From NCBI RefSeq assembly GCF_026210795.1, contig NC_089445.1, positions 1,488,001 through 1,552,000 of the forward strand: a stretch of 64,000 nucleotides of DNA, written 5' to 3'. Position numbers and translations under genes: made by a program. The notes below the pieces were generated by a model. It saw only the letters and a list, made by a program, of their open reading frames with translations. It searched no databases and had not been told where the DNA came from. Positions within the stretch are counted from its first letter, which is position 1. Each line of letters opens with the position of its first letter. The DNA comes from Rhizophagus irregularis (taxonomy: Eukaryota; Glomeromycota; Glomeromycetes; Glomerales; Glomeraceae). Positions 1 through 64,000 of this stretch are shown piece by piece.

Positions 1-821
1 TATAATTTTATATGACTAGGCCATTTGTCATTTAATGTTGAATGTCTGAATTACGGTACCTTAATTTATTAATTTTTCTTCGTTATGCGTAAAGGTAGAA
101 TTTTTTTTGGTTACGTCGTAAATAATTTGATTTCCGAAATCCATATTTCTTATTATAATTCGGCAATTGCAACGGCACTTATGGTTTCATTTTGGAGGCG
201 GAATTGCGAAATTCAGGATCCTTTCGATATTTAGAATTTTCTTTAAAGTTTATCGAGTAGTTTAATGGTAATTTCATAGGATCATGTGTCCTAAATTTAT
301 AAAGTATAACAGTATTGCCGGTATGATATAAAAATTTTTATACTCAAGACGACAAACGCTAATCTAGTTGAAATAAAATCCCGATAGTCACAGTTAAAAA
401 TCTTGACAGTCAAAATCCCAAAGTTTTTTTTTTTAAGAAAAAAAAAATATTCCAATTAAGCATATAATTTTAAAAATGCAGTGACGCGGTAACAGGTTAA
501 TTTATTCAATATAATTAAGATATAATTTTATTAATACCAATGTAAATTGTTTGCAAATTATATTAATATTAATGCAAATTTACTAACTCTACTATATTAT
601 TAATGAAAGTATAGATAAAATACTATACTATATAGATTTTCATCAACTATACTACTATACAACGTCGGAGGTTATATCACACTCAATAACATTTAACCGA
701 AGTTTCATTGTTGTAATATATCTTTCTTTATCATATTGTACTTTTAAAATATTGTTTGTAATACCTAATGCCATATTAATTTCGTGATAAATAGAACATC
801 GTTCATTTCAAAAATCTCTAA
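1..821. other. AT-rich stretch without recognised gene
   Basis: No open frame, splice-coherent exon chain or repeat that I can support. Homopolymer A/T runs are frequent. Confidence 0.4.
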
Positions 822-1430
822 TTAAATCGAAAGAAAATTTCCGAGAATTATATTAAGATTCTTTTTTTTTTGCAATTTTTCATTAATAAATTTGCTTGAA
901 CTTAAAGGAATTATTCTTTTAATTATATGAATATTCGTAAAATTATCTTCTCTAATTGAATTATCCCAAATATAAAGTAAATCAGACAAATCAATATCGT
1001 CTATATGTAATGCTTGATTTTCTATTTGATCGTTAATATTATCGATTAAAATTTGTCTAATTTGTTGAATTAAAATAGAAATCTATTCCTGTCTTTAATT
1101 ACATGCCCATACATGGTTAAAATCTTCTTTCTCTATATTAACATGTCGAAAAAAAACGGTCTTTAAAAACCGAAAAATGCGATTTTTTAATTTGTTCTAT
1201 CGTAGGTATTTCTTCGATAAGGATTGAATCTTTTTTCTTTTCATTCTTGATTCGTAAAAATCTGTATACATGGTACCTTGGTCGCCTTGTAAAAGATAGA
1301 AGGCAGACTCCAAATCTACTTGTAATCTTCGATATTTGTAGTTACGTTTAAGAATTAAAAATTGTTCCAAATTAAAATATTCGTAAAAAATTTTCGTAAA
1401 TTTATTTCTATCAGTGTACCATTCCATCAA
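822..1430 (-). pseudogene. Degraded unrecognised protein-coding gene
   Basis: Three stretches on the minus strand look coding but do not join into one frame. The first runs from an ATG at 1430 (MMEWYTDRNKF...) for about 65 codons. A shift near an A-run around 1230 continues it as KDSILIEEIPTIEQIKK. A third stretch, roughly 1080 to 822, reads LIQQIRQILIDNINDQ and further to HIDDIDLSDLLYIWDN, ending in a TAA at 822-824. The acidic, Ile/Asn/Lys-rich composition is typical of AT-rich fungal proteins. I do not recognise the family and no catalytic motif is visible. Introns might explain one break, but I found no clean GT...AG pair. Either a decayed gene or an unsplit multi-exon gene. Confidence 0.35.
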
Positions 1431-2139
1431 AGAAAATATTAATTTTTAATAAAGATCTCGTTTTAATATTAATTCCCAAATGTTGTATATAATTATATTT
1501 ATCTTTCAAATGATTCAACATCAAAAAATTAAAGATCGTCTTCTTGAATTAATAGAAATTAACGTCTAACGATAATATTTTAATAATTTCAAAATCGTTT
1601 TGCTATTTTTTTTTTTCAAGAGAAATGCAACGACTTTATTGATTTATTTAAAAAAGAACAAAGACGGTAACTATAGCAAAAGAAGTCCAAACATTTACTA
1701 ATATACTGTATATATAAAAATAAAATTATCTGATCAAAATTTGGATTTATGGTTAAAAATCTAATCCATAAAAATGCATAAATTTTCACAATTTTTCATT
1801 TCAAGATATGATTGTCAATGATCTAATGCATTCCAGGATATGATCATATTTTCAGTGCTATGATATGTAAACTTCATGCAGATCGACCAGTGATATTGTC
1901 TTTATTATTTTTGCTTTAAACATTTTTGGAAATATTCTGAAAGGTTTTGGAGTTTGTTCAACAGGAGTATCACATTAATGTTACATATCAAACAAATTGT
2001 GTTTTTTTTACGGAGGCAAAAAAAAATTTTTCTATAGAATTTTTTTTTTATTTATATTCTTTTAAAATATATTACGTTGTTTTACAAGAACAAAAGTCCA
2101 ACAAAAAAATTTATAATATAAAATACCTAAAATATGTGG
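1431..2139. other. AT-rich stretch without recognised gene
   Basis: No supported gene. A 71-codon open frame at 1947-2162 is Phe/Lys/Tyr-rich low complexity and overlaps the upstream part of repeat copy A, so it is not called. Confidence 0.4.
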
Positions 2140-2530
2140 AGTCGCCTATACTGATAAAGTGAGATCATTTTTCATCGCCCACTAAATTTTTTTCATTATT
2201 AATACTAATATATTCTAAAATAAAAACCAAGATTCTATTTAAATTAATAAATTTATTGAAATACTCTATTATTAGATATACACGACGGAATTAATTAATA
2301 ATGATTAATTTATTTGTTGCATGTCACGATTGTCATGAATATTCTCCGAGTTAAAATTTCCCGAGTTAGTGTTACAGAAAATGTAGAAAATGTGATGAGC
2401 AATTTTTTTATATTGACATATTAAAATTTTTATATAAATAAAAGATCCAAAAAAAAAAAAAATTCGCAAAAAAATTTTTTACAAATTTTTCACAAAATTT
2501 TTTAGAAATATTTTTTTTTTCCCCAAACCC
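2140..2530 (+). promoter_or_regulatory. Conserved upstream region of dispersed family, copy A
   Basis: Sequence preceding the coding part of copy A is shared with the other copies. Recognisable blocks are a GTGGAG(T)CGCC...ACT segment at about 2136-2155, a TTTTTCATCGCCCACTAAAT block at about 2167-2190, and a CCGAGTTAAA(A)TTTCCGAGTTA-like block at about 2345-2370. The same blocks occur at 6590-6790 (copy B), inverted at 5560-5625 (copy D), and in part inverted at 11395-11450 (copy C). Shared non-coding sequence shows that copies moved or duplicated with their 5' flank. It probably includes the ancestral promoter; no TATA box is certain. Confidence 0.5.
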
Positions 2531-4140
2531 GAGAGCTATCGAACTTTTTAAGTTTGTACACACTCCTTTACCACTTATTTTAACCAATCGACAATGGTAT
2601 ACTATATCAAAGGACCCTCACGCACGTTTTGAGTGGCTTATCAATAAATACGGTCGCGCACATGCACTTTTAACGAACTATTTTAACAAATCGACAATGG
2701 TATACTATATCAAAGGACCCTCACGCACGTTCTGAGTGGCTTATCAATAAATATGGTCGCGCTCACGCACTATTCCATGCAGTGAGGCCTGGAAATAGCT
2801 TCATAACGCCGGAGGTAATTCAGGCTTTACTGTCAAAAAAAGCGATTTTGTCTCTTCATTTACATAACGTGAATCAAGTTGACTTCGATAGGATTCGAGC
2901 TTTTCAAAAGAAATTACAATCACCATGGGCTAGTAATTTACCTTTATCAATTTTTACTAAGCTAATTACTGAAGGTTATAGTATATTAAATGATCAAGAA
3001 CTTGCAACTAAAGGGAACGATATGGAGTTATTTCACTTCTTATCCGCAGGCCCTCTCGTTATTAATTTTGCTCCTCAAAAATTACTTCAAAATATCATCA
3101 ATGAAATGAAAGATTTAATTAACAATAAAAACCTTTCCCTCCCCGTCCAAAACCTACTTACGAAGATACAGTACATTATATTCAAGGGCACATGAGGAGT
3201 ATCCGCCAAAAGATGGTTACGAAAATAGTCGTCAACTAAACGTGGTAGTCAGAGCAATACTGATTCATCCGGATTTAGTACTTATATGAAAAAAAAATCG
3301 TCTATCATGAAATTTGTAACGATGTTAACGAACTCGTTATGCAAGGCGCTCTTTTAATTTTATTCCCTCCGACCCCCACCAAGCGATTGGGAATTAAATT
3401 TAAATTGACTGATACTGTCATGGAGGAAGCATTTCATTTATTTGAACATAGATTAAGTGAAATTGGTAATATTTTGATAAGCGCATTTCATGTAATTCGT
3501 AAAGAATCTAAATTAGCGATTGCTTTGAACTTTTATACGTTGGTTTCAAGTTGGATGTTAAAGATGTTGACCCAATTAAATCTACCAAGATTAGAATTAT
3601 CAGTTCATTCAAATTTATATTATTGGATTCTTAAAACTTATGGACCAGATTCTAGAAATACTCAAAGATGTGAGGATATCATTGAATCCAGAATTTGGGT
3701 AGATTTAAAATTACAAGAATCACGTGCCAGAACATCTTACATACATCATGTACTTTTAATACTTATGTCAATTATGTGGGGCTATCATGAAATTTGTAAC
3801 GATGTTAACGAACTTGTTATGCAAGGTGCTCTTTTAATATTATTCCCTCCAACTCCACAAGCGATTGGGAATGTCCTGGTGTCGTGCTATCGTTACTCGA
3901 TTAAAATCAACTTATTGATCTTGTGTTTAATTTGACTGATATTGTCATGGAGGAGACATTTCATTTATTTAAACATAGATTAAATGAAATTAACGATACC
4001 TTAGTCTTATTTCAAGTTGAAAATGTCTTGACAATTTACTACCAATATTTTTTAACGCAAAACTTGATAATTGTACATAGAATAGTAGATACTAAGTCCA
4101 ACAATTTATTATACTTGAACAATTTAATTTTGGTTGATTA
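2531..4140 (+). pseudogene. Dispersed gene family copy A (rearranged, frameshifted)
   Basis: The coding signal starts near 2550 with a KFVHTPLPLILTNRQWYT-like segment. A 103-bp tandem duplication (about 2578-2680 and 2681-2775) shifts the frame. The longest open stretch, 2782-3195, holds FDRIRAFQKKLQSPWASNLP and NDQELATKGNDMELFHFLSA. Further 3', a block HEICNDVNELVMQGALLILF plus a VMEEAFHLFEHRLSEI block occurs twice (about 3305-3480 and 3784-3990), so part of the gene is duplicated in tandem, again with deletions between the blocks. The intervening segment 3480-3770 carries HSNLYYWILKTYGPDSRNTQ. The family looks like a lineage-specific fungal protein without a domain I can name. Several frameshifts make function unlikely for this copy. 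Confidence 0.65.
2578..2775 (+). repeat. Tandem duplication of 103 bp in copy A
   Basis: Two adjacent near-identical segments begin at 2578 and 2681; both contain TCGACAATGGTATACTATAT and the following CTCACGCACGTT...GAGTGGCTTATC. The period of 103 bp is not a multiple of three, so the duplication itself breaks the frame. Confidence 0.8.
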
Positions 4141-4144
4141 AGAC

Positions 4145-5640
4145 TAGTAGATAAAAAATGAAATAATTCCATATCGTTTCCTTTAGTTGCAAAGTTCTTG
4201 ATCATTTAATATAAGATAGTTTAGTAAAAATTAGTAAGGAAGATTACCACAATTTCTTTTATTAGTTATCTTTACAAATCTTTTTATCACGAAGTGACAA
4301 ATTTTACGTAATGATCATGTAATTTTATAAATTAAAATAAAATCTTTGAGATCGTTTGTTCAAATATTACTTTTAACCAATACTATTAAGAATTATAATA
4401 TACTGAAAAATTTTAATAATTAATAAAGTGTACTTTTCTATAATTTAGTATATTGCTTTGAAGACTTAAGAAACTATTTTCTTGAGATTTTTTTTTATAA
4501 AAAAAAAATCTAATCAGCGTCTAGCCTTATAGTAAATATTTGTTCTATTTTAATAAGTTCGATAAGCTTTTCGTCATAATTTCCGAAATAATTAACGGAA
4601 ATAACGAAGGAAGTCATACCTGCATGAAAAGTTGCGTGAGCACAGCCGTATTTCTTGATTATCCATTCTAGTACATGCGTGTGAGGTTGTGTGCTATCGA
4701 AAAAAAGTGTTTAAATCCCTTTGCGTTTAATTTTGATAATTTGGGAAACTGAATTTGCTTACAATATCAGAAATCAGAATGTATGTTATATTATTGTCTT
4801 GGACTACAAAGCTTTTTTTAAAAGCGGATTAGCGTACGCCGAATGTAAATAATTCTAACCGAATTAAGTAAACTTATTCGTTTCACTGTTTCAAAACATC
4901 AATGAAACTAAGGTCGCACAAGCTTGAATAATAAAACTGATTATCATACTAACTTATTAGTGAAACTCGTGATATAAAATTTCTAACTGCTAATAATATT
5001 GTCCGTACTAAGAGAATCTTAGACGTTGTACGATAATATTACTTTTCTTGACAGCAATGCTTGAGTCACTTCTAAACTATTTTGTTAGTTTTGATAAAAT
5101 AAGTGGTAAAGGAGTACAAACTTGAAAATTCGTGAAACGGGTGTACCTTACACAAGGATGATGTTACTAACTGCGGCATTTACAGACTGCGCTCGTCTTA
5201 TTTTAAAGAGAATATTTGGAGGGCTATTATTCAATATGAAAAAAAAAAATTGTGAAGTTATTGTATTGCTTCACATTTAACTCAGTGAATTTATAATGCG
5301 TAACTCTTCCACGAATGAGGTAATTGTTTATCAAAGATAATATCTATACAGTCAAAGTTCTCTATAACGAATCCCACGGGCCGGATATTAAAATTCGTTA
5401 TAGTAAGAAATTCGCTATACTAAAAGCCATTTTATTATAAATATAAAGATCTGTACCTGAACTTTTCTTCATTATAGCAAATTATTCGCTATATAAAAAT
5501 TCGCTATAGAGAACTTTGACTGTAATGTCTAATAATGGAATTTTTCAACAAATTTATGAATTTAAATAGAATCTTAATTTTTGAATATAATATTACCGAA
5601 AAATTTAGTGGGAGATAAAAAATGATTTCAACACTTCCAC
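4145..5640 (-). pseudogene. Dispersed gene family copy D (inverted)
   Basis: The minus strand repeats the gene seen in copy A. Reading from high to low coordinates: the shared upstream block (about 5625-5560), a second upstream segment with the GCGCAGTCTGTAAATGCCGC region (about 5200-5165), AAGTTTGTACTCCTTTACCA (about 5125-5100), a GGCTGTGCTCACGCA segment (about 4650-4625), a TATGACGAAAAGCTTATCGA segment (near 4570), and finally the ATGATCAAGAACTTGCAACT segment (about 4217-4145). Internal spacing is longer than in A, so extra sequence has been inserted. The 3' end abuts the end of copy A, giving a tail-to-tail inverted pair. No long open frame survives. Confidence 0.6.
5349..5522. mobile_element. 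MITE, TA target site, mariner/pogo-like
   Basis: The element is 174 bp with terminal inverted repeats of about 24 bp: it begins CAGTCAAAGTTCTCTATA and ends with the inverse, differing at one base. Both sides are flanked by the dinucleotide TA (5347-5348 and 5523-5524). Termini beginning CAGT with TA duplication fit the Tc1/mariner superfamily (pogo/Fot1 branch). It has no coding capacity and sits in the upstream part of inverted copy D. Confidence 0.85.
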
Positions 5641-6589
5641 GTATATATCTCTTTTTAAGTGTTTTAATTCTTATTTATGGAACTATTTTGATATATTAAT
5701 ACGGCCATGATTTTTTTCTTGATATTCTCACGGATGATGTTTATTTAAAAAGATGGATAAAAAGTCTATAAATATTGGATAAAAAATCTATCACTATTTC
5801 TATCATTTTCACGGGAATATGATTTTCACAGCTGCGCCGTGAAATTAATGATATTGCAGGACTACGCCCGTGATAATCACGTTGCCACCGCAGTCTTGAC
5901 AACTTAATCCTTTAAGAACGTTAACATGAAATGTGACAAATAACATAATGCTTGGTTATAAATCTATAATATAAATTCTATGATTTCAACTAATTCACTA
6001 GAATTATTCTTTTCTATATTCAGGTCTCATTCTATTTATAGTATAAAGATTTTTATAAAGATTTTCATCAATATAAATTCTAAGTGTTGAAAATTCACTC
6101 GACCATAAAAGCCTTGCATTTTCGTCATCATCACTTATAAATCCTTTTACCGTCATCTCAACATCTCTACTAAAATTATTACACGTCTGCTTTTTCTATC
6201 AAAGTTTTAAAATTCTCAATTAATTTAGTAACTCCCGTTACATTTATAATTATATACTAATAAATAAATAATCCAATGAATTCTCAAGAATAGTTTTACG
6301 TCAATTACGAACGGTACACTAATATATTACATATTTCCACTTAAAGAACATTTTTTTTTTTGTCATTAAAAGCTAAAATGTACAAACCCATTTATGCAGA
6401 TGCCAAAGAACTTTTTCTTTCTTTTTACAAAATACTTTCTTTTCTTTAGCTAGCCGTTTCTCTTCTTATGATGTAAGTATATTCTTTGTATATTTAAAGA
6501 AGCTCAAAAACAAAGGTTCGTTAAGGTTACTCTTGTGGGAAATATGAAAAATTAAGCCGATAATATTTAGTATAACAAGTTTTATAAAC
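5641..6589. other. AT-rich stretch without recognised gene
   Basis: No supported gene, RNA or repeat between copy D and copy B. Confidence 0.4.
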
Positions 6590-7030
6590 GTGGAAGCGCC
6601 CACACTGCCGAAAATAAATAAGGTCATTTTTCATCGTCCTCTAAATTTTTCGGTTAATTCATATTAAAAATTATATTTAGATAAAATAAATGACTGATAT
6701 TATTTATTTAAACGATTAACTTGGAAGAAATGGTTACGTATATCACGAGTTTCGTTGAGTAAATTTTCCGAGTTAAATGTGATGATGTGATAAAAGCAAT
6801 CTATCCAAATTTTCGTTTATTAAAAATAGTATTTAAATTCAGGAAAATTTTTCTTCAAAATTTCTTTAAAAAATATTTTGCATAATACTTCTAAAGCTTC
6901 TCTTTAAATAATAAAAAGGCGAGCGCATGTCCTTCCAAGTCTGTAGATGCCGCAACTAAAAAATATCAATGACACTGTACCCTAAAAAAAGTGACATCAT
7001 CTCTATCATCTTTTGTGAGGTATAAAAACT
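6590..7030 (+). promoter_or_regulatory. Conserved upstream region of dispersed family, copy B
   Basis: Shares blocks with copies A, C and D: TTTTTCATCGTCCTCTAAAT (about 6629), a CCGAGTTAAATGTGATGATG block (about 6769), and GTGACATCATCTCTATCATC followed by TTTTGTGAGGTATAAAAACT (about 6991-7030). The GTATAAAAACT lies just before the likely original start codon ATGCAGCCACCC at 7031 and could be a TATA element. The same ATCATCT...TATCATCT block lies inverted at about 11210-11250 in copy C. Confidence 0.5.
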
Positions 7031-8283
7031 ATGCAGCCACCCTACGAATTGAATATCGAATTTTTAAGTTTGTACACGCTTCTTTGTCGCTTATTTTAAC
7101 CAATCGATAATGGTATGCTATATCAAAAGACCCCACGCACGCGCTGAATGGCTTATCAATAAATTCACGCACTTTTCTATGTGTGAGACTCGGAAATAGC
7201 CAGAAGTTTACTTTCAAGAAAAACAATTTTATCTCGTTCTTTCGTACGCCACCCAATAATGCACTTCGAAAACTATGATGAAAGCTTATTTAAAATAGAA
7301 CATAACTTGAATCAGGTTGACTTCGATATAATTTGTACCTTTCAAAAGTAATTGCTGTCACCATGATGGATCAGTAATTTATCTTTACTGATTTTTACTA
7401 GGCTTACTACTGAAGAATATACTATATATATTAAATGATCAAAAAGACAAGAACTTGCAATTAAAGGAAACGATATGTAATTATTTCACCTTTTATCTGC
7501 AGACCCTCTCGTTAATATTAATTTTTCACTTCAAAAATTACTTCAAAATAACAATGAAATAAAAGATTTAGTTATAAATAATAAAAAGTTTATATCATTT
7601 TCTTCCCGTCCAAAACCTATTTATGAAGATACAGTGCATTATATTCGAGTAATGCAATCTACGGCACATGAAGAGTACTCGCCGAAGGATAGTTATGAAA
7701 ATAGTCGTCAATTAAACGTTGTAGCCAGTGCAGTACGGATTTAATACTTATGTGAAAGAAATCGGCTATCATGAAATTTGTAACGACGTTAACGAACTTG
7801 CTATACAAGGTGCTCTTTTAATTTTATTCTTTCTAACTCATCCAAGTGACTGAGAATGTCCCGGTGTACGTGCTATCGTTACTCGTTTAAATTTGCTTAT
7901 TTATATTGACTGATACCTGTCATGGAGGAGGCATTTCATTTATTTGAGCACAGATTAGTGATATTTTAATGAGCGTATTTCAATTAATTCGTAAAGAATC
8001 CAAATCAGCGATTTCTAGTACTTCCTATCTTATTAAAGCTATTAAACCCAAGAGAAGTCATAAGAAAACTAATTTATTGTCGGATATTGACGATGTTGAT
8101 TCAATTAAATCTACCAAGATTACTAGGTCATTATCAATTCATTCAAATTTATATTATTGGATTCTTAAAACTTATGAACCAGACTCTAGAAATACTCAAA
8201 GGTGTTTTGAGTATATCAGAATTTGGATGGATTTAAATAAACAAGAATCACGTGCCAGAACATCTTACATCATGTGCTTTTAA
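7031..8283 (+). pseudogene. Dispersed gene family copy B (stops and frameshifts)
   Basis: The original start is probably ATG at 7031 (MQPPYELN). A one-base loss follows at the T-run near 7060, and the Gln codon seen in copy A at the LTNRQW position is TAA here. Homology with copy A continues through the NQVDFD segment, NDQELA(I)KGND, the EDTVHYIRVMQS segment (absent from A) and YHEICNDVNELAIQGALLIL. The only clean open frame is 7969-8283, from SVFQLIRKESKSAIS to SIHSNLYYWILKTYEPDSRN. Because B has segments deleted in A, and A has segments deleted in B, the two are independent relics of a longer intact gene. Confidence 0.65.
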
Positions 8284-9486
8284 TACTTATGCGTTAAATA
8301 GTATTAATAGTAAATTGTAGTATTGCTCAACTCATTACAAATACTATAAAAGTTTGAAAAAAGAAAGATAAAAATATATATATATTTCACCCATATTTTT
8401 CTCAATTTTTACATCTTTAAAATAAAAAAAAATACTTCTATTTATTTTCACACGTTTATTTACAATAAAGTGTGCTATCAATAGATCTAATATAGTTATA
8501 TAGCTGAGGAGAGTTTGTATATGACATGTTGTAAGTAATTTTATGCGTCATTGGAGAGAGAAGCTCCTATACTGTTACCAACTTACTCTTTAAGAGAGGC
8601 CCAATGTAAAGAAGGTTTTGAGGAGCACTATATATTTATAAAAAATTTAAAATAATCATTATGAACCATTTATTTATTACTTATTAAGGTAAGCATAAGA
8701 TCCTGGCTTAGCTTCTCAGTTTGTATGTGTGTGTTTTTGTGTGCTAGATTAGGTTAGCTTATGTATCTGTCTCGTATCTAAACTGGATATCATTTCTTTC
8801 CAGAAGCTTTTTTTTATGTAGTATGATGGTGGTTGATTATTTTCTTCCATTGGTACCAACCATACTTATGATATTTTTTTATTTTTAGCTTACAAAGAAA
8901 AGATATTTATAACTGCTAGTTTTTCCCTCCACAATGTTGAGTATTTCCAAAACTATATGTTGATTTTTTGGAAACTGTGTATAGCAGCCAAAGAAAATTA
9001 TTGATAGTGGAACCTTAATGTAAGGTTTGACAGACGTACCCTATCAGCCTATCTAGATCACGAATGAAAGACAAAGCTGGCTAGGAAGCAGCAACCTACT
9101 TTGTTGTATCTCTAATAATATGTGCAGAGATATTTACTTAATATGAAATTTATACTATGAGATACGAAGAAAATAGGACGGATATGTAATAATAAAATAA
9201 TAATGATCAAACACTTTATAGCTTAGTAGGACCCAAAAGTTTATTTAGTTAAATGAGTAGATAAGATATAGTGTTATGTTCTTTTGGTTTATCTACTCTT
9301 TTCGATTCATTCAATTTTACTAATATATAATAACGTCTGATGTAATATTCTTTATATTCTTTTTTTTCATTTTGCCAATTAATTGTAATCGTATCAAAAG
9401 AAAAATAGGATAAACTCCTTAAACTATAAATTTGAATATAGATAAAAAAGCGCACTGATTAACGTCAAACTGATAATATAAAATAA
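8284..9486. other. AT-rich stretch without recognised gene
   Basis: Nothing supported. A short minus-strand open frame (9249-9455) has no coding features and is left out. Confidence 0.4.
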
Positions 9487-9645
9487 CGGTTACGGTTCGC
9501 TGAAATCCATTTCGCTGAAACCCATTTCTCTGAGGCCATTTCGCCATACGGAAGTTTCACCGAAAGGATATTTCATCTAATAGGCATTTTGTCGAATAGA
9601 CATTTCGTTGAATCTTTTTCCCGAATCGTTCATTTCGCCGAAGAT
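9487..9645. repeat. Degenerate short tandem repeat (ATTTCGCCGAA-like)
   Basis: About ten imperfect copies of a 15-20 bp motif resembling CATTTCGCCGAA follow one another, for example TTCGCTGAAATCCATTTCGC at about 9497 and CATTTCGCCGAAGAT near 9631. It is more GC-rich than its surroundings. No function is evident. Confidence 0.6.
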
Positions 9646-10463
9646 AATTTACAACCTTTTTTATGGTTTTATTTTTAATTTTGATATTACATGATTATTA
9701 CACCTTGTATTAAAAAGATTACTAATATTATTGATAAAAAGGAATTGATGTAATTTTCTTACTAATTTGTACTAAATTATTTTTATTAAATGATCAAAAA
9801 ATTTCTTCAAAATCTTTAATTGAATATTACTTATGTATTTATGTATAAAAAGAAAATAAAAGTAATACGATCAGCCAATTATTTTATTAATCTTATAATA
9901 AAATTGATAACAATTTATTTTATTAATTCATCTAAAAAGTACTATTAAAAGATTCTTACACTATCCACTATGGACGAATTAGTATAATTATTATTAATTA
10001 TTATCCAACTATTAAGTTGACTTCCAGGTTATCTAATAATGTAAACTAGACTGAGGAAATTGGAAACAAAATTGTAGATGTTAATATTCTTAATAATAAT
10101 AATTAATTTACAGTATATTGTTATTACTGTATGGTTGATTGATTAATCATTGAATGAGCTTTTAAAAAATTCTACGTTACTATTCCTTATATAGTTAAAA
10201 ATGAATTCTTCATTTGATCGATAATGGAATTACAACAATCTGAATTGTTATAATGTAAGTTTCTATTATTGTTACTTAAAAGAAATATATATTAACTTAT
10301 TTTATATCGATGAAAATAGTTAGAGTATGACAGATCACTTGATTAGTAATCATATCACGAGATCAATATTTGGTAAAAATAGCTCTGAGAAACAATTAAT
10401 AAATGATTGATGTACACTAAAAACGTTTATTTCACATTGATACTTAATAACTTTCATATAAAT
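9646..10463. other. AT-rich stretch without recognised gene
   Basis: Nothing supported apart from A/T-rich low complexity. Confidence 0.4.
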
Positions 10464-11530
10464 TCAAAAGACAACTTTGAAAATCAAAAAATTATATAAA
10501 TGACAATTATAATTCACCGAAAAATTTTTTAAATGACTAATTAAAATAGTAAGGTTTTGGACAAAACGAAAAAGGTATAAACCTTTATTTATAATATTTT
10601 GAAGTAATTTGTGAAGAGCCAAATTAATAATGAGAGGGCCTGAGATAAGAAGTGAAATAATTTCCTTTAGCTGCAAGTTCTTGATCATTTAATATACTAC
10701 AATATGTATATCCTCGCTCACATTATGAGATAGTAATTACTTTTCTTACCACTAATGCTTGAACTACTACTGGCATTACGCTATTATTTTTGAGTCTAAA
10801 AGTACGTGGACATATTTATTATTAATTTGTATAATGAACGTAAAATTTAAATGCAAAGAAATTTTTTAATTCTCTTCATTACAGAAACTTAACATTTTTA
10901 ATCAATATAGAATCGATATCGTTAAGTTTATCTTAACGGTATCATTTTGATATCATTTTGATATCATTTCAATATCGATTTAATATCGATACGATATCGA
11001 AATGATATCACTTGAAAACTTAAAGTTTCTGTAAAGTTATTAGAATATTAGAATAGTAAAGAAATTTTTTTTAAAGTGGTACTTTATAATTTCTAATTCT
11101 TAAAGAAGTTTACACAAGGAATGGGTCCTTGATTTTCAAATTTCTTACCTCTTTTTTTAAATCACTGGGCGTGCATAATTGATGTTCAGCATAATTTTTA
11201 TACCTTACACAGAAGATGATAGATGATAGAGATGATGTCACTTTTTTAGAGTACAGTATTCTGAAAATTTTTATTAATGTTTTTAGCTGCGGTGTTTACA
11301 TATGCGGTTCGCCTTATCTGTTATGCGATATGAAAAAATTTTTAATACCATACTAATTAATTTATAAACAAAATTGTGATAAATTGCTTATCATATCATC
11401 ACGTTAACTCGGGAAAATTTACTTAGCGAAACTCGGGATATATGTAACAATTTCTTTATCTCTTGAATGAAGTTAATCGTCTATATAAATAATATCATTT
11501 TTTATTTAATTCAAATCGAATCGTCATATA
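10464..11530 (-). pseudogene. Dispersed gene family copy C (minus strand fragment)
   Basis: The coding relic 10464-10700 on the minus strand matches copy A around AATGATCAAGAACTTGCA and reads PLIINLALHKLLQNIINKG, the equivalent of PLVINFAPQKLLQNIINEM in A. Upstream, on the same strand, are the family's upstream blocks: the TATCATCTTCTGTGTAAGGT region near 11215-11196 and the AACTCGGGAAAATTTACTTA block (opposite orientation) near 11405. Much of the middle of the gene is missing and a small TA-flanked MITE occupies 10882-11031. It cannot be functional. Confidence 0.6.
10882..11031. mobile_element. MITE, TA target site, with GATATC-rich interior
   Basis: The 150-bp element begins CAGAAACTTAA and ends with the inverse (TTAAAGTTTCTG), flanked by TA at 10880-10881 and 11032-11033. 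The inside is a run of partly palindromic GATATC/ATCGATAT motifs, so the whole can fold into a near-perfect hairpin. TA duplication and a CAG start fit a Tc1/mariner-type derivative. Confidence 0.65.
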
Positions 11531-12026
11531 ATTTCTAACAATAGAATTTTCAATAAATTTTGAAATATTATCGACTTAATTTCCCATATTTTCCACAAGA
11601 AGACATTTTTTTGAGTTTTTGAATTTTTTATGTCATTAGACTAAAATGCACATAAAATTTCATCTAAGCGGATGCAAGAAAATTTTCTTTTTTTTTGTAT
11701 TAAACATTCGACAAACCAATTGGAAGGGTTACTTGACTATTAAGTAATATTATCCAGAAATTTGTATTATTTATTTCATGAGGAGTTGGGAATAATAGGG
11801 TTTTTTCTAAAGGGAAAAAAACCTCTAATGTTCCCCTTCCCATGAAATAGTAAATGGGTAATCTGGAGCGTATCATTCATTAGATATTTACTGTTTTAAA
11901 CCGGTCATTTATAAACTCAGCTAATCACTCGAAATTTTTAAAAATTAGTATATAGTGATTATAAGTGACACTTAGTGTGACAGGGGATTAATATTATTAT
12001 TCCTAGTAGCGAAGTAGCCCATAGAT
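11531..12026. other. AT-rich stretch without recognised gene
   Basis: Contains a short imperfect palindrome at about 11787-11850 (AATAGGGTTTTTTCTAAAGG and its partial inverse) but no gene. Confidence 0.35.
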
Positions 12027-12386
12027 TAGAGGTCTGCATTGACCACTATTTTACAACCCGGCCCAGTCCGCACTTGGAAATTAACATAAAGTGCCCAGCC
12101 TGGCCCAGCCCGGACTTAAAATATCAAAAACCTGGCCCAGACCGGACCCGGACTTTTATTATATTATTTTGTTGTAAAAACAAAAAAATTGTCCAACTTA
12201 ATTTAGGTCAGTTTAATTTCGGCCGGGATTAAGACGATTTTGGCCAGAATTATGAAAATCCAGGTTTGATGAAAATTCATGTGCCGGCCTGGGTGAATTT
12301 TGAAGAAAATTTGCTGGCCCAAACCCGGACCCGGGTCCGGGCCGGGTTAGGGTTTCCGGGTTCTGGGTCCCATTTGCAGACCTCTA
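12027..12386. mobile_element. hAT-type MITE with 8-bp target duplication
   Basis: The 360-bp element has 11-bp perfect terminal inverted repeats (TAGAGGTCTGC ... GCAGACCTCTA) and is flanked by a perfect 8-bp direct repeat CCATAGAT at 12019-12026 and 12387-12394. Eight-base duplications are diagnostic of the hAT superfamily. The interior is GC-rich for this window, with repeated GGCCCAG/CCCGGAC motifs in opposite orientations near the two ends, and has no reading frame. Confidence 0.9.
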
Positions 12387-12394
12387 CCATAGAT

Positions 12395-12887
12395 GATGTT
12401 ACACATTTCCTTTTTGGATGACATATTTTAATTTTAAAAAGTTTTTATTTAATTTAATGTATCAAGTAAACATAAGATAAATGAATAAATACATATAAGT
12501 TAAACAATAAAGGCCAGTATAATTTAAAATTTTGTCTATCATTATTTCTACTCCTATTACTATTCTTCCATTTTATCATTATATTTTATAATTATATCAA
12601 ATTAATCAACAATTTCAATTCACTATTGAAAAGCAAAAAAAAATAAATACTAGTAAACGCTTTTTAAACCATAATAAAGTTTAAATTTGTTATCCTTCAC
12701 TGAAGATTAATGATAGTTAAATTTTTAAACTATAATGGAGAAAAAAAAATATTTAAAAAAATATAAAAATTTAAAGTTTTACAATAACTAAAATAGCAAA
12801 TGGGAAATAATTGATCTAAATGTTTTCTTCGCCTTTAGATTTGCTATTCTGATCTAAAAAATGGACGAATAAGATAAGTACTGTATA
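12395..12887. other. 3' flank of the kinase gene, no gene seen
   Basis: AT-rich; probably the 3' untranslated and downstream flank of the minus-strand kinase gene ending at 12888. Confidence 0.4.
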
Positions 12888-15800
12888 TTAAATCATTTGT
12901 AATAGCTTTGTTTTTATTATATAGTTACTATCTTTACTAATGCTCAGTTGAGAAATATCAATTTGTAAAGATTCTATTTAATGAATAAATAATCGTCACT
13001 ATTTTTTAAATGATAATTTGAATATTTTTTATAAATCAATACCTGAAGAATTCATACTAATATTATCACCATTTTTTTCATAAGTGTCATCAGAATTATC
13101 TGGTTCAGGAAAAATAATTTTTAATTGTAAATCATCAATTTGTAAATTTATTAACGTTTTTTATAATTAATTATATTTTTTTAAAAAAAAAAAATACCTG
13201 AGAATTCCATGTTAATATTATCATTTTTTCCATAAATATCATTAGAATTTTTTAATTCAAAAGAATTATTATTATTCAATTGAGAAATATCAATTTGTAA
13301 GGATTCTATTTAAAACCTTATTAGTATTTTTTACAATTAATATGAAGTCCTTTTTTTTTTTAATAATAAATACCTGAAAATTTTATGCTAATTATATTAT
13401 CATTTTCTTCATAATAATCATCAGAATTTTTTGGCTCAGGAAGATTATCAAAATCGAGTAATCTACTGGTATAAGTAGCTTCTGAGTGTGTTATGTATGA
13501 TGTTCCTAAATTTGAAGTTATACTACTATTTGATGAACTGTTATTTATTTCATTTGCTTCTTTAATTTGTTTTTGCATACTTGTATAATCACTAAGATTA
13601 CTAATATTTAACAAACTATTTGATTCTCTAAACCATTGGCTTAAAGTTTTTTTAATTTCTTCTGCATTTGGTCGATTTAATGGATTTGCATCCAAACATC
13701 TTTTAATTAAATACACAATCAATTGAGGTACTTTAATATTAAATCTTGGTCGAAGTCCTTTACAAATTTTCATTGCTAGCTTTAAATCATGACCTAAATC
13801 ATAAAACGGAGGTAATCCAGAAATTACTTCAAACATGATTATGCCAAAACTATAAATATCTGAAGCTTTGGTATAATTTTGTCCACGTAAAATTTCAGGG
13901 GCAATATAAGGCAAAATACCATATATTTTGTCTTTTGCATTCTCTGATGCATTATAATCAGCAGGTTTACATAACCCCAAATCAGTTATGCAAGTGAGAT
14001 TTTTGAGCCTTAATATATTACCAATATGCAAATCTCGATGTATTAATTCTATTTCATGAATATCTTCTAGTCCATGTGCAATGCTATGTAAATAATTAAA
14101 CTTATCACTCCAACCTAATTTATTATAACATGTGTCTAAATAATTTCGTAAACTTCCATTTTCTGCATAATCTAAAACCATAATGTAATTTTCTGTTTTT
14201 GGATCTTGAGTTATTCCATAAAATTTAATAAAGCGCTTATACAAATTTACTTTATGATGTAATATAATCTATGAATATTATAATTAAGTATTAATACCAA
14301 AAATTAAATGTTTATTAAGAATAGTTAAATAACTTACCTCATTCATAAATTCTAATGTAATATTTTTTGAATTATTTAAACTTTTAAGAGCTACAACCAT
14401 GTTTTGATCCTTTCTTTCCCAATTTTGATTATAGTCATCCCATTTATCTATATAACCATCAATCCATTTTGCTCTATATATTTTTCCAAACCCACCTTTT
14501 GTAATATATTTAATATCATAAAATCTATCATAAGGTATCCATTCTACTACATATGATATTTTACTATATTTATGAATTTGCTGGGTATTCCGAATGAATT
14601 CATCAATATTATGATTGCCACTAGTCCAATTTTTGAAATTTCGTTGAAAATGTATTGAATTACACACTTCATTACATTTTTCACATATATCATTCATAAC
14701 CATCATATAGTTCTTGGTTTCTGGATCTTGAGTTATTCCATAAACTTTATGAAACACTACAATCTACAATAGGTTACAGTAGAAATAATTGTAAAAATTT
14801 ATTAGTTTTTTAAATATTTTTTCACAAAATGGCACAGTACAATTGATTAATTTGTATAAATTTATTATACCTTATTTAATTCTGTTGTAATACCTGCTGA
14901 GTTATTTAGAATTTTCAGAGTTACAAACATATTTTGATCCGCTCTTTTCCAATTTTGATTTTTATCATCCCATTCAATTGTGTATCCATCAATCCATTTT
15001 GCTCTATACATTTTTCCAATCTCATCAACATATATATCATAAAGTTTATTATAAAATATCCATTCTAATGCATTTTTCACCTGATAAGTATGTTCTGATA
15101 GCTGAGTATTTTGAATGAATTTATCAATATCATTATTACCACTAGTCCAATTTTTGAAATTTCGTTGAAAATGTATTGAAATACACATTTTATTACATTT
15201 TTCACATATATCATCCAAAACCACCATATAATTCTTGGTTTCTGGATCTTGAGTTATTCCATAAACTTTATGAGTTCCTGCAATCTACAATATATTAAAG
15301 TTAGAAATATTAGTAAAAATAAATTTTTTAACTATTTATTTTTTAAACAACTGGCAATTTTTTCACAAAATGGTACAATACAATATGATTAATTTATATT
15401 TGATAAATTTATTACCCTACCTTATTTATAAATTCTAATGTAATATTTGCTGGATTATTTAAAATTTTCAGAAATACAGCCATATTTTGATTTTTTCTTT
15501 CCCAATTTAGATTTTTATCATCCCATTCAATTGTGTATCCATCAATCCATTTTGCTCTATACATTTTACCAATCTCATCAACATATATATCATAAAGTTT
15601 ACCATAAAGTATCCATTCTAATGCATTTTTCACCTGATAAGTATGTTCTGATAGCTGAGTATTTTGAATGAATTTATCAATATAATTATTACCACTAGTC
15701 CAATTTTTGAAATTTCGTTGAAAATGTATTGAAATACACATTTCATTACATTTTTCACATATATCATCCAAAACCACCATATAATTCTTGGTTTCTGGAT

Positions 15801-18800
15801 CTTGAGTTATTCCATAAACTTTATGAATTCCTGCAATCTACAATATATTAAAGTTAGAAATATTAGTAAAAATCAATTTTCTAACTATTTATTTTTTAAA
15901 CAACTGACAATTTTTTTACAATACAATATGATTAATTTATATTTGATAAATTTATTACCCTACCTTATTTATAAGTCCTAACGTAATATTTGCTGGATTA
16001 TTTAAAATTTTCAGATATACAGCCATATTTTGATTTCTCCTTCTCCAATTTTGATTTTTATCATTCCAATACCAAATACATCCATCAATCCAATTTTCTC
16101 TGTACACTTTGTCAATCTCATCATCTTCTGCAATATATGTATAAATTTTATCATAAGGTATCCATTCTAATGCATTTTCTACCTGATAATAAGCATGTAC
16201 TGATAGCTGAGTATCTTGAATAAATTTATCAATATGATAATTTCCACTAGTCCAATTTTTGAAATTTAGTTGAAAACGCATTGAATTACACACTTCATTA
16301 CATTTTTCACATTTAACTTTCAAAACTGCCATATAGCTCTTGGTTTCTGGATCTTGAGTTATTCCATAAACTTTATGAGATATTGCAATCTACAATATAT
16401 TAAAGCTAGAAATATTAGTAAAAATAAAGTTTTTAATTATTTGTTTTTTAAATAGCTGACAATTTTTTTCACAAATGGTACAATACAATGTGATTAAATT
16501 ATATTATAATTCACAAAAAAAAAATGAAACTTTTGATAAATTTATTATACCTTTTTTAATTCTGTTGTAATACCTGCTGGGTTATTTAGAATTTTAAGAA
16601 TTACAAACATATTTTGATCTGTTCTTTTCCAATTTTGATCTTCATCATCCAATTTAATGCATCCATCAATCCATTTTACTCTGCATACTATACTAAAGTC
16701 ATCATCATCTGCAATATATTCTACATCATACAGTCTATCATAAGGTATCCATTCTAATGCATTTTGTACCAAATAATGTACTGATAGCTGAATATCTTGA
16801 ATGTATTTATCAATATGATAATTTCCACTAGTCCAATTTTTAAAACTTCGCTGAAAATGTATTGAAATACATACTTTTTCACATTTTTCACATTTACCAT
16901 TTAAAACTACCATATAATTCTTGGTTTCTGGATTTTGAGTTATTCCATAAACTTTTTGAGGTACTGCAATCTACAATATATTAAAGTTAGAAATATTAGT
17001 AAAAATAAAATTTTTAACTATTTATTTTCTAAACAGCTAAAATTATTTTAACAAAATGGTACAGTACAATATGATTAATGTATATTAATTTACAAAAAAA
17101 TGAAACTTTTGATAAATTTAGTATACCTCATTTATAAATTTTAATGTAATACTTGATGGATTATTTAAAATTTCCAGAAATACAAACATATTTTGATTAT
17201 ATTTCCAATTTTGATTTTTATTATTCCAATAATAAATACATCCATCAATCCAATTTGCTCTGTACACTTTGTTAATCTCATCATCTTTTTCAAAATATAT
17301 GTCAAGTTTATCATAAGGTATCCATTCTAATGCATTTTTTACCGAATAATAATAAGGATAATAAGTATGTTCTGATAGCTGAATATCTTGAATGAATTTA
17401 TCAATATCATTATTACCACTAGTCCAATTTTTGAAATTTCGTTGAAAATGTATTGAATTACACATTTTATTACATTTTTCACATATATCATTAAAAACCA
17501 CTATATAGTTCTTGGTTTCTGGATTTTGAGTTATTCCATAAACTTTTTGAGGTACTGAAAACTACAGTATATTAGAGTTAAAAATATTAGTAAAAATAAA
17601 ATTTTAACTATTGGTTTTTTAAATAACTGACAATTTTTTTCACAAAATGGCACAGTACAATATGATTAATTTATATTAATTTACAAAAAAATGTAACTTA
17701 TTATACCTTATTTAATTCTGCTGTAATATCTGCTGGATTATTTAAAATTTTCAGAGTTACAAACATATATTGATCTGCTCTTTTACAATTTTGATTTTCA
17801 TCATCCCATTTATTTATACATCCATCAATCCAATTTGCTCTGTACACTTTATCAATCTCATCATCTTCTGCAATAGTATATGTATCAAGTCTATCATAAG
17901 GTATCCATTCTAATGCATTTTGCATCCAAAAAGTATGTTCTGATAGCTGAGTATCTTGAATAAATTTATCAATATCATTATTACCACTAGTCCAATTTTT
18001 GAAATTTCGTTGAAAATGTATTGAATTACACAATTTATTACATTTTTCACATATATTATTAAAAACCACTATATAGTTCTTGGTTACTGGATTTTGAGTT
18101 ATTCCATAAACTTTTTGAGGTACTGGAAACTACAGTATATTAAAGTTAAAAATATTAGTAAAAATAAAATTTTAACTATTGGTTTTTTAAATAACTGACA
18201 ATTTTTTTCACAAAATGGCACAGTACAATATGATTAATTTATATTAATTTACAAAAAAATGTAACTTAAGATAAATTTATTATACCTTATTTAATTCTGC
18301 TGTAATATCTGCTGGATTATTTAAAATTTTCAGAGTTATAAACATATTTTGATCCGCTCTTTTCCAATTTTGATTTTCATTATCCCATTTATTTATACAT
18401 CCATCAATCCAATTTGCTCTGTACATTTTGTTAATTTCATCAACATATATATCATAAAGTTTATTATAAAATATCCATTCTAATGCATTTTTCACCTGAT
18501 AAGTATGTTCTGATAGCTGAGTATCTTGAATAAATTTATCAATATCATTATTATCACTAGTCCAATTTTTGAAATTTCGTTGAAAATGTATTGAATTACA
18601 CACTTCATTACATTTTTTACACATATCATTAAAAACCACCATATAGTTCTTAGTTTCTGGATCTTGAGTTATTCCACAAGCTTTATAAGGTATTGCAATC
18701 TACAATAATTTAAAGTTAGAAATATTAGTAAAATAAAATTTTTAACTATATGTTTTTTAAACAGCTGACAATTTTTTTCACAAATGGTACAGTACAATAT

Positions 18801-21800
18801 AACTAGTCATATTTGATAAATTTACTATACCTTATTTATAAATTCTAATGTAGTATTTGCTGGATTATTTAAAATTTTCAGAGTTACAAACCTATTTTGA
18901 TCTGTTCTTTCCCAATTTTGATTTTTATTATTCCAATAACAAATACATCCATCAGTCCAATTTGTTCTGTACACTCTATCAATCTCATCATCTTCTGCAA
19001 TATATGTATCAAGTCTATCATAAGGTATCCATTCTAATGCATTTCGTACCCTAAAAGTATGTTCTGATAGCTGAGTATCTTGAATTAATTTATCAATATC
19101 ATTATTACCACTAGTCCAATTTTTGAAATTTCGTTGAAAATGTATTGAATTACACACTTCATTACATTTTTCACACATATCATTCAAAACCACCATATAG
19201 TTCTTGGTTTCTGGATCTTGAGTTATTCCACAAGCTTTATAAGGTATTGCAATCTACAATAATTTAAAGTTAGAAATATTAGTAAAGTAAAATTTTTAAC
19301 TATTTGTTTTTTAAATAGCTAACGATTTTTTCACAAATGGTACAGTACAATATGATTAATTTATATTTGATAAATTTACTATACCTTATTTATAAATTCT
19401 AATGTAATACTTACTGGATTGTTTAAAATTTTCAGATTTACAACCATATTTTGATCTGTTCTTTCCCAATTTTGAATTTTATTATTCCAATAATAAATAC
19501 ATCCATCAATCCAAATTTTATTAAGCTCGCAATATATGTATTAAGTTTATCATAAGGTATCCATTCTAATGCATTTCGTACCCAAGAAGTATGTTTTGAT
19601 AGCTGAGTTTCTTGAATGAATTTATCAATATCATTATTACCACTAGTCCAATTTTTGAAATTTCGTTGAAAATGTATTGAAATACACACTTTATTACATT
19701 TTTCACATATATCATTCAAAACCACCATATAGTTCTTGGATTCTGGATCTTGAGTTATTCCACAAGCTTTATAAGGTATTGCAATCTACAATAATTTAAA
19801 GTTAGAAATATTAGTAAAAATATAATTTTTAACTATTTGATTTTTAAATAGCTATCGATTTTTTTCACAAATGGTACAGTACAATATGATTAATTTATAT
19901 TTGATAAATTTACTATACCTTATTTATAAATTCTAATGTAATACTTGCTGGATTGTTTAAAATTTTCAGATTTACAAACATATTTTGATCTGTTCTTTCC
20001 CAATTTTGATTTTTATTATTCCAATTATAAATACATCCATCAATCCAATTTGCTCTATACATTTTATCAAGCTCATCATCTTCTGCAACATATGTATTAA
20101 GTTTATCATAAGGTATCCATTCTAATGCATTTCGTACCCAAGAAGTATGTTCTGATAGCTGAGTTTCTTGAATGAATTTATCAATATCATTGTTACCACT
20201 AGTCCAATTTTTGAAATTTCGTTGAAAATGTATTGAAATACACACTTCATTACATTTTTCACATATATCATTCAAAACCACCATATAATTCTTGGTTTCT
20301 GGATCTTGAGTTATTCCATAAACTTTATGAGGTATTGCAATCTACAATATATTATAGTTTTAAACAGCTGGCAAATTTTCACAAATGATACAGTACAATA
20401 TGATTAATTTATATTTGATAAATTTACTATACCTTATTTAATTCTGATGTAATACTTTCTGGATTATTTAAAATTTTCAGAATTATAAACATATTTTGAT
20501 TTTTTCTTTTCCAATCTTGATTTTCATCATCCCATTTATTTATACATCCATCAATCCAATTTGCTCTGTACATTTTGTTAATTTCATCATCTTTTGCAAA
20601 ATATAAATCAAGACCATCATAAGGTATCCATTCTAATGCATTTTCTACCTCATAATAAGTATGTTCTGATAGCTGAGTATCTTGAATAAATTTATCACTA
20701 TCATTATTACCACTAGTCCAATTTTTGAAATTTCGTTGAAAATGTATTGAAATACACACTTCATTACATTTTTCACATATATCATTTAAAACCACCATAT
20801 AGTTCTTGGTTTCTGGATTTTGAGTTATTCCATAAACTTTATGAGGTGTTGCAATCTACAATATATTAAAGTTTTAAACAGCTGACAATTTTTCAAAATA
20901 GTACAGTACAATATGATTAATTTATATTTGATAAATTTACTATACCTTATTTATAAATTCTAATGTAATATTTACTGGATTGTTTAAAATTTTCAGAGTT
21001 ACAAACATATTTTGGTCTGTTCTTTTCCAATTTTGATTTTTATTATTCCAATAACAAATACATCCATCAATCCAATTTGCTCTATACATTTTATCAAGCT
21101 CATCATCTTCTGTAATATATGTATCAAGTCTATCATAAGGTATCCATTCTAATGCATTTTGTACCCAAAAAGTATGTTTTGATAGCTGAGTATCTTGAAT
21201 GAATTTATCAATATAACTTTTACCACTAGACCAATTTTTGAAATTTCGTTGAAAATGTATTGAAATACACATTTTATTACATTTTTCACATATATCATTC
21301 AAAACCACCATATAGTTCTTGGTTTCTGGATCTTGAGTTATTCCATAAACTTTATGAGGTATTGCAATCTACAATATATTATAGTTTTAAACAGCTGGCC
21401 ATTTTTCACAAATGGTACAGTACAATATGATCAATTTATATTTGATAAATTTACTATACCTTATTTAATTCTGATGTAATACTTGCTGGATTATTTAAAA
21501 TTTTCAGAATTATAAACATATTTTGATCTTTTCTTTTCCAATCTTGATTTTCATCATCCCATTTATTTATACATCCATCAATCCAATTTGCTCTGTACAC
21601 TTTGTTAATTTCATCATCTTTTGCAAAATATATATCAAGCCCATCATAAGGTATCCATTCTAATGCATTTTCTACCTGATAATAAGTATGTTCTGATAGC
21701 TGAGTATCTTGAATAAATTTATCAATATCATTATTACCACTAGTCCAATTTTTGAAATTTCGTTGAAAATGTATTGAAATACACACTTCATTACATTTTT

Positions 21801-22415
21801 CACATATATCATTTAAAACCACCATATAGTTCTTGGTTTCTGGATCTCGAGTTATTCCATAAACTTTATGAGGTATTGTGATCTACAATATATTAAAGTT
21901 AGAAATATTGGCAAAAATAAAATTTTAATTTTTTATTTTTTAAACAGCTGATAATTTTTTCACAAAATGGCACAGTACAATAGTATTTATATTAATTTAT
22001 AAAAAAAATGAAACTTTGGATAAATTTACTATACCTTATTTATAAATTCTAATGTAATACTTGATGGATTATTTAAAATTTTCAGAAATACAAACATATT
22101 TTGATCTTCTCTCATCCAATTTTGATTTTCATCATCCCATTTATTTATGCATCCATCAATCCATTTTGCTCTGTACGTTTTAATCTTATCAACATATAAT
22201 ATACTATCACAAAGTCTATCATAAGGTATCCATTCTAATGCTTGACACGTAAAATGATTATGATCTGTTAGTTGAGTATTTTGAATAAGCTTATTAACAT
22301 GATAATTTCCGCTAGTCCAATTTTTAAAATTTCGTTTAAACCGTTTTGCGTTACATTTATAATTACAATCACATGATTTAATCAGCTTTTTACCACTTTT
22401 GATAAAAGAATCCAT
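12888..22415 (-). CDS. TKL-type protein kinase with 15 tandem N-lobe exons
   Basis: Intron-rich kinase gene. Exons, 5' to 3': 22415-22035, 21882-21460, 21368-20946, 20855-20433, 20341-19919, 19785-19385, 19253-18831, 18699-18286, 18129-17707, 17561-17127, 16970-16551, 16389-15964, 15837-15421, 15284-14871, 14763-14338, 14268-13374, 13305-13198, 12973-12888 (TAA). All phases agree except in exon 6. Start MDSFIKSGKK. Each repeat has CxxCN, FKNWTSGN..ID.FI, (A)LEWIPYD, YRA.WIDG and LKILNN. Only exon 15 keeps a glycine loop (KGGFGKIY) with VALK. The 895-nt exon holds the hinge, catalytic loop HRDLHIGN, DLG in place of DFG, and APE (APEILRG), so catalysis is plausible. Family knowledge: serine/threonine or dual-specificity kinases expanded in this lineage; the substrate is unknown. 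Exon 6 has a 22-bp deletion, so full-length translation needs that exon skipped. Confidence 0.8.
13043..13153 (-). pseudogene. Decayed tail exon with lost acceptor
   Basis: Sequence homologous to the other tail exons reads LQIDDLQL...IIFPEPDNSDDTYEKNGDNI and keeps the phase-1 donor TTCAG|gtattg at 13043. The AG expected before AATAAATTTACAAATT is absent (TT instead) and no other AG lies nearby upstream. It is probably skipped, which leaves the frame unchanged. Confidence 0.5.
14338..22415 (-). repeat. Tandem array of N-lobe exons (15 units, about 510-590 bp)
   Basis: Exon lengths are 381 (first), then 423, 423, 423, 423, 401, 423, 414, 423, 435, 420, 426, 417, 414 and 426 nt, separated by introns of about 90-160 nt. 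All internal units begin with ATTGCA-type sequence encoding HKVYGITQDPETKNYM and end in phase 0, so units can be gained or lost in frame (401 being the exception). Units starting at 21460, 20946, 20433 and 19919 are spaced 513-514 bp and alternate between two subtypes (WDDENQDWKRK and WNNKNQNW), which indicates a recent two-unit duplication. Confidence 0.9.
19385..19785 (-). other. Frameshifted repeat exon 6
   Basis: Compared with its neighbour at 19919-20341 this exon lacks 22 bp around 19515-19520 (between the WIDG codons and the IPYDKLNTY codons). The length of 401 nt is not a multiple of three, and the frame after the YIA codons ends early. Splice sites are intact (gtag before ATT at 19785, AAG|gtatag at 19385). 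Because both flanking introns are phase 0, skipping the exon restores the frame. Confidence 0.8.
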
Positions 22416-22562
22416 TTAGGATTTTTTCAGCCAAAATTAATAACATATAAAAGGTAGGTACTAAAAAAAAAATTTTGCAGTAGTAAGAAAAAAACATTTG
22501 CTCGATGCTGGAAGAACAATACTTATACGTAATTATGTATTGCCCATTAATTGATTATAACG
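22416..22562 (-). promoter_or_regulatory. Presumed promoter flank of the 15-repeat kinase
   Basis: The region just upstream of ATG at 22415. On the minus strand it reads CTTTTATATGTTATTAATTT about 25-45 bases before the start, which could supply a TATA-like element. Placement rests only on position and composition. Confidence 0.25.
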
Positions 22563-23112
22563 GTTAGGCTGAAATTTTACAACAAATTATTTGCCGATCA
22601 TTTCCAATTTAAATGCGGGACATCTCTATTTTATCACGGGCTTGCCAATCATTTCGCCGATCATTTATTGATCGTCTTATCACATGTCTATTTTTCATTA
22701 ATAGAAGGTATTAATGGAAATTTTTGCGAAATATATAGGCCAAAATTTTAAATTATTGTAGAAACATGATATATTATAAATTTCGCTAAAACAGAATAAA
22801 TGTTAAAAATGTGATTTTTTTTAAGTATTTTTTTACAAAATTTTAGGGACTATTTATAAAAAAGGTAACAACGTAATGTTTAATGAACAAATTTAAATTA
22901 AAAAAAAAATATTTAGTATAAAATTTTGCCAAATTAATATTTATAAACATCCATTCAATGATAACTTTTTGATTAATTCCATATGATTATTTTAGATAAT
23001 ATTACTTCTTGTATACCTAAATAATGCATTTTAAAAATTTCAAGTTTCGCCCAAAGCAAAATAGCAGGAATGATCGGCAATTATCAATTATTGAAAATTT
23101 CAGCTTAAAGCT
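22563..23112. mobile_element. Possible non-autonomous element with long inverted ends
   Basis: The left end has GGCTGAAATTTT, then AAATTATTTGCCGATCATTT; the right end (about 23072-23110) carries the inverse, ATGATCGGCAATTATCAATT, then GAAAATTTCAGC. The inverted ends run about 40 bp with mismatches. Exact borders and target duplication are not clear. Confidence 0.45.
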
Positions 23113-26100
23113 AACTTTGGCGGCATTACACCTTTTTTCAATATAGTTTTTTTTAATATGTTTATAAAATTATAAGTCAATTATCCATTATCTACTTGCA
23201 TAATACTACCTAATTAAAGGCCATAAAAATAATTATTATAATTACCTGCAGAATCTTATTTATAACTAATTCTTTTCTTTAGCTTGATAATGAGAAAATT
23301 TGGTGGAGTTGTTTTATTTTATTTTACTTCCATAGTTCCTCATACAGTCAATGGATGCAACCAAATAATTTTAATATTACAATAATGATATTTAGATCAA
23401 TTAATTATCAGTAATATTATTCTCACTTCTAGATGATGGCGCAGATAAATCTTTGGTTATGTTATAAAACTTTTTATTGGTGTTTTGTTTCAAATGTACC
23501 ATACGTCAAACTATCAATGACTTGAAGCCATCCATACAAAGATATGTGTATTGATAATAAATTATCAGGCGAGCCAAGATTAATGTACTTTAATTTGTTT
23601 TGCTTTTAATGATTATATGCTCATCAATATCTTTGTCTTTATAGTGATAAACAAAGGCAGTTCAAGCCAAGTTAAATTTTCATATTAGTATTTTTATAAA
23701 AAGTTTTTATCTGTTGCAGAAATTCATTGTGTTAAACAATAATCGCCACATGCTTCATTTTCCGGATCAAAATTTATATCTGAAATTTTTTTAGGATGAT
23801 CACAAGTCAATAGTAAAAGATTGCAGGATATTTATTATAAAATAACACTTATTTATAATTTATTAAAAAACTTTATAGTACTAATATATTAATAAGATAT
23901 AATAAGCTTATTTAAGGAAAATTTGTCAATTTCATACTGTTTAAACAGCAACATCACAAGAACAATTATGATCGATAAAAATTTTTTTTCTTTTTTTTTA
24001 GGATTGTTTTAATATTTTATTTTTTACTGATTAAAAACTTTTATTTTACTTAATTGTTATAAGGAAACAAAGTCAAAAATATTAATTATTTATTTAAACT
24101 TGTAAAAAATTTCTTGAAATGTCATTAATATTGATCAAATCATTTTAACTTATTTTATCATCATAAATATAAATATTATAAATTATTGTGCTTGCAGCAA
24201 CAATTATTACAATTAAGCTTTCCGATACTTTTACTTTTAAATTAAGTTTATTGACGATTAAAATTTCATAAGAATAGTTCATTATTTTCATTATTTTTTA
24301 ACTTGAAATAATTATTAATAATTATTTTATCAAACGAATGATATTATTTTGTTTATTTATTTTTGTTTTTATTTATTATTATGTAAAAATAATAATAATA
24401 ATATGTAAATTTTTATTATGTAAGCAAAAAATTCAATATTTCTATTCGTAAAAAATTAAGAGTATAAAATAAGCCATATTTTAAAGTTAAACTAAACCAG
24501 ATTTATGATAATAGCTTAATAAACATTTAAAACTTATTTAATCAATCAAATCAATCACTAAATAATTAATGAAAAGATGGTATCTATTAGTTAAAATGTG
24601 GCTTAATATTTATTGCTGTAATACTGATTACTATCTTTGGTTTTTTCCAGAATTTCAGTATTTCGCACATCAAGATGTCAACTTGTTACTATTAATTTTA
24701 CTACTTCGGTTATATCTCATTGCCATTTTGTCCATCAAACTGCATGACATTTATTTGTGATTTTGCTTAAAACTTTTTATAATATAATGAATAGACCTTA
24801 GCAGAGTAATTCTTTGAGATTGTTGTCATTATTAATTTCTTAACTACATTTTTTTACAATTATTATAATTTCCTTATTATTCCTTGACATTTAAAAATTT
24901 CATATAACAGCTGTTTACATATACTAAACATTAATCACAAACTGGTAAATAAGCAGGTACTACGCATCTATCTATAATTAAGTATACATGTGGCTTTGTT
25001 ACAAATTTTAAAATCATGGGAGAGCATAGCTTAAATCAGTTAGATGTGGCTTAATAAAAATTTTCTTTTTACACAGCCATGTAAAAATTATTACATATTT
25101 AATATCCTTTCATTTTTTTCCTTCAAAAAAAGAATAACTGGTATTTATTACTTAAAGATTCTTTAAAATGAGTTACTGTATACTTTAGTATTACAATCAA
25201 AAAATTTCAAAATATATATTATCACTGGTATATTCTTAGATTCTTACTATTATTGAATAATTATTGAAACATTATGCAATTAATATGTTTACTAATAAAA
25301 TCATACCATCAAAAAAATTTTGTACTACACCCGAACAATTAATTATCTAGAATGGATAAAATGTAAACACTTTCAAATAGATCTTTCTTTAAACATATAG
25401 CAAGTGAAATTACTCTTAATACATTAATATTACACCTTTATTCATCCCTGGAAAAACTTTTTTCCGCAATATTACAATTTTCAAATTCTATACGTCATTT
25501 AGATTGTTGTATATTATTATCATATATGAGCGTAATGAAATTGTTACAATACTCAATATAATTTAAATAATAGATTAAAGGGAAAAGGGCAAAGGCTTGA
25601 GGAGAAGGTGAATATACTTCATGATAATTGTGGAGAGGTTACAGAAAGTCAGAATCTAGAAGATATTACAGTATATAATAAATATGTTAGTTTTGATTAT
25701 TATAACAAGAAATCAAAAACAATACAAATAGTATATAGATAATAAGACAAAATAAAACATTAATACTATATAGTATATATAAAATAATTATTAAACAGCA
25801 GGATATTCTTCTACCTAGATAATATACAACTCATTAAGAATTCTTTAGTGTTTCTAACATAATAGATAATTAATTGCAAAGGACTTACATTTCTTTTATA
25901 TATACTACCATATAAGTAATATTGTTATTATTTATTTTTAAAGTAAATTTAAATATTATGAATCTTAAGTTATAAAGCCATGGAAAAGCATAATTTATAA
26001 AATTATTTTTACTTCCAAAATTAATAATTTATTAAAATTAACTTCAGCTAATTAAAGCTACAAAATAATAATTCCAAATGGTAAAACTATTAGCAAAATA

Positions 26101-26509
26101 CCTGGACTATATATATAAGTGTCAATTTTTTCAAAATATTGTTTAAAACTCTTCAATCAGTTAAAAAGAAATAAAAGAAATTTAGATGGTCTGGAGATGA
26201 AATTAGAGAATTGAAGTTTGGATATGAGTGTAATTGGATAGAAGAGTATAGAAAAGGAAAAGAAGAGGGCAATCATAAAAAAGTGCTGTCTGCATAACTT
26301 CACTTCGCAAAAAAATTAATGAACTTTAGTACTTTTAAAGCAATAGCATTTTAGTATACTATAAAAATAAAGATTCACCAAAGTATAATGAAATCATCAT
26401 ATAATTACTGTTTTCTAATACCACTCTCAATTAAAGCTCTCCATAAGCCAAGTTGGCTTGATGGCTTGCAAGCCAGCTTGATTAATTAATCTGCTTGATA
26501 ATCAACATA
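23113..26509. other. Long AT-rich stretch without recognised gene
   Basis: Over 3 kb of low-GC DNA. I found no frame with coding character, no kinase or transposase motif and no clear repeat; short open frames such as 24569-24760 lack support. Confidence 0.4.
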
Positions 26510-29500
26510 ATATTGATACTGAAAATGCTATACCTATTAAACGAAGATTTTATTATCAAACCTCTTATCAAAATTAATTGTTTATTGAAGAAGAAATTTG
26601 GAGATTACTAGAAACTGGCCTAATAACTCCATTTAACAGTCAATAAACCTCTCCTGTTGTAGTAGTTGAAAAGAAGAATGGCAAAAAGAGATTATTTGTT
26701 AACTATAGAAAACTAAATAAAGTAACAAAAAAGACTTGTTATCCTTTACCCAGAATTAATGATATGTTAGATACTTTGTAAAGTTCTCAATTGTTTTCCT
26801 CATTTGATTGCAAGTTGAACTTGACCCTAAAAATAGAGAAAAGACCACTTTTATAACTCGTTTTGGGACATATGAATTCACAGTCATGCCCTTTAGTCTG
26901 TGCAATGCCCCGCAACTTTCCAACAATTAATGGATACAGTTTAAGATATTTTATGGCAATTATTTGTAGTTGTCTATATTTACTATATTGATGACATTCA
27001 TGTAGAATCCAAAACTTTTGAAGAACACCTTGCTCATCTTGAACAAGTTTTTATTAGATTAGAAAAAGCTGGCCTTAAATTAAGTCCTGAAAAATGCTTT
27101 TTCTTTAAAGAAGAATTACCATTTTTGGGTTATATGATTAGTCACAATGGTATTCAAGCTGAAAAGCTTAAACTATTAAAAAATTCCCTATACCTAAAGA
27201 TTTGACTCAACTACGAGGATTCATTGCATTAGCCTCCTATTATTACCACAATGAAAAACCAAAAAAGTCATTGGTTGGGTTACTTGGTTTGTATTAAAAA
27301 TTTTTGAAGCACGTTTCAAATTTTGTAATGAGCTTATTCATTTGTGTGCAGGAAATTATGAGAGACTGCGTACTTGAAAAGGGCATTACATTTAACAAGA
27401 GCTATAAAGAGCAAAAAGGTTTGTTAAAAATTTTCCCTATATTGCAAATCTTAAATAAATTGTTGAAAAAGAATACTCCTTATATCTGGGGAATAGATTA
27501 CTAAGTCAAAGCTTTTGAGACTTGTCTAATGACTCCACCTACCCTTGCATATCCTAATTTTAAAAACCTTTTGTTTTATATATTTATGCCTCTACTTTTC
27601 TCTGGGGCAATTTTATCTCAAAAGAATGATGTCAAAAAGGAACATGTTATTGCATATGCTAGTCATACTTTGAATAAGCATGAACACAATTATGGTATTA
27701 CTAAATTTGAATGCTTAGCAGTAGTATAGGCTGTTAAGCATTTTTATCACTATTTTCACGGACAAAAATCTACTGTAATCACAGATTATGCTTTAAGATA
27801 TCTCTTTAACATGACTAATCCAACTGAAAAACTTGGATAATGAATAATGACTCTCAATGCTTATAATTTAGAAATTATCAAACAACCTGAAAAACAACAT
27901 TCAAATGTAGATACATTAAATTGAATAGTTCACCAATAAGAGTTTTCATTTAAATTTTTACCTTGCAATTTTTAATACTAATTATTTCCCTTTTGAGTTA
28001 ATATAATGGATTTAAACACATATTATTCAATTATACAATTTTGTCAACACATTCTTTACTCACACATTTAACAAAAGAGCAGCAGACTTCTATTAGAAAA
28101 AATCAAGATATTTTATTGTTTTAAATGATCAGTTATATAAGAAAATAAAGATAATCCTATATTCTCTATTAAAGTAGTAAAAGAAAATGAGGTAGAAGAC
28201 ACTTTATATCACTCTCATTCAGATCCACTTGCTGGACATTTTTCTTTAGATGAAATATATAGAAGAATCTAAATTTGCTATTACTGGCCACAAATGTATA
28301 AGGATACAAGAAATTATTTTAAGACCTGTAATGAATACCAAAGAAGAGGAAAGAACAAGAAAATTGAACCACTACATCCTATCAAAATTGGACAGCCATT
28401 TGTTTACCTTGGAATGGATATTGTAGAACCTTTACTGAAAACAAAAAATAGAAACATGTATATTGTTATTGTTACAGAATACTTAACTAAATTGCCAGAA
28501 GTTAGTACCACACCTTTCAGTTATCTCATTTTTCTATGAGGACATCATATGTCATCATGGATATCCTAAAGAAATCCTTACTGATCATGGTATACACTTT
28601 GTAAATGAAATGCTTAATTTTTTATGTGGCAAGTTTAAAGTAAAGCATAAACTTTCCACTGCCTATCATTCACAAACTAATGGCTTAGTAGAATGTTTCA
28701 ACAGGATCCTGTGTGAAACATTAGCAAAATTTGCTAATGTAAATAATGATTGAAGCCAGTATATTTCCTCAGCCCTCTTTGCATATAGCGTCAAAAAGTA
28801 CAATACTATTTGACATGAGTCATATTACCTTATGTATAAAAGAAATGTAACACTGCAATTGAATTTTTAATTCCAACTGAAAAAAGATTAGACAACAAAA
28901 ATGATCTACAGGAGGATTTATTAAAAAGAATACAGTCAATTTCTGGAAAAGCCACTGAAGATAGACTTAAAACACGAGATGTTATTTATCAGACATAAAG
29001 ATATAATAATAATATAAAGAAGTACAATTTAAAAAAATGGAAGATTTAGTTCTATTATATAGAAGTTAAAGAAAAAACTGAAAGTATGATAGATAGAAGG
29101 AATCCTACTATGTTTATAAGATTATAGGAAACAGTGTTCGGCAAATGACTTGAAATGACCAAATGATTCAAATGATAAATGACAAATGACATGTCATTTC
29201 AATGCTCAAATGACAAATGATCTTGGTCATTTGAATGTAATTTTGGCCAGCATTATGATTTTTGCCTACACTACATTCATTATTTTTTAATTATAGTCAC
29301 ATGATTATTTATGTGATAAATATTAGCCAATCAAAATCAAATGATTGAAATGACCAAATGACAAATGATTATGAATAATGACAAATGATTTCATAAATCA
29401 TTTAAATGGTCAAATGACCAGGTCATTTCCGAACACTGATAGGAAATGGTGCATATAAGATTAGAACGATAAACTGGAAAGTACTAAAGACTCCAGTTAA

Positions 29501-29525
29501 TTCTGAAAGGCTTTACCAATGTCAA
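26510..29525 (+). mobile_element. Decayed Ty3/Gypsy retrotransposon pol region
   Basis: Pol domains follow in the Ty3/Gypsy order (reverse transcriptase, RNase H, integrase) but with many stops and shifts. Reverse transcriptase at about 26590-27240: LLETGLITPFNS, VVEKKNGKKRLFVNYRKLN, a YIDD active-site box near 26985, and PFLGYMISHNGI. RNase H at about 27530-27840: SQKNDVKKEHVIAYASHTLN and TDYALRYL. Integrase at about 28190-28900: an N-terminal HH..C zinc region whose second Cys is Tyr, LGMDIVEP (first Asp), LTDHGIHF (second Asp), SQTNGLVECFNR (Glu). A pol tail (NGAYKIRTINWK, about 29450-29500) lies beyond the hAT insertion. No gag or long terminal repeats were recognised. The element is immobile. 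Confidence 0.85.
29132..29438. mobile_element. hAT-type MITE nested in the Gypsy relic
   Basis: The 307-bp element begins CAGTGTTCGG and ends CCGAACACTG, flanked by a perfect 8-bp direct repeat ATAGGAAA (29124-29131 and 29439-29446). The inner part is a run of CAAATGAC/GTCATTTG motifs in both orientations. Removing it rejoins the Gypsy pol tail, so it arrived after the retrotransposon. Confidence 0.92.
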
Positions 29526-29744
29526 TAATTGATCAACAAATATTGTAAAACTCATATCATTTTAAAACGAAACATTTGCATTAGGATTATTGATATATAT
29601 ATTATGACCATCTGATAATAATTTCAGCTTATACTTGCAGATTTATTGCAACCTGTTAATGAACTTGAAGTTAACTATGAACCTCCATATAATTTTATTT
29701 TAATACTAAGACTTGATAATAAAATTTTTTAAACCTACTGCCCT

Positions 29745-29975
29745 TTAATATTAATAAAATTCAATAATAGTTTGATTGTGAATAATATTAAAATAATTAA
29801 AGTATTACAAAAAAAAATTAAGTATTGCAAAGATAAGAATGATAGTAAATGCATGCATCATATTATTTTCAACAAATATTTTTTACAATCAAAATTTATG
29901 ATTCTTTTTTACTTGATAATTATAATAGAATAAATACTGACAAATACAACAATAATGGTAAAGTTTGCAATTATA
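29745..29975 (+). pseudogene. Relic of a kinase gene 3' end
   Basis: This stretch aligns by eye with the last intron and tail exon of the kinase locus at 37735-38045: both share AGAATGATAGTAAATGCA, the ATAATCAAAATTTG-like spacer, TTTTTTACTTG, and an AACAA(T)...AATGGTAA exon end. The tail exon reading frame is not kept. It is probably a remnant of another kinase copy. Confidence 0.4.
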
Positions 29976-30045
29976 GTATTTTATTAATTTTTAACTACAT
30001 TATGTAAATTATTAATTTTGGTGTTTATTCTTTGAACTCCATGTA

Positions 30046-30568
30046 CACAGTGAAATTCGATAAACCGGATCTATCGGTTCCACTAAAAATATCCGGTTTA
30101 TCGGGATATCCGGTTTAGCGAAAAAATTTTGATATATTGAAAATCTATTATATTGAATTTTTAAAAAATTTTCATGCTAATAAAACTAATATACACTATA
30201 ATTTGATTTTTTCATCTAGTTTTAAGTTATAGAGGTCATGAAAATGAATATAAAATATTTTAATTGAATATATAAGTAATACTTAACTTCAGCCGGAATT
30301 AAGATTTTTATAATTCCGGCCAAATTTAAGATTTACCGAATCACGTTACTTAAATTTTATTGGTTCCTAGTCACGTGATCCGGTTTATCGAATCATTTTT
30401 ACTATAGCTGGTTAGAAAATTGATCCGTTATAGCGAATATCGAGCTTTTACTAGTAAACTCCGGTATATCGAGCCTATTTTAATATACGTGATTTGGTTC
30501 CAGCAAAATAGTCCGGTTTAGGCCCAAATCCGGTTTATCGAATATCCGGTTTATCGAATTTCACTGTG
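30046..30568. mobile_element. TA-flanked MITE with CCGGTTTATCG subrepeats
   Basis: The 523-bp element has perfect terminal inverted repeats of about 25 bp; the left one begins CACAGTGAAATTCGATAAAC. It is flanked by TA (30044-30045 and 30569-30570). The motif CCGGTTTATCG recurs several times near both ends, in opposite orientations. No coding capacity. TA duplication suggests a Tc1/mariner-type origin. Confidence 0.88.
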
Positions 30569-31264
30569 TATATATGGCAGGTTTAGTAAGCATACGGATA
30601 TAATAATACACGTTTCAAAAAGAATAAATTTCAAGTCATTAAATGTATGATTTATACCATCCAAAATAGTCGACCTAGATAGTATATTGAGCATCATTAT
30701 GTCAAATCTTCTGCATTTTGATATAATTCAACTGAATATTAACTCTATAATAATAAAAATATACAGTATGAAGTAGCATTAATATTATCCGAGTTAAATT
30801 TTTTCATGCAATTAATTTGTCGTAGACAATAGTTATTGAATGGAATTATTATTGCTAGCTTCTATTATTGTACATGTAATTTAATAAATAAATGGTTAAG
30901 CAATAATTGAAGAAAAACTTTTTTAATTTTGAATATTATAAATTTATTAAATTACGTCTAGTAATTTCTCATTCAGATTCTTTTTTATTGAAATATGTCT
31001 GATTAAATTTAAAGAATATTCAACTTTCTCTAAAATCAATCTTTAAATATGCAGATAGAAAACAAATATGTACATATTACAGAAAAGATAGATACGGTCA
31101 TTAAATCAGTTCAAAATATCATCATCAACGATTTTCTATGATGATTACTCATCAATATAATCATGATTCATCTTTTACTATTGTCAACTATTTGTTATAC
31201 TCTGACCGTTACAACTAACAAATCTACAGTATATACAGTATACTACAAATGTCATTTTTTACTT
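30569..31264. other. AT-rich stretch without recognised gene
   Basis: Nothing supported. Confidence 0.4.
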
Positions 31265-31750
31265 ATTAACTCTTTATTCTCTCACCTTCCCCTTTTCTCC
31301 TCTTGCTCTTCCCCCAAGATAGTATTCTTTCTGTCTCTTCTGCTCCCTCTGTTCTTTCTTCTCCTCCCTCTCTCGTTTCCATATTTCTTTCTTCCCTTCC
31401 CTTCTTTCTCTTCCTTCCCTCCTTTCTCACTTCCTTCATTCATATCTGTTTATTATATTTTTCTTTTAAAGAAATATTATTGGTATGCTCAGGTAAATAT
31501 TGGGTACTTTTGTTGGAGCAGCATGATGCTATGCATGGGTGGGAGCATAGCATGCTTACTTTGTAAGCCTGTGAGTACCAGTTTTGTCTCTCAGCAGGGC
31601 TGGCTGGAAATTTTTTGGAGCGGTATAAAAGTACTATGCGAGGGTTGGAGCATAGGCGCTTGCTTTAGTAAGCTCATGGGTACCAGCTTATTGCTGCAGT
31701 CCTGCGATACAACGATAGGACTGGTTGGTTGTGGAACGGCATGGTGTTAT
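31265..31750. repeat. Pyrimidine-rich tract and imperfect 110-bp direct repeat
   Basis: 31275-31445 is nearly pure C/T on the plus strand (CTTCC/CTCTT runs). It is followed by two related GC-richer segments, about 31485-31585 and 31607-31690, sharing GGGTGGGAGCATAG / GGGTTGGAGCATAG, CTTACTTTGTAAGC / GCTTTAGTAAGC and GAGTACCAG / GGGTACCAG. Two overlapping open frames here (31163-31756, 31303-31566) owe their length to the C/T tract and are not called as genes. May be part of an unrecognised transposable element. Confidence 0.5.
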
Positions 31751-31759
31751 GCGTAATGA

Positions 31760-33221
31760 TTTTACAGGATAGTGCGCTTCTTAGGAAATCCTTTTGTGGT
31801 GGTAGGGCCGTAGTACTTATTATTGCATTTTAATGATTTCATTTTAATTTCATCAAGATAAAGAACAATATAATATACTATTTTTTTTTTTTGCCCTTTT
31901 AATCTAGATAATTTTATAAACCTCTATTCTTCAATATTTCTAAATCATCTTTGTTTTAGGTTTTGTATAATTTAATGATAGATCCTGAAATAGTTCCTTA
32001 CGAAAATTAATCTATACATGATAGAAATGCATTAATAAAAGCTTAAATAATAAATTACAAATTCATTTGCACAAGCCTTGTTTTTATTTAAATAGATATA
32101 TTTAAATGAAAAAATCTTTTCAAGTTTAGTAAAGCAAAAACAATGACCCTAATGTAAATCACCATGAATTATTAAACTGTATAATAAATAAAAATAAATT
32201 AACAAAATTTGAAAAGTTTAAAACTAGTTGATAATGCATAAATTAATTGATTTATAAACTTGTATGTTAAATATGAATCTATTTGCATCTTCTAATAGAA
32301 TTTTTCTAAATTAATTTTTATCAGAAATTTGTAACGATCATCAATCTAATTAATACTTGGTAAATAAAAAAAGAATTTTTAATCATCAAATATATTCCAT
32401 AGCATCCTTTCGTATATTATATTTCTTTTTTGATATCCTGCGTAATACTAAAATATCTCTAAATAATCCGAATAAAAAAATACAACCATTTCATTCACTC
32501 GAAATTAGTGTTACAATCTGTTTCATCCGTATTAAAAAAATGTTGGTTTTCCTATTTTTAATACTACTATATGTATCTTAATCAATTTATTTGGCTCAAC
32601 CATGCGAATACAGTAACATTTTATTAAAAATAACATTTTATCATAACATAAAAAGGAATACCAAATTTATGATTATGTTTAAAATTAAAACGAATTAAGC
32701 GAGTTTATCCGGATCGTAAAGCTTGCTCAAAACTCAACCTCATAATTGATATTTATTATTTTTTAATGTTTCTTTCTTGAATATAATTCTTGATGGAAGA
32801 ATCACTTAAATACCTACAACTATTCACATTCGGTTAGAATATCTAACTATAAATAATTCTAAAGTTTGGGAAACTGAATTTTTAATCATATAATATATAC
32901 ATATAATATTACTATATCAACACTTTATTATTACTATGATAAATTTTCAACATGGTACGTATGATATAACCCTTCGATCTACTAGAAAAAGTTTAGTAAA
33001 CGCATCATCAACCTTTGACCCCAATAAAAAACAACATAATTAACAACATAATCATAAAGAACGAAAGAACAGATTTACTATGAACACAAAAAAAAAAATT
33101 TACCGTTTGAAGAAACTACTTTCATTTTCCTTCAGAATTATCTTGCAATACTTTGTTAAATTCTTGCACATCGTAGTGTATAAAAGAATCAAATGAATTA
33201 TTCTGTTAATTCAATCATTTT
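31760..33221. other. AT-rich stretch without recognised gene
   Basis: Nothing supported; one plus-strand open frame (32357-32581) lacks any feature of a gene. Confidence 0.4.
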
Positions 33222-34170
33222 AACGGAAATATGTGATGTTCGCAAAATTGTAGAAAACTGTTACGCCACCAAGGGAATTCTTCACCATCTTTCCGTGGAA
33301 ACTTGATGGACCACCTATAATTTTAAGAAAGAGAATGTTAATAACGTCCCAATTAAAAAAAATATTTTATTAAATAATTGTATTATGACCAACCTTACGG
33401 AAATCTCGAAAAAATAAAGTGATCGTAGTAACGAATTTGTATAACTTCGTAGCGCCTTTGTTCTTCAATCCGATAAATCCAACACATCCCATCTTCACCT
33501 TTGAATCATAACCATATGAAAAGATTAAAAACAAAGCCCAGGGACATTAAAGGTTATCGTAATCATAAATAGAATATTTGTGAATAATCGATAATATACT
33601 TACGCCATAAACCACCTATAATATAATGCAAGTATCGTAATATTGGTCGAATAATTCTTGATTAATTTGATTAATTTACAAGTTTGGTTTTGGGACAAAC
33701 AGTTTATGTAGTTCAGAAAGAAAATCGTGTAAAGCCCCTGATCTTCTTCGGCAGTGAATCGATGATGAGCATCTAAAATCCATATGGCAATACCTAGGAA
33801 TAGGCGGACAACCAAAAATTACAAAATATAGCATAGTAATGTGAGCGTTGATTTGCATTGTTTCAATATAATCCCAAGACAATTTTAATACATACGATAA
33901 GCAACATATTATGTTGGATTTTCAGGATTCCGCGATACGGGACGAAATCGTTCAGTTGCCAAAGGGAAATAAGAAAATTCTTCTAAGAAAAAAAAATTTG
34001 AATTAATTAAATAGGTTCATTCATTTTGTTGAAATTATCACAACATACCATTTCCAAGTTTCAACTTCGAATTCTACGCTTGTTATACACTACTCCAAAT
34101 TTCACCGATTTGTTACAAGCTAATGCGTTATGTTCAAAGTCTATAATCTCCCGGCATAATTATAATTTCA
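33222..34170 (-). CDS. Unrecognised multi-exon gene or gene remnant
   Basis: Several coding-like blocks lie on the minus strand next to plausible splice sites. From 5' to 3': EFEVETWKW ending at a gtatgt donor (about 34050); EFSYFPLATERFRPVSRNPE (about 33980-33920); SGALHDFLSELHKLFVPKPN ending at gtaaat (about 33670); a 12-nt candidate microexon GTGGTTTATGGC between TATAG and GTAAGT (about 33604-33615); CWIYRIEEQRRYEVIQIRYY ending at a gtaagg donor (about 33400); and the last exon WSIKFPRKDGEEFPWWRNS, which runs on and stops near 33222. The last join is phase-consistent; the join between the microexon and the CWIYRIEE exon is not, so either I have the wrong acceptor or the gene is decaying. 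No known domain recognised. Confidence 0.45.
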
Positions 34171-34779
34171 AACCCTATTATAAATAAATGAAATATTGGT
34201 TAACACTAGAATATTTCAAATTTAATAGGGAATGTTGATGAATTTTATATAGTACAACGCATTAAATGAATTTAAAAAAAAGTTATTTACTTACAAAGAG
34301 ATTCAAATTAAAACCAAATTTTATTTGAATAAAAAAATACGATAATATATGATGAGCTGTATCTTCTACGTTCGCCATATGCCTATTTTCGATAGTCATT
34401 TGGTTTGTTTGTAAAAGATAAAATTATAAAATATTTCGTTATAATATGTAAAACCTATAACGTTGCCAAAAAAATTATTTTGGTGGAAAATACTTAAAAG
34501 TAAAACCAAACCAAAATAACTATGACCTAATATCAAGCAAAACCTTCACAGAATTACACTAATAATAATATTATTATTCTAAATTAAACCTAATACAAAT
34601 AAATGCAAATCAAGATTTAAAACTATTACTAGCTGTAGCCTGTTACGTTGCAACAGGTTAATTTATAATAATATGCTGCTCTATAAAATTTATATTCAGG
34701 CCATTCCCTTTTCTGTTACAGGCTCGTCTTTCTTTTAAATATTTTGTTTTTATCGTTATATAATTAAAATTTACTGTAA
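34171..34779. other. AT-rich stretch without recognised gene
   Basis: Nothing supported. Confidence 0.35.
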
Positions 34780-35290
34780 CTTATGTTAGAGAATAGAGTC
34801 CAAAAAAAATTACAATAAAAAATGAACAATAAAAAAATAGTAGCAAAAAAAAGTCTATTTTTATTGGTGTTATTCAACAAAATGTATTATAACAATAAAA
34901 AATGAAAAACTAATTAAAAAAGATTTATTTTTCGACTTGAACCGAAAAAAAATAAAAAAATGATTAAAAAATAGGTATTGAAAATCTTTTTTTTCGGGTT
35001 GAAAAAATTTTTATAAAAAAAAAAAATGGTCACCAATCCGATCACTGGTCCAAACCTAAAGGGCAGTGATGCGCATTGGAAGCTTCCAAGAAAGGAAAAA
35101 AAAATATTATTAAAAAAAACCAGTCTCAAAAGAACCAGAAGGAAGAGAAAAAATTTTTTCTAAAAAAATTCGGTAAAGAGAACAAAAGAAAATTTTTTTA
35201 AATAAAGAAAAAAACCGGGTTTTAAAAAACTGAAAAAAAATAATAAATCCGATTTTCAAAAACCCGGAAAAAAAATTTCCTCGACAGACA
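34780..35290. repeat. A-rich low-complexity tract
   Basis: Long A runs interrupted by CCGGG, AACCAG and GAAGAG bits. Two open frames on the opposite strand (34914-35313) consist of Phe/Lys/Ile low complexity and are not called. Confidence 0.55.
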
Positions 35291-35816
35291 TAGACCAGGC
35301 GCAGACATATCACAGGGTTTTCATGTTACACAATTCAAGGAAATAATTACAATTTTTGTTATTTAGATGCAGATCCCCGTTATGGTATAAATCTGTCGAA
35401 AGACTGTTTTCCCTTGAAACTTAGGATGATCGGCATTTAATTTATCATTCTTGAAAAGAACAAAATACAGTAAATATCTAACGTATTATCTAATAAATGC
35501 CAAGACTTTAGCTAATTATTATTTTCTATTATCGGAAATACAAAGTAGTGATAAATAAATATTCCATGGAGAATGTTATAATAGAACCTTACTTTGAAAG
35601 GGTTGTTATTTATACTTTTATATTCGTAAACTCCGGTCAAAGAATTTTCTTTAAGTTGATCGTTTCTTTAAAAGGATACGATTAAAAATTTTCGACCGTT
35701 TTTATTGTAAAATTTCCTTTTTTAAATCATCGTGCTACAAACAAATTAGTGTAACTATAAAATGTATTTATATTATGGTAGTTTTTAGAGTGCCAGTAAA
35801 GAATAAAATTTAAATT
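35291..35816. other. 5' flank of kinase locus, no gene seen
   Basis: AT-rich; likely contains the promoter of the gene starting at 35817 but no element can be named. Confidence 0.35.
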
Positions 35817-38142
35817 ATGGATCAATTAATCAACCCGTCAAATGACACGTCTGTAAGTCATCCATCAATTGACTTATCGAATTACACATCTTTAAGTTAT
35901 TCCCAAATTGATCTACAACCAATGAATTATACATATTATATTGATTTATCAAATAACTCATCTATGAATTATTTACCTGTTAACTTACTGGATTACAATT
36001 ATCCACAATTAATTTATCAGATAATACATCTTTAAGTGATAACCTAACTGATTACACATCTTTAGGTTATCTACCAATTGACTTATCAAATGACAATCCA
36101 CAAATTGACTTATTAAATGATCTGAGTCATCCACAATTGAATTATTCTACCTCAAATAATTCATCTATTGATTTATCATCTGACACATCTTTAAATTCAC
36201 CACCAGACAACACATCTTTAAGTCATCCATCAATTGACTTATCAAATAATACGTCTTTGAGTTATCCACCAATTGACCAAACTAAGGAACTAACATCTTT
36301 AAATTATCCAACACAGAACACGCTTAAACCTGAGATTAAAAAATGTCTTGAATATAATAAAGAAGAAAAGTTTGCGAATGAAATGCATGTGATTCGTCAT
36401 CCATATCATAAAGAAGCAACAGTTACTCTAAGTGGAAATAAAGTTATTGATGATTTTATAATCAGTATATTAAGTAATAGTGCCATTTACAAACGTAGAA
36501 AATTGGTGAATTTGGAATTTGTTCCATATGAAAGGTTCAAGAATATAAAATTTGTCGCTGAAGGAGGATTTAGTAAAATTTATAAAGCTATTTGGATTGA
36601 TGGTCCATTAACCAACAAATGGAATTATAAAAAAAAAGAGTTTAATCGTAAAGGTGGAAAAACAGTTGCTCTCAAAGAACTTAATAATTCTAAAAACATT
36701 GAATCTAAAGAGTTAAATGAGGTACAGTATCTTGTTAATTCACAAATTAATAGTCTAAAAAATAGCAAAACTAACTAATTTTATTTTAGCTTAAAATATT
36801 TTATAATTTTATTTTAAAACATACTCGTTCTGATGATACTATTAATGACACTAATCGATATTTTGGAATCACTCAAAATCCCAACACACAAAATTTTATG
36901 ATAATTACAAATTATTACAAATCAGGAGATCTAACACATTATATTTCAAAAGATTTTTTTAATATTAGTTGGAACACGAAATTATATAAATTAAGTGACA
37001 TGATAAGAGGACTTAGAATGCTACACAATGAAGGTGTTGTCCATCAAGATTATCATAGTGGAAATATTTAATATAGAAACAAAATGTATTTTTAATGTAA
37101 CTGCAGTAACAGGCGATTTTGGTATAAGTAAATCTGCAATTGAAACATCAGATGATGATAATGAGGTTTATGGAATCATTCCGTATGTTGCTCCGGAAGT
37201 TTTTCAAGGACAAAAATATACTAAAGCATCAGATATATATAGTTTTGGTATGATTATGTGGGAATTAATGACAGGTAGAAGACCATTCTGGGATAGAAGC
37301 CATGATACAGAACTTATTATTGAAATATGTGATGGTCTTCGACCTCCAATTGTCACAAATGCACCTAAAGGTTATATTGAATTAATGCAAAAATGTTGGC
37401 ATTCTGATCCACATGAAAGACCAAGTGCTAATTGTATTCGGAATGAATTTTGTTATGATGGTAAATTGTATCCCGAAAAAGAAAGTAAAAATCCAACTAA
37501 GATTATAAATTCACCGGATATCGGACCTGTAACAACAAATAATGCAGGCGCTATCTTTAAAAGTAGGCCATTAAGTACAATGATAAAATCTGCCAACTTT
37601 ACAAGAAGTCTAAGATTAAAAGGTCAAAATGCTGCTTCAGGACTTGGTAATAAAATTATGTTATTTATATCTGCTGTACTTTAACAGTTTAGAATTTAAA
37701 TCATTTTAATATAATTTATTAATTAAGACAAAAGAAAATTTAATAATAATTTGATTGAGAATAATAATAATGATAAAGGTATTAAATTAAGTATTTTATC
37801 AATTAATTTAATTATAATATAACTAATTCATTTGTAATGATATTGGTTTAGATAAAATCCATAAAAGACTTAAATATTGTGAAGAACAGAATGATAGTAA
37901 ATGCACACATAATATTTTTTTCATAATATATATCTTGCATAAATAATCAAAATTTGCTTTTTTTTTTCTTGTAGATTACTTAACACAAGAACTCGAATTT
38001 GATATTAAGTGTAATACGAATTCTAACAAATCTGAAGACAATGGTAAGCAATTAATAATATTTGTAATACTAATTATTATTTTATTAAAATCTATTTTAT
38101 TATGTAGATTATATTACCAGTGAACTTAATTTTGATATTTAA
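35817..38142 (+). pseudogene. TKL-type kinase with Asn/Ser repeat N-terminus, two frameshifts
   Basis: Start MDQLINPSNDTS. The N-terminus repeats a 12-16-residue unit (PSIDLSNNTSLSYPP and variants) about ten times. A one-base deletion near 36005 (CCACAATTAAT for an expected CCACAAATTAAT) shifts the frame, which continues open to the exon end near 36720 (NE|gtacag). The kinase N-lobe is FVAEGGFSKIYKAIWIDG with VALKEL. Exon 2 (from about 36791) has FGITQNPNT and VVHQDYHSGNI, then a second one-base loss in the T run at about 37069; GDFGIS and VAPEVF follow. A phase-1 donor at about 37644 (GGACTTG|gtaata) leads to tail exons 37975-38041 (DYLTQELEFDI) and 38108-38142 (DYITSELNFDI, TAA). HQD replaces HRD. 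The two shifts suggest a recent pseudogene or sequence errors. Confidence 0.75.
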
Positions 38143-39285
38143 TTCTTCAAAATTTCGAGGTTTTAATATTCAAGATTTTTAAGATTATGACTATACAGTA
38201 TTTATGTTAAAATTATTATTATGAATTTATTTACTTTATTTATTGTTTATCATAATTTATTTATATTTATTAATGTTATATTATTAACCATATTTCCATC
38301 GAATAAGTTTATTAAAATGGTAAATTAATCTCTATTATTAATAAAATATTGGCAAGATTAATTAATAAGCTATTTAACTATTTTGATACGTTAAATGAAA
38401 ATTTGTTTTTACAGATAATTATAAATTGTTGCGTTATAAAAAGTTTATGATAGGAAAGTTTAATATGTAAAAATATTTTAGATATTAACAGTATTCGTAT
38501 GCTTCAAATATTTCAAATACAATATACTAGCATCAAATAAAATAAAGGTTAATAAAAAGTCATAAATAATTAATATAAAACATTCATACTATTTACTTCT
38601 CAAGATACCCAGGTTTTTGTATATAATATTAACAGATATTATTGATGTGATTGCAATACTTGCAAAATTTCCTTTATTCGTGTCAAATTAAAATTGAAGA
38701 TGCAAAAGCCTCACCTTTTTTAAAAAAAACTATTTTAGTAATACATTATATACACAGGTCTAAGTGGTGGTTCGTTTTAAAAATACAATTTGATGTAAAA
38801 TAAAATTTAAAGGGGATCCGTATTCAAAATGAATGACAACTGCTACAACAACTTATTTGATTAAAAGTAAATTCATTTCTCCTTCATTACTATTAAAATT
38901 ATTGTTCCATGAAATTTATAGTCAAAGAAGTTATTTAAAATCAGTATGGAAACTTTGAATTTTTATAACAAATTCGGAGAGATTTAAAAAATTTATACTG
39001 TTAAGCCATGTATACTATTAAACTATTTTATGCTATCTACTTAGACTATTTATACTCTACGGCATCATTAGCCACAGTAAAAGTTACGAAATTAATAACA
39101 TTAACGGCAGGGTTTCACCCGGGTTTGCCGTAACTGTGGTCACAATCTATATGCCGGCCAATTCATAGGGACAGTTCCAACTGCATCACTAGTCTGGACT
39201 CGAATTCTTATAAATTTTACTAATCGTGTATAGGGGCGGGTGGATAATTAATCATTTCTGCACGTGATTGACGTGAGAATCGGTC
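38143..39285. other. Intergenic, no gene seen
   Basis: AT-rich until about 39060. At 39060-39160 a GC-richer segment (CGGCAGGGTTTCACCCGGGT) has a short inverted pair, CCACAGT ... ACTGTGG, and may be a further small element whose borders I could not set. Confidence 0.35.
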
Positions 39286-39497
39286 ACTTCCCCAGTAACA
39301 CCACTAAATTTTTCACCCCACGTGACCTAATGATATTCATCACCGGCATCACACCCCACAGCGTTTTCACTGTTTATATTTATCTGAGGGACTTTTTTTT
39401 TTTGCCTTCCAAAATTATTTTTTTCACAACCCCTTAACTGTCACCGGTCACGTGGGTGAAATTTTAACTATAAAATTGGTGGTGTTACTACGGTAAA
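39286..39497. mobile_element. MITE flanked by TGAGAATCGGTC direct repeats
   Basis: The inner sequence has inverted ends: AGTAACACCAC...TTTCACCC(C)ACGTGACC on the left and its inverse GGTCACGTGGGTGAAA ... GGTGGTGTTACT on the right. Outside lie identical 12-bp direct repeats TGAGAATCGGTC (39274-39285 and 39498-39509). A target duplication of 9-12 bp would suggest a Mutator-type origin, but part of the repeat could belong to the element. Confidence 0.65.
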
Positions 39498-42331
39498 TGA
39501 GAATCGGTCTGAAACTCATGTGACTAATATTTTATTTAATGTTGCGATTTTTTTTTCCACGTCACTACTTACTGGTGAAACATTTACTAAACAAAGTATT
39601 ACTATTTGAATTTGCGAGTTTTTGAAAAAAAAAATAAAATTAATAAATGAACATTTTTAAAATAAATATACATATATATATTGTATTAAGAAAACTTGTG
39701 TATGTAGATGTAATCGAATTATAATTAAATTATTAATGATAAAGGGATAATAATTGCTGAAGTAGTACTAAGTCTTCTATTGGCAGGAATTTTCTTTTAT
39801 TATTATAAATATCCTTGACCATAATTGGGGAATTTTTTTTCAATCCTGACCCATTCAAATTAGGTTTATGCCATTCATCTTCGTAAAATTTTTCCCAAGT
39901 TATAGTAAATTCAAACTACTTACGATCTAGGTCGAGTTGATTTTCCAACTAAATTATAATAAAACCAATAAATAAAGAATTATATACCGTAATTGTATTA
40001 TCTTACATGATTCGTTGTGATACCAATCATTTAAATTTTTTCAACAGTCCTCACATAACGATTTTTAAACACTTTCATAAGATCTATATATGATAGGTAT
40101 TATCGATTTCTAGAGTGAAGAATTGAAGTGAAGAGTTCTTGTTTTGACATTTTATAAATAACGTTTCTTTTTTTAAAAAAAAAATTGATCATTAAAAAAG
40201 AAAGGAGAATATTTATTTCCTTTTTTTTCTAGAAGACAAGAAATCGTTTATGATCCATATTTTGTGAAAAATCTCAAAAAAATTTTTACAAGAGGCCATC
40301 GAGTTCTCTGATTCCTAAATCTTCATCAATAAATTTATTTTCAATTAATTCAGTCATTTAATGTGAGATAAGATATATTAAAGTGTATATTAAAATGTAT
40401 ATATTAATATAACTTGAAATATTAAGCCAATGCAGTTCAATTTATTTCATTAAGTTATTATATGTAGAATACATTGGTACGGTAAGTAGATAAATCTTTC
40501 AACGTCTCGAACCTCGAGAACCTTAATATCATTTAAAATGATTAAGATTATATTTCTAAATTTATTATACTAAACTATTTTCCCAAAAAATAGTATATAT
40601 TTATTTAATATTATAAAGGTATTTTTATTTTGTGTATTATATACTAAATAGTTTTTTTCGTTTCGATTAAAAATAATTTTTAATTTGTAAAATTAAAAAA
40701 TAGTAACGTTTACAGATATAACGACTATGCGATATAACGAATTTTACGATAACAGATAAAGCGATTTTTTAATATTTTGTCTTTATATATGAACATATAA
40801 AAATCGCTTATAAATTTTGATATAACGATTTTTTTACATCGAGTTCTGACTGTATATAAAATTTAAATACCATTTACGGAAATGGGATTATTTCGACTAC
40901 TTGTATAATTTAGTTGAATTTAGCTCGATTTGGCCTAGATAACTATTTATTTACAAAATAATATTTTCTCGTTTGTAATAAAATTAGGCAAAACAAAGGA
41001 TTTAATTCCTTCTATTATTATAGAAATCTTTCATATACGTACAGTACATTGAAAATCCAAAGCCTATAAATATCGAATTGATATTCGTTCTTCCTTAACA
41101 AAATAAAATTCGTTAAAGGAAAGTTCTTTGTTGCCGAAAATGAATCGTATTTTCGCGCTCTTATTTTATAGAACTTTTAGATATTGAAAAAGGTTTTACT
41201 TTTTTTATAGGATTAAAAATTTAAACAATCTCAAATATATGAAGTTGTTGTACGTTCGCATATGTGCAAGTATCTTATAATTTGTTAAAATAAATGGAGT
41301 TTATATATTTTCAGCTGTTCTCTCTTTTTTTATAAAGCAAAACACTTAATTATTATTTTTTTTTAAAAAAATATTTTTGCAAAAATACTTTCTTATTTTA
41401 TTAAGGACAATTAATTAAAATTTTTTTTTAACTACCGATTATTAATTTTAGTAATTATAACCATAATAGTGTATCATGTGACGACTGTGACGTCCGGAAA
41501 ATATTGTATGAAAGGTTTAAAATTTGTCATGCATCATATTTTGCATGATACGCAAATAATTAAAAACAAAGAATTTGCGTTCTTTCGTGCGTGCTTCTTC
41601 TGTGTCCCGTACATTTTCAGCGCTTTGGAATAAAGAAGCAGGAATATCGGTTCTTCTTTTGAATTTCTACGGGCTTTTCACGTTCTTTTTCGTAAGGGTA
41701 AATATATAAATTTGTAAGAAAAATAAATATTAAGTAAAAAGAAAAATCTTTGTTAATGTTAAATCAATAATTTATTAATAATTGGATGAAGAGCGTATCA
41801 AAAAGCATTCGAATGAACCCATAACATTGGTTTCTTTACTTGCTTGTAAAAGTTAAATAAATCTGTTATCATTAATTATTTATACTTTTGTACATTTCGA
41901 TGATTTTATTATATGACATAGAATATATTAAAACAAGAGTTCGATAGATAAAAAATTTTAAGATTTATAATTTGAGAATTAAAAAAGACAATCTAATCGA
42001 TACACAGCACAATATGATACATTTATATAATAAAGCCAAATTTTACTATTTAGGATTTATATCAATTTCTATCCATTTTCTACATGCTATTTGTTTTTTT
42101 CTACGCTATTATTTTATAATTCCCTATGTACGAAATATTTTTTCTATCCTTTTTTCTTACATATATATATTCCTTCCACGTGAAAGTTAAAATAATTAGT
42201 AATTATCTTTTAGTTTTTTGTTTCATTGTTTATAATTTCTTCTTTTTTTCATCATATATGATTTAATTTATTTAATTACGAAGTAAATCCAATATTCCTT
42301 ATAGATAGTTGTCTTGATAAAAATATTACAA
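39498..42331. other. Long AT-rich stretch without recognised gene
   Basis: No gene supported. 41480-41700 is less AT-rich (TGTGACGTCCGGAAA and following) and might be an old promoter or exon, but no frame follows. The open frame 41972-42190 is Phe/Ile/Tyr low complexity. Confidence 0.35.
40713..40852. mobile_element. Degenerate TA-flanked MITE
   Basis: Flanked by TA at 40711-40712 and 40853-40854. The left end is CAGATATAACGACTATGCGA; the right end is CATCGAGTTCTGACTG, whose inverse begins CAGTCAGAACTCGATG. GATATAACGA motifs face each other inside. The left end has lost several bases. Resembles the pogo-like MITE at 5349-5522 in motif style (TATAACGA). Confidence 0.4.
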
Positions 42332-43246
42332 TCAATTGTGTGGACAAACATTGTCGAGATTATTAACTATGTTATCATTAATACTTTCATGAGAAGTACT
42401 TAAATTTTCACTGAAATATAGTCCTGTTTCACTTGTATGTTGTAAAAAGTACAAATTAAGAGTCTTCTTCAAGTTTTTTTCGAGATTACACTTTTGATGC
42501 GAAGATAATAAACATTTACGTTTCAACTCAGATATATCAAAATCAATTCCGTAAGTTTCCTTATTTAGAATATTTACAATTAAAGAACATGGTAATAGTT
42601 TACATGTAACATAAAGTATCATTTCGGAATCATTTGAAATGAATTCATAATCATAAACATCATCCGGAGAAGCAGAAATTTCCAAATCTTGTAAAAACAT
42701 TTTACAACTTACATGATAAATATTATCATCATCTGGTGCTTGATAAAATAATCTGAGTTCATTAGATTCCAAGCTTTCAGTTGATAAATGACTTTGCATA
42801 TTTTGACTATCAATAATCGAAGAACTTGTACTATGTGTCGTCATAATATTGCTTTCAATTTCTTCAGGTGAGGAATTAAAATATTCATCAGAGTCTGGTC
42901 TTACTTCATTATCAGAAATATGTGAGAAGTAAGAAGGAAGAATTTGCTGCAAGGTTTGTTTGAGATTTAATTTTTGATGTAAAGTTAATTTACTTTTAGA
43001 ATAAGTTACATTAAAATTCATTCCATAAACTTTCTTATTCAATAGATTTACAATTAATGAATGTGATAATAATTTGCATGTAACATGAAATGTCGTTACG
43101 GAATCGTTCGAATTTTCAAAAAAGAACTCATGTTCATCATCATCAAGCAAAATAGTATTTTCTGACCCTTGAAAATGAATCTTACAAATTACATGATAAA
43201 TACTATTATCATGTTGCAGTTGATAAAATAATCTACATTCGGACAT
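42332..43246 (-). CDS. Unrecognised 304-aa protein with two internal repeats
   Basis: Single-exon frame of 304 residues starting MSECRLFYQL. It contains two related domains, about residues 4-107 and 163-270: RLFYQ...(S/N)IYHV.CK, an acidic stretch ending in EF(F/I), a VTCKLL...SLIVN(L/I)LNK segment, YG(M/I)(N/D)F(N/D), then HQK.NL(K/E) and a Y(F) end. The linker (about 108-162) is Ser/Asp/Glu-rich. No signal peptide, membrane segment or zinc motif is obvious, although one Cys (V.CK) is conserved in each half. I do not recognise the family. A decayed homologue lies at 60483-61072, so it belongs to a small gene family. The repeats probably arose by internal duplication. Confidence 0.7.
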   Translation of the reverse strand: MSECRLFYQLQHDNSIYHVICKIHFQGSENTILLDDDEHEFFFENSNDSVTTFHVTCKLLSHSLIVNLLNKKVYGMNFNVTYSKSKLTLHQKLNLKQTLQQILPSYFSHISDNEVRPDSDEYFNSSPEEIESNIMTTHSTSSSIIDSQNMQSHLSTESLESNELRLFYQAPDDDNIYHVSCKMFLQDLEISASPDDVYDYEFISNDSEMILYVTCKLLPCSLIVNILNKETYGIDFDISELKRKCLLSSHQKCNLEKNLKKTLNLYFLQHTSETGLYFSENLSTSHESINDNIVNNLDNVCPHN

Positions 43247-44726
43247 AGTTCGAGTTGAAATCGAATTTAGTTCGCAAAATTGTTCGTTAATTATTTATAA
43301 CGATAACGAATAATTTGAATGCTGTGTTGAATTAATTTTGTAACTTTAAATGCAAAGGTTTCTTTTTTTATATAAAGAGAGTTTTGAATTAGTAATGAAT
43401 AAGGAAAAAAGGTTCTTTTTATGTTAAAATATTGAAAAAGGCTCACACTCTATTACGTTTTATTATAATATATAACAGCTACAAATATGATTTTCGATAG
43501 AAATAGTTGAGATTACCGTGTGTTTCTATTGCACAAACAATGTTTGAAATCTGTACGTCGTGTGAGGATATTTTTCTTAAAAGTTTAATTCGTAAAGTGT
43601 TTGCATAGTTTTTATAATTATTAAACTTTGCAAAAAGTGCAAGATTCTTGAATCTATTTAGGGAATGTCGAAAGTATGGAAGCGAAAATTTATAAATATT
43701 TTGATTTTTAATTTTTTATTTTATTTTTTTTTATTTTTAATTTTTATCTTTTTTTTTTATTTTTTGTTTTTATTTTTTTTTTAAAAAAAAAATTTATGTA
43801 TATATAAGAAAAATATCGGAGTCTAGTTCCGTTTTGAATTATTCTTATGCTAATCATTTAAGGAAATCTTTGCCAGGTTGAGCCACACCGGTTACAAATA
43901 ATTATGTGACAAATATAATTTCACAAAGAAAAAAATCGAAAATATACCGATGTGACAAGGAGTACAACAATAGGGATTTCCTTTTTTGAAGATGTGTGGC
44001 TAATTGTGGCTTACCCGTTCAAACCCGAGTGAATTACAGTAAATAGTTTAGCAAATCTGATACTGTTTCATTTACGATAAAAAGACATATTATGTTATAT
44101 TTTAATATATATATGTAGATTATTATACTCTTTAAAAGTAGTTTATAACCTTTTTTTAACTGTAATTTAATTTCTTTATTTACTTAACTGATAATAATAT
44201 TACTTTTCGGGTTTTATTTGCATTAAAAATTATTTGATTATTCATTATATCATTTTATTTTGTTTAGTAAATTTTTGATTTTAATGATTCAGCTATCGTT
44301 AGAATTTTTATTTCTTTTAAATTCTTTTAAAGAAAAAATCGTAATCAAATTTAGCAGCGCAGCCATTTGATGACGCAATATTAGTTGATCTGCAAAATTA
44401 CTATCACATTTTTTTTTATACGAAAAAAGTAAACCGTGTAATATCATTTCTTTACCTTAATAAAAAAGAATATTACTTTAGTTAAAATACAATTATCTAA
44501 AAATAAAAAATGAAATCTCCGATAATACAAAAGAATAACATTAAAATCTGGGTTAATATCTTGAAATCGGACCTGATCCGATATTTTTGATTTAAAATCC
44601 GTTTTCTTTTTAATCTAAAGAGATTTTTTGATAATAGGAATAAAATAAAAAAATCATTAAAATTCTAACCGGTAAAGGAAACATTAATAAAAGGATTTAA
44701 AGGATTTGAATTATTTAAACGTGTAA
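43247..44726. other. AT-rich stretch without recognised gene
   Basis: A long T-rich tract at 43700-43800. At 43870-44040 there are short inverted motifs (GAGCCACACCGGT ... GATGTGTGGCT), suggesting another decayed small element. No gene. Confidence 0.35.
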
Positions 44727-44952
44727 CCCTATAAAAAATTTATTCCGTATTTTTTTTTTATCATATTCACGGAATTTATAGCCTCAAAACATGGATAGAT
44801 TCTTCTTAGTTATTTTTCCATAAATATATCATATTCACGGAATTTATAGCCCAAAAACATGGAAATTATCCATAGATTCTTAGTTACTTTTCCGTAAATG
44901 TATCATTTTCACGGAGTTTTTACAGAAATTACGGATAAAATTTTTTACAGGG
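44727..44952. mobile_element. MITE with TAA target duplication, PIF/Harbinger-like
   Basis: The 226-bp element begins CCCTATAAAAAATTTATTCC and ends with the inverse of CCCTGTAAAAAATTTTATCC, flanked by TAA at 44724-44726 and 44953-44955. A 3-bp TAA/TTA duplication fits PIF/Harbinger. The interior carries a direct repeat of about 60-75 bp (ATCATATTCACGGAATTTAT twice). Confidence 0.75.
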
Positions 44953-44955
44953 TAA

Positions 44956-45459
44956 TTTCGTGACCTTGCATCATTTTGGGATTAAACAATCGAATGATAA
45001 CCGAATTTAAAAAAAAATTTTTTTTAGGTAAAAATAGACATGAAATTATTTTATCATTTACTGCTGGAAAGTGGAACAATACAATAATTATTGTTTATTA
45101 TATCGAAATTCTAAAAACGATTCTCTCATTAATTTATTACTTGAATCATTCAACGCCAGCCTTATTATGTCCTTCTGAATTAATTCCAAATCTTCCTTTT
45201 TTCCTACATTTATGGAAAATTTGATATCTTACTCATTATAAGAAAACAATAATAATGAATAAATAAAATACCAGTCTAATCATCATCTAACAAAAATACA
45301 CAGCGGTATATATAAAAATATCTGTTTACTATACGTGGAAAAATAAAAAGATAGGAACTTCAAACTTGTCAAAATAACAAAAAAAAGGACGAGTTCCAAT
45401 ATACCCATAAATATTCTCAAATTTTAGAGTATTAACCCAAAAATAATCTTTGGCGTATG
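44956..45459. other. AT-rich stretch without recognised gene
   Basis: Nothing supported; the open frame 44976-45224 overlaps the MITE flank and has no domain. Confidence 0.35.
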
Positions 45460-45724
45460 CTTTCTTTGTATTGAACAGAGATAATCAATAGTCTATGCAC
45501 GTACTCTGGAGTCTGAAAAATGATTCTGTGTACACAACCTAAATACCTGTCCATGGGATCATCCTCTCTATAATCAACTGCGATTCCGTTATTTTACCAG
45601 CAGATTCAAGCTTCTCTTGTAGAATCTCGCGAAGTATTTTTCTAAAGTCTGTAGATTTCAAGAGGTTCAATAAGTCATTTTTAGTAATAGCAACTTTGGT
45701 CACCTTACAAATTAAACAGTACAT
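45460..45724 (-). CDS. Possible exon of an unrecognised gene
   Basis: The minus-strand frame 45724-45539 encodes KNDLLNLLKSTDFRKILREI and EKLESAGKITESQLIIERM, a charged, probably helical segment, and meets a donor-like ACAG|gattt-type site reading gtattt at about 45548. Further 3' a second coding-like stretch, TPEYVHRLLIISVQYKESIR, ends in a stop near 45430, but the phases of the two pieces do not match with the acceptors I can see. Unknown function; may be a remnant. Confidence 0.3.
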
Positions 45725-45744
45725 GCCTTCTTTATGGTAAATAA

Positions 45745-46567
45745 CAAGAATAACATATCAGATATTATTTAAAGACAGGTCAATATTTTTAATAAGTTAC
45801 CAATAATCTCATATCTCCTGCAAAAGATTAGAAAGAGTTTTTGTGATTTATATTAAAAAAGGGATGGCTTTTATAACAAAATATGACAAAGAAAAATAAT
45901 ATTAGTTGATTGTATGTCTTCAAATAAAATTAAAAAATGACTTGTCTTTGTGACGACAGCAGATTCTCATTATTTACGAATTTTCACTGATCGACATTTG
46001 GATCACGAATTAATAAACTTATTTTCCAGGTTTATTTTAAAAAATTTAGCGTATACTTAATTGTAAATAATTTTAATATAAAACAATAATACATTATCTA
46101 CCTGTTTAACAATATGAATTTATTATTTTTAAATATAATATCATGAAATTATTTAATTTATAATAGTTTTATAAGCGTTAAATATTAAAATAAGTATATG
46201 CCGATCATTTTCAAGTTGGTTTTAATGAAAAATCAAAAGTGATAATTAAAACTTTCTTTGCTGTTCTTTGTTATTCTAAGTAAACTTGCAAAGTAGCCAA
46301 ATATAATCTTAATGACTTTTAATATTTAATATGTATTAAGAAAATTTTCTCTATTTTGTGATTTTTGATACGTAATAATGAGATGATTGACATGCATTCC
46401 GAACATTGCAAATTTTGTTTGTCATACATGCAATGCTTGTACTTGTGATCAACATTTGTATACAATGCGTTTTGCATAAATATTATTACGTACTAATAAG
46501 ATGTTTAATATATAAATAATAAAAAAAAAAAAGAAAACAAAATATTTACTCTTATCTTTCCAATTAG
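45745..46567. other. Upstream flank of the microexon kinase
   Basis: The region just 5' of the first supported exon. 46381-46475 carries Cys-rich readings in two frames (for example EHCKFC and CHTCNACTCDQH) and could hold the true first exon, but no phase-compatible donor was found. TACTAAT at 46491 and a TCTTATCTTTCCAATTAG acceptor at 46567 show that an intron probably ends here. Confidence 0.4.
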
Positions 46568-49500
46568 GAAGAATTTGATATAGCAATGGAACAATGTATT
46601 GGATGTGTTAATAGAGGTAATTATACAGCATAAATATATAATATAAAATTAGAATTATCCTGTCAAAACCTTTAAACAATTTTGCAAATATAAACTAACT
46701 ATAGTATATAAAAATTATATTAAATAATTTAGCCCGTAAGTTAATAGGTTATCCTATAATCAAATTAAATTAAATTATAACAGATAATGGAATTAATTAT
46801 TATCTTTACTCTATGTAACTATTTAATGATTAATAATACTATAGTTTGTAAGTTATCAATTATTTAAATTTTTTAGTTTTTTACTTTACTTATTTTACAT
46901 AATATTCAAATAACTAAATTCTTTGTTTAAATAACTAATTAATTATATTACAGCTGGTAAGTTATAATACTTAAGTTAATATTATACTTATTGATTAATG
47001 TTTTAATATAATTTAACTAATTATATTCTTAATTTAAATAAATAGATTGTAAGTAATATATTTAATTTATAGTGAATACATTTCTATTATATTTATATTT
47101 AACTAATTAAAAATTAACAATAATTCAGGGTGTAAGTTATATGATGTCTATATTTCTATTGTTATACAATTTAAGCTAACAAAATTCTTTATTTTAAAAA
47201 ATTATTTAAATAATATAGTTTGTAAGTTATTTATTTAATTCTATTATTACTTATTGTTATAATATTTAGATTTAATTTAAACTAACCAAATTCTTTATTT
47301 AAAAAATTATTTTGTAATTTCTTTTAGATGGTAAGTCATAAGTTATTTATTTAATTCTATTATTACTTATTGTCATAATATTTACATATAATTTTAACTA
47401 ACTAAATTTTTTATTTAAAACATTATTTTGTAATTTATTTTAGATGGTAAGTTATTTATTTAATTCTATTATTGCTTATTGTTATAATATTTACACAACT
47501 AAATTCTTTATTTAAAAAATTATTTTGTAATTTCTTTAGATAGTAAGTTATTTATTTAATTCTATCATTACTTATTGTTATAATATATATAATTTATTAA
47601 ACTAACTAAATTCTTTATTTAAAAAATTATTTTGTAATTTCATTTAGATAGTAAGTTATTTATTTAATTCTATTATTACTTATTGTTATAATATTTATAT
47701 ATAATTAAACTTACTAGTAAATTCTTTATTTAAAAAAATTATTTTGTAATTTCATTTAGATAGTAAGTTATTTATTTAATTCTATTATTACTTATTGTTA
47801 TAATATTTATATATTATTTAAACTAATTAAATTCTTTATTTAAAAATTATTTAAATAATATAGTTTGTAAGTTATTTATTTAATTCTATCATTATATTAC
47901 TTATTGTTATAATATTTATAAATAATTTAAACTAATAACTAAATTCTTTATTGAAAAATTATTTAAATAATATAGGGAGTAAGTTATTTATTTAATTCTA
48001 TTATTACTTATTGCTATAATATTTACATATAATTTAAACTAACTAAATTCTTTATTAAAAAATTATCTAAATAATATAGTGAGTAAGTTATTTATTTAAT
48101 TCTATTATTACTTATTGCTATAATATTTATATATAATTTAAACTAACTAAATTCTTTATTAAAAAATTATTTAAATAATATAGGGAGTAAGTTATTTATT
48201 TAATTCTATTATTACTTATTATTATAGTATTTACATATAATTTAAACTAACTAAATTCTTTATTTAAAAATTATTTTGTAATTTATTTTAGTTGGTAAGT
48301 CATAAGTTATTTATTTAATTCTATTATTACTTATTGTTATAATGTTTAAACTAACTAAATTCCTTATATAAAAAATTATTTAAATAATATAGTTTGTAAG
48401 TTATTTATTTAATTCTATTATTACTTGTTGTTATAATATTTATATATAATTTAAACTAACTAAATTCTTTATTTAAAAAATTATTTTGTAATTTCTTCTA
48501 GATAGTAAGTTATTTATTTAAGGAAAGAACATTTTTACGCGGGTGCGTAGCAATGCACCCGCTTTTTGGTATAGTAAATATGTCAATCAATTTTTATCCC
48601 ATAACATCATTAAATTTTCTGATTTTTGAATAAATGTCGCATAAACTTTATGCACATATTATAAAGCTTTTAAAAGACACGTACTATGCGTATTTTAGCT
48701 TGCCCTACAACTTTACTTAAAGACTGAAGTATGGTTTAGAATGGTGTTTTTGACTTTTATATATGATATATTATAAAGGATGTGTTGCAATGCACCTGCA
48801 TATAAAATTTAAACCCTTTAATTAATTCTATTATTACTTATTGTCATAACGTTTACATATAATTTAAACTAACTAAATTTTTTATTTAACAAATTATTTT
48901 GTAATTTATTTTAGATGGTAAGTTATTTATTTAATTCTATTATTACTTATTGTTACATATAATTTAAACTAACTAAATTCTTTATTTAAAAAATTATTTT
49001 GTAATTTCTTTTAGATGGTAAGTTATTTATTTAATTCTATTATTACTTATTGTTATAATATTTACATATAATTAAACTAATTAAATTCTTTATCTAAAAA
49101 ATTATTTAAATAATATAGGGAGTAAGTTATATATTTATTGTTATAATATTTATATATAATTTAAACTAACTAAATTCTTTATTTAAAAATTATTTTGTAA
49201 TTTCTTTTAGATGGCAAGTTATTTATTTAATTCTATTATTACTTATTGCTATAATATTTATATATAATTTAAACTAACTAAATTCTTTATTTTACATAAT
49301 ATAGAGAGTAAGCTATTTATTTAATTCTATTATTACTTATTGCTATAATATTTACATATAATTAAATTCTTTATTTAAATTATTTTATGATTTATTTTAG
49401 TTGGTAAGCCATAAGTTATTTTTTAATTCAATCATTACTTATTATTATAATATTTACATATAATTTTAACTAAATAAATTCTTTATTTAAAAAATTAATT

Positions 49501-52500
49501 AAATAATTTAGAGGGTAAGTTAATTATTTAATTCTATTATTACTTATTGTCATAATATTTACATATAATTTAAACTATCTAAATTCTTTATTTAACAAAT
49601 TATTTAAATAATATAGGGTGTAAGTTATTTATTTAATTCTATTATTACTTATTGTTATAATATTTACATATAATTTAAACTAACTAAATTCTTTATTTAA
49701 AAAATTATTTAAATAATATAGGGAGTAAGTTATTTATTTTAATTCTATTATTATTTATTGTTATAATATTTACATATTATTTAAATTATAATAATATAGA
49801 GAGTAAGTTATTTATTTTTCAATTCTATTATTACTTATTGTTATAATATTTACATATAATTTAAACTAACTAAATTCTTTACTTAAAAAATTATTTAAAT
49901 AATATAGGGAGTAAGTTATTTATTTAATTCTATTACTTATTGCTATAATATTTATATATAATTTAAATTAACTAAATTCTTTATTTAAAAATTAATTAAA
50001 TAATATAGAGTGTAAGTTATTTATTTAATTCTATTATTACTTATTGTTATAATATTTATATATAATTTAAACTAACTAATTTCTTTATTTAAAAAATTAT
50101 TCAAATAATATAGGGGGTAAGTTAATTATTTAATTCTATTATTACTTATTGTTATAATATTTACATATAATTTAAACTAACTAATTTCTTTATTTAAAAT
50201 TATTTAAATAATATAGAGAGTAAGTTATTTATTTAATTCTATTATTACTTATTGTTATAATATTTATATATAATTTAAATTAACTAAACTTCTTTTTTAA
50301 AATTATTTTGTAATTTATTTTAGTTGGTAAGTAATAAGTTATTTTTTTAATTCTATTATTACTTATTGTTATAATATTTACATATAATTTAAACTAATTA
50401 AATTCTTTATTTAAAAAATTATTCAAATAATATAGGGGGTAAGTTAATTATTTAATTCTATTATTATTTTAATACTTATTGTTATAATATTTACATATAA
50501 TTTAAACTAACTAAATTCTTTATTAAAATTATATAAATAATATAGATAGTAAGTTATTTATTTCATTCTATTATTACTTATTGTTATAATATTTACATAT
50601 AATTTAAACTAACTAAATTCTTTATTTTAAAATTATTTTGTAATTTCTTTTAGATGGTAAGTTATTTATTAATTCTATTATTAATTATTGTTATAATATT
50701 TGCTACATATAATTTAAACTAACTAAATTCTTTATTTAATAGATCGTAAATTATAAATTATTTATTTTTCAATTCTATTATTACTTATAATATTTACATA
50801 TAATTTAAATTAATTAAATCTTTATTTAAAAATTATTTAAATAATATAGGGAGTATGTTATTTATTTAATTATATTAGTACTTATTGTTATAATATTTAC
50901 ATATAATTTAAACTAACTAAATTCTTTATTTAATAGACTGTAAGTTATAAGTTATTTATTATTACTTATTGTTATAATATTTACATATAATTTAAACTAA
51001 CTAAATTATTGAAAAATTATTTGTAATTTCTTTTAGATGGTAAGTTATTTATTTAATTCTATTATTACTTATTGCTATAATATTTACATATAATTTAAAC
51101 TAACTAAATTCTTTATTTAATAGATCGTAAGTTTTAAGTTATTTATTTTTTTAATTCTATTATAACTTATCGTTATAATATTTACATATAATTTAAACTA
51201 ACTTAAATCTTTATTTTAAAAAATTATTTAAATAATATAGCTCGTAAGTTATTTTTTTAATTCTATTTTTATTGTTATAATATTTACATATAATTTAGAC
51301 TAACTGATTTCTTTATTAAATAGATCGTAAGTTATAAGTTATTTATTTAATTCTGTTATTACTTATTGTTATCATAATATTTACATATAAATTAAACTAA
51401 CTAAATTCTTTATTTAAAAAATTATTTTGTAATTTATTTTAGTTGGTAAGTCATAAGTTATTTATTTAAATCTATAATTACTCATTGTTATAATATTTAC
51501 ATATCTGATATAATTTAAACTAACTAAATTTTTTATTTAATAGATCGTAAGTTATAAGCTATTTATTTAATTCTATTATTACTTATTGATATAATATTTA
51601 TATATAATTTATTAAACTAACTTAATTCTTTATTTAAAAAATTATTTTATAATTTATTTTAGTTGGTAAGTCATATCTATTATTACTTATTGTTATAATA
51701 TTTACATATAATTTAGACTAACTAAATTCTTTATTTAATAGATTGTAAGTTATAAGTTATTTATTTTTTTAATTCTATTATTACTTATTGTTATAATATT
51801 TACATATAATTTAAATTAACTAAATTCTTTATTTAAAAAATTATTTATATAATATAGATAGTAAGTTCTTTATTTAATTCTATTATTACTTATTGTTGTA
51901 ATATATATTTACATATAATTTAAGCTAACTAAATTCTTTATTTAAAAAATTATTTAAATAATATAGAGAGCAAGTTATTTATTTAATTCTATTATTACTT
52001 ATTGCTATAATATTTACATATAATTTAAACTAACTAAATTCTTTATTTAAAAAATTGTTTAAATAATATAGTTCGTAAGTCATTTATTTAATTCTATTAT
52101 TAATTATTGTTATAATATTTACATATAATTTAAGCCAACTAAATTCTTTATTTAAAAAATTATTTTATAATTTATTTTAGTTAGTAAGTCATAAATTATT
52201 TATTTAATCCTATTAGGGTGCTGTCAGTTATTACCTAATATTTTAGGGGGAGGGGTAACTAAAGATCTTAGGTTCGTTATATATAATACTATGTAAGGAA
52301 TTATATATATAACATGTCTTACCTGGGGGGAGGTTAAGCATAAGTTCTTATATTAAAGTGATATTAGGTAAAATCTGACAGTGCCCTTATTATTTATTGT
52401 TATGATATTTACATATAATTTGAACTAACTAAATTATTTATTTAAAAAATTATTTAAATAATATAGGGGGTAAGTTATTTATTCAATTCTATTATTACTT

Positions 52501-55500
52501 ATTATTATAATATTTACATATAATTTAAACTAACTAATTCTTTATTTAAAAAATTATTTTGTAATTTATTTTAGATGGTAAGTTATTTATTTAATTCTAT
52601 TAACACTTATTATTATAATATTTACATATAATTTAAACTAACTACTAATTCTTTATTTAAAAAAATATTTTTGTAATTTCTTTTAGATAGTAAGTTATTT
52701 ATTTAATTCTATTGTTATTTATTGTTATAATATTTACATATAATTTAAACTAACTAAATTCTTTATTTAAAAAATTATTTTTTAGTTGGTAAGTCATAAA
52801 TTATTTATTTAATTCTATTAGGGTGCTGTCAAATATTACCTAATATTTTAGGGGGTAACTAAAGATCTTAGGTTACATATAATACAATATAAGGAATTAT
52901 ATATATAATATATCTTACCTAAGGGGGGAGGGTAAGCTCTTATATTAAAGTGATATTAGGTAATATCTGACAGTACCCTTATTATTTATTGTTATAATAT
53001 TTACATACAGTATAATTTAAACTAACTAAATTCTTTATTTAAAAAATTATTTTGTAATTTATTTTAGATAGCAAGTTATTTTTGATTATATAATTACTTA
53101 TTGTTATAATATTTACATATAATTTAAACTAACTAAATTCTTTATTTAAAAAATTATTTAAATAATATAGCTCGTATGTTATTTTTTAATTCTATTATTA
53201 CTTATTGTTATAATATTTACATATAAATTAAACTAACTAAATTCTTTTTTTAAAAATTATTCTGTAATTTATTTTAGTTAGTAAGTCATAAGTTGTTTAT
53301 TTAATTCTATTAATATTTACATATAATTTAAACTAATTAAATTCTTTATTTAAAAAATTATTTAAATAATATAGGGTGTAAGTTATTTATTTAATTCTAT
53401 TATTACTTATTGTTATAATATTTACATATAATTTAAACTAACAAATTTATTTATTTAAAAAATTATTTAAACATTATAGGGTGTAAGTTATTTATTATTA
53501 CTTATTGTTATAATATTTATATATAATTTAAACTAACTAAATTCTTTATTTAAAAAATTATTTAAATAATATAGGGTGTAAGTTATTTATTATTACTTGT
53601 TGTTATAATATTTACATATAATTTAAACTCTTTATTTAAAAAATTATTTAAATAATATAGTTCGTAAGTTATTTATTTAATTCTATTATAATATTTATAT
53701 ATAATTTAAACTAACTAAATTCTTTATTTAAAAAATTATTTAAATAATATAGCTCGTAAGTTATTTATTTAATTCTATTATTACTTATTGTTATAATATT
53801 CATATATAATTTAAACTAACTAAATTCTTTATTTAAAAAATTATTTAAATAATATAGGGTGTAAGTTATTTAATTAATTCTATTATTACTTATAGTTATA
53901 TATTATTTATATATAATTTAAACTAACTAAGTTCTTTATTTTAAATAATATAGCTTGTAAGTTATTTATTTAATTTTATTATTACTTTAATTTAAACTAA
54001 CTAAATTCTTTATTTATTTAAATAATATAGGGAGTAAGTTATTTATTTAATACTATTATTACTTATTTTTATAATTTTACATATAATTTAAACTAACTAA
54101 ATTCTTTATTTAAAAAATTATTTAAATAATATAGAGAGTAAGTTATTTATTTAATTCTATTATTACTTATTTTTATAATATCTACATATAATTTAAACTA
54201 ACTAAATTCTTTATTTGATAGGTTGTAAGTTATAAGTTATTTATTTTTTTAATTCTGTTATTACTTATTGTTATAATATTTATGTATAATTTAAACTAAC
54301 TAATTTCTTTATTTAAAAAATTATTCAAATAATATAGTTTGTAAGTTACTTATATAATTCTATTATTACTTTCTGTTATAATATTTACATATAATTTAAT
54401 CTAACTAAATTCTTTATTTAAAAAATTATTTTATGATTTATTTTAGTTGGTAAGTCATAAATTATTTATTTAATTCTATCATTATTTATTATTATAATAT
54501 TTACATATAATTTAAACTAACTAAATTTCTTATTTAAAAAATTATTTAAATAATGTAGAGGGTAAGTTTATTATTTAATTCTAATATTACTTATTGTTAT
54601 AATATTACATTATAATTTAAACTAACTAAATTCTTTATTTAATAAATTATTTTGTAATTTCTTTTAGATGGTATGTTATTTATTTAATTCTATTATTACT
54701 TATTGTTATAACATTTACATATATATAATTTAAGGCAATTTCTATTTGTACACGGGGTGTTTAAACACGGGTCATATTAGTAAATTAAAAACGGCATTCA
54801 AAACCTCCTTTAATGCCTTAAGTAAACTTGCAGAGCAGGTGAAAATACATATATTTATCTGTAATATAATAAGAATAAAAAGTAAAAGAGTATAATGTCG
54901 GTAGCATTCAATTTCAAATTAAAAAACAAAAAATTAGTCTATTAAAAATTATATTTATATGACCTGTGTACAAACACCCCGTGTAAACCTAGAAATTTTC
55001 ATAATTTAAACTAACTAAATTCTTTATTTAAAAATTATTTTGTAATTTTTTTTAGATAGTAAGTTATTTATTTAATTTTATTGTTATAATATTTACATAT
55101 AATTTAAACTAACTAAATTCTTTATTTAAAAAATTATTTTGTAATTTCTTTTAGATAGTAATAAGTCATTTATTTAATTCTATTATTACTTATAATATTT
55201 ACATATAATTTAAACTAACTAAATTCTTTATTTAAAAATTATTTTGTAATTTATTTTAGTTAGTAAGTCATAAGTTATTTAAAATTCTATTATTACTTAC
55301 TTATTATTATAATATTTACATATAATCTAAACTAACTAAATTCTTTATTTAAAAAATTATTTTGTAATTTATTTTAGTTGGTAAGTCATAAGTTATTTAT
55401 TTATTAATTCTATTATTACTTATTGTTATAATATTTACATATAATTTAAATTAACTAAATTCTTTATTTAAAAAATTATTTTGTAATTTATTTTAGTTGG

Positions 55501-58500
55501 TAAGTTGTAAGCTATTTATTTATTCTATTATTACTTATTGTTATAATATTTACATATAATTTAACTAACTAAATTCTTTATTTAAAAAATTATTTTGTAA
55601 TTTCTTTTAGATGGCAAGTCATAAGTTATTTATTTAATTCTATCATTACTTATTGTTATAATATTTACATATAATTTAACTAACTAAATTCTTTATTTAA
55701 AAAATTATTTTGTAATTTCTTTTAGATGGTAAGTCATAAATTATTTATTTAAATTTATTATTACTTATTGTTATAATATTTACATATAATTTAAATTAAT
55801 TAATTTCTTTATTTAAAAATTATTTTGTAATTTCTTTTAGATGGTAAGTTATAAGTTATTTATTTAATTCTATTATTACTTATTGTTATAATATTTACAT
55901 ATTATTTAAACTAACTAAATTCTTTATTTGAAAAATTATTTAAATAATATAGTTTGTAAGTTATTTATTTAATTTTATTATTACTTATTGTTATAAATTA
56001 CATATAATTTAACTAACTAAATTCTTTATTTAAAAAATTATTTTGCATTTATTTTAGTTGGTATTATATCATAAGTTATTATTTAATTCTATTATTACTT
56101 ATTGTTATAATATTTACATATAATTTAACTAACTAAATTCTTTATTTAAAAAATTGTTTTGTAATTTCTTTTAGATGGTAAGTCATAAATTATTTATTTA
56201 ATTCTATTATTACTTATTTTTATAATATTTACATATAATTTAAATTAATTAATTTCTTTATTTAAAAATTATTTTGTAATTTCTTTTAGATGGTAAGTTA
56301 TAAGTTATTTATTTTTTGATTCTATTATTACTTATTGTTATATTATTTACATATAACTTAAATTAACTAAATTTTTTATTTAAAAAATTATTTTGTAATT
56401 TCTTTTAGATGGTAAGTTATAAGTTATTTAATTCTATTATTACTTATTGTTATAATATTTACATATTATTTAAACTAACTAAATTCTTTATTTAAAAAAT
56501 TATTTTATAATTTTTTTAGATAGTAAGTTATTATTTAATTTTATTATTATTACTTATTGTTATAATATTTACATATTATTTAAACTAACTAAATTCTTTA
56601 TTTAAAAAATTATTTTATAATTTTTTTAGATAGTAAGTTATTATTTAATTTTATTATTATTACTTATTGTTATAATATTTACATATAATTTAAACTTTTT
56701 ATTTAAAAAATTATTTAAATAATATAGTTCGTAAGTTATTTATTTAATTCTATTATTACTTATTGTTATATTATTTACATATAATTTAAACTAACTAAAT
56801 TCTTTATTTTAAAAATTATTTTGCAACTTCTTTTAGTTAGTAAGTCATAAGTTATTTATTTAATTCTATTATTACTTATCATTATAATATTTACATATAA
56901 TTTAATTCTTTATTTAAAAAATTACTTAAATAATATAGTTTGTAAGTTATTTATTTAATTCTACTATTACTTATTGCTATATTATTTACATATAATTTAG
57001 ACTAACTAAATTCTTTATTTAAAAAATTATTTTGTAATTTCTTTTAGATGGTAATTTATTTTTAATTCATTTATTAATTATTGTTATAATATTTACATAT
57101 AATTTATACTACTAACTAAATTCTTTATTTAAAAAATTATTTAAATAATATAGTTTGTAAGTTACTTATTTAATTCTATTATTAGTTTATTACTTATTAT
57201 TATAATATTTACATATTATTTAAACTAATAAATTCTTTATTTAAAAAATTATTTTGCAATTTCTTTTAGATGGTGAGTTATTTATTTAATTCTATTATTA
57301 TTTATTACTTATTGTTATAATATTTACATATAATTTAAACTAACTATACTCTTTATTTGAAAAATTATTTTTAATTTCTTTTAGATGGTAAGTTATATTT
57401 TTTAATTCTATTATTACTTATTATTACAATATTTACATATATTTAAACTAATCAAATTCTTTATTTAAAAAATTATTTAATAATATAGCTTGTAAGTTAT
57501 AAGTTATTTCTATTGTTATATATTTTATATAATATTTATTTGTTAGCTGTATTCTTTTATTTTAAAATTTCTATTACTTTAGTTGGTAAGTTATGAAATA
57601 TAGCTTATTATTATATATATTTATACAAAAACTAAGACATATATTATTTTAAATTCCTATTTAAATTTTAGAGTAAGTGTTAATTTTAGTGTAAATTTTA
57701 TTATAAACTTTTATATAATTTTAATTATTTAAATTTATAGATTTGGAAAAAGTGGAAACATAATCATAGATGAATTTATTCTTGAGAAAAAGTTAAGATG
57801 GATTCCTTATAATAAATTTAAAAGTGTTGAATATCTTGATAAAGGAGGATTTGGTACTATATACAAAGCTATTTGGTCAAATTATGATGGAGATAGAGAA
57901 GTAATTCTTAAGTGTCATAGTAATTTAAATGAAAATTTAGATGAATTTTTAAATGAAGTATGATAGTGTATTATTATTTTTTAATTTAAATTATAATTTA
58001 CTTATATTAATATATTATTATTTTTTATAGTGGAAATATCATGGAAGTTGTTTAGGATCATATGAAATTATTAATTTTTATGGATTTACAAAAAATCCAA
58101 ATACTTCGAAATATATGGCAGTAATGGATTATGCAAACAAAGGTAATTTAAGAAGAAACTTAACAAGAATAATTAAAAGTGATTGGGGTCAAAAATTATG
58201 CATGTTGTATGACATTATTTCTGGACTTAATGATATACATGAAGAAAATCTTATTCATCATGATTTTCATGATGGCAATATTTTAAATCATGATGAACAT
58301 AAAATTTATATATGTGATTTAGGATTATGTCAACCTGTAAAATCATTATTGAAAGAACATAATATTTATGGTGTTGTACCATTTATGGCACCTGAAGTTT
58401 TAAGAGGCAAAACTTATACTCCAGCTAGTGATATATATAGTTTTTCTATGATTATGTGGGAATTTACATCTGGAATACCACCATTTAATAATAGAGCACA

Positions 58501-59145
58501 TGATATTCAACTTAGTTTAAGTATTTGTGAAGGTGAACGTCCTAAAATTATTGAAAATACTCCACAATGTTATATAGATTTAATGAAAAAATGTTGGGAT
58601 GAAGATCCATTAAAAAGGCCATCTTCTAAGGAAGTTTCAAAGATTATTAAAGAATGGATTTTTCTTCCTTATGGTAAAAAAATTGAAGACATTAATGAAG
58701 AATTAAAATGCAATATTATGGAATTTATAAATGCACCAATTGGGCATAACAATAATCTTGCTACTGAATCTCACCCACAGGCTTTCTATACAAGTCGCTT
58801 ACTTAATTTTACTAGTAAACAATTAAATGAAATTCTTGAAAGTGAAAATTCACAAACTAGTGTACAAGTGAGTGAAATGCTAGTAAGCAAAGATTTGAAT
58901 GAATGTATGATTGATTCGAAGACATTAGGTATGTAAAGTGTATATAATATAGCTGGTATAATATAAAATAAATTAATTTACAAATTAATTAATTTTATTT
59001 ATTAATATTTAGATATTAAAACAAATGAAAATTAACTAATTATTTGTGTTTTAAAAAAGACAGTTTTTTTTGTAATATTTGATATTATGCATTTAGCAAA
59101 AAATTGTTCTTCATTTTATTCTTTTTAGATTTATTTAAACACTAA
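46568..59145 (+). CDS. TKL-type kinase gene with about 97 microexons
   Basis: Exon 46568-46616 (49 nt) is open in one frame only (EEFDIAMEQCIGCVNR + 1 nt, phase 1; ATG at 46586). Next come 96 candidate 3-nt exons and one 1-nt exon (57672). Kinase exon 57741-57957 follows, with a 1-nt codon end, then FGKSGNIIIDEFI, WIPYNKF, the glycine loop DKGGFGTIYKAIW and VILK. Exon 58031-58928 holds hinge VMDYANKG, catalytic loop HHDFHDGN (His for Arg), DLG, and APEVLRG with PASDIYSF, ending at TTAG|gtatgt in phase 1. Last exon 59129-59145 encodes DLFKH and TAA. Active-site Lys, both Asp positions and Asn are present, so activity is plausible. The spliced product would have about 97 residues between the CIGC motif and the SGN motif. 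The upstream exon, and hence the true start, is unresolved. The kinase part is certain; microexon use is inferred from sequence alone. Confidence 0.7.
48520..48821. mobile_element. Inserted element with hairpin ends in an array intron
   Basis: About 300 bp interrupts an array unit. The left end contains the perfect palindrome-like GCGGGTGCGTAGCAATGCAC followed by CCGC; the right end has GGATGTGTTGCAATGCACCT, then GC, and both outer ends are AAGG.../...CCTT. The ends are imperfect inverted repeats of about 40 bp. The exact target duplication is unclear (possibly TTAA). It lies between modules 48502 and 48915 and leaves both intact. Confidence 0.6.
52216..52386. mobile_element. Harbinger-like MITE in the array, copy 1
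   Basis: The 171-bp element begins GGGTGCTGTCAGTTATTACC and ends with the inverse of GGGCACTGTCAGATTTTACC, flanked by TTA on both sides (52213-52215 and 52387-52389). A 3-bp TTA duplication and GGG termini fit PIF/Harbinger. It sits in the intron between modules 52181 and 52467. Confidence 0.8.
52821..52978. mobile_element. Harbinger-like MITE in the array, copy 2
   Basis: A second, 158-bp copy of the element at 52216, inserted at the same position of the repeat unit (after ATTCTATTA) with TTA on both sides. The common position suggests either target preference or spread with a duplicated array segment. Modules 52786 and 53068 on its sides are intact. Confidence 0.8.
54734..55000. mobile_element. 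Mutator-like MITE in the array, 9-bp target duplication
   Basis: The 267-bp element has inverted ends of about 40 bp (CAATTTCTATTTGTACACGG...GTGTTTAAACAC left; inverse of AAATTTCTAGGTTTACACGG right), flanked by a perfect 9-bp direct repeat ATAATTTAA (54725-54733 and 55001-55009). A 9-bp duplication fits the Mutator superfamily. It lies in the intron between modules 54668 and 55056. Confidence 0.85.
57672..57672 (+). other. Predicted 1-nt exon at the end of the array
   Basis: AAATTTTAG, then A, then GTAAGTG. The only module in the series that is not 3 nt long. The array carries phase 1 from the first exon; the kinase exon at 57741 needs phase 2 (one base, then TTT GGA AAA). One extra base is exactly what is required. 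Confidence 0.5.
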
Positions 59146-59265
59146 GGCTAGAGTAGTAAAATATTTTAAAGATTCTTAGTTTGTAATTTAAATAATTCCT
59201 TTTTTTTTATATTTTATCAAATATTAAATATATGTATCCTCTTCTTAGAATTATTTAAACACTAG
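59129..59265 (+). other. Duplicated terminal exon of the microexon kinase
   Basis: Two exon-like segments, 59129-59145 and 59249-59265, each follow a T-rich tract and AG. In phase 1 both encode (D/E)LFKH and a stop (TAA, TAG). About 120 bp of flank is duplicated with them. Either can serve the phase-1 donor at 58929. Confidence 0.65.
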
Positions 59266-60482
59266 GACTAGAGCAGTAAATATTTTACAAATTTCTTAGT
59301 TTGTAATTTAAATAAATCTTTTGTTTTTTATAAATTATCAAATAATAAGTATATAAACCCATTTCTAATACATAAATTAAAAATGAATAATGTAAAATTT
59401 TTATACTTATTTTAATAGCTGATTGTATTTAGTTTGTATTGTGGGTGGGCTTAAAAAGAACGGAAAACCAAGATTTGTAAGTATGTTGGCTTTATTTTAA
59501 TCTTATTTAAATATTTTGGTCAATATAGGAATTACACTAGATTATATAATGCATTGGTTATTTTTTTGATAAATCAAAGTCTGCTTACTTTATTCTATTT
59601 TGATGTACAAGTACATTTATGTATGCTAAAATGAATATATATTTAATTTATTGCTTGATGTAATCAAATTAAACAAATCAATATACAGTAAATTATTATG
59701 TTACTTAATCACAATAAATAATTCCCTCATTATGCAAACATTTTACAGCATTTACAAATTGAAGTGTTAATTTATATTTATGTTTGAAACTTGAAAAGTC
59801 ATAGAGTATTAATATCAATTTTATTATTTAAAATTGATATAGATACTCTTTTATTATTCATTAATATTAAAGCTCCCTGTTATGTTTAATGGTTACTTGT
59901 TTACAATATATAATAATACGTAAACATTATATGAGACTTAGGAAGTTTTTGATGATACACTCTATACTTTATAGCACTGTTGGATTCAAGTAAAATTTAA
60001 TTATTGATTATTTGTCTGAATTTATTTGATTATAAAATCCTATTAAAATATTAAAAAATAGCTCCAAAAATTTTGATAAAATCTACGAACGCAAAAAACA
60101 AGTTAGGTAAAAAAAATTTTTTTTTTTTTCATTGTTTGGTTTATATAAAATTAATATTTTCATTTAGGAACGGCCGTTGGACGCTTGAAGATTTTGGCGT
60201 TGCCGCGTTGGTGAATCAGGATTTGAATGTTTGGTGTTCCACGAATAAAAGAATTATTTAATGCATCTAAAACAATTAGTACATCAATCATTAATTGTAA
60301 GCTTTGTTAATGAGTTAACGACACTAATGTTAAAATCTTTTTATTATATATGCAGCACATACATTAAAATCTGTACAAGCTTGAGAACTAAAGCCTATAA
60401 ATACATAAAGTACTAGTTATAAATTTTTATCACTAAAATGGATTAATTCTTACCGATTATTGACATGAATTAAAGTCAATTT
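59266..60482. other. 3' flank, no gene supported
   Basis: AT-rich. A GC-richer segment at 60169-60250 (AACGGCCGTTGGACGCTTGA onward) follows a CATTTAG acceptor-like site and reads RWTLEDFGVAALVNQDLNVW for a short distance; it may be a stray exon or gene scrap. Confidence 0.35.
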
Positions 60483-61072
60483 TCAACTTTGATGAGAAAT
60501 ACTAAAATCATTATAATCATTATGTGGCCAGTTATTGTCGACCGTAACATCACTTTCATCATGGGAAGAATTTAAATTTTCATTCAAATCTACACTATCA
60601 GTGGTAGGATGTTGTAAAAAGTACGAAGGAAGGATTTGTTTCAAGTTTTGTTCAAGATTTAAAAAGTTAATAAATATCTACGTTTTAATTCAGTTTCTTT
60701 ATTAATATGTTTACAATTAAAGAATATGATAATAATTTACATGTAACATAAAATATCATTTCAGAATCATCTAAAATGAATTCATAATCATAATCATCAT
60801 CATCCAAAGAAACAAGTTAATTTACTTTTCGAATCAGTTACATTAAAATCCATTCCATAAATTTTCTTATTTAATATATTTACAAATAATGAACGTGATA
60901 ATAATTTGCATGTAACATGAAATGTCATTAAGGAGTCATTCAAACTTTGAAAAATGAATTCATAATCATGTTAAAATAGAACTTTCTGACCCATTAAATT
61001 GAACTTTCTACAAATTACATAATAAATATTATTATCATATTGCGGTTGATAAAATAATCTACATTCAATCAT
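60483..61072 (-). pseudogene. Decayed paralogue of the 304-aa repeat protein
   Basis: The minus strand starts MIECRLFYQPQYDNNIYYVI, closely matching the start of the protein at 42332-43246, then breaks within about 25 codons. Homologous pieces follow: SLMTFHVTCKLLSRSLFVNI and KKIYGMDFNVTDSKSKLT, then a jump to DYDYEFILDDSEMIFYVTCK of the second repeat, and a C-terminal LQHPTTDSVDLNENLNSS ending in a TGA at 60483-60485. The linker between the repeats is deleted. Stops and shifts preclude a product. Confidence 0.75.
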
Positions 61073-62490
61073 AATTTGAACCAAATTGATAATGATACTT
61101 TTTTCTAGAGAAAACTTTGAATAATTAGTGAAAAGTTTAAATTCTTAGGGTCGTTCTCTTATTTATAAAAAATTAAACGTCTTAACAATTTTCTAAACCG
61201 CGTCGTTAGATTTTATTTTAGAGTTTATAAAGTTTGAAAATAATTTAAAATTTTCTGAAAATGGGAAAAGTTTTCGTATTTTTATTCTAGAATTTTGAGA
61301 AAGGGTTTCTCTATTTTTTATAAGAATGTGAAATTATTTAAAAATATAAAACGTTTTTTTTTTTTCAGAAACACAATCTTGGGTTGTATGTGATTTGTGC
61401 GTACGTTGGTGTAAGAAGATACCTCTTAAATTAATCTTACAATATTATTTTGTGCAGTATTTGCTTCTTAGTTTATAAACCTTACAAAGCGATATGATAC
61501 TCTTTTGTGATTAAATTTTTATCATTATTTTTCTTAAATTTCAACTTTTTTTTTGCGAATCATTTATATATATACAAAAATCGAGTAATATGAAATAACT
61601 ATATTAAAAAAACTGACCGCCATTATTTTTGCCGGGGTCTGTAATATCAAAGGTCCACATGGAAAGCGTGCAATAAAAAAATTCTGCTGGTGTCATACGT
61701 GCTTTGAAAGTTTAATGTTTTCGTTCACACATAAAAACATGTTCTTGTCCCGAAAAGATTAGTTCCTTTGAGAGTGGAATCTTTGTCATACTGTGGAAAC
61801 AAGAAGCACTTCCTGATGATTATTTTTGCATTTCTATAAGAGAAGTGAACTACAATTAACATAATTCTCGAAAACACATTTACATTTCTAACATATTCAA
61901 GAAAATTACTTTTATATATTTATGTCATATATTAAAATTGAATTAGATATATAGGATTAGACCCGGTTTAATATTTTTTTTTTTACTACAATATTAACTT
62001 TTTGCAGTAATAATAATGCAAAACTTTCTTGTGGTGTAATATGTCGACTTTCAACTACAAATAAATCAAATGATTATTTTAATGCGTAATAGCGTGAATA
62101 ATCTCATGTTTGTCTAATAATAATCAAATGCGCTTTACTATTTTGTATAACAATATAAAATATAAATATATTATTATTTTTTAACTATTATAAATTCAAT
62201 CACTATATCTATTTAATGATTATTTTAATAATTAAGGGTGAGGGCGCAGAATTAATGAGATAATTGTGACGCAAATTTAATCTAATATATAACATTATCG
62301 TAAATAATTTTTCCAAAGACAACAAAATGTCACTCAATACGGAAATGGCAGATTTAGCAGTATAAGTTCAATAAGATGGTAACAATATTTATGCAAAATG
62401 CATTATGCGTAAGTAGATATGTGTAACTGTTACTCCTTATTTCTTTGCTAATTTTTCGGTATTCTTAGTAGTGATACAGTTCCAGAAAGA
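61073..62490. other. Intergenic, upstream of Uma2-like gene
   Basis: AT-rich with nothing certain. A short frame from ATG 62327 (MSLNTEMADLA) precedes a donor-like gtataag, but its phase does not fit the exon at 62491, so it is not joined. Confidence 0.35.
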
Positions 62491-63686
62491 ATGCCAGATT
62501 GTTTCTTTTATCGAAACCTGTGGTGGAATAAGGGAGAATTTAGCGAAAAAGCTAAGTGGGAAGAAGTAACGTAAGTCACTTTTTCCTACTTGTTTGATGT
62601 TTGATATTTTTCAGCTAGTGGCTGATATAAATTACTATTTATATATAAGATTACCTTATGTGCTTGCTACGGACGTTACTATAGAGGAATATGAACAACG
62701 TACGGAAAAGTTTAATATACACGGATGTTGGGAATGGTCAGATGGAAAAGTCATAATCTATGAACTTCCTTCTATGCCACATGAAGTTTGTATCTCCGCA
62801 GTTTCTGGAGAAATATCGAACGCTTGTAGACATGTTAGAGGGACTCCCGCTCAGATTTACGGTTTTGGTGCTACCAGTAAGTATTAATGTTATAATATAT
62901 TGCCCTGTTTATGGTATTGTATTTATTTTTATTGCTTAAAGGAACGTGTGACAGAAACCGTGGAAAAAAGGCCGACGCGTCGTTTCGTCCGGTAAAACCA
63001 GCTGTAACTGCACCAAATGGGAGCGATGGAAATGTAATTTCTGTTCTTTTTATTGATTTGAATTTTTTAAAGCCAGTAATTTTATATACCTTTTTTTATT
63101 TAGGATTTTCCTTGGCCAAATTTGGTTGTGGAAGTAGCCTATAGCGAAACATTGGATCACGTCGAAGAATCTTTGAGATATTGGTTAAGCCCTGGTCGTG
63201 CCCACGATTGTATTATTGTAAAAATCGATCCAGTTCCTCAAGGCCAAGTACCAGTCCGTATGAGGGTAAGTTACAGTATCTTTATACAGTGTAGCAATCA
63301 TATTATTTGTATAACATTCCGAGATTTAATTTATTGTAGGCTTGGCATTACTGTATCTCAGCAGGTAGAGGAACAAGAAATATAGTTCCTCTTGTAAATG
63401 AAGTAAGTTAGACTATAGCGATTCGCTTTTCTGTTAACATATTAATAATCTCTAATGTATGTATAATGATTATTAGTTTGAATTCGGAACAAGAGATGAC
63501 ACTGGAGCTCAATTAAATATTACGCAAGGTACATACATCATCAATATATCATCAAGATGTCTATACCATGACTTGAAGCAACCTACGCCCCCTTCACCTC
63601 CTATCCAAATCTCTCAAAATGCTACTATTCCACTGGACTTCTATTTTGTTCAACGTGCAATCATTCAAGCATATAACATTTATTAG
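62491..63686 (+). CDS. Uma2-like (PD-(D/E)XK fold) protein, six exons
   Basis: Exons 62491-62570, 62650-62876, 62942-63033, 63104-63265, 63340-63402 and 63477-63686 (TAG) join in frame: 834 nt, 277 residues. Start MPDCFFYRNLWWNKGEF is chosen because no upstream exon matches in phase. In order: TIEEYEQ...F(N).W(S)DGKVIIYELP, typical of the start of Uma2-type domains; KKADASFRP (catalytic Asp position); PWPNLVVEVAYSE (catalytic Glu); YWLSPGRAHDCIIVKIDP; AWHYC; a C-terminus with PLDFYFVQRAII. The family has the PD-(D/E)XK nuclease fold and is common in bacteria; homologues are known in mycorrhizal fungi. Whether it cuts DNA is unknown. The five introns are 65-79 nt with GTAAGT/GTAATT donors. Looks intact. 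Confidence 0.82.
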
Positions 63687-64000
63687 GACTACTTCATATG
63701 ATATTGTAGCCTCAGTATTAACAATTTTTTTTGCGTATCATGCTGATTGAATCTGTTCGGGTTTATCTTTTAATTACTAAGCATTTTTTTTTGCACTGCT
63801 AAATTCTGTTATCATTAACTGGAAAATATATTGTGCTATGCTACTTGAAATCCCTCATTCATAGATTTCGCAAAATCTATGATATAATGTAAAAAAATAA
63901 CTTTCTATATTATAAATAATTTTTAAATAAAGAATAATAAAATTTAAAAAATAACTTACGCCCCATATATTATTATATAATTTTTTAAATACCCTGAGTC
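63687..64000. other. 3' flank of Uma2-like gene
   Basis: AT-rich with a short inverted pair ATAGATTTCGCAAAATCTAT near 63863. No gene. Confidence 0.4.

Follow-up and report, generated by a model that had tools for sequence, protein, structure and literature searches.

Introduction

Runs of very short exons whose lengths are divisible by three characterize the micro-exon genes (MEGs) of schistosomes and tapeworms (PMC7653826, whose reference list includes DeMarco, 2010, on micro-exon genes). In the portion of that paper available to us, a MEG is defined by at least seven exons, at least half of which are micro-exons (<70 nt and a multiple of three in length), four or more of them consecutive. 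According to the accessible parts of the respective reports, a single-nucleotide exon is present in Arabidopsis APC11, and a stepwise order of splicing has been argued for such an exon (PMC4674806); another is found in Fusarium CYP621A, there called the second reported case (PMC12940212), and Drosophila homothorax carries a 3-nt micro-exon (PMC7392893). Excerpts of the work on fungal stwintrons describe consecutive splicing reactions, in some instances within families of sequence-similar elements (PMC5639578, PMC8469720, PMC9024468). No description of an array of single-codon exons was found among the matches listed for the titles and beginnings of abstracts in the open-licence part of PubMed Central; within this limit, the assertion of an earlier sequence-only reading that no gene of such architecture has been described remains uncontradicted.

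Here, we analyse a 64,000-nucleotide stretch of DNA (hereafter the window, to whose numbering all coordinates refer) from the genome of Rhizophagus irregularis, a plant-symbiotic fungus; for its strain DAOM197198, Nanopore and Illumina gene models are mentioned in PMC10234402. We consider it highly probable that the window contains a kinase gene with 96 one-codon exons and a one-nucleotide exon that is spliced unit by unit in genomic order, although its transcription and splicing are inferred from DNA, without RNA data. With 96 predicted 3-nt exons in succession, the gene meets the structural criteria for a micro-exon gene, and, as far as the available text on MEGs permits a comparison, consecutive tiny exons divisible by three make up much of the gene in both cases. 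Unlike those of MEGs, the array exons comprise one codon each (rarely two), and up to 96 of them follow one another; the introns form tandem repeats that are nearly identical, the terminal exon is one nucleotide long, the product is a fungal kinase, and nothing in the array points to selection for skipped products. For the exon-skipping criterion of MEGs only an indirect test is at hand, and it speaks against skipping, having revealed no comparable depletion of stop codons at unit distances 2 to 8. With APC11 and CYP621A, judged from the same partial sources, the locus shares an exon of one nucleotide that sits between AG and GT and is needed for phase. However, APC11 is one gene and CYP621A one ortholog set, whereas 75 exact signatures are present here in one genome, and the exon adjoins an array at the parsed loci. 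The homothorax exon is likewise 3 nt long but, from what its report discloses in the part at hand, single and alternatively spliced, without an array. A stwintron, in the excerpts available, is an intron inside the splice signal of another; this criterion is not met, since each unit of the array has its own complete donor and acceptor and leaves three bases between neighbouring introns.

The Array of Single-Codon Units in the Window

A regular-expression scan for CAG or TAG, any three bases and a donor gave 97 matches within positions 46560-58030. One of them (52852) is a false unit within an inserted element; the remaining 96 constitute an array of 3-nt exons on the forward strand (46733..57585) that extends from a CCC triplet (46733-46735) to a TTG triplet (57583-57585). 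The donors comprise 92 GT and four GC sequences, 82 of the 96 being exactly GTAAGT, and the introns have a median length of 104 nt. The observation of 96 such AG-NNN-GT/GC units is thus confirmed; the sequence-only reading had counted about 97 units, four of them with GC. It had also correctly listed 21 distinct kinds of triplet and noted that the triplets vary while the intron bodies are nearly alike: the codons are indeed much more variable than the introns that flank them. Read in phase 1, the 96 triplets yield 96 residues without a stop. Phase 0 meets one stop (a TGA triplet) and phase 2 meets 31, which leaves phase 1 as the only fully open reading.

Start Exon, One-Nucleotide Exon and Kinase Exons

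The predicted start exon (46586..46616, forward strand; ATG ... AGA G, donor GTAATT) encodes MEQCIGCVNR plus one further base, G, and ends in phase 1. Its frame was tested in 14 loci. A search with the 17-residue start exon returned the window itself as the sole match, and the start exons of the paralogs were therefore chosen by eye. The phase-1 frame of the last upstream exon is open before the donor in each of the 14 loci and exceeds the other two frames in length in 13; at L027, phase 0 is one codon longer. The upstream exon that the sequence-only reading had proposed is present as a short start exon. Its CxxC motif, for which we had considered a zinc-binding role, is not conserved: CxxC is missing from the other start exons inspected (MDHK, MDHR, MDQCIDK and similar), and we rejected that interpretation.

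An exon of a single nucleotide (A), which the earlier reading had overlooked, lies at 57672..57672 on the forward strand (AG-A-GTAAGT), downstream of the last triplet and upstream of the kinase exon. It is conserved among the paralogs, being present in 58 of 58 analysed loci (56 by regular expression, L057 and L003 by eye), and in combination with the kinase-exon signature it has 75 exact copies genome-wide (none in the reversed control). A second candidate near 57690 (AG-T-GTAAAT) was dropped, the site being absent from several paralogs.

The kinase is encoded by two exons rather than by the one intact downstream TKL kinase exon of the earlier reading. The first (57741..57957, forward strand) begins with one base (A; the same in 54 of 58 loci), followed by an F codon, and reads FGKSGNIIIDEFI...WIPYNKF...GGFGTIYKA; on its own it matched no Pfam family. 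The second (58031..58936, forward strand) is open up to its stop and matches the kinase domains PF07714 (E 1.1e-34, 120.4 bits, cut-off 23.1) and PF00069 (E 2.5e-32, 112.7 bits, cut-off 31.7), both scores exceeding the curated cut-off, so that membership in the protein kinases is met. We take the protein to be a TKL kinase. With all 96 triplets and the one-nucleotide exon included, the coding sequence of the window demonstrably closes in frame, and the one-nucleotide exon is needed to join the frame of the array to that of the kinase exon. From the one that follows the start exon onwards, all introns of the segment are in phase 1, apart from the last, which is in phase 2. Each codon consequently takes its first base from the end of one unit and the other two from the beginning of the following one, and replacing a single unit alters two codons. 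The proposal that every unit contributes one amino acid, which the stop-codon data below support, has to be modified to this extent.

A Family of Array-Bearing Paralogs

The layout suggested for a single gene is supported, but it belongs to a gene family of at least 75 kinase-exon signatures, at 63 loci of which arrays were inspected. Arrays of this kind were present in all 29 paralogs of a first sample and in 28 of 30 of a second, which was hand-picked (non-randomly) from the kinase exons listed and not used for training; L031 had only three called units, and two loci were not analysed. Across the genome, a pattern of two units has 2330 matches (1166 + 1164), more than chance would give, the reversed control having none; by extrapolation, there are about 5,700 adjacent unit pairs genome-wide.

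When lengths of 1 to 12 nt were allowed, 1271 exons were called in 56 of 60 loci (L014, L051, L052 and L058 being left out): 1250 of 3 nt, 11 of 6, four of 7, three of 10 and three of 1. Nine of the ten exons of lengths other than 3 or 6 nt can be read by eye as 3-nt exons; the tenth, in L056, is legible solely as 1 nt. AG-NNN-GT is present in all 206 intervals that separate strict intron-body matches (200 called, six by eye), a check that leaves out merged introns because the motif is strict. Such mergers, in which a whole AG-NNN-GT block is lost, were seen by eye twice in L002, in L003, in L008 and several times in L011; cases in L011 and L014 are ambiguous.

The array starts with CCC-TTT-CTG-ATT-GGT in the window and in L006, L007 and L013, shorter or similar versions occur elsewhere, and ATT-GGT was found at the start in 14 of 17 loci examined. 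Of 62 loci, 54 have TTG as the last unit; the unit adjoining the one-nucleotide exon is replaced in L051 by a longer exon, which is open in phase 1 by eye. Array sizes differ widely, from 96 residues in the window to between eight (L013) and 45 (L004) called units in 13 other loci with a known array start. In a search for a contiguous (processed) copy with a composite query, most of the matches listed start at position 6 or 7, with intron-derived residues. The few that start earlier include L009, L010, L034 and L045, which bear arrays; since most of the others were not inspected, a processed copy was neither demonstrated nor excluded.

Stop Codons Are Avoided Between Adjacent Units

Only ordered splicing and translation would couple the base at the end of a unit with the two that open its successor, about 100 nt away; a link of this type therefore separates unit-by-unit splicing from an unspliced satellite. 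Across 1290 junctions of adjacent units in 58 loci, we observed one stop codon where 44.1 were expected. Comparable depletion was absent from units two to eight apart in these loci: 43 stops were observed vs. 42.0 expected at distance 2, 31 vs. 40.0 at distance 3, and 42/38.0, 44/35.9, 39/33.9, 31/31.9 and 40/29.8 (observed/expected) at distances 4 to 8. Removal of the first five and last three units left 829 interior junctions with no stop (26.6 expected), and restriction to distinct unit pairs left one (42.3 expected). The first sample contained one junction stop (23.3 expected; lowest shuffle 12) and the second none (20.6 expected), a value reached by none of 2000 shuffles, the lowest of which had eight. 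Taken alone, the absence of stops from the array of the window carries little weight, as 632 of 5000 shuffles likewise had zero. A first, regular-expression-based test had given two stops vs. 24.6 expected in 824 units, one of which stemmed from overlooking a unit in L005. Deviations from expectation also occur for some junction codons other than stops (ACA 1/6.6, ATG 2/6.0, GGT 3/6.8, GGG 48/77.2, GTT 57/83.3). The shuffle probabilities are inexact because blocks duplicate and the units are not independent.

L053 and L058, whose array or kinase exon could not be placed, were omitted from these tests, and the window contributed 94 units rather than 96. We placed the array start manually in 18 loci and the start of the kinase exon in L014, L051 and L052. 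L060 to L065 were added later and lie outside the 58-locus test; L062, L063 and L065 read without stops, L060 has six units and L061 is unparsed. Exceptions to the reading are one in-frame stop junction in L020 (CGT-AAC) and two 2-nt units (AG-GA-GTAAGT) in two block copies of L064, which break the frame as written and appear as two caller-forced stops.

For an avoidance of stop codons that is demonstrably limited to immediate neighbours, we see no cause but ordered splicing of neighbouring units followed by translation. Together with the closure of the frame, it supports the idea of unit-by-unit splicing put forward by the sequence-only reading, albeit without RNA evidence. That the array is merely a satellite, the principal alternative named by that reading, grown from one intron with its 3-nt exon and excised as one long intron with the triplets untranslated, would accord with tandem, near-identical units, very different array sizes and the insertion of other elements. 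Yet adjacent triplets shun joint stop codons in the interior of the arrays as well, and joining 46616 directly to 57741 would shift the frame and lead to TAA at the eighth codon from the split one, so that we give this explanation hardly any credence. Equally little credence goes to transcription that begins within or after the array and yields a kinase without the peptide: no result excludes it, the promoters being unmapped, but it explains neither the stop avoidance between adjacent interior units nor the phase-1 start exon common to the paralogs.

Units might also be skipped in many combinations, giving many isoforms from one gene. Flatworm micro-exon genes are said, in the part of the source at our disposal, to vary by exon skipping (PMC7653826), and almost all units are multiples of three, so that skipping would preserve the frame. 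Skip junctions, however, show no comparable stop depletion, already at distance 2, and skipped products are apparently not a selected norm; low-level skipping remains possible, but as the general mode we regard it as unlikely, if less so than the other alternatives. It is very improbable, finally, that the arrays were formerly spliced and translated and that many are now decaying pseudogenes. L020, L056 and L064 do hold units that break the reading, and five kinase-exon rows among the matches listed have an internal stop; the others (about 150 scored, among the matches listed) do not, and a single stop per 1290 junctions has accumulated despite fast divergence of the triplets.

Proposed Mechanism and Significance

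In the reading that we prefer, unit-by-unit splicing in genomic order, the segment from the start exon to the kinase domain would be encoded by the 96 one-codon exons and the terminal one-nucleotide exon. The spliceosome would remove the introns singly, through intron definition; the likeliest order is stepwise and resembles recursive splicing, with exon 1 growing by three bases each time (this order is inferred), and all units would normally be kept. The gene is predicted to encode a kinase that bears a variable peptide at its N-terminus, in which duplication, loss or exchange of a unit would change about one residue without a frame shift. The variability of the codons, far above that of the introns, suggests diversifying selection. 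Tentatively, and with rather more doubt than conviction, we envisage a family editable codon by codon, whose introns serve as near-identical recombination cassettes for a variable payload of codons: either diversifying selection or targeted mutation or exchange would alter the codons at a much higher rate than the introns and thereby provide each kinase with a hypervariable recognition peptide, in a role like that of immune or self-recognition repertoires. This recognition-type role is an inference.

If the preferred reading is true, a fungal spliceosome copes with nearly a hundred consecutive 3-nt exons per transcript, and a one-nucleotide exon is routine throughout a gene family. An intron scaffold could hold amino-acid sequence codon by codon, and a protein could vary about one residue at a time without risk to its frame. 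The N-termini in the gene models of the family may then well be wrong, and the family would offer a direct test of minimal-exon recognition.

Elements Inserted in the Array Introns

Four array introns of the window exceed 140 nt, and each holds an inserted element, delimited approximately and by eye, without an assigned strand. Two elements lie at 48521..48815 (intron of 410 nt) and at 54735..55005 (385 nt). A third, at 52209..52390 (intron of 283 nt), has inverted ends and is resembled by the fourth, at 52819..52985 in a neighbouring intron, which contains the false unit match.

A kinase gene with an array of putative single-codon units

The predicted kinase gene begins with a short start exon (46586-46616) ending in phase 1, so that each array codon would straddle two units, taking one base from the end of the first and two from the start of the second. 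Between this exon and the kinase exons lies an array of 96 units, each consisting of an AG, a triplet (the predicted 3-nt exon) and a GT or GC donor (first triplet at 46733-46735, last at 57583-57585). The description given in the sequence-only reading (96 units, 21 kinds of triplet, four GC donors) was borne out. Among the 96 units, 82 have exactly GTAAGT as the donor, and the median intron length is 104 nt. The array is followed by a 1-nt exon (57672), an A between AG and GTAAGT, and by two kinase exons (57741-57957 and 58031-58936), the second of which matches PF07714 and PF00069; no protein family was matched by the first on its own. The predicted coding sequence is open and in frame from the ATG through the end of the first kinase exon.

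Arrays recur across a family of kinase genes

A search of the genome (146,748,485 bases, 32 contigs) revealed kinase-exon matches spread throughout (at least 150 candidates scored). Among the matches listed for the repeat unit were the window and 13 other places, all of which had, as judged by eye, a kinase-exon match a few kilobases or less downstream. A first sample of 29 paralogs combined these 13 with 16 kinase matches that stood high on the list and were not selected for arrays; all 29 carried arrays. Thirty more loci were taken from lower on the list, and of the 28 analysed, 27 had between 11 and 24 called units within roughly 2.5 kb, while one (L031) had three. Two further arrays (L060 and L061), recovered through a unit-pair search, also lie upstream of the same kind of kinase exon; neither had a kinase match among those listed in the genome-wide kinase-exon search. 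A strict two-unit pattern occurred 2330 times in the genome, compared with 0 times in the control, and since it recovers 524 of 1290 known pairs, we extrapolate to about 5,700 adjacent unit pairs. PMC10234402 mentions 2,533 members of the kinase repertoire of the species.

Stop codons are depleted at the junctions of neighbouring units

Stop codons expected at unit junctions were estimated by shuffling unit order within loci. The first sample (30 loci including the window, 820 units) contained 1 stop versus 23.3 expected. For the second (528 units in 28 loci), calling relied on a splice-site matrix that had been trained on the first sample and was blind to the triplets; 0 stops were observed versus 20.6 expected. 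In either sample, 0 of 2000 shuffles were as low as observed. Pooled, adjacent junctions yielded 1 stop versus 44.1 expected (TAG, 0 versus 23.6; TGA, 0 versus 9.0; TAA, 1 versus 11.4). The depletion was present at interior junctions only (0 versus 26.6) and among distinct pairs only (1 versus 42.3). One junction in the paralog L020 reads as a stop. The window alone is a weak test, as zero stops were also obtained in 632 of 5000 shuffles, and the strength comes from the family. The non-stop junction codons ACA, ATG, GGT, GGG and GTT were below expectation as well, and the shuffles treat units as exchangeable, though unit blocks duplicate.

The main alternative raised in the sequence-only reading was a satellite array never spliced unit by unit. 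Because the bases forming a junction codon lie about 100 nt apart in the DNA, the sole cause that we see for the depletion is ordered splicing of neighbouring units followed by translation, an inference made without RNA data. At unit distances of 2 to 8, the observed and expected stops were 43/42.0, 31/40.0, 42/38.0, 44/35.9, 39/33.9, 31/31.9 and 40/29.8; the absence of a depletion comparable to the adjacent one would argue, indirectly, against routine skipping of units.

Reading frame, 1-nt exon and exon length

The phase-1 frame was open before the donor in all 14 loci inspected (last upstream exon chosen by eye), and in 13 of them it was the longest of the three frames. The kinase exon starts one base ahead of an F codon; the phases of the start exon and of the kinase exon cannot be joined by triplets alone, and one extra base is therefore required. 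A regular expression matched a 1-nt exon of the AG-A-GTAAGT type in 56 of 58 loci (A in 53, G in three). In L057 the 1-nt exon has, by eye, a GTTAGT donor, and in L003 an insertion has shifted it away from the kinase exon. The exact signature of 1-nt exon and kinase-exon start has 75 copies in the genome, versus 0 when reversed. In L051 the usual TTG single-codon unit before the 1-nt exon gives way to a longer exon that, as judged by eye, is open in phase 1; the 1-nt exon of this locus is G rather than A. The segment ahead of the array is variable too, since a different exon with a phase-1 end lies upstream of the array in L003, L012, L025 and L027; that of L025 is composed of short repeats, e.g., GSGTEEFE.

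Length-free calling (1 to 12 nt, 56 loci) returned 1250 exons of 3 nt among 1271, and 11 of 6 nt. Four 7-nt, three 10-nt and two of three 1-nt calls were all readable as 3 nt by eye; one odd 1-nt unit in L056 has no such reading. Several 6-nt exons (ATTCTT in L008 and L046, TTTCTT in L057) look like two adjacent units fused, as if the intron between them had been lost. Those near the array end where relatives have 3-nt units, ATACTT and ATTCTT (L008), ATTCTT (L046) and TTTCTT (L057), may reflect either an intron loss or the condition that preceded a gain. Triplet and both splice sites were present in all 206 intervals between strict intron-body matches (200 by the caller, six by eye), a small, selected fraction of all intervals. 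Elsewhere the entire block from AG to GT is missing and two introns are merged (twice in L002, in L003, in L008 and several times in L011; further cases in L011 and L014 are ambiguous); both splice sites are lost together, and the frame is thus preserved. A frame-breaking exception is L064, where two units, at locus coordinates 164 and 751 in two copies of one unit block, have just 2 nt between AG and GT.

Codon variability and array growth

Triplets differ even between units with matching flanks. Within loci, 24.9 percent of triplet sites differed in pairs with 0 mismatches in 50 flanking bases (349 pairs), and 38.4 percent in pairs with 1-2 flank mismatches (595 pairs; 3.1 percent flank divergence). 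At no more than one mismatch in 80 flanking bases, the triplet differed in 108 of 272 pairs, by one base in 62, by two in 20 and by all three in 26. In flank-identical pairs the amino-acid-setting triplet positions 1 and 3 differed at frequencies of 0.295 and 0.309, and position 2, the third codon position, at 0.143; with loci weighted equally (two flank mismatches at most), the values were 0.324, 0.378 and 0.151. This may point to diversifying selection or targeted exchange acting on the codons, which we keep only as a lead because pairs are non-independent, L001 and L004 account for 135 of the 272 pairs and the composition of position 2 is skewed. By eye, the arrays are mostly different even in paralog pairs whose kinase exons share 95 to 98 percent identity. 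Multi-unit blocks are duplicated in L002, L026 and L040, and the encoded peptide repeats accordingly (e.g., FNDHRFNDHRF and WIDHRFVN...WIDHRFVN); block duplication is thus one route of array growth.

Relation to micro-exon genes and possible mechanism

Among described classes, flatworm micro-exon genes come closest. The predicted array structure meets the length and run criteria in their description, whereas variation by skipping is unsupported for the arrays (an indirect test only) and repeated introns bearing one-codon exons fall outside that description. The matches listed in the literature searched included no report of such arrays. Their separate components (3-nt exons, 1-nt exons, runs of short exons) are already known, and by operational definition alone the arrays could be filed as an extreme micro-exon gene.

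Exon definition cannot plausibly apply to a 3-nt exon; PMC4674806 argues likewise for an exon of 1 nt, preferring intron definition in which removal proceeds stepwise. By analogy, the array introns would be taken out stepwise through intron definition. That the peptide is variable across a family of kinases suggests, by inference, a role in recognition or signalling specificity.

Other elements in the window

Two nearby array introns contain similar short elements with inverted ends (52209-52390, with AGGGTGCTGTCA ... TGACAGTGCCCT, and 52819-52985) that resemble a miniature transposon. An extra regular-expression match at 52852 was excluded as a unit because it sits within an inserted element. 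On the minus strand, at 14284-22415, about 12 tandem ORFs, mostly around 140 aa long, resemble one another (VYGITQ-PETKNYMVV ... CEKCN ... NWTSGN-IDKFIQ); they have the appearance of an exon repeated within another kinase gene and may be alternative exons.
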